From: Kappaphycus alvarezii
Taxonomy: Eukaryota; Rhodophyta; Florideophyceae; Gigartinales; Solieriaceae
DNA length: 64,000 nt
Direction of reading: 5' to 3'
Assembly: GCA_002205965.3 (NCBI GenBank)
Contig: NADL03000068.1
Coordinates: 1 to 64,000 of the forward strand
Shown here: piece after piece, positions 1-64,000 of the stretch
Layout of the letters: each line of letters starts with the position of its first letter
Position numbering within the stretch: position 1 is the stretch's first letter
Notes under the pieces: model-generated
Databases searched by the model: none
What the model was told of the DNA's origin: nothing
What the model saw: only the letters and a program-made list of their open reading frames with translations
Translations under genes and position numbers: made by a program

Positions 1-947
1 TGGCTTGTGAAAGAATATGCTAAGGAGGTAGAACCAGATGAGATGATTCGTACCGCCATAGAGGCCCGGCTCAACTTCGACGATTTGTTAAGCTCATTGG
101 TATACTTGTGTGATCTCTATGAAAAGGCTGGGTTCAACGCCCAAGCCAAGTACGGAATGCTGCGTAAGGCGGCGATGGGGGATAAGCGGCTCTCCGATTT
201 CCTCTCATCAAGGGCCCTCACACTTTTAATGAACTGAAGGGTACCATAGTAGAATTTGTCAAAAATTCGGAGACGTTTCAGTCACTAAGTGAAATGCCGA
301 CGGAAACCCGTACATCTATGCCGATCGTACATCCTGAAAAGAATTATCAAAGGCCAGCGACTAGCGCAGCAGCATTGGAATCAGTCAGGAGCGATGTCAA
401 AAACTTGGAAGAAAGGTTGGAAACCCGATTCGATAATCGACTTGACATGATAACCTCGCAGTTGGAAAGCCTTACTCTTACCATTAAGAAGAACCAGTCT
501 GGGGCCCCCAAGGCCGCAGAAGTCTGTTCCTACTGTCACAAGCCTGGACACTTTGCAAATAGGTGTCCTGATAATCCACATAGAAACACTCGTTGTGGAA
601 AGTGCGGTCGATATGGGCATCATGAAAGTAACTGCTGGTCTAAAGACAACAGAAAAGCAAATTTATCGGACGCAAGGAGCGAGTCAGGACCAGAGATGAA
701 AATCTTACAAAACAGAAAGGATCACAAGTTGACGGATGCCGGTAACGTATCCATCGCTGAAGAAATCAGTCAAGTCAATGTGACAAAAAGGGATGGGGAA
801 GGGAACATTTTATCGAAGAAACCTAGGCTAGATTATGGAATGCTGGAACATATCCCAGCACCTGTACCTCCTCGAACCAAGAGGTCTGATCAAGTTGTTC
901 CAGGAGTTGGAGTCACTCCGGCCAAGAAGACGAAAAAGAGTAAGTAA
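1..947 (+). pseudogene. gag: gypsy copy A Gag (5' partial, one frameshift)
   Basis: This is the structural capsid/nucleocapsid protein of the retrotransposon, which packages element RNA in cytoplasmic particles. Two CCHC zinc knuckles are visible near the C-terminus of the second frame (294-947): CSYCHKPGHFANRC and CGKCGRYGHHESNC. Upstream are an acidic/coiled segment with repeated Leu-Glu-Arg and a helical capsid-like part (7-237). The two frames are separated because copy A lacks one C near 203-206 that copy B has. The end of gag overlaps the start of the pol frame by about 110 bases in the +1 frame, the arrangement used by Ty3-type elements for frameshifted Gag-Pol. The true start codon lies outside the window; copy B starts at 17751. 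Confidence 0.88.
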
Positions 948-3900
948 ATTTAAGAATATCCCAAAGGACGTACTAGAATATGTGAAGAAGTACAATTTGG
1001 TGGCTGAGCTTGCATCAGCCCCAACTGGGATAACGTTTGGTCAACTTTTGAGGGGCGACGCAGAGGACGCGAGGAAAGAACTCAAAAAAATTATCAGGTC
1101 TAATAAGTCCGCTAAGGGTAAGAAACTGTTTCTTCAATCGGCCTCGACAGCACCAAGACGTCTTAAACTAGTACCAGTCAAAGTATTGGGAATGCAAACC
1201 CAAGCTCTTTTCGATTCGGGCGCTGTTCCAAACCTTATTTCAGAAACTTTGGTGACAGATCTAGGTCTTGAAATTATTCCAACTACTCGAAGAATAACTG
1301 TGGCGGATGGAACCGTATCAAAATGCATGGGCACTGTTGACAAGGTTTCCGTGTTCTTTGGGGACTCTAAAGTTGATTTAGACTTTCTTGTCATGCCTGA
1401 TCTCCCTTTCGATGCAATCATTGGCTGCCCTACCATGGAAAGACTAGGGACCTGCATTGACTTGGGCAACCAAATCGTTTCAGTTAATGTTGACGGCAGA
1501 ACCGTGAAGATGCCCCTGGATTTCGACAAAAGCACACATCCGGTAGATTTGAAAGAAACGGACAGTGAAGATTTCACTTCTAGCTATGACAGCGAAGATT
1601 TCGAACCAACTAACACTTTCGGAAGTGGAGAAGGGTACGCTCGGGGGATACTGAACATGGCATGGGATGATTATGATTCTGGGTTTGAAACAGATGAAGA
1701 CTGGAATTCTAGGGTAGGTGTGACACCTGAATGTGTTTCTTTTTGCGATAATATCGAATCAAAGGACGGAATTCGGAGCATGAAAGAAGATTACAATTGC
1801 AAGGAAAACAGGAATATATCGGATTCCATATCTGAAGATGTGAGCACGCCGGAAAAGGTCCTTCAAAATATTGAGGTTGAGAATCAAGAAAAAAGGGCGC
1901 CAAATGGCAGAAATCCAAGGAAAAGTGCAGCACCTTCCGCCGCCGCCTCACTGAAAATATCCGACATGTTAGCATCTTCCGAAGTAATTGCATGGAGTGT
2001 ATCAGATTTAAGACAAGCAAGTGTACCGGTCACTCACTCATTTGAACTTACCGATACTCAACCAATTTACCACAGGCCTAGACGTCAACCGCCAAAATAT
2101 GACCAATTTATCTCAGAGAATGTTACAAGTATGCTGGAAAATGATATTATTCGGCCAGTTTCATCCCCATGGTCATTTCCAGTTGTGATAGCACCAAAGA
2201 AAGATGGAAAACTTCGCTTTTGCGTCGATTACCGACAGCTGAACCAGAGAATGATACCCGATCGATTTCCGATTCCAAACATGGAAGAAATCCTCGAGGA
2301 CTTGAAGGACGGGAGATACTTCACCTCAATTGATCTTTACACTGGTTATTGGCAGATTCCATTAGATGAAAAATGTAAGGAAATAACAACTTTTACCAGC
2401 AAAGCCGGTACATTCAGGTTCGAAGTGATGCCTTTTGGTCTCATGAATGCCCCAGCTACATTCCAAAGAATGATGAACGAGGTTTTGAAAGGACTTCCAT
2501 TTGCAAGAGTTTATATCGATGATGTGGTGATATTCTCAAAAACCTTGGATCAGCACATATCGCATGTCAAGACTGTGGTGGAGAGAATAGATGCGTACAG
2601 CCTGAAAATTAAGTTAAGCAAATGCTTCTTTGCGAAAACGTCTATCCAATTACTCGGTCATATCGTCGATCAAGAGGGAATTAAAGTGGATCCAGAGAAA
2701 ACGAAAAAAATCAAGTTGGCACCCAGGCCCGCTTCAAAGACGGAGGTTCGAAGCTTCTTAGGACTGGCCTCATATTACAGAAGATTTATCAAAGATTTCG
2801 CCAAAACTGCAGCACCGTTACATGCCAGCACTACGAAGAACGGAAAATTTTACTGGAACAAGGAAATGCAGACTGCATTTGAGGAGCTTAAAGATAAGCT
2901 ATGTGTCCCCCCAGTGCTCATGTATCCAGATTTCAAGAGACCATTGTTGTGGAGACAGATGCCTCAGAACGGTCTTTGGGTGCCATTTTGTCCCAAAAAG
3001 ACGAAAACGGAAGACTACACCCTGTTCAATTCGCAAGTCGCACTCTGAATGATGCGGAAAAGAGATACTCAGTCTGCGAGAAAGAAGCGCTAGCTGTCGT
3101 CTTCGCACTGAAAAAGTTTCGTGTTTACCTTTTATCACTCGAGAAATTTGTCTTGATAACTGATCACCAGGCACTTAAGACAGCATTCCAAAAGAAAGAT
3201 GTACATCACCGCTTGGCCCGATGGCTCGACATTTTCGCAGAATATCGGTTTGAAATTGTGTATAGGCCCGGACGCAATAATCAGCCTGCCGATTACCTAT
3301 CCCGCTTGAGGGATCCATTGATTCCAAATGAAAAAGCTTCCGAAGACATCGTCGGAGTTGCCGAAGTTCAAGTGCCGATCGATAACGAGTACGAAGCTTA
3401 TATTCACGGACTTATTAAATTCCTTGATGGACTAGAAATGAGAAAGGTTGATCTCGAACACAGAAATTGGGTACGCAGGAACCAAAAGGCCTTTACATTG
3501 TGGAATGGGAAACTCTTCCGCACACTAAAGCCGGTCCCGACTAGTGGCCCCTTTGAAAGAAAGAATGAAGATCTTGAGGACTTTCATGATGAGCTAGGGC
3601 ATTGGGATCTCGAAACAACCAAAAAATTCAACTGAGAGATTCTGGTGGCCCAGTATCCATAAGGACGTCTATAATTTCGTGAAAAGCTGTGACAACTGTC
3701 AAAAATTCACTCCGATACGAAAGTATAAGACAACCCTAAGCTTCCCAGTTTCCGCTCTCTTTGAAACCTTCTCAATTGACTTTGCCGGCCCATTCAAGGA
3801 AACCTCTTCCGGAAACAAATACCTCCTTATAGGGGTGGAACATCTTACTGGATGGCCAATAGCAGTTGCAGTTGAGGAGGCCAATGCTGAGGTGGTCCTG

Positions 3901-4624
3901 AGATTCATCGAAAAAGAAATAATTGAACCGTTTGGTCTTCCAAAAAGGATCATCTCAGATAACGCCCTTTGTTTTACTGCAACTTCACTGCTTCGTTTTT
4001 GGAGAAAAAGGGATTCAGCTGAAGACAGTTCTCGCATACGCTCCTATGTCAAACGGTAAAGCGGAGAGGATGGTTGGAACCATCAAACGAGCAATATCGA
4101 AAACTATGTCGAAGAATGAAATCCAGTGGGAAGATGCCTTACCAAAAGTGTTATACGGCTATCGTCGAAGAAGAGGAAGAAGCGGACGGTCACCATTCGA
4201 GCTAATGTACGGAAGGGCTCCTAGAATGTTACAGAGAGACATGGAAACAAATATTATCGATGAAGAGAGTAGAGAAGTCGAACTACTGGCCACTGAAGGC
4301 TGGAGATCACACCGCGCGCTAACACAGACAAGAAATAAGAATGAAGAGCCTCCAGTCCAAACCTTTTCAGTCGGCTCTAAAGTACTTGTAGTACATGGGA
4401 AAGCAATGCAGCAGGCTGTGAAGTGGCCGGCCTTCCAAACAAAGTACTCGAATCCTTGCGTCGTCACGGAGGAAAGACACCCGCACTATAAGCTATGTTC
4501 AAGCTCAGGGAAGAGATCAAGGAGGGCCATCCATGCACGTCGTCTAGTCCCTTACCATCAGAGGCCTGAAGAATTCCTTCTCACACAGGACTATGCGCAA
4601 CCACGGGGCATACTCATCTTTAAC
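835..4624 (+). pseudogene. pol: gypsy copy A Pol: protease, RT, RNase H, integrase (several frameshifts)
   Basis: Pol copies element RNA into DNA and integrates it. Aspartic protease: active-site triad in FDSGAVPNLIS near 1210. Reverse transcriptase: about 2080-2700, with LYTGYWQIPLD, MPFGLMNAPATFQRMM and the catalytic YIDDVV near 2512. RNase H: 2940-3300, with ETDASERSLGA, ending in the gypsy signature RPGRNNQPADYLSRL. Integrase: HHCC zinc-binding part ending CDNC near 3690, first catalytic Asp in IDFAGPF near 3775, second in SDNALCF near 3955, Glu in SNGKAERMVGTIKR near 4050. The frame is lost near 2943 (a T missing relative to copy B), near 3630 (two bases missing) and near 4000. From 3923 one frame runs through integrase straight into the third ORF. 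Confidence 0.92.
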
Positions 4625-4630
4625 TATAGA

Positions 4631-5692
4631 ATGATTCCTATGGGAGGAAAAAGGGCCTGGGAATGGATCATCTCGATTACGCGTGACTACTACGAACTCC
4701 ACGTAATCGTCCATTTCTACATTAATATATGCCTATGTTTTCGTACGTTGAACGGACCATTGCTACCTCAAGAAGATTTCCGACTATTGATCAGAATTCT
4801 ATTCTCATTCCAAAACGGAAGGTTCACGGAAGCAGGTCCAGAGTTTGTGGAAGTCATATATCATTACTCTATAGGAAGGTATGGAATGGTAGCTATCGGA
4901 GACTTGTCGCAAACATATCTGAACATTATCCGTCCGGTTTACGTATTTCTTAAGAACAACCAAGATGTGCGACTGAGAGGTTACAGCTTGCCCCCTGATA
5001 TGGAATATCGACTGGTCCCGTATCCTCTATGGGAACCTTACGTTGCTCCGCTCAGAAACACAACCTCAGCCGAAGACCAGGATCCTCCCGAGGCCGTGAT
5101 GATGATACGAGCTGGACCATCAAGTGATCGGGGCGGATCATCGAAGAGGGCAAGGCGTCGGGAGCAGCGAGGAAGATCGCCAAGAAGATCGCCTCAAACA
5201 CCGCCTAGTCTCCCAGGGGGAAACTATGCATCCTTAATTATTGGACGGCTACCAATTAGACGTTGGCTTCGCGAAATGACAGAGGACCCACGAGAAGCAG
5301 AAGTAATTTCCTTTTTTGCAATTAGTATTTGCATGTGCTTCCAGACCATTCACGGGGCGCACCTTACTCGTGAGGACTCAGTCCTTATGTTGCGAGTTTT
5401 TTTCTCCTTCAGATACCCGTTTCTGGACCCGTTGCCAGAAAAGTTTGCATACTACGTTTATTACCTCACATTTGGAAGGTTTGGAGAAGTGAAACGGGAG
5501 GAGCTCATTAGAGAACACTATGAAACCATACGCCGAATCTACGAAACTCTTGACCAAGGAGATGAGCCGGTCATCGCACGGTACACACTCTCTCATCATA
5601 TTGGAAATGAGCTACTACCATATCCTTATAGTGAACCCTATACTCTCCCTGATGAATGGATAGAACTCCCACAAGAACAACAAGAGCATTGA
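4631..5692 (+). CDS. Third gypsy ORF: 353-residue protein with duplicated domain, unknown function (copy A)
   Basis: I do not recognise this protein. It sits between integrase and the polypurine tract, where env lies in retroviruses and some gypsy elements. Two halves are clearly related. Half 1 has ICLCFRTLNG, then LLIRILFSF, then IGRYGMV, and ends VPYPLWEPY. Half 2 has ICMCFQTIHG, then LMLRVFFSF, then FGRFGEV, and ends LPYPYSEPY. They are joined at about residues 155-195 by an Arg/Ser/Pro-rich linker containing KRARRREQRGRSPRRS, which looks like a nuclear-localisation or RNA-binding patch. I see no signal peptide, furin site or clear transmembrane anchor, so an envelope role is not supported. 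In this copy the frame is fused to integrase, so this may be a C-terminal extension of Pol. The start is the ATG at 4631, which matches the ATGA overlap in copy B. Confidence 0.85.
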   Translation: MIPMGGKRAWEWIISITRDYYELHVIVHFYINICLCFRTLNGPLLPQEDFRLLIRILFSFQNGRFTEAGPEFVEVIYHYSIGRYGMVAIGDLSQTYLNIIRPVYVFLKNNQDVRLRGYSLPPDMEYRLVPYPLWEPYVAPLRNTTSAEDQDPPEAVMMIRAGPSSDRGGSSKRARRREQRGRSPRRSPQTPPSLPGGNYASLIIGRLPIRRWLREMTEDPREAEVISFFAISICMCFQTIHGAHLTREDSVLMLRVFFSFRYPFLDPLPEKFAYYVYYLTFGRFGEVKREELIREHYETIRRIYETLDQGDEPVIARYTLSHHIGNELLPYPYSEPYTLPDEWIELPQEQQEH

Positions 5693-5717
5693 GAACGAGA
5701 CGGGACGTTCGACCTAA

Positions 5718-5727
5718 GTCCGGGGGG
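5718..5727 (+). other. Polypurine tract of gypsy copy A
   Basis: A G-rich run (gtccgggggg) lies directly before the TG that opens the LTR. It is the expected primer for plus-strand DNA synthesis. Copy B has the similar agcgggagggcg at the same place. Confidence 0.75.
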
Positions 5728-6569
5728 TGTTAGGCGCAGATTTTTTTTTGTCGCCGTCATCTACAGGCCTATAGTTTACTGTACTACCTCTCCTTGTCCA
5801 AATTTGCTTATAGTTCCGGTCCTTCCTCGTCCTCCCTGAACCTCGCTTATCATTACCGCGGTCCTCCCCAAATTTACTTCCATTTTATCTAGATATTTTT
5901 ATACTGTATCTACCCCTCTGAATCGATCCCGAATCAAGTTCTTTTTCCCTTTTTGCTTACCTCCTCCTCCAAATTCGTTTTTTTTGAGAAAAAGGGCGCA
6001 AATGCACTACTACAAAATCCCTTGCAGATTTATTTTACCTATTCCTAATCGATAGAACCTGCCCCGGGAGCCTATTTAAACCTTTTTATTCCAAGTTTCA
6101 AACGTCCCTGATCATTTTACTCATCACTCCTCTTCCCCAACACACCCAAAACACCCTCTATCCTCCGTCTACAATCATTTACAACCAAAATGAGCAACCT
6201 TCGCCCCTCCGCCCCCATCACTAAAAACCGCCCCTCTCGCCCCTTAAACGGCCTTGCGCTCGCAGTATATGGCCCGACGGATGCAGACGACTACCTGAGA
6301 CGGCAGACAGCTTCAAGCTCAGTCCCAAATAGTTAGGAAGTTGAGAGTCAACTTCAGACCCAAGAAGCATTTATTTTACCCTAGTCACTAAGCATAGGTG
6401 GTAGACCCTGCCCCTTCCATACTTGCTTGTAGCCCATTCAACTGTCGTCCCTATACACTCCTTTTCGTTCGTTCAACTATACCACGGTAGCACTTTTGTC
6501 GCTTGCAACACCTCCTTCTTGGGGTGGTTGATTCTGAATATCTCTTCTCCCGACGATTTACCCCTATCA
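5728..6569 (+). repeat. 3' LTR of gypsy copy A with an unusual U3
   Basis: The LTR starts TGTTAGGCGCAGA, close to copy B's TGATGTGCGCAAA, and ends CCCCTATCA exactly as copy B does. From about 6302 to 6569 it is homologous to copy B's LTR. The roughly 570 bases in between are unrelated to copy B's U3. They are pyrimidine-rich, contain a TATTTAAA element near 6075 and a C/A-rich leader, and then an ATG at 6190. The length of 842 bp compares with 718-720 bp for copy B. The 5' LTR is outside the window, so its U3 cannot be compared. Confidence 0.85.
6190..6336 (+). CDS. Possible short ORF inside the copy A LTR (48 residues)
   Basis: An ATG in an A-rich context (accaaaATGAGC) opens 48 codons, beginning MSNLRPSAPITKNRPSRPLN and ending at the TAG at 6334-6336. 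The preceding 150 bases are CT-rich with a TATA-like box, resembling a filamentous-fungal promoter and 5' leader. The last codons lie in the conserved LTR part. It may be the start of a captured host exon or simply leader sequence. I do not recognise the peptide. Confidence 0.3.
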   Translation: MSNLRPSAPITKNRPSRPLNGLALAVYGPTDADDYLRRQTASSSVPNS

Positions 6570-6985
6570 GACCCATTACAGAAGGCAACTGGTTACGCAC
6601 ACCAGACAGTCAACTTTGAGGATATTCGACTACGGTCTTCGTCGACATGTGAACTTCGACACGTAATGATCTGGGGGTATGCTCGTCTCAATAAGGAGTT
6701 GGTGAAACTGCCACAACCTGGCGTCTCCAGCAAATGTGCAAAAGCAACCTTACGCCGTCATGCCGTAATCATTTCTCAATTTTCCTGAAGCAATACTGTA
6801 GAACGTGAACGGAGAGTATTGTTCCGGTTCCGTCTCTCTCGTTGCTTGTACTCCAATCATCGCTTAGAACGAGACGACTGTGGATCTGGTCGGAGTGATT
6901 GCCGCATCTTTGGACGACAACGATTACGCATGCATTTCTCGACACGAAAAGTGCCTAGAGGTCTTCGTAGCTGGAAGAAGAGAGA
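6570..6985 (+). repeat. Genomic repeat flanking gypsy A (copy 1)
   Basis: About 400 bases, starting GACCCATTACAGAAGG, recur almost unchanged at 15204-15620. At 15204 the sequence continues leftward into CACCCAGAA without any LTR, so that copy is the uninterrupted version. Small differences include one extra A in the CAATAA run. I find no convincing conserved protein frame in the block and no terminal inverted repeats inside it. Confidence 0.85.
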
Positions 6986-7056
6986 CCTGAACAGCAGAAG
7001 AGAGTGAGAGAGGACGCTCGAGACCGTGAGATCGGTGCAGTAGTTTGGAGAAGGGG

Positions 7057-7130
7057 TAGGTTGTTATCTCGTGTCGCACAGAGGGGACTCGAGTGTCCTT
7101 AATATACTGCGTGAAACGTAGGTAAATGCA
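7057..7130 (-). repeat. Copia LTR fragment, inverted relative to 12556-12630
   Basis: Read on the minus strand this contains GTTTCACGCAGTATATTAAG, then GGACACTCGAGTCCCCTC, then a CACAAC-type stretch. The same order occurs on the plus strand at 12556-12620, where it forms the TATA region of a candidate copia 3' LTR. It is a short leftover LTR fragment. Confidence 0.65.
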
Positions 7131-7140
7131 ATTATCCTCA

Positions 7141-7415
7141 TATATCTTCCAAGAGTAAAACACCCAAACCTTTCCCCATAGGGCACTGGAGACGTACGGA
7201 AAGGTTCGGTGGGTTTGATGCAAAGGCACGCCGCAGCAGCCGTCATGTCCAATGCGGCCTGCTTGATGGCTGGCCTGAAGGCAGCATTGTAGGGAGCGTA
7301 GTTCCTTCCCCATTACTGTGTCGGTATACCCTTTTTGAGTCGATTGCGGTTGTCTGGAAAACCATGGGATAGATCGGATATATCTTCCAAGAGTAAAACA
7401 CCCAAACCTTTCCCC
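7141..7415 (+). repeat. Two 37-bp perfect direct repeats bracketing a 201-bp segment
   Basis: A 37-base unit beginning TATATCTTCCAAGAGTAAAA and ending CCTTTCCCC lies at 7141-7177 and again at 7379-7415. The bracketed segment (7178-7378) holds the short conserved coding piece at 7218-7292. The pair may reflect a local duplication, or deletion scars of a larger element. Confidence 0.8.
7218..7292 (+). pseudogene. Short coding remnant, repeated at 63903 (unknown protein)
   Basis: The frame starting MQRHAAAAVMSNAACLM ends at a TAG at 7290-7292. A related copy near the window end (63903 onward) reads MQRHAATAATSTAICLL in the matching frame. About half of the codon differences between the two are third-position or otherwise synonymous (for example GCC/GCT, GCA/GCG, TTG/CTG, CTG/CTC), which suggests this frame was once translated and selected. 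The homology begins a little upstream with Gly-(Asp/Asn)-(Val/Ile)-Arg. The family is not recognised. Confidence 0.4.
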
Positions 7416-7489
7416 CTTTCCCCATTATCCTCATTCCCCACGTCGGGAAATGAACGCATGTATACTTCCCAGACGCCGCCCGGACTTCA

Positions 7490-8025
7490 ATGTTCTCCAT
7501 TTTGCCCCACCTCCGCTGCTTCTTCCCTGACCTGCAGATCACCCAGTCGCCGATTGCTACCGTTGCCGCATCCCTGGTCGATTTCGCTGCCCAGGGCGTG
7601 TCCAAACGTCTCAACCGCGAGGCCAACCGCTTGCTTGGCACGACCCTTCGCTCATGGGTCCTCATCTACGTCCGCACGGCCCTCGCCACGGTGCCTCGTC
7701 ACCACGCCCGCGACGTCCTCGACGTCCATCGCGCCGCCCTCACCCGCCCCTCACCCGCCCCTCACCCCCCCAACCCAAGACCTCCGTCCCACCCAAGGCA
7801 CCCGCCAATCCCGCCCGCCCACCCGTTATGAGCCCCGCTTACCCCATCACCTCTGCCCCGTACAACCCCGCCCCCACCTCTCCCGGCTCCGCCCGCAACA
7901 AGCGCCCCAGCGCGCTTCCGTCCTCCTCGGCCCCTACCGCCCCCGGCCTCGCCCCTCAACAGTCCCCCGACCTCACCCTTCCATTACCGGGCTCTTTTTG
8001 CGTGCAGGTAGGTAGTGGTGGCTGA
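7490..8025 (+). pseudogene. GC-rich, C3-biased coding island; Pro/Ser-rich C-terminus; unknown
   Basis: Nearly every codon in the frame opened by the ATG at 7490 ends in C or G, quite unlike neighbouring genes. The first 85 codons encode a helical segment (for example SLVDFAAQGVSKRLNREANR and VLIYVRTALATVPRHHARDV). At the C7 run near 7767-7773 the same bias switches to the next frame, which gives a Pro/Ala/Ser-rich tail (PVMSPAYPITSAPYNPAPTS) to about 8007. A CAG/GTAGGT junction at 8005-8010 could be a 5' splice site. It is either the 5' exon of a host gene with one homopolymer error or a transferred fragment. No domain is recognised. Confidence 0.5.
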
Positions 8026-8395
8026 ATTTCGCATCACACCTGGAGTGTCTAACCAGGGGCCGATAGTCTGTACTCCAAGCGATCGTTCACGTTAGTGTCG
8101 GTGAGCTACGCTCCACCTGAGTTCGCACAGGGAAGAGTTATTCAACTCAAGGAAACGCAACTCACCTGGAGAGTCTCACCAGGGGCCTGGGTTCCGACAC
8201 CCTCTAGTTAGAGTTCAAAAAGAAAAAACACAAGAAGAAGGAGAAGAAGAAAAGATAGAAAGAGGATAGTAGATAAGTAGACTAGTAGCAGCAAGCAGCC
8301 TAAGCAAAAGAATCACAGCCGTGGAAGCCTCGCAACTGTCATAGTCTAGCAACTGCCGTAAGCACGGAAGCCACCTCCCTGATTCGTCTAAAACA
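8026..8395 (+). other. Non-coding leader or LTR candidate before copia element 1
   Basis: No coding frame is visible. A 25-base unit (cacctggagtgtctaacc... ending caggggcc) occurs at 8039-8063 and in variant form at 8164-8188. A purine-rich run (8215-8280) is full of AAG/GAA. The segment ends GTCTAAAACA at 8395, followed by TTTGGTGCATCAAG, which resembles the LTR-end/primer-site junction of gypsy B (CTATCA then TTTGGTACTC). It is therefore a candidate 5' LTR end, but no matching 3' LTR end was found. Confidence 0.4.
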
Positions 8396-8409
8396 TTTGG
8401 TGCATCAAG

Positions 8410-9270
8410 ATGGATCCCTCTAAAGATTCTCGAGACCTTTTAAGAATCGAGACTCTCGAAAAGCCCTCCGACTACATCATGCAGGAGAGGCGAATAAGGG
8501 CCATTCCGAGAGTAGAGGATCACGTGATGATCATAATGCTTGGTGAAACATCCTCACGTTTTCAAGCAGAGATAAATGAATAGATAAAACGCTCTGAAAA
8601 GGCGAAAAGTTTCATGACTCTAGGCCTCGGACCTTCTGCTATGGCTCAGGTCAAGATCGGGTCAAAACTATCACTGATGATGACTCAAAACGGCCATGGA
8701 TCTTTGAAATGAGCTGAAGCGAGTCTATACAGCTTCTAACCAGCAAGACATACAAAACATCCGAAATAGACTGGACACGCTGGTACTCGACAAAAATGAA
8801 GATTGGCACAGACACGTTTCCCAGTTTGATGGCATCTGCGGAGTACTGGCAATAAATGACGAAGAACTATCAGAGCGGGAAAAGACCTCAAAGCTTATTA
8901 GGTCGCTTACTCCGTCTTCTGTGGCCCTCTCCATGGCTTGCACGGTCACTAACGCATCATTTGAATATTTCCTGAACGTTGTTCCAGATTGACTCGCTCG
9001 AATATTGAACCCCACAAACCCGCACAGCGCTCCTCGAAGGCGGGAATACATTGAAGAAAACATGGCCTACACAACTCAAGATTCCGTTAGAGGATGCGTA
9101 AGGGTTTCTTCATACGCCAGAGGCGGATATTATCGTGGAAAAGGTCGCGGTGAGAGCCTTGTCGGGTAAACTAGACCTCTAGAAATCTGCCACTACTGTG
9201 GAAACCCTGACCATTTCATATACCTGTGCGGAACACGCCTCCAAGATGAGCGGAACGGTCGCATTCGGAA
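8410..9270 (+). pseudogene. gag: copia 1 Gag
   Basis: The ATG at 8410 (aagATGGATCCC), 15 bases after the probable primer site, opens MDPSKDSRDLLRIETLEKPS. The frame stops at a TAG at 8581-8583 and resumes in pieces. A nucleocapsid-type zinc knuckle CHYCGNPDHFIYLC is encoded at about 9190-9231, with the C-x2-C-x4-H-x4-C spacing of copia Gag. The segment between (8700-9060) encodes helical Gag-like sequence in shifted frames. Confidence 0.7.
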
Positions 9271-9373
9271 ACTCCGGCGTGGGCCTACAGGAAAGCGCCG
9301 ATCCCCACAAGCTGACCGCACATAGAACCCAAAACATAGCCAATACCATTGGGGATCACCAAATCGTCCAGTA

Positions 9374-10154
9374 ATGCCTTCAGCAAACACTGCCATTGCT
9401 CACACGAAGACGGATCAGGCTTTGGGTCACCGAAACCAGCCTCAGTTCCAACCACAGTCAAGCTTAGATGGAGAATCTCGTCTCCGAGCCAATACGGCAA
9501 AGGGCAAATACCGCAGTCAGGTGGCTACATTGGGGGAACATAAAACTGAGACCGCATTTTTGGACTCTGGTGCAACACACTACTTCTTCCATAGTCGCAC
9601 ACCATTTAATTCCCAAAACGAAATTGCCAAAGAGACCATACAGGCCGCAGCAGGAACCTCACATCAAACGCACACAGCCAAATCCCATGTATTGATGACC
9701 AAAATCAGATCTGAGCCTCCCATAATTGTTCGAGACTATAAAAAAACTGGCCGAAACTCACGTCTCGACCGCGAACTACAAATTACGGAGAAATCGCTTC
9801 GATCCAGCTGGCGAACATATGAGCAAAGAAATGATTTCTTTTCTGAATTCATCAGGGCTTGAAGTCAAGCCCTCACCCTCACGGACACCTGGGAGCAATG
9901 GTACCGCTGAAACTCTCTTTCAAGAGCATTGGACAAGGGCTAGGGTCTCACTCCATGACAGCAATCTCACACCAGAATTTATGGGGCGAAGCTTTAAAAC
10001 ATGCAAACTGGCTACGCAACAGACTTTCGGCTACAATGCTTTTAACGGCCATGTTCCGATCCAGCTATGGGATCATAGTATAGAGATAGACTTTCCGTCA
10101 CTGCTGACATTGGGGCAGCCAGGGTTCGAGCTCATTTACTGTTCCCACTCGTAG
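9374..10154 (+). pseudogene. pol: copia 1 protease fused to partial integrase
   Basis: The frame beginning 9374 encodes the aspartic protease core FLDSGATHYFFHS (9555-9595). After about 9730 the reading moves to a shifted frame with the C-terminal half of the copia integrase core: EHMSKEMISFLNSSG, then PSPSRTPGSNGTAETLF containing the catalytic Glu, then SLHDSNLTPEFMG. The HHCC zinc domain and the first catalytic Asp, which normally lie between protease and this segment, are absent, so roughly 500 bases were deleted. Confidence 0.8.
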
Positions 10155-10439
10155 CAAGCCAGAAAGCTGAAACTTCGTTCTAAATTCGGCCACTTCGTCG
10201 GTATGGAGTCAGACAATAGGCAGATAAGGGTGTATATCTCAGGGTCCAAGTCAGCCAGAGTCGCCACGAGGGCCTATTTGACTACGATTTCGAACAGAAA
10301 GCTCCCAGGTGCTTCTTTCTTACTCGACGGTCTTGCAAGACAACATGAGATTGAGGTCGCAAACGTAGATTAAATGGAATCCGCTCAAGATAAACTAACC
10401 TAATTTATAACTTCAGTGCACCAACAGGCTGCGGAAATG

Positions 10440-11280
10440 GTTTACCCTGACGGAAAGGAAATTCTAAAGACGGCATATGAACCAAAACCTTTGTTGGAGC
10501 CTGTAATATTCCCCAAAGGGCCGAGGCTAAGGGTAGTGAGTACAATGCACTAATTAAGAGAATAACATGGTCCTATGTACACCAAAGCGCTAAGATAATC
10601 CCATTACCGTTCAAATGGACTTTCAAGGCTAGGCTTCTAGACTCCACAGAGATCCAGCATATGGCAGAGACACGCTTTACTCTGAGAGATATCGCCAACG
10701 GGCGTACGTGGGCTTTGACTCGGAAACCATTTATGCTCCCGTCGCATCCCATGAGACTATACGTCTCTGTTCTCTACAGCTGCTGCCAATAAACTCATAC
10801 TAGAAGTAGGCGATATTTCCAATTCATACCCACACGGAACACTTGACGTACCGATATACGTGGTACAGCCTACAAATTCTTCCCACCAGCTGACTATATC
10901 CGGGCACATATGCAAATAAGAGAAGTCTGTCTATGGTACTAGACATGCATATCATACCTACGGTTCATTTCTTCACGAGGGACTCACCAATTGGGGAATA
11001 AAAGCCTCCTACTACGACAACAGTCTTTTACTTTGTACGTGTCAACGCAGACTTCATTGCTTCATTGTTTTAGCAGTCTTAGTAGATGATATGGACTTTC
11101 CTGCGAACTTCGAAGTTCTATTAGAGAACTTAAAAGACTTTTTGTCCGCCACTTTTTACATCAAACTCTTTGGTGAGCTCATACCCTTCATTGGATGGAC
11201 AATAACTCGCTCTCCAACGGGAATTCGGATCGACCAAGAACGTTATGCAAATAATTTCTAAAAGCATATGGTATGACCCA
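10440..11280 (+). pseudogene. pol: copia 1 reverse transcriptase remnant
   Basis: Scattered frames give copia RT landmarks in order: PLPFKWTFKARLLDS near 10600, IYAPVASHETIR near 10730, HEGLTNWGIKASYYDNSLL near 10975, the catalytic LVDDMDF near 11083, and IPFIGWTITRSPTGIRID near 11185. There are many stops and shifts. The polymerase YVDD box is changed to LVDD. Confidence 0.75.
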
Positions 11281-11351
11281 ATCAAATGCCATTTTGACGC
11301 CACTTCCCATGGATGGACGATCAACAGCAAGCACCGTAAGAGAACGGGGAA

Positions 11352-12065
11352 TTGACACTAGCAGGAAAAGAACAACATGCCTATCGTAGCGTAATCGGCG
11401 GTTTACTAAGCTTGGCCGTATATAATCAACTAGGCTTATCATTTACAGTGTCAGCTATTGCTCATCACTTGCGTACCGCTACGGGACGCCACATGAAGCT
11501 GGTGGAGAGAGTTTTTCGATACCTGAACGATACTAACCACTTTGGACTGCACTATAACAGCGCATTCGGAATGAAAGCAGAATCAATTGGTGCTTCCGTG
11601 CACGCAGACTGGGGCGGATGCACAAATACCAGGATATCAACCACCAGATTCATGGTCGACATCAACGGGTCACCATTATATGGAAGTCAAAGCGACGGAC
11701 TGTTATCACCACCCTTCTGGAGAATGCGAATACACAGCACTCACAGCATGCGGGAAAGAGCTTTTCTGGATAAGGAAACTCTTTCGGGAAATGTACCACC
11801 AAGCCCCTTGGTCTGAGGAACGATTTTTCTGCCCAATCGTAATCAAAACGGACAGCACAGTGGCCATCTTAATGTCCATGGCAGATAATGTGTGGCCTAA
11901 AGGTAAACACATCTACCTTGGCGTTCACACGGTGAAGGAACTCATTCACGATGGCGTAGTAAAGTTGGATCACGTCCTTCCAATCGCAACAAAGCGGATC
12001 TACTAACAACGTCAATGATGAGAGACGCTTTGAGCCGGATGATTTGTTTATGGTACTTGGATAGC
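11352..12065 (+). pseudogene. pol: copia 1 RNase H and C-terminus
   Basis: YRSVIGGLLSLAVYN (near 11385) is the copia motif that precedes RNase H. GASVHADWGGCTNTRIST follows near 11590. After a shift near 11685 come GECEYTALTACGKELFWIRK and VIKTDSTVAILMSMA, ending in SNRNKADLLTTSMM near 12010, the usual copia C-terminal signature. These correspond to the RNase H core that removes RNA from RNA-DNA hybrids. Confidence 0.82.
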
Positions 12066-12365
12066 TATGGAATTTGTTAGTACATGTAATGAGTTAAGTT
12101 CGAATCTTTTCTGAATTGTCGAAGCTGAAAGTAACATAATCTGCCACAGCAGATTGAGAAACAAATAACGGCAGCAGCAGAATGAAAAATGTATAGCAGC
12201 AGCACAAGCTGGAAAAGAAAGCAAAACAGCAGCAGCCGACACACAATTTTAGTTTGAAAAGATGGTTTTGTAAATTCAAACATGAAAACGGCCATGATGC
12301 GAAAGGCAGCAGAAGCAGCTGGGCACCGCAACCGGAACGGACGATTCGTCCTTCCGAGGGGGCGT
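12066..12365 (+). other. copia 1 3' untranslated part with AGC-rich tract and polypurine tract
   Basis: This stretch contains several CAGCAG/AGCAGC clusters (12146-12236) and no credible coding frame. It ends in a purine-rich tract ccgagggggcg (12355-12365) immediately before a TG, as expected for the plus-strand primer site of an LTR element. Confidence 0.6.
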
Positions 12366-12650
12366 GTCACAATATACTGTACTGTAAATTATCACAGTAC
12401 AAAGCGAAAGAACGAATCCTCTCCCGAGTTGCATTATTATCCTGGCTCGCATTTAATTATCAGGATACTGTACTGTACTGAATCATCGAGAGTCAATGTG
12501 CGTTTCTCTCCTTCTCAAGCTACAGTATGCTATTGCATTTACTGTACCTACTGTATGTTTCACGCAGTATATAAAGGACACTCGAGTCCCCTCTCCCCTC
12601 TGTGGGACTCGAGAGAACAACTTACCCCTTTACTTTTACTGTACTGTACA
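12366..12650 (+). repeat. Candidate copia 3' LTR with TATA box
   Basis: It starts TGTCACAATATACTGTACTG, right after the purine tract. TACTGTAC-type palindromic units recur (12377, 12466, 12640). A TATATAAAG box lies at 12569-12577 with CACTCGAGTCCC downstream. A fragment of the same LTR is inverted at 7057-7130. The 3' boundary is unclear and no matching 5' LTR is seen in front of copia 1. Confidence 0.55.
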
Positions 12651-12666
12651 GTACAATTCCTTCAAT

Positions 12667-12745
12667 GAACACAGCGTTTTTGAATCCTATTTCAAAAAAC
12701 ATTTACGAAAATATTCCCGTGCCCTTCGGCACTCCATCTTTGTCA
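12667..12745 (+). repeat. Short repeat, diverged copy at 63347-63425
   Basis: The roughly 78 bases starting ATGAACACAGCGTTTTTGAA match the start of the block at 63347 with about 75-80% identity. Two overlapping frames stay open in both copies (one starting MNTAF, one starting EH), so the coding frame is uncertain. 12746-12887 shows nothing else. Confidence 0.6.
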
Positions 12746-12887
12746 ATCCTCATTCAGAATGCAACCCCCAGACATGGCCTCAACTGCGACTGACGACTAC
12801 CTCCCTTGGGGTTCTTTGGCCGCGCCTCTTGAGTGAGTTGATGCCCCATCGCAACAGGCGCTTCCCTCGAATGCCTTGTCATGAACT

Positions 12888-14423
12888 CTAGCATACATGG
12901 TGTGAGGTCCTCCCATCAGATGGATCAAACGTGCAGACTGGTTTGGAATCGTGGGGGGGGGCGAAAGAGCTTAGCGCCAAGTTGCGAATGTAATTAGTTT
13001 CTGAATTAGCGGATGGAGTTCTTGACAACCCAGCACCAAGTGAATTGTTAGCAGTCGAGTTGGCGTCGGTTACTGGGGTCGTAGCAAACGATGATGCTGA
13101 CAAAGCCTCGTTTACTGTGCCCGGAAGGTATGGGACGGTCGGATTTGTCGCAGACCACGAGGCTACTGGAGTCGCGACTATCGTAGAGGTGGCGTTCGCC
13201 TGGGCAACAGGTCTTCCGGCTCTCTCCCTAGCTTTCTTTTCCCTGCGCTTTTGGTTGATCTTTGCATACTGCTTGCAACGCGCTACGTCAGGGCATTCAT
13301 TGCGGCAATGGGTGCATGTCCAAGTTCCGTTGTTGCTAAGGGCCCTCTTGAGGCTTTCCGGTTCATACAATAGAAGACATTTCTCGCAGATTACCTTTCT
13401 GCAAAGTCCAAGGTTAACGTTTTGACAGCGACCAAATTCAATTTTGGATTTCCGTCCACAGATATGGCAATAGTGCGAGGAAGAGGCGCCTTTTGTGTAA
13501 CGGTTTTTTGTCTTTGGCTCACGCCTCGTCTTCTTGATCATCTTTTCTGCACCAGAGGAACACTGCGGAGAGGAAATGACTTGGCTTGACGTTTTCGGAT
13601 TGCCCTTGTTGCACCCGATGGACCCCAACACATCATTCGTGGGAGCAGGGCTGGAAACCGCAACTGCGTCATTGAACTCCGGTTGAGGGACATCGATCGC
13701 TGGCATGCTGATCTGGTGCAGATGCGGTTCCGCGCAGACACCAGGTCGGTCGCCTTTTGCAATTATAGCGGGCGTGTTTGTCAGCAGGTGCTGTTGGTAC
13801 AACAATCGCTGGTGGTGATGCATTTGAGACATTGGAGGCCATTTTGAGGGTGATCCAGTTCTGACATCTAAAGCATGGTTACAATCTCTTCGGTCTCCTA
13901 CGAATTTGCCCACCTCAGATGGTTGTGTCGAAGCCAGTTCAACAAAAGGGCCCCCGGTATCAAAATTTTTGCCTTCTTGGCAGAAAGGTGCGGGAATATC
14001 TAGTAGCTTGTATTTCTCAGCTGTGTTATCGTGTAATACGCAGTTTGCATTCATCCAAACATCATCTTGTGGACGAGGGGCTTCACTGCAAAGAATATCT
14101 TCTTCAAGCTCACCGGGAACTATTAGCTGTTTCCTGATTTCTTCAGGATCAATATCAGCTAGCGGCTCCATCAAGCTGAAATAGGATGGATCAGCGGTTT
14201 GGTGATGGCCGCTGAGCACATCTCTTGCCAGAACATCAGGGGTAGGAGCGTGTGTGAAGTCAATCGAAGGCAGCCTCTCAAACAGGTTCTGTTCCGGGTA
14301 ATCATCGGCATTGTGATTAATCGTGAGCCCAATGATGTTTTCTTGTTCTGCAACATTGGCTTCATGGCCTTCTTAATGTATCGCTTCAATTTCAATGTCA
14401 AAGTCACTATGAATATTGTCCAT
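12888..14423 (-). pseudogene. CDCA7/R1-type zinc-finger protein (zf-4CXXC_R1), one in-frame stop near the N-terminus
   Basis: A likely nuclear, chromatin- or DNA-associated protein. The C-terminal third carries a cysteine pattern typical of the zf-4CXXC_R1 family (CDCA7, monoamine-oxidase A repressor R1): CHICGRKSK, then RCQN, CRKVICEKC, a Tyr-containing spacer, then TWTCTHCRNECPDVARCKQY, then a basic KINQKRREKKARERAGRP. The N-terminal 270 residues are acidic, then Ser/Pro/His-rich and probably disordered. Translation from the ATG at 14423 (MDNIHSDFDIEIEAIH) meets a TAA at 14373-14375 and then stays open for about 495 codons to the TAG at 12888. The stop could be a mutation, a sequencing error or part of a short intron. 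A run of nine or more G at 12951-12961 near the 3' end is a second risk point. It is the clearest host-type gene in the window. Confidence 0.8.
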
Positions 14424-15203
14424 GGCGAGGCAAGCGCTAGTGTAGGTAAACCAGGTCCAGACTGTGGTTACAGCAAGCGCGGAGCACAGAAAACGATGCA
14501 ATTTTTTCCCGGATGGAAGGGCGTTTGAAGAACGTCAGGGAGAACTGTTTGCCGCGGAGAGAGTGATGCCTGCGGTGCGTTGAATCCTGGAGAAGATAGA
14601 GAGACTATTTGACAAACTCCTTTTTTGATGCTTGAGTAAATGTCTGTTTCGAAGTCGATGGAAAATGCTGAGTGAAGAATATCGATGAGAGGTGATGCGT
14701 GAAACAGTCGAAGTTGGAGAATCACAAGCGGATGTTCAGAGCTGAGTCAGTTGAGGGAGCAGTATGACGGGGCAGATTGCTATTAATACGCTTCTTTGGA
14801 TGCTCACAGCTTCAAGCAAAGGAACTGCATTCCGAAGCAGCTGCCCGCCCCTCAATCCAGTAAACGCATTGCTTCAAAGACGGTGGTTACATGGCAAATC
14901 CATCGACAATGACTATGACAATACGTCGCGTACACCCCGTTGAAGACATAGATTACCGCAGTCAGCTTTCGGTACCAGCACAGTGACCGAGAAGCTCCGA
15001 GATGTAATTTGTGATTCAATATCAAAGCGGGCAATTAATGCGGAAGCACAGCCGTTCTTGCTCATCATTACGCAGAGCTAAGGGACCGCGACAGCAAACA
15101 CACAGCTCAAGAAATGTCGTGGCCTTTGAATAGGGGCAATGAGTTTCACCAACCAAGACGACAACGATTTCGTCCAGCAAACCAACTGCCGCACCACCCA
15201 GAA
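14424..15203. other. Upstream region of the zinc-finger gene, no gene seen
   Basis: I see no coding frame with recognisable content. It should include the promoter of the minus-strand zinc-finger gene. From about 15114 it merges into the left part of the repeat whose right part recurs at 6570. Confidence 0.5.
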
Positions 15204-15620
15204 GACCCATTACAGAAGGCAACTGGTTACGCACACCAGACAGTCAACTTTGAGGATATTCGACTACGGTCTTCGTCGACATGTGAACTTCGACACGTAA
15301 TGATCTGGGGGTATGCTCGTCTCAATAAAGGAGTTGGTGAAACTGCCACAACCTGGCGTCTCTAGCAAATGTGCAAAAGCAACCTTACGCCGTCATGCCG
15401 TAATCATTTCTCAATTTTCCTGAAGCAATACTGTAGAACGTGAACGGAGAGTATTGTTCCGGTTCCGTCTCTCTCGTTGCTTGTACTCCAATGATCGCTT
15501 AGAACGAGACGACTGTGGATCTGGTCGGAGTGATTGCCGCATCTTTGGACGACAACGATTACGCATGCACTTCTCGACACGAGAAGAGCCCAGTGGTCCT
15601 GTAGTTGGAAGAGGGGAAAA
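15204..15620 (+). repeat. Genomic repeat (copy 2), the uninterrupted version
   Basis: Homologous to 6570-6985 with few changes. GACCC at 15204-15208 is preceded by CACCCAGAA and not by an LTR, so this is the state before gypsy insertion for this repeat family. The repeat therefore extends left of 15204, but the matching left part of the other copy lies beyond the window. Confidence 0.85.
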
Positions 15621-16138
15621 TGGGGGGTTAATGTACTGTGGTAGATATGTGGGTTGGTACCCAGTATATTTGTACCGGACCGTAGATACCGTATAATGGC
15701 CAAGCCAATTGTGGAACCGTAAAATGCGTCGAAAACAGTAGGTAGCGCTCCAATCTACCAGAAGGTGGAAGGGAGTTGGAAGAGGACAGATCCAAAGGGG
15801 GGAAATGTTTGAGTGGTTTACATTTGAATCCAAATGGAGGGGATTGAGAGAAGTGCGCTCGAGACCGAGGGAATTACAGTATATAACGATCCAGCTATGA
15901 CTCTACAGGGCTACTGTAGTCGCTCAGATGTTATTTGTTGGAGTCTTGAAGCAACTACAATAGTGACCACGGGACCGTTGTCTTCATATCCCCGATGCCA
16001 TTTCTTATTGATCAGAATACTGCGCAAAAAACTCCTAAGATATAGATATTTCCTGGGATGTGCCCAACCATTCCGTAATTTCAGAGTTGGCGTCTAAGAA
16101 AATGGCCCGTTCCCCTCCCCCGCGCCATCCGGAACCCT
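15621..16138. other. Intergenic, nothing recognised
   Basis: Moderate GC, with several GTACCNGTA/TACAG-type short palindromic words (for example 15655-15690). No frame gives a recognisable protein and no repeat partner was found in the window. Confidence 0.4.
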
Positions 16139-16941
16139 TTAAGTGTCCTGAGTATTTACCTCAAGACCCTCCTCACGACGCTCGGCATCAAGATCCCCTC
16201 GGTGAATAAAGAAGTAAGAATGCCCTACAAGGGGATGTGACCGGATGAGGTGCTCTGGCATGACAAGTACACAACTGGGGCCCCTTCTACAAAGTTTTTC
16301 TAGAAATGAGTCCTTCTCATATCTCCGATCCGCTGTGATTACACAATCTTTCAACGCTTTTTCACCCTTCTCGTCCAAAATACTAGACAGAAGTGTAGCG
16401 ACAGGCTTTGTCTGCATTTCTCCTCTCCTTCTAACCATTAGCCCAAGGATCACGCAAAAACGAGCGTCTGCAATCGAACCTGCAGAATTGCCTTCTTTGT
16501 CAGCCTCACGTGCGCTTAGAATATTTCACTTGATTGTACGCTGCACGTGTTCCGAAACGGTCAATGTCAAGCGTCGCAATCAAATGCAGTGGAAAAAAGA
16601 ACAATTTTCTTGTCTGTCTAAACGCCAGGTGTTCAAACTCCGAAAGGTTGCTAGGCTGATCGCGTTGGGAGTCCCATATCAATCCGCCCTCTTGTCCCCT
16701 GCCTGTTGGTGGATATGCCAGTAGATTGGAAAAAAATAAAAACTAAGCGGGCGAGAGGAGGTGTGCCCGTACCGATTGAACTTATCATAAAAATTGCTTT
16801 CTCAGTTCTGAAACCTGAGTTGCGCGTGAGGAGAAGCACTGCGAGGAATCGATACATGTCTGCGTTTGACACCGGCCTTTCTTTCAATTGATGACTCACT
16901 ATTGCTTCTTTAATCCAGTCTCTTATCTGTTTCAGTGGAGA
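16139..16941 (-). pseudogene. PiggyBac-like transposase, C-terminal part, split by gypsy B
   Basis: Minus-strand frames read as a DDE_Tnp_1_7 (PiggyBac-type) cut-and-paste transposase. Near the insertion point: SPLKQIRDWIKEAI, then SNADMYRFLAVLLLTRNSGF (16780-16941). Further on (16139-16453): VATLLSSILDEKGEKALKDC, then VITADRRYEKDSFLEKL, where the Asp-Arg-x-Tyr looks like a catalytic-core strand, and CVLVMPEHLIRSHPLVGHS. Middle frames are shifted. The upstream coding part lies at 24418-24545 on the other side of gypsy B. The family assignment rests on motif layout only. Confidence 0.6.
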
Positions 16942-17661
16942 TGATGTGCGCAAATTCGCACACGAAAAAATTTAGATGAGGACCATAATTGTATACAGTA
17001 TTGGAACTGGGAAGATATTTTTACAGTTTTTGAATTTGCAAGATATTTTTAATTTGGGTGAGTGTGGCAAATTCATCGGTTGATTTTTTATTTTAGGACA
17101 CGCTGTCATAGTGGATGTCAGTACAGTTCTAGGTTGTGGGTGATACTACGAGTGACTCTGAAAGGTCTATATAATGGCCACATCAATTCCCACCCCTGGC
17201 CGATGGGTGGCTGGCATGGGTATGGCACCTAGATATTTACCTTGAGGAAATATCTTCTAATGGTCTCTCTGGTTCACACGATTCCCGTGAATGCGTTTTA
17301 TGGTATTTAGTATGTTTGATTGAGACTTTAGGATTAGCCGAAAGGTCTATATAAGCTGAGTAAAGTGCTTCCTCCTTGAGAGGTCAAGCAAGTTGGCAGA
17401 CAACTTCAGGTCAAGCTCCGAGTAGTAGGAAGTTGAGAGTCAACTTCAGACCCTAGAAAACTTTTTCCTAAGCTGGTCGCAGAGCATCAGTGGTAGACCC
17501 TGCCCCTTTTATACTTGCTTGTAGCCCTCTCAACTCTCTCCCATATACACTCCTTTTTATTTGTTCAACTATACCACGGTAGCACTTTTGTCGCTCGCAA
17601 CACCTCCGTCTTGGGGTAGTTGGTTCTAAGTATCTCTTCTCCCGACGATTTACCCCTATCA
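16942..17661 (+). repeat. 5' LTR of gypsy copy B
   Basis: Opens TGATGTGCGC and closes CCCCTATCA. It differs from the 3' LTR by only a few bases: a small indel in the GCGCAAAT..CGCAC start and CAAGCTCC versus CGAGCTCC near 17415. It contains a duplicated promoter-like word, GAAAGGTCTATATAA, at about 17160 and again at about 17339. The second sits where a TATA box for element transcription would be. Confidence 0.95.
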
Positions 17662-17680
17662 TTTGGTACTCTTGTGGAGG
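17662..17680 (+). other. Probable primer binding site of gypsy copy B
   Basis: TTTGGTACTCTTGTGGAGG follows the LTR end directly. A TGG at this place is what a tRNA 3' CCA end pairs with. I cannot name the tRNA; the match beyond TGGTA was not tested. Confidence 0.5.
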
Positions 17681-17750
17681 GGGTTGCACCCGAGGTATTC
17701 GAGTTGAGCAGTCTTAGGGAACCATTCGAGGGGATTTCTTTTCTGTAATC

Positions 17751-18659
17751 ATGGATCTCAACGCTGCTCGTCTAACGTTCTCAGGGGGCAAGAATGAAGA
17801 CGTTGAGGAGTTTTCTCTATACATATGTCAACCGTTGTGATGCGTGAGAAGAGCGATGAAGAGAAGGCCGAAAGTATCTTCGCCTATCTTCATGGTGACG
17901 CAAAGCACAAATATAAGGCCAAGTTTATCAACGGGTGGTCTCTTAACGGGAATGGGCGTAACTTCGGTGAGGTATGTGAGTGGCTTGTGAAAGAATATGC
18001 TAAGCAGGTAGAACCAGATGAGATGATTCGTACCGCCATAGAGGCCCGGCTCAACTTCGACGATTTGTTAAGCTCATTGGTATACGTGTGATCTCTATGA
18101 AAAGGCTGGGTTCAACGCCCAAGCCAAGTACGGAATGCTGCGTAAGGCGGCGATGGGGGATAAGCGGCTCTCCGATTTCCTCCTCATCAAGGGCCCTCAC
18201 ACTTTTAATGAACTGAAGGGTACCATAGTAGAATTTGTCAAAAATTCGGAGACGTTTCAGTCACTAAGTGAAATACCGAGGGAAACCCGTACATCTATGC
18301 CGATCGTACATCCTGAAAAGAATTATCAAAGGCCAGCTACTAGCGCAGCAGCATTGGAATCAGTCAGGAGCGATGTCAAAAACTTGGAAGAAAGGTTGGA
18401 AACCCGATTCGATAATCGACTTGACATGATAACCTCGCAGTTGGAAAGCCTTACTCTTACCATTAAGAAGAACCAGTCTGGGGCCCCCAAGGCCGCAGAA
18501 GTCTGTTCCTACTGTCACAAGCCTGGACACTTTGCAAATAGGTGTCCTGATAATCCACATAGAAACACTCGTTGTGGAAAGTGCGGCGATATGGGCATCA
18601 TGAAAGTAACTGCTGGTCTAAAGACAACAGAAAGCAAATTTATCGGACGCAAGGAGTGA
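17751..18659 (+). pseudogene. gag: gypsy copy B Gag (two frameshifts)
   Basis: The ATG at 17751 (MDLNAARLTFSGGKNEDVEE) is taken as the start because it follows the leader and is in frame with a capsid-like sequence. A base is missing near 17822; the frame resumes at 17825 and is lost again near 18086 (copy A has two extra bases, TG, there). It resumes at 18135 and runs through the first zinc knuckle CSYCHKPGHFANRC. The second knuckle is broken: after CGKCGD the sequence shifts and gives MGIMKVTAGLK instead of the Cys/His pattern of copy A. Confidence 0.88.
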
Positions 18660-21600
18660 GTCAGGACCAGAGATGAAAATCTTACAAAACAGGAAGGATC
18701 AAAGGTTGGCGGATGCCGGTAATGTATCCATCGCTGAAGAAATCAGTCAAGTTAATGTGACAAAAAGGGATGGGGAAGGGAACGTTTTGTCGAAAAACCT
18801 AGGCTAGATTATGGAATGCTGGAGCATATCCCAGCACCTGTACCTCCTCGAACCAAGAGGCTGATCAAGTTGTTCCAGGGTGGGAAACACTTCGGCCAAG
18901 AAGACGAGAAAGAGTAAGAAATTTAAGAGTATCCCGAAGGACGTACTAGAATATGTGAAGAAGTACAATTTGGTGGCTGAGCTTGCATCGCCCCAACTGG
19001 GATAACGTTTGGTCAACTTTTGAGGGGCGACGCAGAGGATGCGAGAAAAGAACTCAAAAAAATTATCAGGTCTAATAAGTCCGCTAAGGGTAAGAAACTG
19101 TTTCTTCAATCGGCCTCGACAGCACCAAGACGTCTTAAACTAGTACCAGTCAAAGTATTGGGAATGCAAACCCAAGCTCTTTTCGATTCGGGCGCTGTTC
19201 CAAACCTTATCAGAAACTTTGGTGACAGATTTAGGTCTCGAAATTATTCCAACTACTCGAAGAATAACTGTGGCGGATGGAACCGTCTCAAAATGCATGG
19301 GCACTGTTACAAGGTTTCCGTGTTCTTTGGGGACTCTAAAGTTGATGTAGACTTTCTCGTCATGCCGGAGCTCCCTTTCGATGCAATCATTGGCTGCCTA
19401 CCATGGAAAGACTAGGGACCTGCATTGACTTGGGCAACCAAATCGTTTCAGTTAATGTTGACGGCAGAAACGTGAAGATGCCCCTGGATTTCGACAAAAG
19501 CACACATCCGGAAGATCTAAGAGAGACGGACAGTGAAGATTTCACTTCTAGCTATGACAGCGAAGATTCCGAACCAACTAACACTTTCGGAAGTGAGAAA
19601 GGGTACGCTCGGGGGACAATGAACATGACATGGGACGATTATGATTCTGGGTTTGAAACAGATGAAGAATGGAATTCTAGGGTAGGTTTGACACCTGAAT
19701 GTGTTTCTTTTTGCGATAATATCGAATCAAAGGACGGAATTCGGGGCATGAAAGAAGATTACAATTGCACGGAAAACAAGAATATATCGAATTCCATATC
19801 TGAAGATGTGAGCACGCCGGAAGAGGTCCTTCAAAATTTGGAGGGTGAGGATCAAGAAAAGGACCAGCGCCAAATTGGAGAAATTCAAGAAAAAGTACAG
19901 CACCTTCCAGCCCCCGCCTCAATGATAATATCCGACATGTTAACATCTTCCGAAGTAATTGCATGGAGCGTTCAGATTTAAGACAAGCAAGTGTACCGGT
20001 CACTCACTCATTTGAACTTACCGATACTCAACCAATTTACCACAGGCCTAGACGTCAACCGCCAAAATATGACCAATTTATCTCAGAGAATGTTACAAGT
20101 ATGCTGGAAAATGATATCATTCGGCCAGTTTCATCCCCATGGTCATTTCCAGTTGTGGTCGCACCAAAGAAGGATGGAAAGCTGCGTTTTTGCGTCGATT
20201 ACCGACAACTGAACCAGAGAATGATACCCGATCGATTTCCGATTCCGAATATGGAGGAAATCCTCGAGGACTTGAAGGACGGGAGATACTTCACCTCAAT
20301 TGATCTTTACACTGGTTATTGGCAGATTCCATTGGATGAAAAATGCAAGGAAAAAACAACTTTTACCAGCAAAGCCGGTACATTCAGGTTCGAAGTGATG
20401 CCTTTTGGTCTCATGAATGCCCCAGCTACATTCCAAAGAATGATGAACGAGGTTTTGAAAGGACTTCCATTTGCAAGAGTTTATATCGATGATGTGGTAA
20501 TATTCTCAAAAACCTTGGATCAGCACATATCGCATGTCAAGACTGTGGTGGAGAAAATAGCTGCGTACAGCCTGAAAATTAAGTTAAGCAAATGCTTCTT
20601 TGCGAAAACGTCTATCCAATTACTCGGTCATATCGTCGATCAAGAGGGAATTAAAGTGGATCCAGAGAAAACGAAAAAAATCAAGTTGGCACCAAGGCCC
20701 GCTTCAAAGACGGAGGTTCGAAGCTTTCTTAGGACTGGCCTCATATTACAGGAGATTTATCAAAGATTTCGCCAAGACTGCAGCACCGTTACATGCCAGC
20801 ACAACAAAGAACGGAAAATTTTTATGGAACAAGGAAATGCAAACCGCATTTGAAGAGCTTAAAGATAAGCTATGTGTCCCCCCAGTGCTCATGTATCCAG
20901 ATTTCAAGAGACCATTTGTTGTGGAGACAGATGCCTCAGAACGGTCTTTGGGTGCCGTTTTGTCCCAAAAAGATGAAAACGGAAGACTACACCCGGTTCA
21001 ATTCGCAAGTCGCACTCTGAATGATGCGGAAAGGAGATACTCAGTCTGCGAAAAAGAAGCGCTCGCTGTTGTCTTCGCACTGAAAAAGTTTCGCGTATAC
21101 CTTTTATCACTCGAGAAATTTGTCTTGATAACTGATCACCAGGCACTTAAGACAGCATTCCAAAAGAAAGATGTACATCACCGCTTGGCCCGATGGCTCG
21201 ACATTTTCGCAGAATATCGGTTTGAAATTGTGTATAGGCCCGGACGCAATAATCAGCCTGCCGACTACCTATCCCGCTTGAGGGATCCACTGATTCCAAA
21301 TGAAAAAGCTTCCGAGAACATCGTCGGAGTTGCCGAGGTGCAAGTGCCGAACAATAACGAGTACGAAGCTAATATTGACGGACTAATTAAATTCCTGGAT
21401 GGACTAGAAATGAGAAAGGTTGATATTGAACACAGAAATTGGGTACGTAGGAATCAAAAGGCTTTTACACTATGGAATGGGAAACTCTTCCGACACACGA
21501 AAGCCGGTCCTCGACTAGTGGCCCCTTTGAAAGAAAGAATGAAGATCTTGAGGACTTTTCATGATGAGTTAGGGCATTGGGATCTCGAAACAACCAAGAA

Positions 21601-22608
21601 ATTCGTTACTGAGAGATTCTGGTGGCCCAGTATCCATAAGGACGTCTATAACTTCGTGAAAAGCTGCGACAACTGTCAAAAATTCACGCCAATACGAAAG
21701 TATAAGACAACTCTAGGCTTTCCAGTTTCCGGTCTCTTTGAAACCTTTTAATTGACTTTGCCGGCCCATTCAAGGAAACCTCTTCCGGAAACAAATATCT
21801 CCTTATAGGGGTGGAACATCTTACTGGATGGCCAATAGCAGTTGCAGTTGAGGAGGCCAATGCTGAAGTGGTCCTGAGATTCATCGAAAAAGAAATAATT
21901 GAACCGTTTGGTCTTCCAAAAAGGATCATCTCGGATAACGCACTTTGTTTTACTGCAACTTCACTGCTTCGTTTCTTGGAAGAAAAAGGTATTCAGCTAA
22001 AGACAGTTCTCGCATATGCTCCTATGTCAAACGGGAAAGCGGAGAGGATGGTTGGAACCATCAAACGATCAATATCGAAAACTATGTCCGAGAATGAAAT
22101 CCAGTGGGAAGATGCCTTACCAAAAGTGTTATACGGCTATCGGCGAAGAAGGAAGAAGTGGACGGTCACCGTTTGAGCTAATGTACGGAAGAGCTCCTAG
22201 AATGTTACAGAGAGATATGGAAACAAATGTTATCGATGAAGAGAGTAGAGAGGTCGAACTATGGCCACCGAAAGCTGGAGATCACACCGCGCGCTAACAC
22301 AGACAAGAAATAAGGATGAAGAGCCTCCAGTCCAAACTTTCTCAGTCGGCTCTAAAGTACTTGTAGCACACGGAAAAGCAATGCAACAGGCTGTGAAGTG
22401 GCCGGCTTTCCAAACAAAGTACTCGAACCCTTGCATCGTCACGGAGGAAAGACACCCGCATTATAAGCTCTGTTCAAGCTCAGGGAAGAGATCAAGGAGG
22501 GCAATCCATGCACGTCGTCTGGTCCCTTACCATCAGAGGCCTGAAGAATTCCTTCTCACACAGGACTATGCGCAACCACGGGCATACTCATCTTTAACTA
22601 TAGAATGA
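18660..22608 (+). pseudogene. pol: gypsy copy B Pol: protease, RT, RNase H, integrase (many frameshifts)
   Basis: Same domain order as copy A. Protease FDSGAVPNLI near 19185; RT 19963-20720 with the catalytic YIDDVV near 20489; RNase H 20920-21290 with VVETDASERSLGA intact; integrase HHCC domain 21560-21690 intact up to CDNC; integrase core 21750-22110 with SDNALCF and SNGKAERMVGTIKR. Breaks relative to copy A occur near 18780, 18990, 19210, 19310, 19400, 19960, 20730, 21750 and 22150, almost all single-base gains or losses. The last frame (22261-22608) stops at the TGA at 22606-22608, overlapping the next start codon. Confidence 0.92.
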
Positions 22609-23666
22609 TTCCTATGGGAGGAAAAAGGGCCTGGGAATGGATCATCTCGATTACGCGTGACTACTACGAACTCCACGTAATCATCCATTTCTACATTAAT
22701 ATATGCCTATGTTTTCGTACGTTGAACGGACCATTGCTACCTCAAGAAGATTTCCGACTATTGATCAGAGTTCTATTCTCATTCCAAAACGGAAGGTTCA
22801 CGGAAGCAGGTCCAGAGTTTGTGGAAGTCATATATCATTACTCTATAGGGAGGTATGGAATGGTAGCTATCGGAGACTTGTCGCAAACATATCTGAACAT
22901 TATCCGTCCAGTTTACGTATTTCTCAAGAACAACCAAGATGTGCGACTGAGAGGTTACAGCTTGCCCCCTGATATGGAATATCGACTGGTCCCATATCCT
23001 CTATGGGAACCTTACGTTGCTCCGCTCAGAAACACAACCTCAGCCGAAGACCAGGATCCTCCCGAGGCCGTGATGATGATACGAGCTGGACCATCAAGTG
23101 ATCGGGGCGGATCATCGAAGAGGGCAAGGCGTCGGGAGCAGCGAGGAAGATCGCCAAGAAGATCGCCTCAAACACCGCCTAGTCTCCCAGGGGGAAACTA
23201 TGCATCCTTAATTATTGGACGGCTACCAATTAGACGTTGGCTTCGCGAAATGACAGAGGACCCTCGAGAAGCAGAAGTAATTTCCTTTTTTGCCATTAGT
23301 ATTTGCATGTGCTTCCAGACCATTCACGGGGCGCACCTTACTCGTGAGGACTCAGTCCTTATGTTGCGAGTTTTTTTCTCTCTTCAGATACCCGTTTCTG
23401 GACCCGTTGCCAGAAAAGTTTGCATACTACGTTTATACCTCACATTTGGAAGGTTTGGAGAAGTGAAACGGGAGGAGCTCATTAGAGAACACTATGAAAC
23501 CATACGCCGAATCTACGAAACTCTTGACCAAGGAGATGAGCCGGTCATCGCACGGTACACACTCTCTCATCATATTGGAAATGAGCTACTACCATATCCT
23601 TATAGTGAACCCTATACTCTCCCTGATGAATGGATAGAACTCCCACAAGAACAACAAGAGCAGTGA
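22605..23666 (+). CDS. Third gypsy ORF: 353-residue duplicated-domain protein (copy B)
   Basis: Same length as in copy A. The ATG at 22605 overlaps the integrase stop as ATGA (22605-22608), a layout compatible with termination-reinitiation. The two related halves end VPYPLWEPY and LPYPYSEPY and are joined by the basic linker KRARRREQRGRSPRRS. Between about 23380 and 23440 a +1/-1 indel pair changes a short stretch to QIPVSGPVARKVCILRL, where copy A has the sequence matching the first half. Copy A is therefore the better guide there. Function unknown; no signal peptide or membrane anchor seen. Confidence 0.85.
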   Translation: MIPMGGKRAWEWIISITRDYYELHVIIHFYINICLCFRTLNGPLLPQEDFRLLIRVLFSFQNGRFTEAGPEFVEVIYHYSIGRYGMVAIGDLSQTYLNIIRPVYVFLKNNQDVRLRGYSLPPDMEYRLVPYPLWEPYVAPLRNTTSAEDQDPPEAVMMIRAGPSSDRGGSSKRARRREQRGRSPRRSPQTPPSLPGGNYASLIIGRLPIRRWLREMTEDPREAEVISFFAISICMCFQTIHGAHLTREDSVLMLRVFFSLQIPVSGPVARKVCILRLYLTFGRFGEVKREELIREHYETIRRIYETLDQGDEPVIARYTLSHHIGNELLPYPYSEPYTLPDEWIELPQEQQEQ

Positions 23667-23687
23667 CGAGCCGGGACGTTCGTCTTG

Positions 23688-23699
23688 AGCGGGAGGGCG
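23688..23699 (+). other. Polypurine tract of gypsy copy B
   Basis: agcgggagggcg lies directly before the TG of the 3' LTR and is the plus-strand primer candidate. Confidence 0.75.
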
Positions 23700-24417
23700 T
23701 GATGTGCGCAAATATCGCACAAAAAATTTAGATGAGGACCATAATTGTATACAGTATTGGAACTGGGAAGATATTTTTACAGTTTTTGAATTTGCAAGAT
23801 ATTTTTAATTTGGGTGAGTGTGGCAAATTCATCGGTTGATTTTTTATTTTAGGACACGCTGTCATAGTGGATGTCAGTACAGTTCTAGGTTGTGGGTGAT
23901 ACTACGAGTGACTCTGAAAGGTCTATATAATGGCCACATCAATTCCCACCCCTGGCCGATGGGTGGCTGGCATGGGTATGGCACCTAGATATTTACCTTG
24001 AGGAAATATCTTCTAATGGTCTCTCTGGTTCACACGATTCCCGTGAATGCGTTTTATGGTATTTAGTATGTTTGATTGAGACTTTAGGATTAGCCGAAAG
24101 GTCTATATAAGCTGAGTAAAGTGCTTCCTCCTTGAGAGGTCAAGCAAGTTGGCAGACAACTTCAGGTCGAGCTCCGAGTAGTAGGAAGTTGAGAGTCAAC
24201 TTCAGACCCTAGAAAACTTTTTCCTAAGCTGGTCGCAGAGCATCAGTGGTAGACCCTGCCCCTTTTATACTTGCTTGTAGCCCTCTCAACTCTCTCCCAT
24301 ATACACTCCTTTTTATTTGTTCAACTATACCACGGTAGCACTTTTGTCGCTCGCAACACCTCCGTCTTGGGGTAGTTGGTTCTAAGTATCTCTTCTCCCG
24401 ACGATTTACCCCTATCA
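23700..24417 (+). repeat. 3' LTR of gypsy copy B
   Basis: 718 bp, TG...CA, nearly identical to 16942-17661. It is followed by the target duplication GGAGA at 24418-24422. Confidence 0.96.
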
Positions 24418-24545
24418 GGAGAGTCGCAGAAAAAGACGAAGATAACAAAACGAGTGGGTGCGATTCCTTTCAATGCACATTGGGTTATGAAGTTATGCAA
24501 GGCAATCTTGCAGAACAAAGGAGATATCTTCCCCACTGTAGTTTC
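24418..24545 (-). pseudogene. PiggyBac-like transposase, N-terminal fragment beyond gypsy B
   Basis: On the minus strand this reads PTRFVIFVFFCDSP up to the insertion point. The frame is the same as the one that continues as SPLKQIRDWI on the other side of the element, across the shared GGAGA. A short hydrophobic FxxFF followed by D..l..I resembles the start of the PiggyBac transposase domain. The upstream limit, where copia 2 RNase H ends, is uncertain. Confidence 0.5.
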
Positions 24546-25640
24546 GGTAAAGTCGTCTTCTATCGTAACAGAGTTACACTCAGCACTTCACAGCCTCCAA
24601 CCCACCGAGGGATCCAAAGAATTGCTTGCTCCTTGACGTCTGAAACCACGCGCATCCCTTCTTTGTTGCAGTCGTGTTCTTAACAATCACATCAAAGAGC
24701 AGCTTGGAGTCAGTGAACATACGAACTTGAAGCTTGCAGTCCAACGTCTTCTCGAGATCGTTTTCACGGCGAGAGAGAAGTACATTACATCAGCGAATAC
24801 GAAAGTTTCGTCTCCGAGAACAGAACGCACCACACGGAGAGACTTGTGGGTACTGTAGTGTAGAATGGTACACCTTACAGTCTTGTCAAAGAGAAGAATG
24901 ATGAAGCCTATTTCGGTAGAAAAGTCGTCGTTACCGATGAAGCTACCATCAGTGTACATACGGAGGTAAAGGGATTTATTGTCTAGCTGGCGTTGGATGA
25001 TTTCTCTATCGAGATACTTGTGACCTTTGCGAACAATGTTGTTGATGAACGTGATGAAAGACGGTCCAGATCTTTCATCAGTGATCCGCGAAGCCTTATT
25101 GACAGCGCAAGCGATATCAGAGCGAGTATAATTAAGCCACTTAAGTCTCTTTAGGAGTGAGCGGGAGTCTTTAAATGACGCCCCAGTAGAAAGAGTCTTG
25201 ATATGATGCAAGTATTCGGTCTGAAAAGTCAAATGCCGTCTAGCGTTGTTTTCAGCCGCATTCCGGCGAAGGTGAACTCATCAAAGTCACGAGGCTTGGA
25301 TTCAAACTTCTGTTCAGTCTTTTTGGTATGCTACAAGAGCTCATAGTTACCTGAATGGAAGCTCTCTTCAGCACATTACCCAGACAGGCCTGATAATTTC
25401 CCATGAATCATTTTGCAAAAAGTACGGATATCCAAAGTGCATTGTTGCATGTCAAGATTGTGACGAAGATGATTTTGAATGGTTGCCTCCCAGTAGTCTC
25501 CCGCGTTAGTGAGGCCGTAGGGTGGCTTGAGCAACTTGAGTAGCTGATTAGGTGCAAGATTTAGTTCTTCCGGCGGCTTGAAGTAAACATCTCGCGGTAG
25601 TTGACCAGCGGACTGTACGTACGCTTGTGTCACATCCTGG
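24546..25640 (-). pseudogene. pol: copia 2 reverse transcriptase (C-terminal half) and RNase H
   Basis: QLLKLLKPPYGLTNAGDYWE (25376-25633 frame) is the copia RT motif around the fingers/palm. The YVDD region (about 25330-25380) is eroded to an ESFHSGNYEL-like stretch. LKRLKWLNYTRSDIACAVNK (25110-25170) is a fungal copia pre-RNase H signature, followed by LRMYTDGSFIGNDDFSTEIG and the RNase H end near 24690, where the frame shifts. Confidence 0.82.
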
Positions 25641-25699
25641 GGAACATACTCGGAATCCGAAAATGGCAGCGAGGGCCAAGACTAGCCGGATGAAACTTA

Positions 25700-27110
25700 A
25701 CCGTAGCATGGTAACTGGATGAATGAGCTTGTGAGTTTCGTTGTCCTTGAAGCCCTGGACAACATATCGCGCCTTGTATAACTACTTATCTGTACCCTTT
25801 TACTTGATATTGAGGACAAAGCGGCCACCAAATATGCTGGTATCTGATAAAAGCTCTTCACGAAGGACGAATTTGAGTATGTTGCGGTCCAGTTGGCCCT
25901 TATCTCTCTTGCTCGAGCATCCATAAGGCGGGGTTAGTTCTTGCGTGGGTCGCTTAATGACATAACTTCCGTCACATACACACGATATAGCATTAAAGAG
26001 ATAGCCAGGGTAGATAAAGGGTAATGTATGCGAGAGAGAAGTCCATTTCCATCTGCCTTTGTGACAAATAGTACATGGTCAATTGAATATTGAGATTCAT
26101 TGTCTGGTCTCTGAACCTATAGGGCCGTCTCAAAGGTGAGAGTTTCTGTAAATGGTCCACGCCATTATTCAGAATCCTCATGCCAAATGTGGACAGACTC
26201 GCCAGGGTTCACGAGGTATTTTGTTGCCGGCGAAACCTGTTCCCGTAAGGCATGCTGTATTTGAAAATGAGGAGAAATGTCAGCCATCTCGAGGCGCGCT
26301 ATCTGCACGGCTCGCATCCGGTCTGAATGGGATAGCAGTGGTGTTGTGTGCGGAGTGAATCTTGGAATAGCGCCGAAGACAAGCATGGATGAAACGAGCC
26401 CTTTGCGCCGACGGTATCGTTCATTACTTTAACTGCGAGTGGTAAAGCATTATTCAAGTAGAGTCCACTCCTGGGACATTCCAAATTATTTTTAAGAAGA
26501 TGCGGAGTAGAGGGGCATGGTAACGCTTTACGGCTCCGAATGCGTTATGGGAGTGAAATACAGATAGTTGTACATCGATGCCGACTGACTGGGCTACTGT
26601 GGCGAATTCAGCGCTAGTAAATTGATATTTTCAGGGTAGCCAATATATGTTGCAGCCAAACACACAAGAAATGTTTCACAGATAGTATTGGTAGATTTAT
26701 CTGGTAGAAACATCACAGCGGAAAAGTTTATATGAAGGTCAGCAACATGAAGAGCGAGTTGGAACTTGAGCCAGACCAGGTCAGGCGATACTTCGTGGCT
26801 AGAAATACAATCTCCGGAAGGAACAGTGACACTAAAGCGAGGAGGACCACGGCTGTATTTGTTACATGTATGGCATTCCTTTGTTATTTCTTTCAGTGTA
26901 CGGAATGTTTCAGTTGATTTATAGGAAGGCTTGATTCGTTGAAGTGGTTTGTAAAGCTTCCCCGCAGACGGGTGCCAGAAATGCTTGTGTAATCTCTTGA
27001 GTTCGGTTCATGTTTAGAGTGCTATTGAGGTTTCCCACTGGAGGAACATGTGTCGATCGCGTCGAAGAAGTGGGAGCTTCTAGCCATAGAGACGGCTTTG
27101 AGTAAACTTT
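25700..27110 (-). pseudogene. pol: copia 2 integrase remnant and start of RT
   Basis: LKRLHKHFWHPSAGKLYK with a later CHTC (about 26850-27010) is the GAG-pre-integrase HHCC zinc motif. LALHVADLHINFSAVMFLPD and ATYIGYPENI (about 26620-26780) match the integrase core before the second Asp. PSALFQDSLRTQHH and later frames fit the core C-terminal part. About 25700-25930 gives shifted RT N-terminal pieces (YVVQGFKDNETHKLIHPVTM). Confidence 0.7.
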
Positions 27111-27239
27111 TCGACATTGTTTGCCACCAATTTCTGTTCATCCAAGATATCCAATCCAATGAGCAGAGGAATTCCAGCGTTAACCACGTCAACCTTCAGT
27201 TCGATGAATGTGCGATCCGAGGTTGTTAATTGTCATGGA

Positions 27240-27580
27240 ATTTTTCCAAGACCCAAGATATTATCATCAACCTTGAAACTGTACTCAAGTCTTTGAGATA
27301 AAGCTTTCATTTGAGTGTGCAGCAGAATAACTTAGCCTTATTTCGTTCTATGCATGTTCTTTGTGCGCCTATATCAAGGCTTGCACCATCAAAATTGTCT
27401 TGCTTCCATGTATAAAATTGTGTTGCACAAGAATGAATAGTCTTGACAATGCGGTGATTAAGACGGTGACATTCTCCTGTTTGAGGATGTCTGCAATCAG
27501 CGATGAAACTGGAATGAGTAGTTTCTTGTCTGTTTTCAACACGAGGGGCATACTGCAAAGAAAAACAAAAGCCCTTTAAG
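27240..27580 (-). pseudogene. pol: copia 2 protease remnant
   Basis: QDNFDGASLDIGAQRTCI near 27350-27410 corresponds to the copia protease core. The usual catalytic D-(S/T)-G-A is changed to LDIGAQ, with Ile in place of Ser/Thr, which would impair catalysis. The frame breaks on both sides. Confidence 0.6.
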
Positions 27581-27775
27581 AAAGAAAAAGACTTGTTGCC
27601 AGCACCAGGTGGAAGATTAGATAGGGCATTGGTGAGGCTAGGGTCCCTTTGTACGCAAAAAAATTTTGGAGAAAGACTTAAGGAAGCTCAACGGAAGAGT
27701 TATGGATGGAGCCATTGTTGCAGAGAAGGAAGGAGATGTAGAAGGTGTTGAATAGAGTGGCGGAGCAGATTCAGT

Positions 27776-28210
27776 TTAGTATTCCGAGGAGCTAACTGTG
27801 TTTGAATTCGGTGTATAGTTGAAAAGGTCCAGAGCGGTAGATTGGTAGGGGTACGAGTCGATGAACATTATGTCTTGCGGATCTGGGGGTTGCTCTGAAC
27901 CCATGTCTTTTGCAGAACATCTGGAACTAAGAAAATATGTAGTATCATCATCAATTTTGAGGTTTTCAAAGTTTTCACTGTAGCATTGGTGCGTATCTAT
28001 GACATTGCACAAGATGTCAGATAAGAAATTGATGTGTTTGGATGCTTCGGAGAGCAGCCTTTTGAGTATGACCCCTTTCTTATTATATGGACTCTCTTGT
28101 AGTAACATTTTTACCCTGTTCTGCATAATGCGATCATCATCACAGGGATTGTTGCATCGACGTTCCTCATGATCATCGCTTCCACAGTTAAAACATTTGT
28201 TGTCCTTTTT
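27776..28210 (-). pseudogene. gag: copia 2 Gag C-terminal part with zinc knuckle
   Basis: CFNCGSDDHEERRC (about 28150-28195) is a CCHC zinc knuckle with canonical spacing. The following 116 codons contain an Asp-rich patch and end at 27776. The capsid part that should precede the knuckle is missing; sequence switches to copia 3 instead. Confidence 0.7.
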
Positions 28211-28239
28211 GGACGGCCCATTCCGTAAGAACTTTCTTA

Positions 28240-28890
28240 AACTGAAAGATACTCACGCAAAACCGCATGGTAGACATGATGCAGAGAGAGTCCAACGTCG
28301 TGGACAACCTAATAAATCGACTACAGAAAACCCGTGTGTAAGCGACGAATACCTGCTCGCGATCGCCATCAAATTTGTCAACAACACAGTCGAGCCTGAA
28401 GAAATTTTCCTATTTTTATTAGTATTTGGATCTCTGCCAAAACTATCGCTACCCAGTTCATCACCAGCAGCCGTACCATAAGCTGAAAGGATGAAAATGG
28501 TGGAAACCTCGTGTAAAGAGTACACTTGACACGTTGCAAAGATGTGACTAAACCAGGCTGAGAAAGCTTTTATAAAACGCACTCATCCGACTACGCTACA
28601 GTGCGGCGATAAGATCTTAGTCCACAGTGATACTACGGGTCGCTGGGAGCCACGAAAACTTCTCACGAAACGAGAACCACATATTAGTCAATAAATCTAA
28701 TGAAGACGTACAGTCGTATGTGATTTCATGGATGAGCGAGTTACGTGAAGGCATTTATTTGCTTAGACCTGATATTTATAGCGTTATGTTCAACTATTCT
28801 GATGATAATGGTCTCCCTCAACGACCTTTTGACGACGACAAAACCGTCCCACCACCATCTGACAGTAACTTGTCAGCGGTTACATAACCG
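28240..28890 (+). pseudogene. pol: copia 3 integrase C-terminal remnant
   Basis: AIKFVNNTVEPEEIF and LLVFGSLPKLSLPSSSP (28360-28475) match the integrase segment after the catalytic Glu in fungal copia elements. CGDKILVHSDTTGRWEPRKL (about 28600-28660, after a shift) matches the Gly-Asp-x-Val-Leu-Val C-terminal domain. Following codons run to the TAA at 28885-28887. Confidence 0.68.
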
Positions 28891-29127
28891 GAGTAATATG
28901 CTGAACTAGATCGTTACTTACCTTACCGAATGCTGTCACCCGAAACCGAGCCTACAGATACTGGCAGGAGTGATTTGCCAAATTGGAACAAATTTGATGA
29001 CTTTAATTATTTCGGCTTGAGTTCAGAGCTTGTTTCCGAGTACGAAGAGGATGACATACCGCGGGATTACAAATCAATTTTACATTTTTAGGAAGGCGTA
29101 TCTGATGAGTCGTTTGCGACTACCGTC

Positions 29128-29830
29128 TTGCATAGCCCCGATCCCCTCAGGGCGCTGCTAGAGAATGCTAACGAAACTGAGCTAGATGGACTCGAAAAGC
29201 GGGGTTTTTCCAAAGAAATACGGCATTCTGAGTTTAGAGGAAAAGAAATTCAGGATCTGACTATTATCGACTCAAATCTCGTGTTGACGATAAAAGAGAA
29301 GGGTACCCAAGACGAGGTCTATAAGGCCATAGTAGTGGCGCAGGCTATCGGTAGCCGCGCGATAAGGACAAACTTATTTTGATGAAGTACTCACCTACAT
29401 TCCACAAAACATCTATTCGCACCCTGTTTTCACTGTCAGCCTCGTTTAGGAGGTCTCTGTTTTCCAGGGACAAAAGTCAAGCTTATGTTTATACGGACTC
29501 GTCCCTTTTGAGTGGTTTCTATATCATTCCGCCAAAGCCACTTAATTTAGGCCGGCACATACACTATGGAAGGAGTTTAAGCCTCCGTATGGCCTACCTG
29601 CAAGCGGATTGCTGTGGTTTGAAACGTATATTGAACACAACCACAAACAGCGTAATGTGAAGAGCAAGGAGACCGACCACTGCTTTCTCTATCGACATGA
29701 ATACAACGGACAGGCCGATGGTATTGTATGTCTGCAGGTTGACGAATCTGTTGGAACAGGGTCCCCTGCCTCCTTAATTGACAAAGAAAGAGAGTGGAAG
29801 TGGTTTTGGTAGCAAAAGCCGACAAATAGT
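29128..29830 (+). pseudogene. pol: copia 3 reverse transcriptase remnant
   Basis: NETELDGLEKRGFSKEI (near 29180) matches the RT N-terminal region, and LPESGLLWFETYIEHNHKQ-like frames near 29590-29640 match the RT palm. KETDHCFLYRHEYNGQADGI and CLQVDESVGTGS follow near 29665-29755, at the position of the YVDD box, here QVDE. Several shifts. Confidence 0.7.
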
Positions 29831-29893
29831 GTCAGTTAAAATCCCTTTGAAGTTCAATAGGATGCATCTTCGAATGCATGATTCAAAAAAAAT

Positions 29894-30663
29894 GTGATTC
29901 AGCCCGTTTACAGCCAACGAATGCCTTCAATTCACATCAAAAGATCTATTCAATCATTTATGTCTAACAGAGGGCGAATCTTCTATGTAAGTACATGCAT
30001 GACCCCAGATATAACGTGCAAAATCAACCAACTCGCTCAAGTTGCCCCGTCTGAGGCAACTAAGGCGGATTTTGAGAGAATATAGAACGAATATAAGAGG
30101 CTTTGCGATTTTGATTACTCGCTATGTAGCAGTGGCCTCGACATAGACAGCTTAGAGCTTCACTTGTTTGGTGATGCATCGTTTGCTACGAATAAAGATC
30201 TTTCTTCCCAATGAAATTATGTGGTTGTGATGGTTGATAGCCCCAAACGTTGCTCAGACGTCAGTTGGTCTTCAACCAAATGTAAACTTGTCACTAGATC
30301 CGTTCAGGCCGCAGAGCTCTATGCTGTAGCAAATGCGTACGATGCCGTTTATGCTCTCAGGCATTAATCAACGTCGCTTTTACAGCAACAGGTACCCATA
30401 AGTTTATAAACAGACTCCAGAAATATGTTTGATAGCATCTTGACGTTATGAAATATGACAGAGAAACGGCTCGTAACTGACATCGCCAGCCTTCGGGAGA
30501 CATTTCGTACTGGTAACTTGGGGAACATTGAATGGATTCGTTCTAGTTCCAACCTTGCAGATACTCTCACTAAGGGTGTTACAACAGAATCTCTTCACGA
30601 CGTACTGAAGACTCAATTTATTAAAACTCGGGTTGTTCAATGGATTGTGGGAGGTCACTTGTA
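29894..30663 (+). pseudogene. pol: copia 3 RNase H and C-terminus
   Basis: RGRIFYVSTCMTPDITCKIN (29970-30030) is the fungal copia signature before RNase H. LHLFGDASFATNKDLSSQ (near 30160) and SWSSTKCKLVTRSVQAAELY (near 30265) are RNase H core strands with the catalytic Asp in FGDAS and Glu in AAELY. IRSSSNLADTLTKGVTTESL near 30535 is the C-terminal signature. One or two frame breaks separate these parts. Confidence 0.85.
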
Positions 30664-30726
30664 ACGGGTTCTTAGCAGTGGGTAAGTGTGAGCGTGTAAG
30701 TCACATATTAATTGCGTTGGGGGCAA

Positions 30727-30946
30727 GTGTCACGCATTGCACTGCAACAATGCGCTTGAGTGGAACGCTGATGGAGGGTTCGCGATAGGTTATTACAGTA
30801 GATTATGTAAGCAATGAATAATGGAAGAATCTCGAGATCTCCCTTATTAGTCATCTCGTCTCCAACTGGGCCGCTTTCCCGGTTCGCGGGCATCGATGAT
30901 CTACCGTTCTGAACTCTGATTAAACTCAAATTTCTTGCTTGTGTGG
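30727..30946 (+). repeat. Candidate 3' LTR of copia 3
   Basis: TGTCACGCATTGCACTGCAA starts right after a purine-rich gttgggggcaag. The opening TGTCAC is shared with the LTR candidate at 12366. An inverted-looking GGTTCGCGGGCATCGATGAT lies inside. The right end is placed near 30946 by eye only. Confidence 0.5.
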
Positions 30947-30949
30947 AGG

Positions 30950-33260
30950 ATTATTTTTTTCTGGGACGTTTAGCAACCTGAAGTTATTCGGGAGAAGGCC
31001 TCAGGACACCCGGACGAGTTCTTCAGGACTTGCCGGAAAGGTTTTCTCAAAGTACGCAAAAATGAAAGTCTAAAATCACCCCAATTCTCTCATTTTCCTT
31101 TTCGCTACTGGCATTTTTTGATAAGCTAAAGCAATATATCATTGCAGTCATATTCACTCGTACCATACTGTAGCACATCTCGAATAAGTTATAGTAATTA
31201 AAAAACAAGTAATCCTCTTCCTGTGTCTTCAGATCGACATAAAACATACGAGCCTTCAGAACGACATAAAATATACGAGCAGTATTATCTTTCTAACCCA
31301 AGATGTACTTTTCCTAAATATGTATCTGAACTGCAAAGGGAAGAACAATAGTATTATAAGACTCAATGTTGTCAGAAAAACGCTCAAGTAGGGCTTTCAG
31401 AGCATGTTCGAATCCTATAAGTCTGGAATGATACTGCTTCATCCCTTTTCTACAAGTTGCAGTAAGCGACTTTCTATGCATAACGTTGAGATAGAGAAGT
31501 GGCTTAGGCCACTTCACTTTAACTTCAAAAAAACTTCCTCCTTCGAGAGCCCTAACTAAAAATTATCCTGCACGGACTCCACTGGGTAGAAGAACAGCCT
31601 CTGCCAAGCATTTCGTAGTCCTCCCTGCGTCCTTCCATACGGAAATAAAATGATTCAGTTGAAACATTTGCGGGATTAATTGATTCTCTCATCGTGTTCG
31701 AAGGTTGAAAACTGTCCTAGAATTCATCTTCATCCTGAACTTCTTCATTTTCTTCATTAATGGCTCACCAACAGCGCAACGGCTTCGTAACGGAATTCTC
31801 ATATTCTGAATCAACCTTAGATAAAAAATGATCTGAAAGGGCATACATAAAATGGAAAACTTACCATCTTTGTCCCCGTACTCAGCCTTTAACTTGCTGA
31901 ATTTCGTGCGGAAGTTGTCCAATTTTTGTTACAAGAACACAGGGTCACTTGTTCAAGCCTGTTTTGGGTTTGAATCTCGCGTTATTTCACCCCGCGACCA
32001 ACTTCTGGTGAAGCCCCACAACGGTCCGAGATGTTTCGGTTAACTTCTCCGGCATTGCAGAAGGCACAAAAGGCTTTACCTCTGTTCCACAGTTAATGGC
32101 TACAACCAGCCTTATACAAATCTCTGCTTAAAAATTGTGCAACCGACATGACAGTGACTGAAAAGGTAAACGCATGCGAATACTCGGCCGAAATCTTCTC
32201 GGCAAGGGATCTGCCAAGCAAAAATATCTATATAAATACTAAAATATGCAAAATGACAATGTTACTTTTTCAGTAATTTAGCAAATTAATGGTAAAAGTT
32301 TTAATAAAAAAACGAAGCCGTTAGTATTTTTATCCAAATATGCCTGTACAGCAATAGATATGTTAATATGATAACCTTACAGGAAAAAATTACAGGCATA
32401 ATTTCAGGACAATTTAGACTACCGTCTAAAATTTTTATCAAGCCCGCAAATTCGAGCTTGCTCTAAGCCTGTAACTTCAAGCCGTCTGCCTTACTAGTAA
32501 ATCACTTAGTGGCGACTTTTTCCGAATTACCGTACAATGGATCCTCTTGGAACATAGTTCGTAACGTTTGATAGATTTTAATGACGTTTTGTGTAAAACT
32601 TCGTGATTTGAAAGCAGAGCATTCGCGAAATTTACACGAAAATTCGCGAAAGTTTCAAACTATAAAGTGTTTGTTTCAACTGAAAAGTATTTTTCCCAAA
32701 ATTTCGAACTTTAGTAGTATAAGGGTAATGCAATTAGTATTTCATACTTATTTTCAGTGAGAGGGTTACTAGATTCCAAATTTCGGCTGCCCAAATGAAG
32801 CAGAAAGGATGCTTTTGAGCCTGTGACGAAGTAGGAAAAGACAAGGTGTAGAGTTCTTTGGTATGGTGGGGGCGTAGTCATAAAATTTGCATGTGGCCCT
32901 CGCTAGGAGACTTGCTGGACACTTAAATTATGGGTTAAATCAATTCTTGACTTTTAATATATTCTTTAAGATACAAATTGACGATATAGAATCAATCTTT
33001 TGTCGCATTAAATTAATCACCTAGAAATTTTACTCCATTTGCTGTATTCATTTGAACTGGTTTTTTGATTCTGACATTGAATGGAAACTGAGTTAAATTA
33101 AGATATTTTCAGGGACAGTTCAACATCGGTAAAGAAGCAGCCACTATTAAATCTAGCGCCAGTCCGATGCTGATGCATTGCCCTCTGGGTGTCAACAGCA
33201 CCAGCCCCCTATTTTTACAATGGCAACCACCGAACTTTTCCACAGTTAAACAGGTGGCTT
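30950..33260. other. AT-rich tract, no gene recognised
   Basis: GC falls sharply from about 30950. Only short random frames occur. Some stretches repeat the words GCGAAATT and AAATTCGCGAAA (32620-32660). Nothing coding is supported until about 33267. Confidence 0.5.
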
Positions 33261-33266
33261 TTTCAT

Positions 33267-34125
33267 TGTTACTGGATCCCAGAAAGTTGCTGATCGGAGA
33301 TTACGGTCTTTGTTCGGTGTGTCGGAATCTCTTACAGATACTGTATGGACCATGCTTGGCGAGAATCCCTCTCCAAAAGCTTTATAAGTTCATTTATTAT
33401 GGGCGCTTCACTTCCTGAAGAGTTATAATACGGAGTCAGTCAGTCAACGCTTTGCTTTGGAAGTGCGATGAGAAAAACTTTCGGAAGTGGTCTTGGCGTG
33501 CAATGGAACACTTTTCAATTTTTTCAATCTGTAAGTTCATTTGGATAGGTTTTCTTAACCTTTAGTTTAACATTCTCAATTAACGTTGCGTAATGCTTTT
33601 GAAAATTTTTCAGTGGAATCCCATTTCGATATAAATTCAGGCTGGGATAATTTTACTGTTCGGCGGATGGAACTTATTGCAAGGAAAATGGGCCATCACC
33701 ATTCAGCTCGCAATTTTAATCCCACAAGTTTGGTTTCCCTTTGCTTAGATATGAGACCGGCCTAGAAATTCGGTCTAGAGATGTTGTTTGGTGCAATGGT
33801 CCTTTTCCTTGTGGCTCATTTCCTGATTTAAGAATATTTAAGAAAAAATGTTACACTTTTTAGGTATAAACAAATTTTTCACTGCTAATAACGGGTATGT
33901 TCATGGAAGCTGCACTACACCAGCTAAGCTTAAGCCGTCTAAGAATCGGATTCACTAATTAATTCGGGCAAGAAATGAGACGGTGAACGAAAGAATTAAA
34001 AACTTCCAATGCTGTTCAAGCAAGTTTTGGGAATGACTTGCAGTTGCATGCTACAATATTTCGTGCTGTTGTTCGGTTTTTTGCTCTGATGATAATGTCA
34101 AGCGACCCCTATTTCGAAGTTTAGT
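33267..34125 (+). pseudogene. Old DDE superfamily transposase with a GT-AG intron
   Basis: Shifted frames give, in order, motifs of a DDE transposase family common in fungi and protists. DRRLRSLFGVSESLTDTVW (33285-33345) is the helix-turn-helix-like start. HLLWALHFLKSYNTESV (33390-33440) and DEKNFRKWSW (33470-33500) follow. After an intron (33531-33613, GTAAGT...TTTTTCAG) come RYETGLEIRSRDVVWCNGPF, PFPCGSFPDLRIF (33750-33840) and RARNETVNERIKNFQCCSS (33965-34020), then PLFRS. Each part carries stops. It is an old insertion eroded inside AT-rich DNA. The closest relatives are probably DDE_4/HARBI1-like, but that is from memory of motif layout. Confidence 0.7.
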
Positions 34126-34682
34126 TAAATTATATAAAAAAGTTTTCAAAGAAATATCAAAATTCCGTTGCCGCCGCCTGGAACGGCATTTTCCAAGTCT
34201 TCTATGTTGGTAACAAAAAAAACGATAACAACTGAAGATTTGGGACAGTTGTTAGTGGCTATCGACAGTTTAGCTTCTACCGCACCCTCCTGTTGTCCAC
34301 TGCAAGATGGTTGCTCCATGGCCACGTGTAAAGGGCGACTCTAAACAGAGTGTACCGTGAGAAGGGAGAAAATTTGAGTACAGAAAGAGATAGTTTAATA
34401 GCGCCAGTACTTTACACTGCACTTGATTAGGCATATAAAATCGAATGGGTTCAAAGTTCTGTAGAAATATTTTCTACTCATGCCACAATTACTACAAACC
34501 AACAAATATCGCGTGCTCAATTTATGAACAACTGGTTTTAACTGATGAAAAATGAAAGACTGCTCTAGTTATAGGGGTATTTTCGGTTTAGTTAAATGTA
34601 CGGAAGATTTTTTCGGCTGTTTCCACTGTAGCTGCGTACAATGCACGCCATAATTATAAATGTAGCTGGTGCTCATCAAGTT

Positions 34683-34852
34683 TTAGGATGGGAACTGATG
34701 GATGGAGTTTAGGAAGAGAGCGCGAATTGGTGACCGAGAAATGAAGAGAGGAGAAAAAGCTAGTGGGAGAGAGCGATAAGTAGCGAGAGAGCTAGAGAGA
34801 AGGGAGGGAGAGCAACCAAAGAAGGGAGTTGAGAAAAGGGAAAGTAGTGAGG
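34683..34852 (+). repeat. GA-rich (polypurine) low-complexity tract
   Basis: About 170 bases dominated by GAGAGA, AGGGAG and GAAAAG words. It is followed by CTTATATAGACC near 34888, a TATA-like element. Possibly the relic of an LTR or promoter; no coding partner is seen. Confidence 0.7.
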
Positions 34853-34859
34853 TATGTTA

Positions 34860-37800
34860 CTGAGATATGCACAGAGGGAGACCGAGGCTTATATAGACCT
34901 CGAGACGAGTCGAATGGTGTTACTGGACGATCAAAGGAAGTTTCCGTAGGTCATTTAGACGATGGTGCGAGGCCAGCTCTGGACATGTTTGAGAGGATAC
35001 AAAAGTATCAGCTCAAACTTAGAGCCCTGTATATTGCATAAATTTAACGGTCAAGATCTAGGTTGAGAATTTAGCTGCAGTAGTAACTCTAAGCTGATAG
35101 AAGTTAAACAGTTCCATAGTCATCGGTTGTCAGCGGGGACGTCAACAAAGCAATTACAGTAACAGAAATACGAACCTTTAGTGACTTGAAAGCTACGAAT
35201 AACCTGAAAACAGCAGTGGCAAAAGTAAATGAACTAATATGATCCAAATACAATTATTTATAAAAAAGGTCTCAGAGAAACGAAAACGTAGGATCAGAAA
35301 AAGACTTGTGCCTTCATATCACTTTTACTTCATCCTGACACGGAATTCCAGCTTCTTACTATCATAAGACAGGTATGCAGTGGCTTTTCATAGACGTGAA
35401 GAGTTTCTGCAGAGGTTTCTTGGCTATACCCGACAAAAAGTCGACTATGGAGCCCATCACTTGGTGTGAAGAGGTAAACTGACTTACTTGTTTCTTAAAA
35501 ACTATTTACGGCGACTCATATATTTTATACGTTTTATAAGTCGGTTGGGACCACACTAGAAGCCTGTTCTAAGAAAATGTACATTATCCTCTTTAAAATA
35601 ATTTAAATTAAATCTTGAAACATAAATCGAGCAATTTTCTTGCTGATGCATCTAAGTTTTCCATTATTAATTTCGTTATAAGCAAAAAGGAAAAGAAGAA
35701 CAGTGGAAGACCAAGAAAGTAGCGCACAGGGTTTTGGGATACTACTCTGAGTCCTGCTTTCAGTTTAAAAAACAAATTTCCTTGAACTATAAAATAGAAA
35801 GCACCTTAACATGAATAAACTTTTATAAACTATTTTCTTCTTAGTATAAATCTATATTCGTTGTTAATTGGAAAACCGTATTACGCGAGGCCTCAAAGTT
35901 GCCTAAATTAATTTTTCTCGTCCAGGAAGAAAACTATTTTCCACTTTATAAACTTCCATTCTCTAATTTTTCTATCTTTATGCTTTATGTTCTCATCAGT
36001 GAGGAAAAAGAATACTTTTACATGCAAAAGCTCATCGTAGCATAATTTCTTAGTATGTGAAGTACCAAAATCTTCGAAATATCAATGTTTAAGTCATTTT
36101 AAAGCACCTTTGCACTATCACTGGTTAAATGGGTCTGTCGAATAAGTTTGACAACATTTTCTCCTCCTAAATTGTATTTTCTACTACACATATATTTTAT
36201 GATATATTCTGAAGTATCTTTTCGCAAATTACTCGCAACAGTTTAAGAGTGTTTAGTTACCAACTAAATTACCCCATTTGTCATCTTATTAAAAGTTAAT
36301 GCGTCATTTACGCCTTTCTTATCTGAAAAAGCCTAATATACCTGATTATATTGGCTGTTGGTCGATTCCGTCGAAACGGCTGAGTTTCATGTGGATCACA
36401 CTAATTATTCCGAATGAATTTATTACTACTTAAACTCCAATGCTCACACTCCCCACAAATCATATTCTGATTCGATAAATATGTCCACGTGAAGAAAAGC
36501 TTTTTATAAGCAATTTTTGACTGATTCAGGAAAATACATTTAGTTTTTATAAGATTTTAAACCGTTTTCCAAGTCTTCCATCGTTCTCCTTTTCATGCAT
36601 CAAGATTCGTAACTGGTTAAAATGAACTTATTTTATAATCATGGCGCGATGTATACCGTAACAGTACTGTACTATACATACATTCTCACCTTCAATCCTT
36701 ACTCCAGGTAAATAAATTTGAGTTATGGGCACCAATCATGTATTTTTTCTTGAGAGTAATTTTTCTGAATCATTCCTAGTAATTGAGGCCAATTTTGAAA
36801 TACCATTAGTAACTGTTCCTTAAATAATTTTAAGAACATTAGGTAGTATATCATGTAAGAGGTTTAATTTTACTAAATGTTATCCGGGTCTTTCCAGTAT
36901 AATTATGCCTTTTGCTTTTGGATAATTTAGTAGAAATTTGGAAACAGCATTTTTTATCTTAAACACTATTTACTTGTTTAGGTGATTCACGCTCTGTAGT
37001 TTCCTTCCGAACGTAGGCAAGACATTCACAATTTCTTTGTTTAGTGACGTCTGCGACTGCTTGAGCAGCCAATTACTGTAAAACGTGATTGTATTTGCTC
37101 GAATGCTTCCCAGAACTCATACTATACATTTTTTTATTAAAACTTTTTCATCATTTCCGTTTTATGTATTTCCAAAGAACTGCTCCAAGCAGATTTTATC
37201 TTTATGATTACAAGGAATTGGCAGGCTGGAGCAGGTAACTAGAATTTATGGTGGAATGAGTTCCATTTATTGATTGCACCAAGCGTATTCCGTAGGTCGT
37301 CTGTAATATTGTCGTCCATAAAGGTTTCCATGAACATCTCTTTCCTCTTTTAGTCATACCTATTCTCTTATTTTCTCTTTCCCTTGAGCCATTAGTACAT
37401 AAGACGTATTTCAGTCCATTTTTAAGATCTAATTCTATGGTAAACCACTGGTTCAATGTCATCAACATTACGAATGGGATAGTTACAGTTATTGTTTTTT
37501 AAAAGCATGAAAGAGTTCTCCAAGAACGACAGCTTTCTGTCACTTATCCCGGCTATCATTTTCATACCTTCTATTTTAATAAACTAATCCGCATACCGAA
37601 CTTCTAGATCTCCTTGAAACCTGCAAGTCTCTCAGTTATCCTATTTGATGACGAAATTTTTTTCTTAGGTATTTTTTATAAAAATAAATAATGTTAACTT
37701 TCTATTAACATTTCATTGTGTCTTTCTAAGGAAGCATTTATTTCGTTCTATAAAAAATTTTCGACGGCTCGTCGATTTTTCAAAAGAACCATATCACAAA

Positions 37801-40800
37801 TAATAAATTAAATAACAAATAATTTTTTGAGGAGATTTTCTCAAATGAACATTCTTTGAAGATAGTAATATTAATCCAGTCCGAAAAGTACATATTACAG
37901 TTCAAAAAATAGCTTCGGCCTTGAAATATCAATTTATCGTATAGTACTTAAAAGAACACATAAATATGACTCAATTACTCGAAAAAATATTTAGGATATA
38001 TAGCGTTTCATCAATATCCCTTGCTTTATTCCTAAAAAGCCTCATGGCTGCTGTAAAAATTCAAGCGGAGCCCAAAATCTAAACTTTCTGCCTATCGCCA
38101 TGTGCAGTGCTTTCCGCCTCATATGTTTTCACTGTCGTTCTTATTTCCTCTTTTTCTGATTAACCAGGCCTTCGTTTCAAGTAATTTTTGAAAGAGCGAG
38201 ACCTTAATCTTTCCGAAGTCGGCCTCCAACGCCTTTACATATGCCAATTGTTATTTTTACAGCTAGTTTTGTTGTTTTCTCGATTCTTTGAGAAGAATTG
38301 ACGTCAATTTTCTGTCAAGAGCTTTTTAAATCCATTCCTGGGACCTTGTGACTGTTAATATTCCGCAAATTATGTATATGGGCTAAATTTTGATCACTGT
38401 TGGCCTTATATTTATTAGTAAGTAGTATCTGATGTTAAGTTTCCGGGAGCAACCTCTCTCTAACTAAGAAGATTATTAATCATTTACGTATTTTTCATTT
38501 TAGAGCTACCGCAAAAAAGCAAAATGTGATCTTAAATAGGCGCGTTTGATTAATTCTGGTACAATTTGGCATACAAAAACTTAAAAACGCATTTACTTCA
38601 AATATTTACCTGGATTATATAAAGGATTAATTTTAAAATTTAAAACTCTGGAAAACAGTTTCAAAAGAAGGTTCATAGAAACCTTAGAGAGGATTAATAG
38701 ATGTTAATTTTCATGAAATCTATATATTTGATTTGAGTGTTAAAAATGCTTTAATTTCATGAGTGTTTCAATTTCCTTTTTTCAGTCATATAATATTCTG
38801 CAGAATATAGATTTATTTCCCCTTGAAACGTTATTAAAATTTTACTCGTACTCGTCTGGTTAACGAGGCTTTTTGCATATATTAGACACTTTCTGCAGCT
38901 CAATACATAGCAGTGAGCAGTTATATCTCCCATTGAATATTTCAAGATTTATCTGATAGAATTTATTTTTAGTTCACTTTCAGACTTGAAGAGAATAGAA
39001 CATTGAATAAGAATTATTCTCTTCAAGAGTGCCAGTGGGCGCTTTTATTGGTTACAAAAATCTTTCAAGGATGAAATGGACCTTAAAGAGATTCAGTGTA
39101 ACTTTATTGAATTTTTGCTTCAAAACCAATTCAAAAAAATGCTGCGTTTAATATCACGTTTGCCTCGGTCTCCTTTTGCACTCGACCAGATCTTACCATA
39201 TCATGGCGTTCTATAGCTCGTATAACGATGCCCCTGACTAAATAGGTCAAGATTTTTAATGCTTCCGAATGCTATCCTACTAGTGTGAGCTTTGTTGCTT
39301 ATATCTGTTTAATATTTTCTATATTACTTTGAAGTTAGTGCTTTAAGCGAATTCAGTCATTTTGATGCCTTAACCAAAGCTCTCTATCTCTACAAATTGA
39401 TTAAATAATGAAATTTTCCTCACGAAGGTCCCGAACGTAGAAAACTATTGATGTCAGTTCATTAATGCTTAACAATCCTAACTTTCCCAGTGTGCTCCAT
39501 ACCATATGAATATGGTCGCCAAAGACACTCTATTCCTTTTTATAATAGCCCCTATCAATTGCAGAAAGGTGAAATTATATAAATTTGTGACCTTTACGCT
39601 TTTCTCGGGCTATTGAAGCATAAAAAGAGGCACTGGGAACGCATTAATGAATTTTTATGATTTGCCGCTTAATTTTAACTAGATACTAGCTGAATACAAC
39701 GCACTAAAAGCACGACCTTTTTAAACATCACTCTTTGACTCCTTCTTATATAATAGTTTGGAGCTTCAGCCCATTGACTTCTCTAAACGCAGGAAGAACG
39801 TTGAAATCCCGAGTCCATGTGTTATGGAGATATAAATACTCGTTCTCTTTCTATATTTTATTCCCTAGTTGAATTTTTCCAGCCCTTTGGACCGACTAAT
39901 CGGCCTTTTTCCATTTAATGATCGACTACAAGTTTCTTTTTCTCCATATAACTAAACTTACTGCAAAATCTCATTTTATGTTTCCCGTTTCAAGATTCTA
40001 TCTGGTTTTTGAACCCTGAGGTTTTAGTTCCGAGTGTTGGTTGCTCCAATGTTATCATTTTACACTGTCCGAGAATTTGGAGAAAAATCAAAAGTACTAG
40101 AAATATTTGAGAACATTCTTTATTTAACTGCTTCTATGGATTAATCGAAAATCAGCCACTATAAAATACCAAGAAAAATTCAAGAAACCCTCATTTCAAC
40201 CAAAAGAAAACCTATCAAACCACCAGAACATCCCCCTTGACCAGCAAGACAACCAGAATTCGTGATCCCGGTATTACCAATAGAACGCATGGTATTCATT
40301 GATTATCAATAATTTGCCATGATTCTTAGGATTCCGATTTGATTGAAGGGATAATATACACGTCTGAAATGAAGAATTATCGCAAAATACTTATAACTAA
40401 CAATAGCTCTTACCAATTATTTCTACGGCTGGACCACTTGGTCTCTATCCCAACTTCATATTTTTACATTAAAAGGTCCTCAGTTCCCCTTCTATTTCCA
40501 AAAAATCTCTACGACTGAGGTTTTGATAGGTCCCCTCCAAATTGAATCAAGAGACGCATCCTATTCGAAATCTCTACCTCTAGTTGCAAGAGTCTGGGTT
40601 TTCGGTCCGCCTCGCTTCTCAGGACACACTCTCAGCGACCCTCTCACCACGGTATTTATTGACCCTCTGCGCTCTCATGTCTACCTAGCAGTGCACTCAA
40701 CAGCAACACCTCAGCGGTACTCTTTTGGGACTTCTATCTATCCAATTTCCAACGGATACTGGGGTCTTTTTCTCATAAAATTAGGGTAGTCCAACTACAG

Positions 40801-41520
40801 TTGTGTATTTCAAGGTCCCGTCAGCCGGAGCCGGCTTGTCCCTGTGCGGGCCAGAAATTTATAGTGTCTAGCGCCGTACAAGATTGGCCTCCAACAAACT
40901 TACTCGGCGCTATCTTTGCTGAACTGTACAATGCGTTCCAATCCGTAATGAGGTGATTGTGGGGTGCATTAATATTTGAAAGATATGGTAAATTTCTCAA
41001 TTTGATTCGATTCAACTCGAACTGGGGCTTTTCGTAGGAGCGCTAAAACACGTATTCGACTAGGCTGCGGTAGCACTAGCTACAAGAAGTCACCAAAAAA
41101 TCAGAAAATTTCGGCCACGTGTAGAGTACGTTAGTTTTTGCAATAAAATTGGAAGAAATTTATGGCATTAGTGTAACGATTGTTCGCTGTAGGACCCGAC
41201 TAGTTTGCATGTTTTCATTCGTCAAGATATAAGAAAAATAGTTACTTCCTCGTACAGCACAGTAATTGGCCCCATCTGCGAATTGAGGGCCCATGCCACA
41301 ACATCACACGGAGTAATGGCAAGGAAGGGAGATCGTCCGCGAAAGTATGATTACCCGTTACTGGGGGTTGATTTCGCATGGAAATGGTAGTGCTTTATCC
41401 AGAGAAAGCAATGCGTCAATCTTTTGTACCCTTGAATTATTAAATTAAGAAAGAATTTAGACCAGACCACGACCACGTCTTCCAAATGAATTACTAAAGC
41501 AGCAAGATTGAGTAATGTTT
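34860..41520. other. AT-rich tract, no gene recognised
   Basis: Low GC and no long coherent reading frame on either strand. Many TTTTAT/ATAAAA words. A slightly GC-richer patch at 40520-40900 holds an 88-codon frame (40523-40789) that I cannot relate to anything. No tRNA, rRNA or TE motif was recognised between 34900 and 41500. Confidence 0.5.
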
Positions 41521-41524
41521 TTGA

Positions 41525-42790
41525 AAGCTGCAGCTGTCAACCCACTTTGTTAATATATCAGCAACTTCTTCGGTGATTCCAATGTGCGTAATTTTGACCA
41601 CTTCATTCATTATGTGGTCCTACATGGTGCTAGTTCACCACAGTATACTTTCTCTTTGCAGAAACCTGGTAGTCAGCAATCGAAATGGCAGCTTCGTCAT
41701 CGATGGGAACAGTTGTCTGCGAAATAGTTATAGTCACTTCCTTCGGATTCTAATTGACTAATCCACAGAATAGATGGCGTATCCATAGCAGCTCCTTTAC
41801 GTAAGGTGAGGGAGCAACATATTCAGCTTCGGCTGATAACAAATCAACGATCGATTGCCTCTGGCTTTTCCACGCGAAAAATGTATCGTTGAACATAGCT
41901 AAAAAGTCTGTCGTTAATTACATGAACTTTTTATCTCCTGGCCACTCTTATGCCACCACTGCTTATATTTCCAAGGACTTCTTTCCTCCATGTGACTTCT
42001 GCATCGATGAGTCCTTATACCCAATAAATTTGTACCTGATACATAACGGAGCACTTGTTTTATCAGTAGGACGTGACTCACTGTCCGACTAAGAACTTGG
42101 ATTGCAAGTGCATTTACGGCAAAACGAAATTTCAGGCCGCGTACAGACTGCTACATGGAGAAGTTCCCTGATAGTTACAAGATAGCTTTATTGTTCCTTC
42201 TTTCCGAGGCTCATTTCTGAGTCTCGAGTCGAAGTCGTATCTGCACTTTTGGGAAGTGGAGTTCAGGCTCCATTAGCTTCATGCAGTCAGTGTCTATCTA
42301 AAAAGTGCTCTACGTAGCGATGTTTGGAGACCTTGATTCAATTTTGGCTGTCACTTATTTCCCGACCAAAGAATAATATCATTTGTCTAAATAATTATAC
42401 ATCGAATTCCTCCGTCACAGTTCTCTTGAATTGCTCCAGAAGACCACGCGAGTTACTAACAAATGTCATTTCATCTGCAATGAAAACAAGAATGATACAA
42501 ATATTTTCTAATAAACTTATAAAAAAGCCTTACATCAATTAAAGACTGCTTAAAACTCCAGCTTAATATTTTCATTGCGAAAAGGGAACCCTAGGAAATT
42601 TCAGTTGGGCAAAGTCCGTTTATGGACCACTTTGACTTGCAGACGAAACCAGGGCGCTCTTTTTTCCAGCCAAATCTGTAGTTTGTTCCATGTACAGAAC
42701 AGTACCAATTTCCGATGACGGTAGGCTATAATCGCATCTCCTCTTTCAAAGATGAGACCTGTTGCAGCACAAAAGCCAGTAGAATTCGAA
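41525..42790 (-). pseudogene. pol: Copia element 4 remnant: RT and RNase H, minus strand
   Basis: The minus strand gives VCKSKWSINGL (about 42610-42640), matching the RT motif before the fingers, and an eroded YVDD stretch near 42470. WKSQRQSIVDLLSAEAEYVA and VKELLWIRHLFCG (41770-41875) are the RNase H core with the catalytic Glu, followed by AAISIADYQVSAKRKY and IGITEEVADILTKWV near 41545, the C-terminal signature. Many stops. It appears older than copia 1-3 and sits in AT-rich DNA. Confidence 0.75.
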
Positions 42791-45620
42791 TAGATTATTT
42801 GAATACGACCGGGTCTTACAGGTAATCAGGGTAGAAGTCTACTCAAGGTAGCTGCATGCCACCTCGAATTACACAGCGGGCTCAAATAGTGAGTATATTA
42901 CTGCAATTTTCCATTAATTTGAGGCGAAACATCCACCTGAATGAGATAAAATTATTAGAGCTGTCGCGCGGAACATATTCCCATACTTTTCGCTTTCTTA
43001 ATGCCATATACTCTCAATCAATATATACTGTACATACTGTGCATATAATGGATAAAATGAGGGATTCTTTTGATGTAATATATGAGCTGGTTGAGACCCT
43101 GTCATTTTGTACGGTAGTGTTTGCAAGTGAAATGTTGCAGCAGGCGCTGATGGTACTTCACTTTACTAGCATGTAAAGGTGAAGCCAGGAAGCAAACAAA
43201 CCGTATTGAAATTTACTGCCAGAAAGTATAATCTGTTGAGATACAGAAGTGCTCCCATTTTTGGTTTTTATCTACACCCGCATGATATCTTTGCATTTTG
43301 TGTACGAAATCTCAAGTATTGTGATGCAGCGATAATCTGTGATACTTTGATGCAACCGTAGAGCAGCTCTTCGCATAACACTTGAAAATACAATTCATGA
43401 ATATTTCTCCTCAATATTTTACTGACTGCAATTTTCTACGGGACCCAATGTTCGAATGTGACTCTGCGCCAAGCAAGACTAGCTGATCGTTGTGGGACCT
43501 TTCAACTTGACGGCACTCCTGTGCAGAGGACGATATTCCTGAATTGACTCTATCTCAATTTAGGCGAACTGCCTCCCTCTCTAATTGTAAGTAAGATAGA
43601 TTTTCCCCAATATACTCTTTCGGAATCCTACTTGCTACTACTACTACCTACGTTTAGAGAAAATTTATAAGGTAACCTTCATTTGCTGCCATCTATGATG
43701 CAACTGAGTTGAAATATCAGCATTAACAAGTAGAAGAGAAAATCTAGACCCAGAAAAACACATTCGCATTAGTTCTTCATTTCTGTCATGGTTTTTGACT
43801 GACCGGTTCGATTTTTGTCAAAATGAAACAGTTATGAAAGCCAATTTAGAGCTACGGTAAAGTGGCATCCGAAAACTGTCGAATCTAAAGCTGACAAGAA
43901 CTTTTGGGAGATTTTCCATCCCAAATAATTTCGGACAAGAGAATCGAAATCCTCAAGACAATTTGGAAGTCAAATTCGAACTAAAAACGTTTGATAAGAT
44001 CTCTAGCACTCAAGCGAGATGGAAAAGTCTGTTCTTTAAAAATTTAATAACATGACAATTGCCCTTCTTTCACATAAAACTCTCGTTCTTTTCCGTTAAC
44101 GTCTACTGCACCACTTTGCTCGCCTAAGAAACTCTCATTTAGGTTATTGTTTGGTCATTATTTGGTGGTTCTCTTTTCCTTTGACGCCATTTTAACCCTC
44201 TCAGTCGTCTCAGACGATTCCTGCCTCTTGATACGGGTGCGAAGTATATAGAGAGGAAACAGAGAGGAATGGAGGAGAGGGGTTGGGGCTTGTAGGGATG
44301 GGTTGGTTGGGTTTCGAAGGAACTTATATTTTATAGTAGTCGATTTTAATTACCTTAGAAGGTGATTTGGGCTTATTTAGAGGCGTATACGTCCACTATG
44401 GCGAGCAACGGATCGGATTACGCATAGTCATTGGCTGGAATGTATCCCAATATCTTTTCATGTGGGCTATATTCTATTTTAATCGACCACAGTGCATCTT
44501 TTTGTGAAGACTTGTCCAATGCTAGCCACTTTTGGCGGCGTAAATACAAACTTTCACATCTTTCATTTATTGAAATTACCGAATATATCCCCTTTTGTAA
44601 CAGTTTTATTCAACTCCATTCATAAAGTAGACAGTCTATTAGTAATTATGCTCTGTTCGGTCTACCTAGGCCACAGGATCCATCGATATTTACCATTGAA
44701 TATATTTATGGATACTATGTGTAATCTTTATTGCATAAGGCACCACTTCCAAGGCATAATAGAGCTATGGTACGTTTCTGCAGCTGAAAATGGTGCTTTT
44801 TCGACCTTTTGTGATAATAATCTGCATAAGAGTTAGTGTTTATTAGTATTGATGTTTATATGCCCGTCAACCCGCTCTTTTATTTATTAATACAATAAAC
44901 AAGTATGTTCCATTGACGTCAACGGACGTCTGAGATTCCTAATATTGGTATCAGTAGTATATTGCCATCCCGCAACGCATAATGTTACTATTATGATTGA
45001 ACATACCTATCCGTCGAGCTCAAGCAGGGCAAATACTGTCTTTCTGTAATGGTGATAGCCATATTTATAGACCGCTGCGAGGGCATTTTCAAAAAATCGT
45101 AATAATTTAATTGATTTGAAATGGTAATTCTTTTGGATCACTGGCGGGTTTTTTATCCCCAGTACAAACTGATGGCCCCATTGGGCGCGGAGTAATGGGA
45201 CTGAGGTAAGCTACCGCGATCGTTCCTTTGCCTTCGGAGGGTCACGGAAAGTTATGTATAACAATGCGATTGCAGTACTGTTACCAATAATCTTGACATT
45301 TTAAATCAATGCGCGGAAGATGTATCATCAAAGGCATCAGCCATTGCTGCAATCGAGCGTCACTACCATATGAGCAATTGGAAAAAAACCTTTTTTTTGA
45401 TCAACAGAGTCTGAATCTGAATGACCTCCGTGAAGGTAACAAACTACCAATAGGCTTAGGCAGGTTGGTTCTGGGAAGTTAGATCATCCTATTACATTTA
45501 TTTACCTGATTTAGATTCTAACCGTCGATGCGTTAACGCGCAAATCTTTCGACAGAAGCTTTGAGACCTCGTCGCAAAGGACATCCCCACATACGGTGAC
45601 AGTAGGGGCGATCGCCTTTA
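42790..45620. other. AT-rich tract, no gene recognised
   Basis: Short frames only, none with recognisable motifs. A GAGAGGAA/GGAGAGGGG purine-rich patch occurs at 44250-44295. GC rises again from about 45600. Confidence 0.45.
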
Positions 45621-45676
45621 ATCTACGGGTTACGTAATGCCTATTGCATACCTGCATACCTCGTTAGACCATATTC

Positions 45677-47067
45677 TTAGTCCCAGATCCCTGTTTCGTC
45701 TCCACATAAGATGGAAAGCTTGATACTCGAGCCGATCTGCATGTTTTCCCGGGGGTCTTGAATAGGAGCGGGAATGCGGGCGGTCGCACGCAGTGGAGAT
45801 TTGTACTTCCTCACATCCAAGTCCCACTTTCGCGATGATCGTAACAGAACATTAGAAGCCTCCGTAATGTTTCCCTCATTCGGTTCTTCCATTCCAGGTC
45901 CGCTGCTTGTTCCCAGAAAAATGGAAGCCGGACGGTCGTCCCTCTCCTCCGACACATAAGTTCCGGTCAGCCGCAACACACCGCCCTTTCTGCAATTTCC
46001 GTATCGTCATTTCCAGACGATCAGATACGGACGCAAGTCCAATGTAGTCACAAAATGATGCGATCGTACTGAAAACGACGCAGAACTGCGTTGACCCCAG
46101 TAATGGACCTTGCGTAAGATAATACTCTGAATAGTATGAGACATAAAACACGTCGCAACATAGATTATTCACGTGAATATGCCTTGCAATTGCTTCAAAC
46201 TCTTGCAACGTGCATCCGGAAGACACTTTAACGTGTGACGTAAAAAACCATCGATTGACTGCCCATCTGAGAAGCGCTCGCCCTGATATAGGCCTTGAGT
46301 CCTTCCCTAATAGCCTGTGACCACCTCGGGTGCCTTTTGGAAGTTCAGCAAAGGTTTCTTCTTCAGATTTCGTAACACTCGATCTGCAGATCTCTCGATG
46401 CTATAAGCAGATCCAGCGGAGGTGTGATCGCATTCCATGTCGAATCTCATCCACAGTCGCATGAATTCCGATGCTAGTTGTGTGTGACTATTCCGAAGCG
46501 TTCGAACATCCATCATGACATCGTGCACAGCTATTGCGTGATGGGAGTCGACTACGGGATCCCGTACTGCGCATCTTGATGGCCCTTTCCACTCGCAGTC
46601 CTTATCGTGCTGCGCCTCTGGTTCAACGTCCCTGCAGATCTGCACGTGGGGTGGAAGATTAGAGAGGTATCTCCAATCTATGAATGGATTCTCATTCGGT
46701 ACATCGTCATCTCCACATGCTCGCAGTACACTCTCTGTAGGAACTCAACACGTTCGTCGCTTTCATCGTACTCTCCATACGCTATGTAGCGAATGCGGGC
46801 GAACGCCAAGACTCCTTCTGAGTCAGAAGTATTTGGAGACTCCCTCATTATCCTCACGTACCACCAAACTTCCTGATCATTGTCCAGTAGCCATAGAACT
46901 TGAATCCAATCACTAGCATTCGGGACAGACAAAGATCTTCTTCGAGTTCGACTAGGTTGACTACGACCACACCAAGAACTCTGCAGATCCGCAGTTCGCG
47001 TGCCTTGCTCAATTAAAGAGCGGGATTCCATGTCAGCCGTTAACAATTCGTCCGACTGCGCGGGCAA
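45677..47067 (-). pseudogene. Unrecognised protein, broken by at least three single-base shifts
   Basis: Four overlapping minus-strand frames join into one plausible protein of about 460 residues. Frame 1 (47067-46690) has WIQVLWLLDNDQEVWWYVRI and ARIRYIAYGEYDESDERVEF, a Trp-rich beta pattern that recalls Tudor/PWWP-type chromatin readers. After a shift near 46705 comes NPFIDWRYLSNLPPHVQICR to 46307. After a shift near 46310 comes ISGRALLRWAVNRWFFTSHV to about 45990. After another shift comes the tail, which ends at 45677. The first ATG is at 47031. It diverges head to head from the plus-strand gene at 47140, so the two may share a promoter. I do not know the family. Confidence 0.5.
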
Positions 47068-47139
47068 GAGACTTCCCGAATATCCCTAAAGGTAGGATGT
47101 GCACCACTACAACATTTCTGAGAGACTAAACCATAGCAA

Positions 47140-49720
47140 TTGCTGGTGACAAGCGCGATTGCGTTCAAAAAAGTGTGGTTATTTCGCGGAAAACATCTAC
47201 ATCCCGGAACGAGGTTTTCGCGCCAAATGCAGAAGGTCACGTATTATATGTGTGGGAAATGCTTATCATCCACTGTTGCCGATCGATACCTAAAACACTG
47301 TCAAGTGCAATTCCTGCAAGGCCATACCTTTGCTGAAACATCTTTCGTCGACCGTGTAGAAAATAACATCTCCCACAGTGCCCTCAAAGAAACGAGTGCA
47401 TCGAGGTAGAAGTTGTGAAGATAGCAAGGATAGTTTTGCCATGGGTCCGGGCCGAGAGACAAGAGCCAAACGCCATGCGCAAAAGAATTCCTCTAAGATT
47501 TCATTATTTGAAGGAAAACAGTTGGAAGGTCGAACTCTCAAGACGAAAAAGTCAATATCCAGTGCGTCCGGATCCGGAGGCTCATCCAGATAAAGTAACT
47601 TGGATTTGCTTGAAAAGGACTCCAGGACTAGACTAGCATCATCGAATACCTCGCTGGAGGAAGGCAGATCTACACCTCACCGAATGGGACGCACCAGCTC
47701 ACCATCGCGAGATTCACGCAACTCCGAGATGACATCTCCAACCCTGGAACGCCCCAGAAAGCCACCGAGAGTTAAACGCGTTTACCCCCCTCACCCCGGA
47801 AACAACCAAGGTGTAAATCGAAAGCGCATAATGACAGGCGATCTCCCTAATTCGATGATGCAACGCAATTTGTAACCCAGGGAACAAGAAGACGCCCCCT
47901 CCGGGAATTCGTCGAGAATGATTGTTTGTATCCCTAGCACTGGTTCGGAAAAGTTTGACCAGCCCAGCAGAATATGTTCTCCCGTTCCTGTCATTCCGGA
48001 AACAACCCATGTGTCAAAAGAGGACCTGTGTGGCAAAAATAGCCTCATCAGGCTTGAAGAGTCGATAAAACAGCACGATCGTGCTCCTGTCAATTCAGGG
48101 GTTGACAGAAATGCGCAAGGAATGGATCACACTGCTTATCGCCGGCTTTTTGAAACAAGTGATGCGGTAAGAGGCAATTCTGGAAGAGAAGATAAACTTG
48201 AGACTTCTGGATCCAGAAATGGGGACACCCCGCTGCTGCAAGATCTTCCGGATCTACCCAGTATGTTTGCTCCAACTTCCCGTACCCGTCAACAGCCCGT
48301 GACAACGGAATTTATTTCAACGTCTGTTCATTTTCCAACCATCACCAGTGTTCTCAATCGCCTCATGCAACGGTTTCAAGAAAAAATGAAGTTCGAAATG
48401 TCCACAATTGAAGCCAGGGGGCTGAAAGAGATCTTCGCCTCTAGGACTGAACTGAAGGCTTTGTCCGGCAAAATGCAGGAAATTCGTGCGCTGGTCAGTA
48501 CATCGTCCTCTTCCGGTGCGGCGTCGAAGAACACGCCCTGGGCTTTCTTCGAGAAGAAAATTGAGGAGGCCACGCCTAACGGATTGTGGGTTTTCGATAA
48601 CGCTGTGATGTGCCCTGTCCTTGCAGGAAACGTGCCTAGGACAATCGTCAAGTTCTCCTCTGAAATGGAAAAAGATCGTCTTGAGGAAGGCCTCTTGCTT
48701 GCAATGCGTGTGCTTTTGTTTGGGTTGCTGCCACATCAGAATAGAGCGCACTACCGCAAGGGAGTTGGCAAGCGCCACAGTGATTTCAGACATGGCGTGC
48801 TGCGCAATGATTTGTACGATGTTAAAAGTAATACTTTTGACAAATTTTTTATTGATTGAAAAGGGAATGATATTGGATGCGACAGAAAAGATGCTTGGTC
48901 CAGCGGTGGCTCAAACTCCCTCGCACGTTGCGACAAACTCCGCCAGGCAGCCACCGCATTGAATGATAAAGAGAGGAAAAATCGGGTTACCCAGCCGTTG
49001 TGGCTCCGGCCTGATTTCATCCTGGCTTCAGACGTGGACAAAGTCCAAACAATTCTTGAGACGAGCGTCTCTAAGGACGAAGGGAAATGTGATGCTGGGT
49101 CCGCCGGGGTAGATTCCAGCTCGAAGGGCGATGGGAATAAATTCCGGCTAACTGTGAAGGACGTCCCAACGGAGAGAGATATCGCCATATTCGGAGCTCA
49201 AAAAGTTTATCGTATCACAACCACCTGCCTACATAGGGGTCGGAGAGGAGCGCGAGATACTTTCTTCCAAGAACTCGGATATATAATGGTACCTTGGAAG
49301 CCCCATTGAAACGTGGTTGATCAATCTTCCTTGCAAGTCGCCTGGTGATTCCCTGATAGCAGGTCGACACCGGTGGATGTGAGATTGATATGCCAGACGA
49401 GCAGGAAAGAACAAGTCAACGGCGTCACATGTGACGACTACAACAAGAACTTGTATCAGGCCTTGATCAACGACTATCGTGAAATGGGGCTCCAGATCAG
49501 TCATGATATCTTCATCTCCAAAAACTCTGGAACCCGTGCGAGAAAGGGAGGGGTAAGGCAAATTACTCGCGCTGTGAATCTTATAGATGTTGCATTACAA
49601 TTCTGCATTGAGTACACATTGATAGGTAGGGAGCCTCTGACACCAACTGGGATGACACACCGCTACCTGCATGGTCATGGAAATGCGTTGCGTAGTATTT
49701 ACTCGTTACGTGTGCTCTGA
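47140..49720 (+). pseudogene. Unrecognised long reading frame with several in-frame stops
   Basis: From about 47378 a single frame stays open for 2.3 kb apart from isolated stops: TAA 47591, TAA 47873, TGA 48857, TGA 49307 and TGA 49346. Before it, a frame at 47140-47409 has a zinc-finger-like YMCGKCLSSTVADRYLKHC. The N-terminal third is Ser/Arg/Pro-rich and disordered. The middle (48320-48850) has a helical/coiled part (LNRLMQRFQEKMKFEMSTIE) and NGLWVFDNAVMCPVLAGNVP. The C-terminal part includes PLWLRPDFILASDVDKVQTI (48990-49050) and CDDYNKNLYQALINDYREMG (49430-49490). No domain is recognised. The breaks use TAA and TGA, so decay or errors are more likely than a changed code. Confidence 0.5.
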
Positions 49721-49728
49721 GAGTCATA

Positions 49729-50154
49729 ATGGACGAGTTCATGAGGCGCCGTGTCAGGGAAAATGCTGTGATCGCAGTTAATAGTATTGATTTGTCTCAG
49801 ATGGTATTTCATGGTTTGGTCATCGCCAACCTCATACCAGCAGACACACAGGTCAAAAGGCTCCTGAGTGTCCCCTGCGTGAAAATGCCGCGAGATGTGT
49901 ATTCGGCTCGCCACATGCCGGACACCACGGAACGGGCCGGGGACTCGGGGGACCGGGACAATTCTGAGGATACATCTATTCAGCCAAATGCAGGCCGGCG
50001 TTTTTGCCCTCTGAAAAAGATTGTACTGCAGATAATAAGAAGGCTACAAATACTATATTACGGCCTCCAAGGTGGTGGGTGGTCACCCTTTCGCAAAGCA
50101 GAAGTATCAACAGAACCTATTAAAGAGGATTTGTCTGTTTTATCGTCAGGTTAG
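49729..50154 (+). CDS. Hypothetical 141-residue frame downstream of the long frame
   Basis: The ATG at 49729 opens MDEFMRRRVRENAVIAVNSI and the frame runs to the TAG at 50152-50154. It is one frame shifted relative to the preceding train and may simply be its last exon or its continuation after an indel. Not recognised. Confidence 0.3.
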   Translation: MDEFMRRRVRENAVIAVNSIDLSQMVFHGLVIANLIPADTQVKRLLSVPCVKMPRDVYSARHMPDTTERAGDSGDRDNSEDTSIQPNAGRRFCPLKKIVLQIIRRLQILYYGLQGGGWSPFRKAEVSTEPIKEDLSVLSSG

Positions 50155-52410
50155 TCATTTCGCTACAAGAGACTGCTCCCAGAAGTTCATTCGTAGCTGC
50201 AGCATCTGCGTAGATCAGCTCAAGAGCCACTTCAAGTCTGCAAGTTGGTCCTTCGATACCACAATAACGCCTGACCAGCCACCGTTAAAGTGAGGTCGTT
50301 TCTTTAGATTGGCCATGAGCCTCATCAGACGGCTACCCGTCAAGGTAAGCGGTTTATGTCATTCGCGCACGTATGAAAGTTCGTAGCCGTGGTTACGGCG
50401 GTCTCACCCGTTAATGACGTCTTCCTGTCTGATAAATGTGTCTTTGAGATCTCAACTCCAGCTGAACTAAAACCAACAGCTTCATGACCCATATCGGAAA
50501 TGCAATGAGTTGCGAAGATCCTCGCTATCCTGGAACTAATACCTCTGCTGAAACAAACCAAGAATTTGTTGGACCGATCCCATGAAAATGCCAGTTGGAG
50601 AGTGATGAGTAGAGAAATAACTGTAGTGCGTTCCCATTGGCCCGAATAGGCCTTATTTCGTCTTTTTATGTGTTCCCGCCTCCTTTTGAGATCTCAAGGA
50701 GGATGACGTCATCCTGCGAGGAGGCGTAACGGACCATTGGTGCAGATATTCCGTTCCAACGTCACGCTAGCACAACGAGTTCAGGTGTTATTGGTTCCCG
50801 CTAAACCTAGACCCAGGTCCAACGACACAACTTGTGATTGTAGACGACACGAAGAATTGTGTACTATATTTCCATTCTTGGTTGGCCCGATCGGGTTTGT
50901 GTTTGATTCATGTCGACGAAGGATTTGCTCCAAATCCATAAAACTATTAATGCCGGACAGCTGTCAGCGTACCATGTCTAGATGGGGCCCGACTAGGCCA
51001 TTATTAATTATTTTTTATGCTTATTTGAGTACCAATGCCGGTTCAATTCGATCGAATGATTCTCTCTAAAACGGTAAGAGTTGATGAGACATCAACATCA
51101 TTGATGTTGGCCTCCTCGAACGAACACAGCAGTGAGTTGTTGATACATGTGGCTGATCAGCCTCGTCTCGGGTAATTTTTACGTCTCAGATATGATTGAG
51201 GAAGTACGTCAATCAAGAGGCAGTTCCTGAGTATTGACCTCAGCTTATCAGCTCGGAGGGGTAAGAACGGTACTGTGTATAGTAGTCGACCATTTCCATT
51301 GTTTGTAATAGAATAGCAATGTTTGGTCAAACTTTGCTTGCGTTCAAATTACTGCGCACTGATGCATACATTTCTGGATGGGAGATGGCGAAGACCTTCA
51401 CCGTTGAATCGTAGACCGCGGTCTATATTATGATGAATTTTCGATTTATAGCCACTACCAGTGTAGTTCGATCGAGCTGACTACTACACGATAGCATGTC
51501 TGGACACCTGATCAGGTCTTGAATATATAGCATGTTTTCATGCTCGAACGTTCTTTACTGCCTTCAAGGCCTTGGTTCTGACTGCATTTGTGAAGTCCAA
51601 AGGTCAAGTTGCACATTTCGATCGCCAATCGTCGATAATACATTCTCACTATAATTCATTAGGTATTGACCTGCGGATAGATATTTTCAGAATACAGTGA
51701 TCGCGGGTATACTTGTTGATAAATGCTAACCGCCTCCCTCCCTACCACTTCGCAGACTGCAGCATAACAAATCTTTCGCTGTAATCATAGAAACTGAAGT
51801 CGCTCTCATAATTGAAACTTATCCCAGTGTAAAACAAACCAAACGTACAGAGAAAAACATTCGGTACACATGAATGTCATCAATTAGAGTCGGCCGACTC
51901 AAGTATTCTTTCACATACATTCCTCTTCATAGCACTGCAACAATTCAATCCCTCGGTGACTTAAGCAGTTACAAACAGATGGGACGACTTCACCGGGACG
52001 ATCTTCCCCAAAGCTAGTAATTCATATGAATAATTACGGAGTGCTACTTATGGATGGTATCATTTTATACTAAGAGCGTTGGTAATGAAAACACCAATCG
52101 CTGAGCAAAATATGTACTTCTGGTAGTGCATTGACAGTGGTGATGATCAATTCCGATATTAGATTCGTTCATTGAGACCATGTCCACAAAGTCCAAGGTA
52201 TGATCGTACTGTGCTTGGACAGGCGGTCCAGCCGGGGCGCGTCCCCCATGCGGTGGGCACCATAGGTACTGTACAGTTGAAACAAAACAAACTTTTATTC
52301 AAATAAATGCGACGATGTAACCCCTGATCAGGTGCCGCAAACTACCAACGCAATGAGATGTCGTTACGCCCGGTAAATGATTGTCAGGTACGGTTGCGGT
52401 GGAATGCACA
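50155..52410. other. Non-coding stretch with several perfect palindromes
   Basis: No coding frame is supported. Perfect palindromes: TTGAGATCTCAA at 50685-50696, GGATGACGTCATCC at 50701-50714 (it contains TGACGTCA, the CRE-type bZIP site) and CCCGATCGGG at 50886-50895. Near 51080-51100 there is a CAACATCA-T-TGATGTTG hairpin. This stretch separates the plus-strand train from the minus-strand gene at 52.6 kb, so regulatory sites or element-end sequence are possible. Confidence 0.5.
50679..50714. promoter_or_regulatory. Palindromic cluster with CRE-like TGACGTCA
   Basis: CCTCCTT, TTGAGATCTCAA, then GGAGG, immediately followed by GGATGACGTCATCC. A related arrangement (CTCGAGATCTCGAG then GTTGACATCGTCAGC) lies at 54571-54600. 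The shared layout suggests a repeated cis element of the 45.6-59.2 kb block. Confidence 0.45.
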
Positions 52411-52648
52411 GTTTGACTCATCCGACGGCCATTACCCCCACTGATTTTTGCACATGCGCCTCCATACTGCCTATAGCCGCGTCAAAGTGACGCCGACTGC
52501 CGCGATCGCGAACGTGAGCCTGTGTCAGGAGCGCGTCCAACTTAATCGGACGACCCGCGGCAGCGACGCTTCGGAACTTCCAGATTGTTGCGCTCAACAA
52601 ACGCCTTCAACTGCGCGAGTGATAGCTCCGCTTCTGCTAACGAATCAG

Positions 52649-54420
52649 TCACGTCCTCCAATTGCCTGCCCCCTTGCTCAATAACTTCGACCAGGCGACG
52701 CAAAAGTTCAGCAAAAGTCTCCTCACAATATCCAAAATCCCTGGAATTACTTCCAGGTCCATGTCCATCAACGTAAGCGTGAGAGGAGAGGACTCTCTTA
52801 TCTCCATACGTCTGCCCCAGCGCACAGCCAACTTCAGCCGACGCGATCGCTTAGTGCTACAGAGCGAGTGCCCGCCTCTCACATTGAAGTCGATATCACT
52901 GGTGGGGATCTTCCTGCACATCACGAATCTGCACTCCGGAATCTCAGCCGCGGTTCTTGCCAAAATATGCTGAGCGAGGTCAAGGTAGTAACATTCCTTG
53001 TAGTCACGCGCGAAGGAGCGATCGCACTGTAAACCCATTGGTGTTTCCCATCATTCTCTGTCTTCCACGAACTGAGACCAAGCTTCCAGGGCTGTTTGGC
53101 GTTCCCTTGAAGCGAGAGCCCGAAAGCACTTAATATCCTCACCTTCCCCATCATGCTTCGTATCCACGAAGTGAGTGAAAGACATTGCTCTGATCGGGGA
53201 CATCCTCCACTCATACTTGAGTCGTGTCTTGTCAAGATTAGTGACGGAGAACCGGCGATGACTAGCAGGACAGGCATTACCTTCCATCTCAGCTCGACGC
53301 CTGACACGCTCGCGTCGGGGCTCCATGTCGCTCAGAATCTCTGCCCACGAAGAATTGAAGGTAGGTTTTATCGCGAGCAATAGTCCTCCGGGTCCGGGCG
53401 GCACAGCAGAGGGGTTTGGATTGATGCGATGTACGACACCAGTCGACTCTCCGTAGGAAATGAATGGAGTCTTCAACACTGCGTGCGCGACGGAAACACT
53501 CGTGGGGGGAGAGCTTGCAGAACAGTCGTTACCGGCGACCGAAGCGGTCGCAGCATTTCCACCCTGATTTGAAGCAAGAACAGCCCGGGCCCCATCCGCC
53601 GGTTGATCAACAATGATGGCATCCCTATTTGTTCTCTCATCGGCCGGAGTACTTTTATTGCCCTTCTCCGTACCAAGTTGAGTGGGAGATGCACCCTCAG
53701 CAAAAGAAACATCCATAGGCGCGGGTTGATCAAACACCCCATCCTTCTCCGCTTGACGCTGCCCATAACCCGCACCAGGCGTATTCGTGGCGTTTCCAAC
53801 TGTGTTCGTAGGAGATTTGGGCGGACCTAAACCATCTTGAGGTTGATCAACCGCGGAACTTCTGTCTCTTGAGGTGTTATCACGAGCTCCATCACCATCA
53901 CCAGCGCTTTTCTCAACCTTACTTGCGGTAGAAGTAGCGGGACCCACTTCTGGAGAGGCTGTGATCTCAGCCGGCTCCTTTTTCTCACTTGTCGGCTTGA
54001 CCATCGAAATTTTTCTGGATTCTAGTTGCAAAACAATCAATCCAGCCGCCAAGTCGCAATCAAAAATATTGGTATGTAACCGATCCGGCTCTGTAGCCTC
54101 GGCGGGTTTGGGTGTTGCGGGGACCATTCGTGAGGCTTTTTTGGTAGAACGCGCGTCTTAAAACTGCACGACAGCGGACTGCGCCCCTTCCGCTGTGGCA
54201 GCCTCTGCACTTCGAGGCGCTTCCTTCGACACAGACGGATTGAGGGCTTGTTGTAGGGAACTGGAGAGCCCAGTGGAAAGGACGGGTGAAGCGGAAGTAG
54301 TGGGAGTCTGCGCAGTGACCGTAGGCTGCACAGGAGGTTTAAGCTGTGCAGAGGTAGGAGGTTGGGTACCACGTATGTGTTCAGTAGCGCACGCCCATTG
54401 TTCTGGAACCAGATCTGGTT
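52649..54420 (-). pseudogene. Unrecognised Pro/Ala/Ser-rich protein with DQP repeats and basic C-terminal domain
   Basis: The main frame starts at the ATG at 54127 (MVPATPKPAEATEPDRLHTN) and runs to 53051. The same frame is open upstream to about 54420, apart from one TAA near 54157. The N-terminal half is disordered and holds three loosely repeated units containing VDQPQDG, FDQPAPMD and VDQPADGA, spaced about 42-44 residues. The folded-looking part starts near 53360 (SWAEILSDMEPRRERVRRRA) and continues with RLKYEWRMSPIRAMSFTHFV. After a stop at 53051-53053 the protein continues in another frame (53038-52649) with YKECYYLDLAQHILARTAAE and SPLTLTLMDMDLEVIPGILD. No family recognised. Confidence 0.5.
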
Positions 54421-54570
54421 TCGAATGGATGCATTGGAGGCCGTATCAAAGGTTTCTCAAGTGCGGATCACCAGGGCTGTCGGGCCAAGTTGATCAACTC
54501 TGCGCGGTGATCTGCGATATTCGTCATTCCCGAGTCATAACTTGGCCCGACTGCGATACACTCAAGTCCT

Positions 54571-54600
54571 CTCGAGATCTCGAGATGTTGACATCGTCAG
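54571..54600. promoter_or_regulatory. Palindrome CTCGAGATCTCGAG and partial CRE-like site
   Basis: A perfect 14-base palindrome at 54571-54584 is followed by gttgacatcgtcagc. It resembles the cluster at 50679-50714, and both are preceded within 60 bases by TTGGCCCGA. It lies between the divergent minus-strand gene (start about 54.1-54.4 kb) and the plus-strand transposase train. Confidence 0.4.
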
Positions 54601-54964
54601 CAGTGTCGGATTACAACAATACTCTTAATTAAATAATTACGATGTAATTTGCCCAATTACACGCTAGTGTTTCGTTCTCGCCCGAATCAATGGCTATCCG
54701 GTCGTAAACGTGGTCACGCCGTGTGACGCAGATCTGCCTGAAATTATTACGATTCACATTCACAGTGAACAGGAGGATCCACCTCAGGCAAAAGGTCCAA
54801 TCGTTTGCTGCTGTACCGCTGTCCCATCAACAACGAGAGCGTTGTGTTCCCACCGGATCAAACCTACAGGAGTGAGTGGATTCACCGTCAACGTAAATCT
54901 CCATGCAAACACTCTACTAATTTTCCCTGGTGGCAGTAATCTCGCAATTCCATAGCCTGCAGTC

Positions 54965-55363
54965 TTGCACTGTGATCGCACTGTACTCGACCGCAACTAC
55001 ATACAGCTGGTAATGGGCAGAGGACGGAAGATATATGGTACACGGGAAGGGCCCGTGGAGAAGCGACGAGGGCGAGTGTCATCAAACTGGCTGGCCACCA
55101 TCCGAGCCCATGACATCAACAATCTTTTCGATACGCAGAACGCGGCGGTCGCCACTTCGGAACCGGATCCGATTACAGCAGTGGGCAACGCTGTAGCGAA
55201 TGTCTGTGCAGTGCAAGCGGGGGATATCTCCCCGTGTACTGATGATTATGTCGTAAGAGGGGATCCCCATTCACTCGAGAGTTCAGGTGCTCACGTTGCT
55301 GACCATGCAAACCTACAGCGGGATGAAGAAGAACGAGATCACCATGACATCATCGGTGATTAA
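54965..55363 (+). CDS. Hypothetical 132-residue frame, possible first exon of the transposase gene
   Basis: The frame has basic MGRGRKIYGTREGPVEKRRG, then NWLATIRAHDINNLF, and ends with an Asp/Glu/His-rich tail at the TAA 55361-55363. The next frame (55418) follows within 55 bases. Not recognised; the annotation as an exon is inference. Confidence 0.35.
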   Translation: MHCDRTVLDRNYIQLVMGRGRKIYGTREGPVEKRRGRVSSNWLATIRAHDINNLFDTQNAAVATSEPDPITAVGNAVANVCAVQAGDISPCTDDYVVRGDPHSLESSGAHVADHANLQRDEEERDHHDIIGD

Positions 55364-55417
55364 GATGTTGAACTTGGTGAAGGGAAACCTATCGCCGTAC
55401 CACCTGGAAACTATGGA

Positions 55418-58400
55418 GTGGAAGATCTTCCACCCGCTTGTGTGCAAGCCTACTGTGGGCAACATGAGGCGTTAATTCTGCCATCTGACGAAGACTGCGT
55501 CGAAGATTGTGAACAAGCATGTATTGTTGGAGGCGAATGCTTGGAGTGCAAACAAGACGCGGGAACAAATTTGATGACAGGAGAAGGGCTAAGCCCGACA
55601 GCCGCAAGCAGAAATATACCTTATGAACATCTGCAGGGTGTAGGGCGTACAGCGTACTTAAAGATATTGCGAAAGATTCGATCGAGTCTCGAATCCTGGA
55701 TCAAGTTGCTAGGTTTCATCGCCATCTGTGGGAGCGTCAGATTCACAGTGTCGCAGTACAATTTTCTCCGCTCAATTCTTCTGTTCATGTCTAGCGATGA
55801 GTAAGTCCCATCTTATTCGGCAATACAGCGATAAATGTTTCCGCTGGCCCTACGTCATTTATTTCCCTCCAGTTTTATTTACCCCATGCAAGGTACACTT
55901 GGTTAAACTAACGTCAAAATTACTATCCGTATGGTTCCCCCAAGTTCTTGGGCAAGGGTGGAATTCAGCACATTTCCTTTCTTCCAGGACATGTACGGCG
56001 AGGAAGCTTTCCGGCTATGCCTGAGATCTCGGGTGGTTCCTGATGATCTTGCTGGAGTAGACCTGTTGACACAATCGAGAAAGGACTTCTTGAGAATTGT
56101 AAGATTGTTCGAAATCGTCGAAGTGTGACAGATCCGAGCGGAGTGCTATTTTCGAAAAGGGATAGCCATATAGTAGCCGTTTCGCGCGGTGATACGATAC
56201 GGATTCCGACAGAAGAAATCCCAGAACAAGTTAGGAGAGAACACTCCAACCCAAGTACGTTTGGATTCCGTCGTTCAAGTTCTGGACATTTGCTTATCAA
56301 AGCGACCATTGAATGTGTATGGACAGCGGGATCCCACGTTATACCAACTTCAAGCGGCAACGAAGCAGTGAATGAAGTAGATAGATTCTTTAATCAGTTC
56401 TTGCAATCTATGGTCACTGTCGCTCCTGTACGGGAACGGAGAGCACGCATCCGAGTAGATCGTTAGGCTGCGAGACACCTTTTTGCTCAGGAGGAGAATA
56501 ACGCCGACCGCGTACTTCCTGGGGACACTTGCGCCTTGCTTCGGCCTTTGTATGATCCTAAAACATGTTCTCTTGTGGCAGTACTGGTCATGCGTTTCCG
56601 AGCGCATCAAGACGGGATCCCGTCGGAGAGGGTATTCTGGTACAATCTTGCTGAAATAAGACCCGTTCCGGTGAACAAAACTAGTTGCATTAACAACGCC
56701 AATGAACACTCATTCATCGATGAGCTGAAACCTTGTCCCATTCAAGATGTCCTGGGGGTCCCCACTGCAGACATGGGCTACGGTCAAGAATTTGTCCGAG
56801 TCCACGAAGATTCTCGAAGCCAAGATTGCAATCAACGCAACATTACCAAGCTTCAGAGCGGTCAGGGGTATGTCATCTACCGATTTCTATTATATTCTGG
56901 CGATTTCAATCCTTCAACGACTCTCTGTCCTCGAGGCTCTGCAGGAGGCTGCTACCTTTCAGCGCTGGGTATATCACCTTTCAGGCGTAATACCCGGTCT
57001 GCCGTGCACAAAATTTCCCTCACACCCCCGGGAATTTCTACAAACGGAGTATTACGACTGGTAATTCAGGACATTATCGAGGCGACTACGAATGGAGTGG
57101 ATGGGGTGCTTCCTGACGGCACGCCAGTGAAGATCTTCATTGATATCGTTGGGTATAAAGCCGACTACCCGGCTTCTGCGCATGCATCAGACGTAATGGG
57201 ACACAATTCTAACTCCTTGTGTACCATATGTGGGTTCAGAAAGTCAAAAACTGGTCATGGAAGCGAGAATGGATACACGACAAACCTTCACAGTATGAAT
57301 CCGGCGTGGGCCATAAGTGCCGATCGGCACGCGGCTCTTCAATCAAGCAAGGTACCTTCATCTCATGCTACTCTGCTAGGCGTGAAGTCTAATGAGGAGG
57401 TGGAAGATCTGCCACCATTGATTGCTGTTCAGGATGATCTGTGTAAGGCGCGTTCTCGCATTCCTCTAACATCGGAAGGAAAGCCTGTTGTACCTGGAAT
57501 TTTTGATGCGTATAGGAGCAACCTGATAGCCCCGGACCACTTGCTCATCGGGCTTGCCAAGACTATAATCAAACTGTGTCTCACAGTCAGCAAACAGTCA
57601 AAGCTGGAGAGGATGGATGTTGGCATTTACTTATGTGACACTTTGAGGCGAAATGGATTGTTAACTCAGAACAGTGTGTTCAATTCGAAAGGTGAGCTCA
57701 ACACAATGAGTCTGTCTGCAACATACTGTCCATTTCTGGTATGTGGACCTGTATTTCGCGAGCTTTGGAAGGGTCGTCATGGCGATGTAATGGAATTGCT
57801 GACTTGTCTGCAGACGCTATTTTGCTTGAAATTTTGGTCGCCAACATTCCCCGCGGATGGAGAGAATGTGGTACGGTATGTGAGTGGGGAAGGACGGCAC
57901 ATGTACCTTGAAGATCTCCAGGCACATTGCGAGCAATACGTGAAGATGGTTGACGATTTCTGCAAGAAGGATCGTACTCTTGGAAAAGTGCTAGAAAAAC
58001 CTAACTTACACAGACTGCTGGAGCTTTTCCATCACTCTCTGCCGGCACTTGGTCACGCCAGAAATTTTATGGAAATGGTATTCGAAAGCGCGCATCAATC
58101 GCTGAAGCGTTGCATCGTGAGGAGTAATCATCAAGACGCGCATGTACCTGCAGTGAATCACTGCATTGGGAACGATTGGCAAGGGAGAGTGGGACTGCTA
58201 CAATATTAAACCAAATCCGATCAGATTGGTATTGATCTTTTGGCAAGAAGGGGGCTGCGGCCTTTAATAATGGGAAACGAGTCAGATCTACTCTACTGTA
58301 GGAGGGAAAAAGAGAGAAACTTCTGTCCTGCTCGGACAAGATGATGAAATCTACTTGTGTAGAACCAGTTGTGAAGGAATTACGCAGTGGGGAGAAGATA

Positions 58401-59190
58401 AACAAATCGTGGACCGGCACGGAAAGAAGATGGGTCTCGAAAAACACCGTCCAGGAACTGGTCGATCGACCTGCCCGAGGAGTGCTATGGAGATGATTCG
58501 GAGGGAACGGAGGAGTCAATTCAGCGATGTGAAGTATTTTTAAACACTCACGCCCCGCTGTTTCGAGAAAGAGATGTATCTGCGAGCTTGTAAAAAAGCG
58601 CGAGACTTGTGCGGTCGGAGCTTCGATACTGGCTCGGAATCGTACAACCATGACATGATCACGTCTGGGACTGTTCTACAAGCTGAGATACTGCAGGAAT
58701 GCAGGAACAATGTGATCCTTGAGAGGAATGGTTCCGGACCAATGCTGAGATGCACGTTTGCGGTGGTGTGTGTGTGTAAGGGAAGGGGTATGGGCAGCGG
58801 TTGCAAGATGTAAGACGTCGATCTCCGGAGTTATTGAGTTGGCAAGGGGTTTGAAAAGTAGCTCTATTCAGCTTCTGGAACTGGGTGAAGGCGATCGCCG
58901 CGTTGGAATCTGTCATAATTGTGATGGTCAAGGGTGTGAAGTGGACAGATTTCAGAAAAATTGTGCGACCTCCGCAGTCGATATTGGCGGGTGGATCATT
59001 TTACTACCAGACAAGAAGGGATGTGTATCCGCCACGGATGGGTTGATCAAGCGCGTCGCGGGACGAAGCAAGAGTCAGTACATTGCTGCGTGGAGGTCTA
59101 AGCAGAATGGAGCGGGAGAGCGGTGTAGATTAGGAAAGCAGTACTATAGTGGTGATATTAGTAGTAAAGCAACCACGGTCCACCCCAATT
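55418..59190 (+). pseudogene. Probable large DDE-type DNA transposase (Plavaka/CACTA-like?), broken
   Basis: The longest frame (56536-58209) is open upstream to 56125 apart from a single TAG at 56464-56466. Inside it are DGTPVKIFIDIVGYKADYPA (57115-57175), DVMGHNSNSLCTICGFRKS (57190-57245), a Cys-x2-Cys zinc-ribbon-like insert, and FESAHQSLKRCIV (58080-58120). In my memory of fungal and oomycete transposases of the Plavaka/CACTA (KDZ-related) class, an Asp in a Gly-rich strand, a CxxC insert and FESAHQ..K occur in this order. Upstream, 55418-55800 encodes a Cys-rich piece, then a GTAAGT at 55801. An AG ending at 55967 would restore the frame DMYGEEAFRLCLRS. Downstream, shifted frames to 59190 (for example CDGQGCEVDRFQKN) look like the C-terminus. 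No terminal inverted repeats were found by eye. Confidence 0.5.
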
Positions 59191-59194
59191 GAAA

Positions 59195-60237
59195 GGAGAA
59201 ACATAACCCCGAACTGTTGCGTCTATTTGATAGTAATATTATTCTCTTCTACTGACTGCAAAAAGCGTAAAAAATACCATTCAAGTCGCGATCGTGACGA
59301 AAAAACGAAAGGAACAACAAAAATGCTCTCAGTCGAGAGGTACTGTATCGAATATAACCAAATCCATGGAAGTCACAGTCTGGAACACCAATGATACACA
59401 CCTACAACACAGGCGAATAGCTGCCAGCGCGCGATCGCAGCAAATTGAAGGAGTAAAAAATTCGTGCGCACCGTGGCGCGCAGGTGGAACATTTGAAGTA
59501 ATTGCGCGGGTATTCACCATATTTTCGTTCATGCTTCAGAACGATCGTTCGCGTAACTATCAAAATTTTTATATGGATTTTTTGCGGCCACATTTTCAGG
59601 TTCTAACCAAACCGCACTGCTTTCATTGGTGCAAGCAGAAAACGCGCTTGTAGTGAGCCGAGGAATCTCTGTAGTATATAATCCAAAGTTCGACACCTCT
59701 ACTCTGAAAACAATAATAAATAACTTTAATCAGTTTTGGTAAGTGGATATTGAACATGTAAAGTATAATTTATTGAAGTAGCAAGACTACATTTTCAAAG
59801 TGCTCTGGTGATATGTTCGAAAAATTATGCAAAATATTCATTGAAGCATTGAATAATGGTTGGTAATTGTTCTTGTTTCGTATTTCGTACAGTTCAGGAT
59901 CATAGTTCCAATGATTCTAATCTATAATCTCTGGAGTTTGGTCTATGAAGTTTCTATAGGATTAAAAGATTACTTCGATGGTTAAAGGGTATGATGAAAG
60001 AAAAAATAAACCTATTTTTCTGATAGTTAAACTATCCTAACAATCACAGGAAGTTTTAGATTGCCACTGTGAGAGTCATATGTATGGATACAGAAAGGTT
60101 TGGATCGTGATCAATATAATCATCACTGATAGTTTTTATAATTTTAAGTTAAAATTTAAAGCCACTTACATAGCTTGCAAACAGTTTAGAGAATAATTTT
60201 AATAATTCAAAGCTTCGAAACTCTTAGAATTATTCTA
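59195..60237. other. AT-rich, no gene recognised
   Basis: Composition returns to AT-rich. Frames are short and without motifs on both strands. Confidence 0.4.
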
Positions 60238-62345
60238 TCATGGTACTGCAAGTACTAAATGCAGACTTTTAAAAGATGTAGCACTTTTTAATTTCCCGTA
60301 GGGGCTGACATGTCTGCTTTCACGATGTTGAAATCGAAAAAAATTGTTGTAATGCCATGAAAAGTCTCTAGTGGAATGAAAACTCGACCAAAATTGGGAA
60401 AAAATCATTAAGAACCTGAATCTTTTGACAGACTGAAAGACCTTATTCATTCGTATGCCGGGAGAATAAGGCATACGATTTATTTCTTTGTGACCAACCA
60501 CAGACATTTGAGCTCCAAAATACCAAAGAAAACCTATCAGGCGGTTTGGAGAGAATTTCTTTTATATCTTTGCAACATACATAATCCCTATAAAACTTTC
60601 ATGCTCGTGGTATAAATGCTCACTGTTATTAGGGAGACGAGAAATTGCCTGTAATATCCGTCGCTTAGCGAAAATCAGAGGTCTTGTGGGTGTAATCGTC
60701 CATTGCAGAGGTAATATGGCTGAGTCAGATGTCAATTTTCGCGTTCTCGACCCGACATGCTCTTCATCATTCATATTAACTACGTAGAGGATCGTCTGAG
60801 TCGACGAAGTAGGAATAAATCTCAGTGATTTCATCCTACTTTTCGGGAAATCACGTATCGCTTTCGCCCTTCTTGTCCATATTTTTAGATGAAAACTCAT
60901 CCCCTTTGACTATTTCATCTGACATATGGGTATAAGATTCTCCATAGTTGATCCTTAGGCGATTATGCGCTTCTATAGCTCAAGGAGCGCAATATAACAC
61001 TCTTTCCAGTTCGGGGCCCTACATTTGTGGAATTCATAACGTCGACGGGAATCTTCAAAAAAGCGGTTACGCCCATAGTTTCCGTTCCGCTTTTGCAATC
61101 CGTGTAAGTTATTCAGACGCATGAAGTTTCTGTGTTTGAGGTCATAGCGTATCATACTGGTCAGTAACTCATCCTTTTTTTCGCCTAGATAAATTTCATG
61201 TGTATTTTTGGCGTAGATTCCACGTACTTACCCTTGGAAACACTCTTCAGCAACTGCTTTTTCATTATAGTTCTTTTCATCGCATTTCAGCTTTTAGAAA
61301 GCACCATTCCCACCTGTTTGTCCTGGGGATATTTTGGGGCTACTGGGACTCAATAAGGCAGATACTATACAAGTAACCAGGTTACTGAAGAAGAAAATGG
61401 AGATCTTCCATTATACTTAAGTAATGTTAATCTAAAATGATCCGGACTAGGCTACGGCTTTCCATCTCCCGAAGGGACTCAGCTCCAATCGTGTATGTAA
61501 ACCTGGATCGGGGTCACCATCACTCAGGTGGGGGGGTAGCCAACGAACCTAAGATTTGTCTTTGTGCCCCTCATCCTCACAGTATTTGTGGGCGAGCTGA
61601 TAAGAAGGCGGAAATGTAGAAGGTTCTAGATCCGTTCTTCACGGAGAATACTCAGGAACTTGTTAAACGAGTATTCTTGCGTAACGATGTTCTATATCGG
61701 GATCATCGACTAATTTTGAAATTCGATGGTGGATTTCTTGAAGCAATAGGCCTTATGAGAGTGGGTGTGGAAATCCAGCGGGCCTTTGGGTACATTTTCA
61801 TTGATTTGAGGTTGATCTTGGGTAGATATTATGAAATATCCTGTACATTTCAATCTCGCGTAAAAGAACTCAATCTCAGTGCCTAGTATTTTATCTCGTC
61901 GACGCAGATCTCAAATAAAACTTACTGACAGCCCTGTCCAGAATGTCAGCGAAGTAGTTGGCCTTATTATTTGGCGAAATTTGGTATTTTCGAGAGCAAA
62001 CTCTACACATATTAACGGCCTCAGCTATACCCTGGCTCAAATACCCCGAAAGTTGTAGTCTTCGAACATCCGCTGGACATCGTTTGCCCTGCATATGGCT
62101 TCATGTCTTTTTTCAACAGGAAGGATAGTTTTATATTCCCATGATGGGAACTTATTCCGATTCCAATCCCAGACCGAAATACGGTCCCTGAAAGTTTGAT
62201 TACCAAAGTATTGAGGAGGTGCCTGTTCCAATTCCGTCGAAGGATGAATAGGAACTCTCATGGCCAAGGAAACTTGATTGTTACTTTGGTGAGGATACTT
62301 GGCATATTGCCTTGTGAATAGCTGATTTTCGCCCTGTGCAGCCAT
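60238..62345 (-). pseudogene. Weak coding train on the minus strand, unrecognised
   Basis: From the ATG at 62345 a frame gives MAAQGENQLFTRQYAKYPHQ and TFRDRISVWDWNRNKFPSWE to the stop at 62037. Later pieces at 61155-60973, 60900-60562 (VVNMNDEEHVGSRTRKLTSD) and 60507-60238 continue on the same strand with stops between them. Amino-acid composition looks protein-like, but the pieces might be separate. No domain is recognised; introns or decay could explain the gaps. Confidence 0.3.
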
Positions 62346-63346
62346 TAGTTCAGGACCATAAGCATTACAACTCAGTAAAGTTTAGAGGATCCAATACTTA
62401 TCTAAAATTTGTCTACAAAACTCCTGGCGTAGTCCAGGACAATATCCACGAGGGAAGCGAGCCCGATAAAAGAATATAAGCTTTTCTCTCTTTTCTCAAG
62501 TCTTCCGTGGATATCAGATTCGTAGATGGCATCTATATCTCCGCACAAACCAAAATGTCGCGACATCTTACAGATCTGATACGAAAAATATCTATATATG
62601 AAAGAAACACCCGTGAAGACCAGAATTGTTGCCGTAAACCCATTTATAATATATCAGGTGACATCCTCCGCATTCAGAGAAATGAAATTTATGTCAGTAG
62701 GTGAGCCTATCAATGCAGCCGCCGAAGAAAGTAATTCCATAGTCGACTTGACATCATTGAAGATCAATACTTCCTGTTCGTTTGAGAATGAATAAATTAT
62801 CATCTTCTTCATTATCTTATTTGAGGTATCCTTGAAAAGAGAGGGGGGTATCGAAGCCGTTCGGAGGTATTCGAATTGAACACTAGATCTTCAATATTCT
62901 CAGCGCCTTGATTCGATGATGGAACAGAAGATGATAGGGTATGCAGAGGTAAGAAAAACATTTGGCCAGCGCTATAAAGTAGCAAACAAATCCCTACTAC
63001 CGTGTTTACTACAGTCGCTACGTGCGCCATAGTAACCTATCACAATCATGCTATTTATCGACAGCGAAGGTGTAGGAGTACAGGTAGATGAATTATAATA
63101 TGAAATAATGGAGCTGCTTTTATTGATAAGGCCCAGGACCGAACAACTCAGCAAAAAAACCGATTTTAATGTCGACGCTGCTAAAATTCTCGATGTTCTC
63201 ATCCAGAAGCGAGCAAACGTGCCACTCACCGGTATGCAGAACAATGGCGGCACTGTAGTCTGCATATCAGTGCGACTTAAAAAGACTGTACTGTAAACTA
63301 GTGACAGGAAAATAGCCTTTCAGAGTCTTCGTGAGCTATGAACACC

Positions 63347-64000
63347 GCGTTTATGAATACTATTTCAAAATCATTTTGCGAAAACATTCTCGTGCACTTC
63401 TGCACTCCACTTTTATGAAGACCAAATTTCCCTAAAACATTGAACGCCTATGGTGACAACCTCCTCCACTACCAGCACCACCCCCACAGAAGCATTATTC
63501 ACGACCGGGAAGTGAATCTTTTGGCGTGAGACCTGGCCAAAGCCGCCCGTCACCCCGTCGTAGAGCCATGGGAGGGCCTCCACCACACGAGACCGGATAT
63601 TCGGACAATGGGAAGACGCGTAGGGACTGAATTCTTCTGCATCACCTTTTTCAATCCTCTTGCGCCACCTTACAAGAGATTCAACGCGTTCAAGCCGTTG
63701 ACCTCCCTTAACGCATCCCGAACGGCGAAGCTTAGAAATTATCAACCCTTTATTGCTACTTCCCCTCGAGGCAGACTCATTCTCATGCCCCTCTCCACTC
63801 TTGGCGGTTGTCTTCCAGACGCTTACGCCTTAATAACCGAAGCGGCAAAATATAGGTGCAGTCATGACCATGGAATCGTCTGGAAATATTCGCGGGATAT
63901 TCATGCAAAGGCACGCTGCGACCGCTGCCACGTCCACCGCGATCTGCCTGTTGGCTGGCCTCAAGGCAGCCTTATTGAAACCTTGAACTGGATTAATTCA
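63347..64000 (+). repeat. Terminal repeat family; parts recur at 12667 and 7218
   Basis: The first 78 bases (ATGAACACCGCGTTTATGAA...) are homologous to 12667-12745. A later part (63903-63976) is homologous to 7218-7292 with many third-position differences. In between, two frames stay largely open: one on plus (PYKRFNAFKPLTSLNASRTA) and one on minus (63745-63413, RSRVVEALPWLYDGVTGGFG). I cannot decide between them. The block runs off the window. Confidence 0.5.

Follow-up and report, generated by a model that had tools for sequence, protein, structure and literature searches.

A duplicated domain at the C-terminal end of Pol in a Ty3/gypsy element of the red alga Kappaphycus alvarezii

Introduction

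What is encoded between integrase and the 3' LTR of a Ty3/gypsy element from the red alga Kappaphycus alvarezii, and does this region stand apart from Pol, in the manner of env, or does it belong to it? The question is raised by a stretch of 64,000 nucleotides (assembly GCA_002205965.3, contig NADL03000068.1, positions 1 to 64,000), here called the window, in which two copies of the element each show an ORF of 353 codons behind integrase. Integrase tails help to decide the insertion sites of retroelements, and few kinds of such tails are known.

Additions near the end of pol have been described in several groups, and all of those considered here share some feature with the present element. A chromodomain is located behind integrase in Ty3/gypsy chromoviruses and in the oomycete Chronos elements, so that particular clades have gained an additional domain beside integrase where Pol ends (PMC5348765). 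Additional ORFs between pol and the 3' LTR are reported from plants (PMC7264820) and for Retand TRP28 (PMC11963269), and in the relevant portions of these accounts they are coding sequences without an assigned function, situated between integrase and the 3' LTR in many copies. LTR elements of bdelloid rotifers possess ORF3 types encoding a GDSL esterase or a DEDDy exonuclease, and the sections on ORF3 present these as non-env domains gained behind pol and common to several retroelement lineages (PMC5408684). Accessory domains of retrotransposon polyproteins are treated, in the passages devoted to them, as non-essential additions with proposed roles for the element or for the host (PMC6338049).

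Results

Two Ty3/gypsy elements with uneven divergence

Both copies have the pol order of Ty3/gypsy elements, protease, RT, RNase H, and integrase (Pfam; tblastn on copy 1), and copy 2 has LTRs of the TG...CA type with a short target duplication. Pfam recognises protease and RT in copy 1, as well as, weakly, its zinc knuckle and integrase, and matches RNase H and the integrase zinc finger well in copy 2. The 5' end and the 5' LTR of copy 1 lie outside the 64,000-nt window.

1..5711, plus strand: internal region of Ty3/gypsy copy 1 (part of gag, protease, RT, RNase H, integrase, extra domains), delimited by Pfam, blastn to copy 2, and tblastn with P0075
5728..6569, plus strand: 3' LTR of copy 1, TG...CA, resembling the LTR of copy 2 in its last 268 bp only
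16937..16941 (left) and 24418-24422 (right): target site duplication GGAGA, 5 bp, read from the flanks of copy 2
16942..17661, plus strand: 5' LTR of copy 2, 99.3% identical to its 3' LTR (1 mismatch and 2 gaps in ~720 bp)
23700..24417, plus strand: 3' LTR of copy 2

The interiors of the two copies are 96.2% identical over 5725 columns (blastn). The initial annotation regarded their LTRs as different, which is correct for the 5' parts, as these are unrelated, but not for the final 268 bp, which are 84% identical; together with an interior that is 96% identical, this pattern indicates that the U3 part was swapped. Variation limited to the 5' half of the LTR, as seen here, is also described for crapaud of Podospora anserina, in an account whose relevant part concerns LTRs and mentions no added protein domain (PMC10787394). 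The divergence between the copies (1-5711 and 17981-23682) resembles that of a recombinant mosaic, being very uneven by region (8 to 53 substitutions per kb): gag has 20, protease-RT 44, RT-RNase H 26, integrase 53, and the extra domains 8. The 3' module accumulates only 9 substitutions in 1083 nt, the remaining 4628 aligned nt 175, and synonymous divergence is lower in the extra domains (6 of 248 sites) than in pol (87 of 706 sites; p 7e-7). The low divergence of the 3' module points to recent sharing or recombination, and this is probably how it is best read from the sequences. Since the 3' module of the two window copies is nearly identical, its retention in both of them is by itself weak evidence for function.

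The alignment of the two copies contains 29 gaps, and 8 of the 22 single-base gaps fall in runs of at least two equal bases. Copy 2 (17981-23682) combines near-identical LTRs with many internal 1-base gaps relative to copy 1, so either its parent was already broken or the gaps are assembly errors.

The extra region consists of two diverged domain copies

The 353-codon ORF of copy 1 lies at 4631-5692, and its counterpart of the same length is found at 22605-23666 in copy 2. Its halves form a gapless alignment of 129 residues with 33% identity (E 4e-24), scoring 86.7 bits against a maximum of 23.9 in 200 shuffles, and, compared with each other, they show pS 0.71 and pN 0.50. The proposal that the ORF is built from two diverged copies of one domain is thus borne out, and the motif pairs adduced for it, ICLCFRTLNG/ICMCFQTIHG, LLIRILFSF/LMLRVFFSF, IGRYGMV/FGRFGEV, and PYPLWEPY/PYPYSEPY, are present, as is the Arg/Ser-rich linker. 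The domain is ~145 residues long, and its first copy (N) starts at ~4622, i.e., upstream of the ATG of the ORF.

3923..5692, plus strand: frame open from inside integrase across both extra domains to the stop codon (copy 1)
4622..5050, plus strand: first domain copy (N), adjoining integrase, with 40% identity to the one domain that P0075 has at its C-terminus
5051..5221, plus strand: Arg/Ser-rich linker joining both domain copies
5222..5650, plus strand: second domain copy (C), sharing 36% identity with the P0075 domain and 50% with the subfamily-B second domain
22596..23024, plus strand: first domain copy of element copy 2, out of frame with integrase owing to a 1-base difference
23196..23624, plus strand: second domain copy of element copy 2, with a compensated frameshift inside

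The linker at 5051..5221 resembles a nuclear localisation signal and may be one.

The extra region is a C-terminal extension of Pol

In copy 1, tblastn aligns P0075 with a single frame between 3959 and 5134, which takes in the integrase end as well as domain N. Copy 2 differs by one base (4605 in copy 1, 22579 in copy 2), which creates a stop beside the ATG and splits domain and integrase, and two 1-base indels, at 5406 and 5461 in the numbering of copy 1, compensate each other and alter part of its second domain. For the ATGA of copy 2, coupled stop-restart translation was considered as well and is ruled out, the junction being made by the 1-base difference 4605/22579. In all 30 fetched near-identical copies from the same genome (L001-L030), the domain follows the HARR motif of integrase in frame.

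A separate env-like ORF is rejected on account of the frame that domain and Pol have in common, both in relatives and in genome copies; the extra region is a C-terminal extension of Pol/integrase and not an accessory ORF in the env position, as had been supposed. What remains of that description is that both copies have 353 codons behind integrase, although in copy 1 this frame is continuous with integrase. An env-like protein made from a separate ORF would fit the position between integrase and the 3' LTR, the ATG-started ORF of copy 2, and a hydrophobic stretch in all five domain copies. For membrane anchors the hydropathy limit is ~1.6, and the 19-residue maxima of these stretches are 1.26-1.67, with one of the five just over it. 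By eye, the initial annotation made out no signal peptide, furin site, or membrane anchor. However, the fusions to Pol in copy 1, in the relatives P0075 and P0084, and in the 30 fetched copies largely refute such a protein, and the domain of a further relative, P0003, lies between protease and RT. We regard an env-like protein as very improbable. An apparent ORF in the env position can turn out to be a frameshifted piece of Pol.

The domain pair is retained in the genome

The 336 Mb of the own genome (884 contigs) were searched with P0001, and the best 115 of 5284 first-look candidates were scored, which makes the copy number a lower bound; the 115 are the best-scoring end of a larger family. 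They are 98-100% identical, and 114 of them are without an internal stop, one having an internal stop. In 102 of these best-scoring copies the open frame comprises at least 386 codons, by length enough to reach the HARR motif of integrase, and in 28 it comprises at least 900 codons, the longest having 1357. The zero nonsynonymous differences among L001-L030 were not used, as these copies were chosen as 100% matches.

For a sample not selected by the domain, every seventh of 150 scored integrase matches was taken, giving 22 copies, of which 4 were already in the list of the best 115 and 18 were fetched. The initial annotation would have been contradicted by absence of the ORF from most other copies; both domains are present in 22 of the 22. 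Across the two domains 17 of the 18 fetched copies need more than one frame, and by construction these 18 fall outside the best-scoring list.

After dropping codons with gaps, stops, or no assigned frame, the two window copies differ in the extra domains by 6 synonymous and 3 nonsynonymous changes (6/9; p 0.006 against the site shares), in the rest of pol by 87 synonymous and 34 nonsynonymous changes (87/121), and in gag by 8 synonymous and 10 nonsynonymous changes (p 0.024). A passenger without function that is merely carried along would account for the many broken copies, for the 29 gaps between the window copies, and for the frame changes in the 17 integrase-chosen copies, but it would not lead one to expect both domains in every integrase-chosen copy, the lack of internal stops in 114 of the best-scoring 115, the excess of synonymous changes, or the keeping of the domain in elements whose RTs share 62-66% identity. 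We consider this explanation very improbable.

Integrase matches on C325, C385, C420, C425, C671, and other contigs occur on one strand at a spacing of ~7.5 kb (on C325, for example, at 14608, 22093, 29580, and 37070), as would be seen if the element formed tandem arrays, head to tail.

The domain family is undescribed in the libraries searched

Searches of Pfam, NCBIfam, and PHROGs gave sub-threshold chance matches or none for the extra domain, in line with the expectation that no known family would match. A catalytic domain of the GDSL or DEDDy type was not recognised by profile, apart from a single Pfam match (0.099), attributable to chance, among the five domain copies, and a chromodomain was not found by Pfam in P0001, P0002, P0075, or P0084. 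Sequence searches of the PDB returned nothing significant (best E 1.4, 0.05, and 0.22). Fold models from six-row alignments have pLDDT values of 52 and 43, too low for a confident fold, and contain six and five helices, and Foldseek with the first, weak model found nothing in the PDB at E 0.001 (best E 1.4). By pattern scans with six peptides or by tblastn, no counterparts were detected in viral contigs (P0001, P0075, P0084, P0003), in prokaryote contigs (P0075, P0084), or in plasmids (P0001). Derivation by duplication of gag, RT, RNase H, or integrase of the same element was also considered and rejected, as hhalign gives probabilities of 0.1-0.2% against five profiles.

With five copies aligned, seven columns are invariant, and with seven copies two (I and P) are. 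In the part of the literature on added ORFs or domains of retroelements that was covered, which lacks most subscription papers, no domain of this kind appeared. The domain thus represents an undescribed family, with respect to the libraries searched, in an already known kind of arrangement.

Related elements carry a single domain at two sites in Pol

P0001 alone retrieves no homologue at E 0.01 among 1064 candidates. The protease-RT ORF as query led to 72 proteins, and a second search led to 12 proteins, its query containing the domain and hence favouring carriers; the relatives are known from protein records, not from their DNA. P0003, which is 64% identical to the protease-RT ORF over the covered 45% of the query, matches the profile of the two halves with E 2e-8 (among 74 proteins) and has one domain between protease and RT. 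Significant profile matches among 82 proteins tested are P0075 (1.5e-39) and P0084 (2e-11), in which a single domain is fused behind integrase in a protein that also has protease, RT, and RNase H. All six pairwise domain scores (30.8-122 bits) exceed the maxima of their own 200 shuffles (21.9-29.3).

From the DSG motif of protease to the RT motif, P0003 has 530 residues, P0004-P0007 have 256-274, and the window element has 335. P0084 has 485 residues there and no domain, and therefore a long protease-RT spacer alone is uninformative. Measured from the Pfam end of protease to the start of RT, the spacers of P0075 (~485 residues) and P0084 (385-405) do not match the extra domain.

In the RT tree, whose 25 rows are 24 of the 83 relatives and the window element, the four carriers form one side of a branch (99/92), which requires one change, and none of 500 label shuffles was as low. 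To the window element, the carriers' RTs are 62-66% identical; among carriers the domain itself shows 18-39% identity. Seventeen close proteins were checked, and absence behind integrase was judged only in the five that extend to the integrase end: the domain is present there in P0075 and P0084, and P0080, P0081, and P0085 terminate 13-19 residues away from where the HARR motif starts.

As to the age of the duplication, the domain tree pairs N with P0075 (90/91), but a single clade of N and C is not rejected (p 0.105, or p 0.18 when the C domain of subfamily B is added).

A second subfamily differs in linker and second domain

A search of the genome with the P0084 domain, in which 150 of 2853 candidates were scored, gave 149 matches, and 30 loci were fetched, mostly belonging to one second subfamily (B) with the same first domain. 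The HARR motif shares an open frame with all or part of the first domain in 22 of these 30; eight weaker matches (L061-L068) are broken copies of the two subfamilies. As 21 of the 30 loci had no unbroken ORF, one of the remaining nine was used for comparison, and the values that follow refer to this one locus. The integrase end is 96% identical to that of the window element at the DNA level, and domain N is 94% identical at the protein level (pS 0.19, pN 0.03), whereas identity falls to 44% in the linker and 50% in domain C (pS 0.89, saturated; pN 0.34). Because N is near-constant and linker and C differ strongly between the subfamilies, the second domain looks like an exchangeable module, and at the sequence level the pattern points to an exchange of linker and second domain by recombination. 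The synonymous jump at domain C may also be recombination without functional meaning.

Free-standing ORFs with one domain copy

The genome search with the P0003 domain gave one match, an ORF on C651 (L087 1396-1959, minus strand) of 172 codons from ATG with one domain copy, which scores 46.0 bits, compared with a maximum of 12.4 in 1000 shuffles. In the 9 kb around it (C651:894000-903077, to the contig end), no retroelement match was found on comparison with 85 proteins including gag-pol relatives, the P0003 domain being the sole match among the 85. The C651 ORF as query gave 11 matches from 13 candidates, all of which were scored: the ORF itself, a 99% copy on C595, an open frame of 226 codons on C235 with 39% identity, and eight further, mostly short or broken matches spread over six other contigs. 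The frame on C235 is located past a subfamily-B element that shows no second domain in the sequence examined. The domain therefore also exists outside retroelement Pol in its own genome, as ORFs at L087 and L090, at low copy number. These ORFs likely represent a predicted host family, the source or an offshoot of the element's domain, and their position in the domain tree is uncertain because of long branches. A strong match of both halves to a known host family had been named initially among the outcomes that would refute the first interpretation; a likely host family with the domain was indeed found, but this family is itself undescribed in the libraries searched.

A short dispersed repeat with 80-86% identity is common to the window (7140-7417) and to the sequence around the free-standing ORF (L087 2597-2676, L089 485-720).

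Discussion

Similarity to described systems is limited to the arrangement. In contrast to the chromodomain, the extra domain comprises ~145 residues, gives no chromodomain match, is duplicated, is relocated in P0003, and also occurs free-standing. It is encoded in sense and in frame with Pol, whereas the ORFs of Retand TRP28 are antisense in the portion of PMC11963269 describing them; PF04195, known from TRP28, is not among the Pfam matches of the extra domain. The ORF3 proteins of rotifers are, in the part of PMC5408684 that characterises them, enzymes with intact catalytic residues, while here no significant Pfam family is matched. The chromodomain, DnaQ-like exonuclease, and RNA helicase that are named in the pertinent passages of PMC6338049 do not fit either. 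As a whole, the initial interpretation is partly supported: a duplicated, retained, and unmatched domain exists, and the accessory ORF in the env position does not.

We favour, with a probability of roughly 45%, the explanation that the domain is a mostly helical binding module, which the element has in common with the host genome and employs chiefly as a tail of integrase resembling a chromodomain. A binding module would be preferred to an enzyme because no catalytic-type polar residue is invariant, an argument that is itself weak since only two columns are invariant in seven copies. An integrase tail is favoured because three of the four element lineages keep the domain behind integrase; by analogy with the chromodomain, such a tail would link the integration complex with a partner from the host. 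In view of the free-standing ORFs, the domain may copy or compete with a host protein, and the element might use its copy of this protein to reach the protein's partner. With its first domain constant and its second variable, the element could have one fixed and one adjustable contact. The basic linker may help nuclear entry, which is not a shared feature, because the domains of single-domain relatives are net acidic, with tails, and have no such basic linker.

The site of the domain in P0003, between protease and RT, counts against a pure integrase tail, and the domain may be cut free. An accessory protein released from Pol by the protease, which would act alone, for example in reverse transcription, in the assembly of particles, or by serving as a decoy to counter a host defence involving the free-standing relatives, is a serious possibility, if a less probable one. 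For the retroviral dUTPase, place in the polyprotein matters little, and the occurrence of the present domain at both sites, behind integrase (window element, P0075, P0084) and between protease and RT (P0003), would fit a protein of this kind. The fast divergence of the domain among carriers relative to RT agrees with it too, and the exchanged second domain and the free-standing relatives would suit an arms race. Against a freed protein stand the three of four elements with the domain directly behind integrase on short linkers, and no cleavage site is known.

The binding module used as an integrase tail can be embedded in a wider scenario, which is more tentative still: a Ty3/gypsy clade would have adopted an undescribed family of host proteins as a mobile module of its Pol, giving a new integrase tail in place of the chromodomain, doubled into a constant and an exchangeable part and following, or blocking, the partner of the host protein. 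As the domain occurs fused, shifted (P0003), doubled, and free-standing, natural comparisons are available on whether such a module has to be attached to integrase and whether a host protein is borrowed by elements for the choice or defence of their sites.

Other features of the window

The minus-strand ORF of 443 codons at 12888-14219 matches the zinc finger zf-4CXXC_R1 (E 1.6e-5) and is a probable host gene. Copia-like remains occupy 9374-12006, where a weak Pol_BBD match (E 0.014) was obtained and the rest was assigned by eye. On the plus strand, a 557-codon ORF at 56536-58209, which has no Pfam match, resembles by eye a transposase of DNA transposons.
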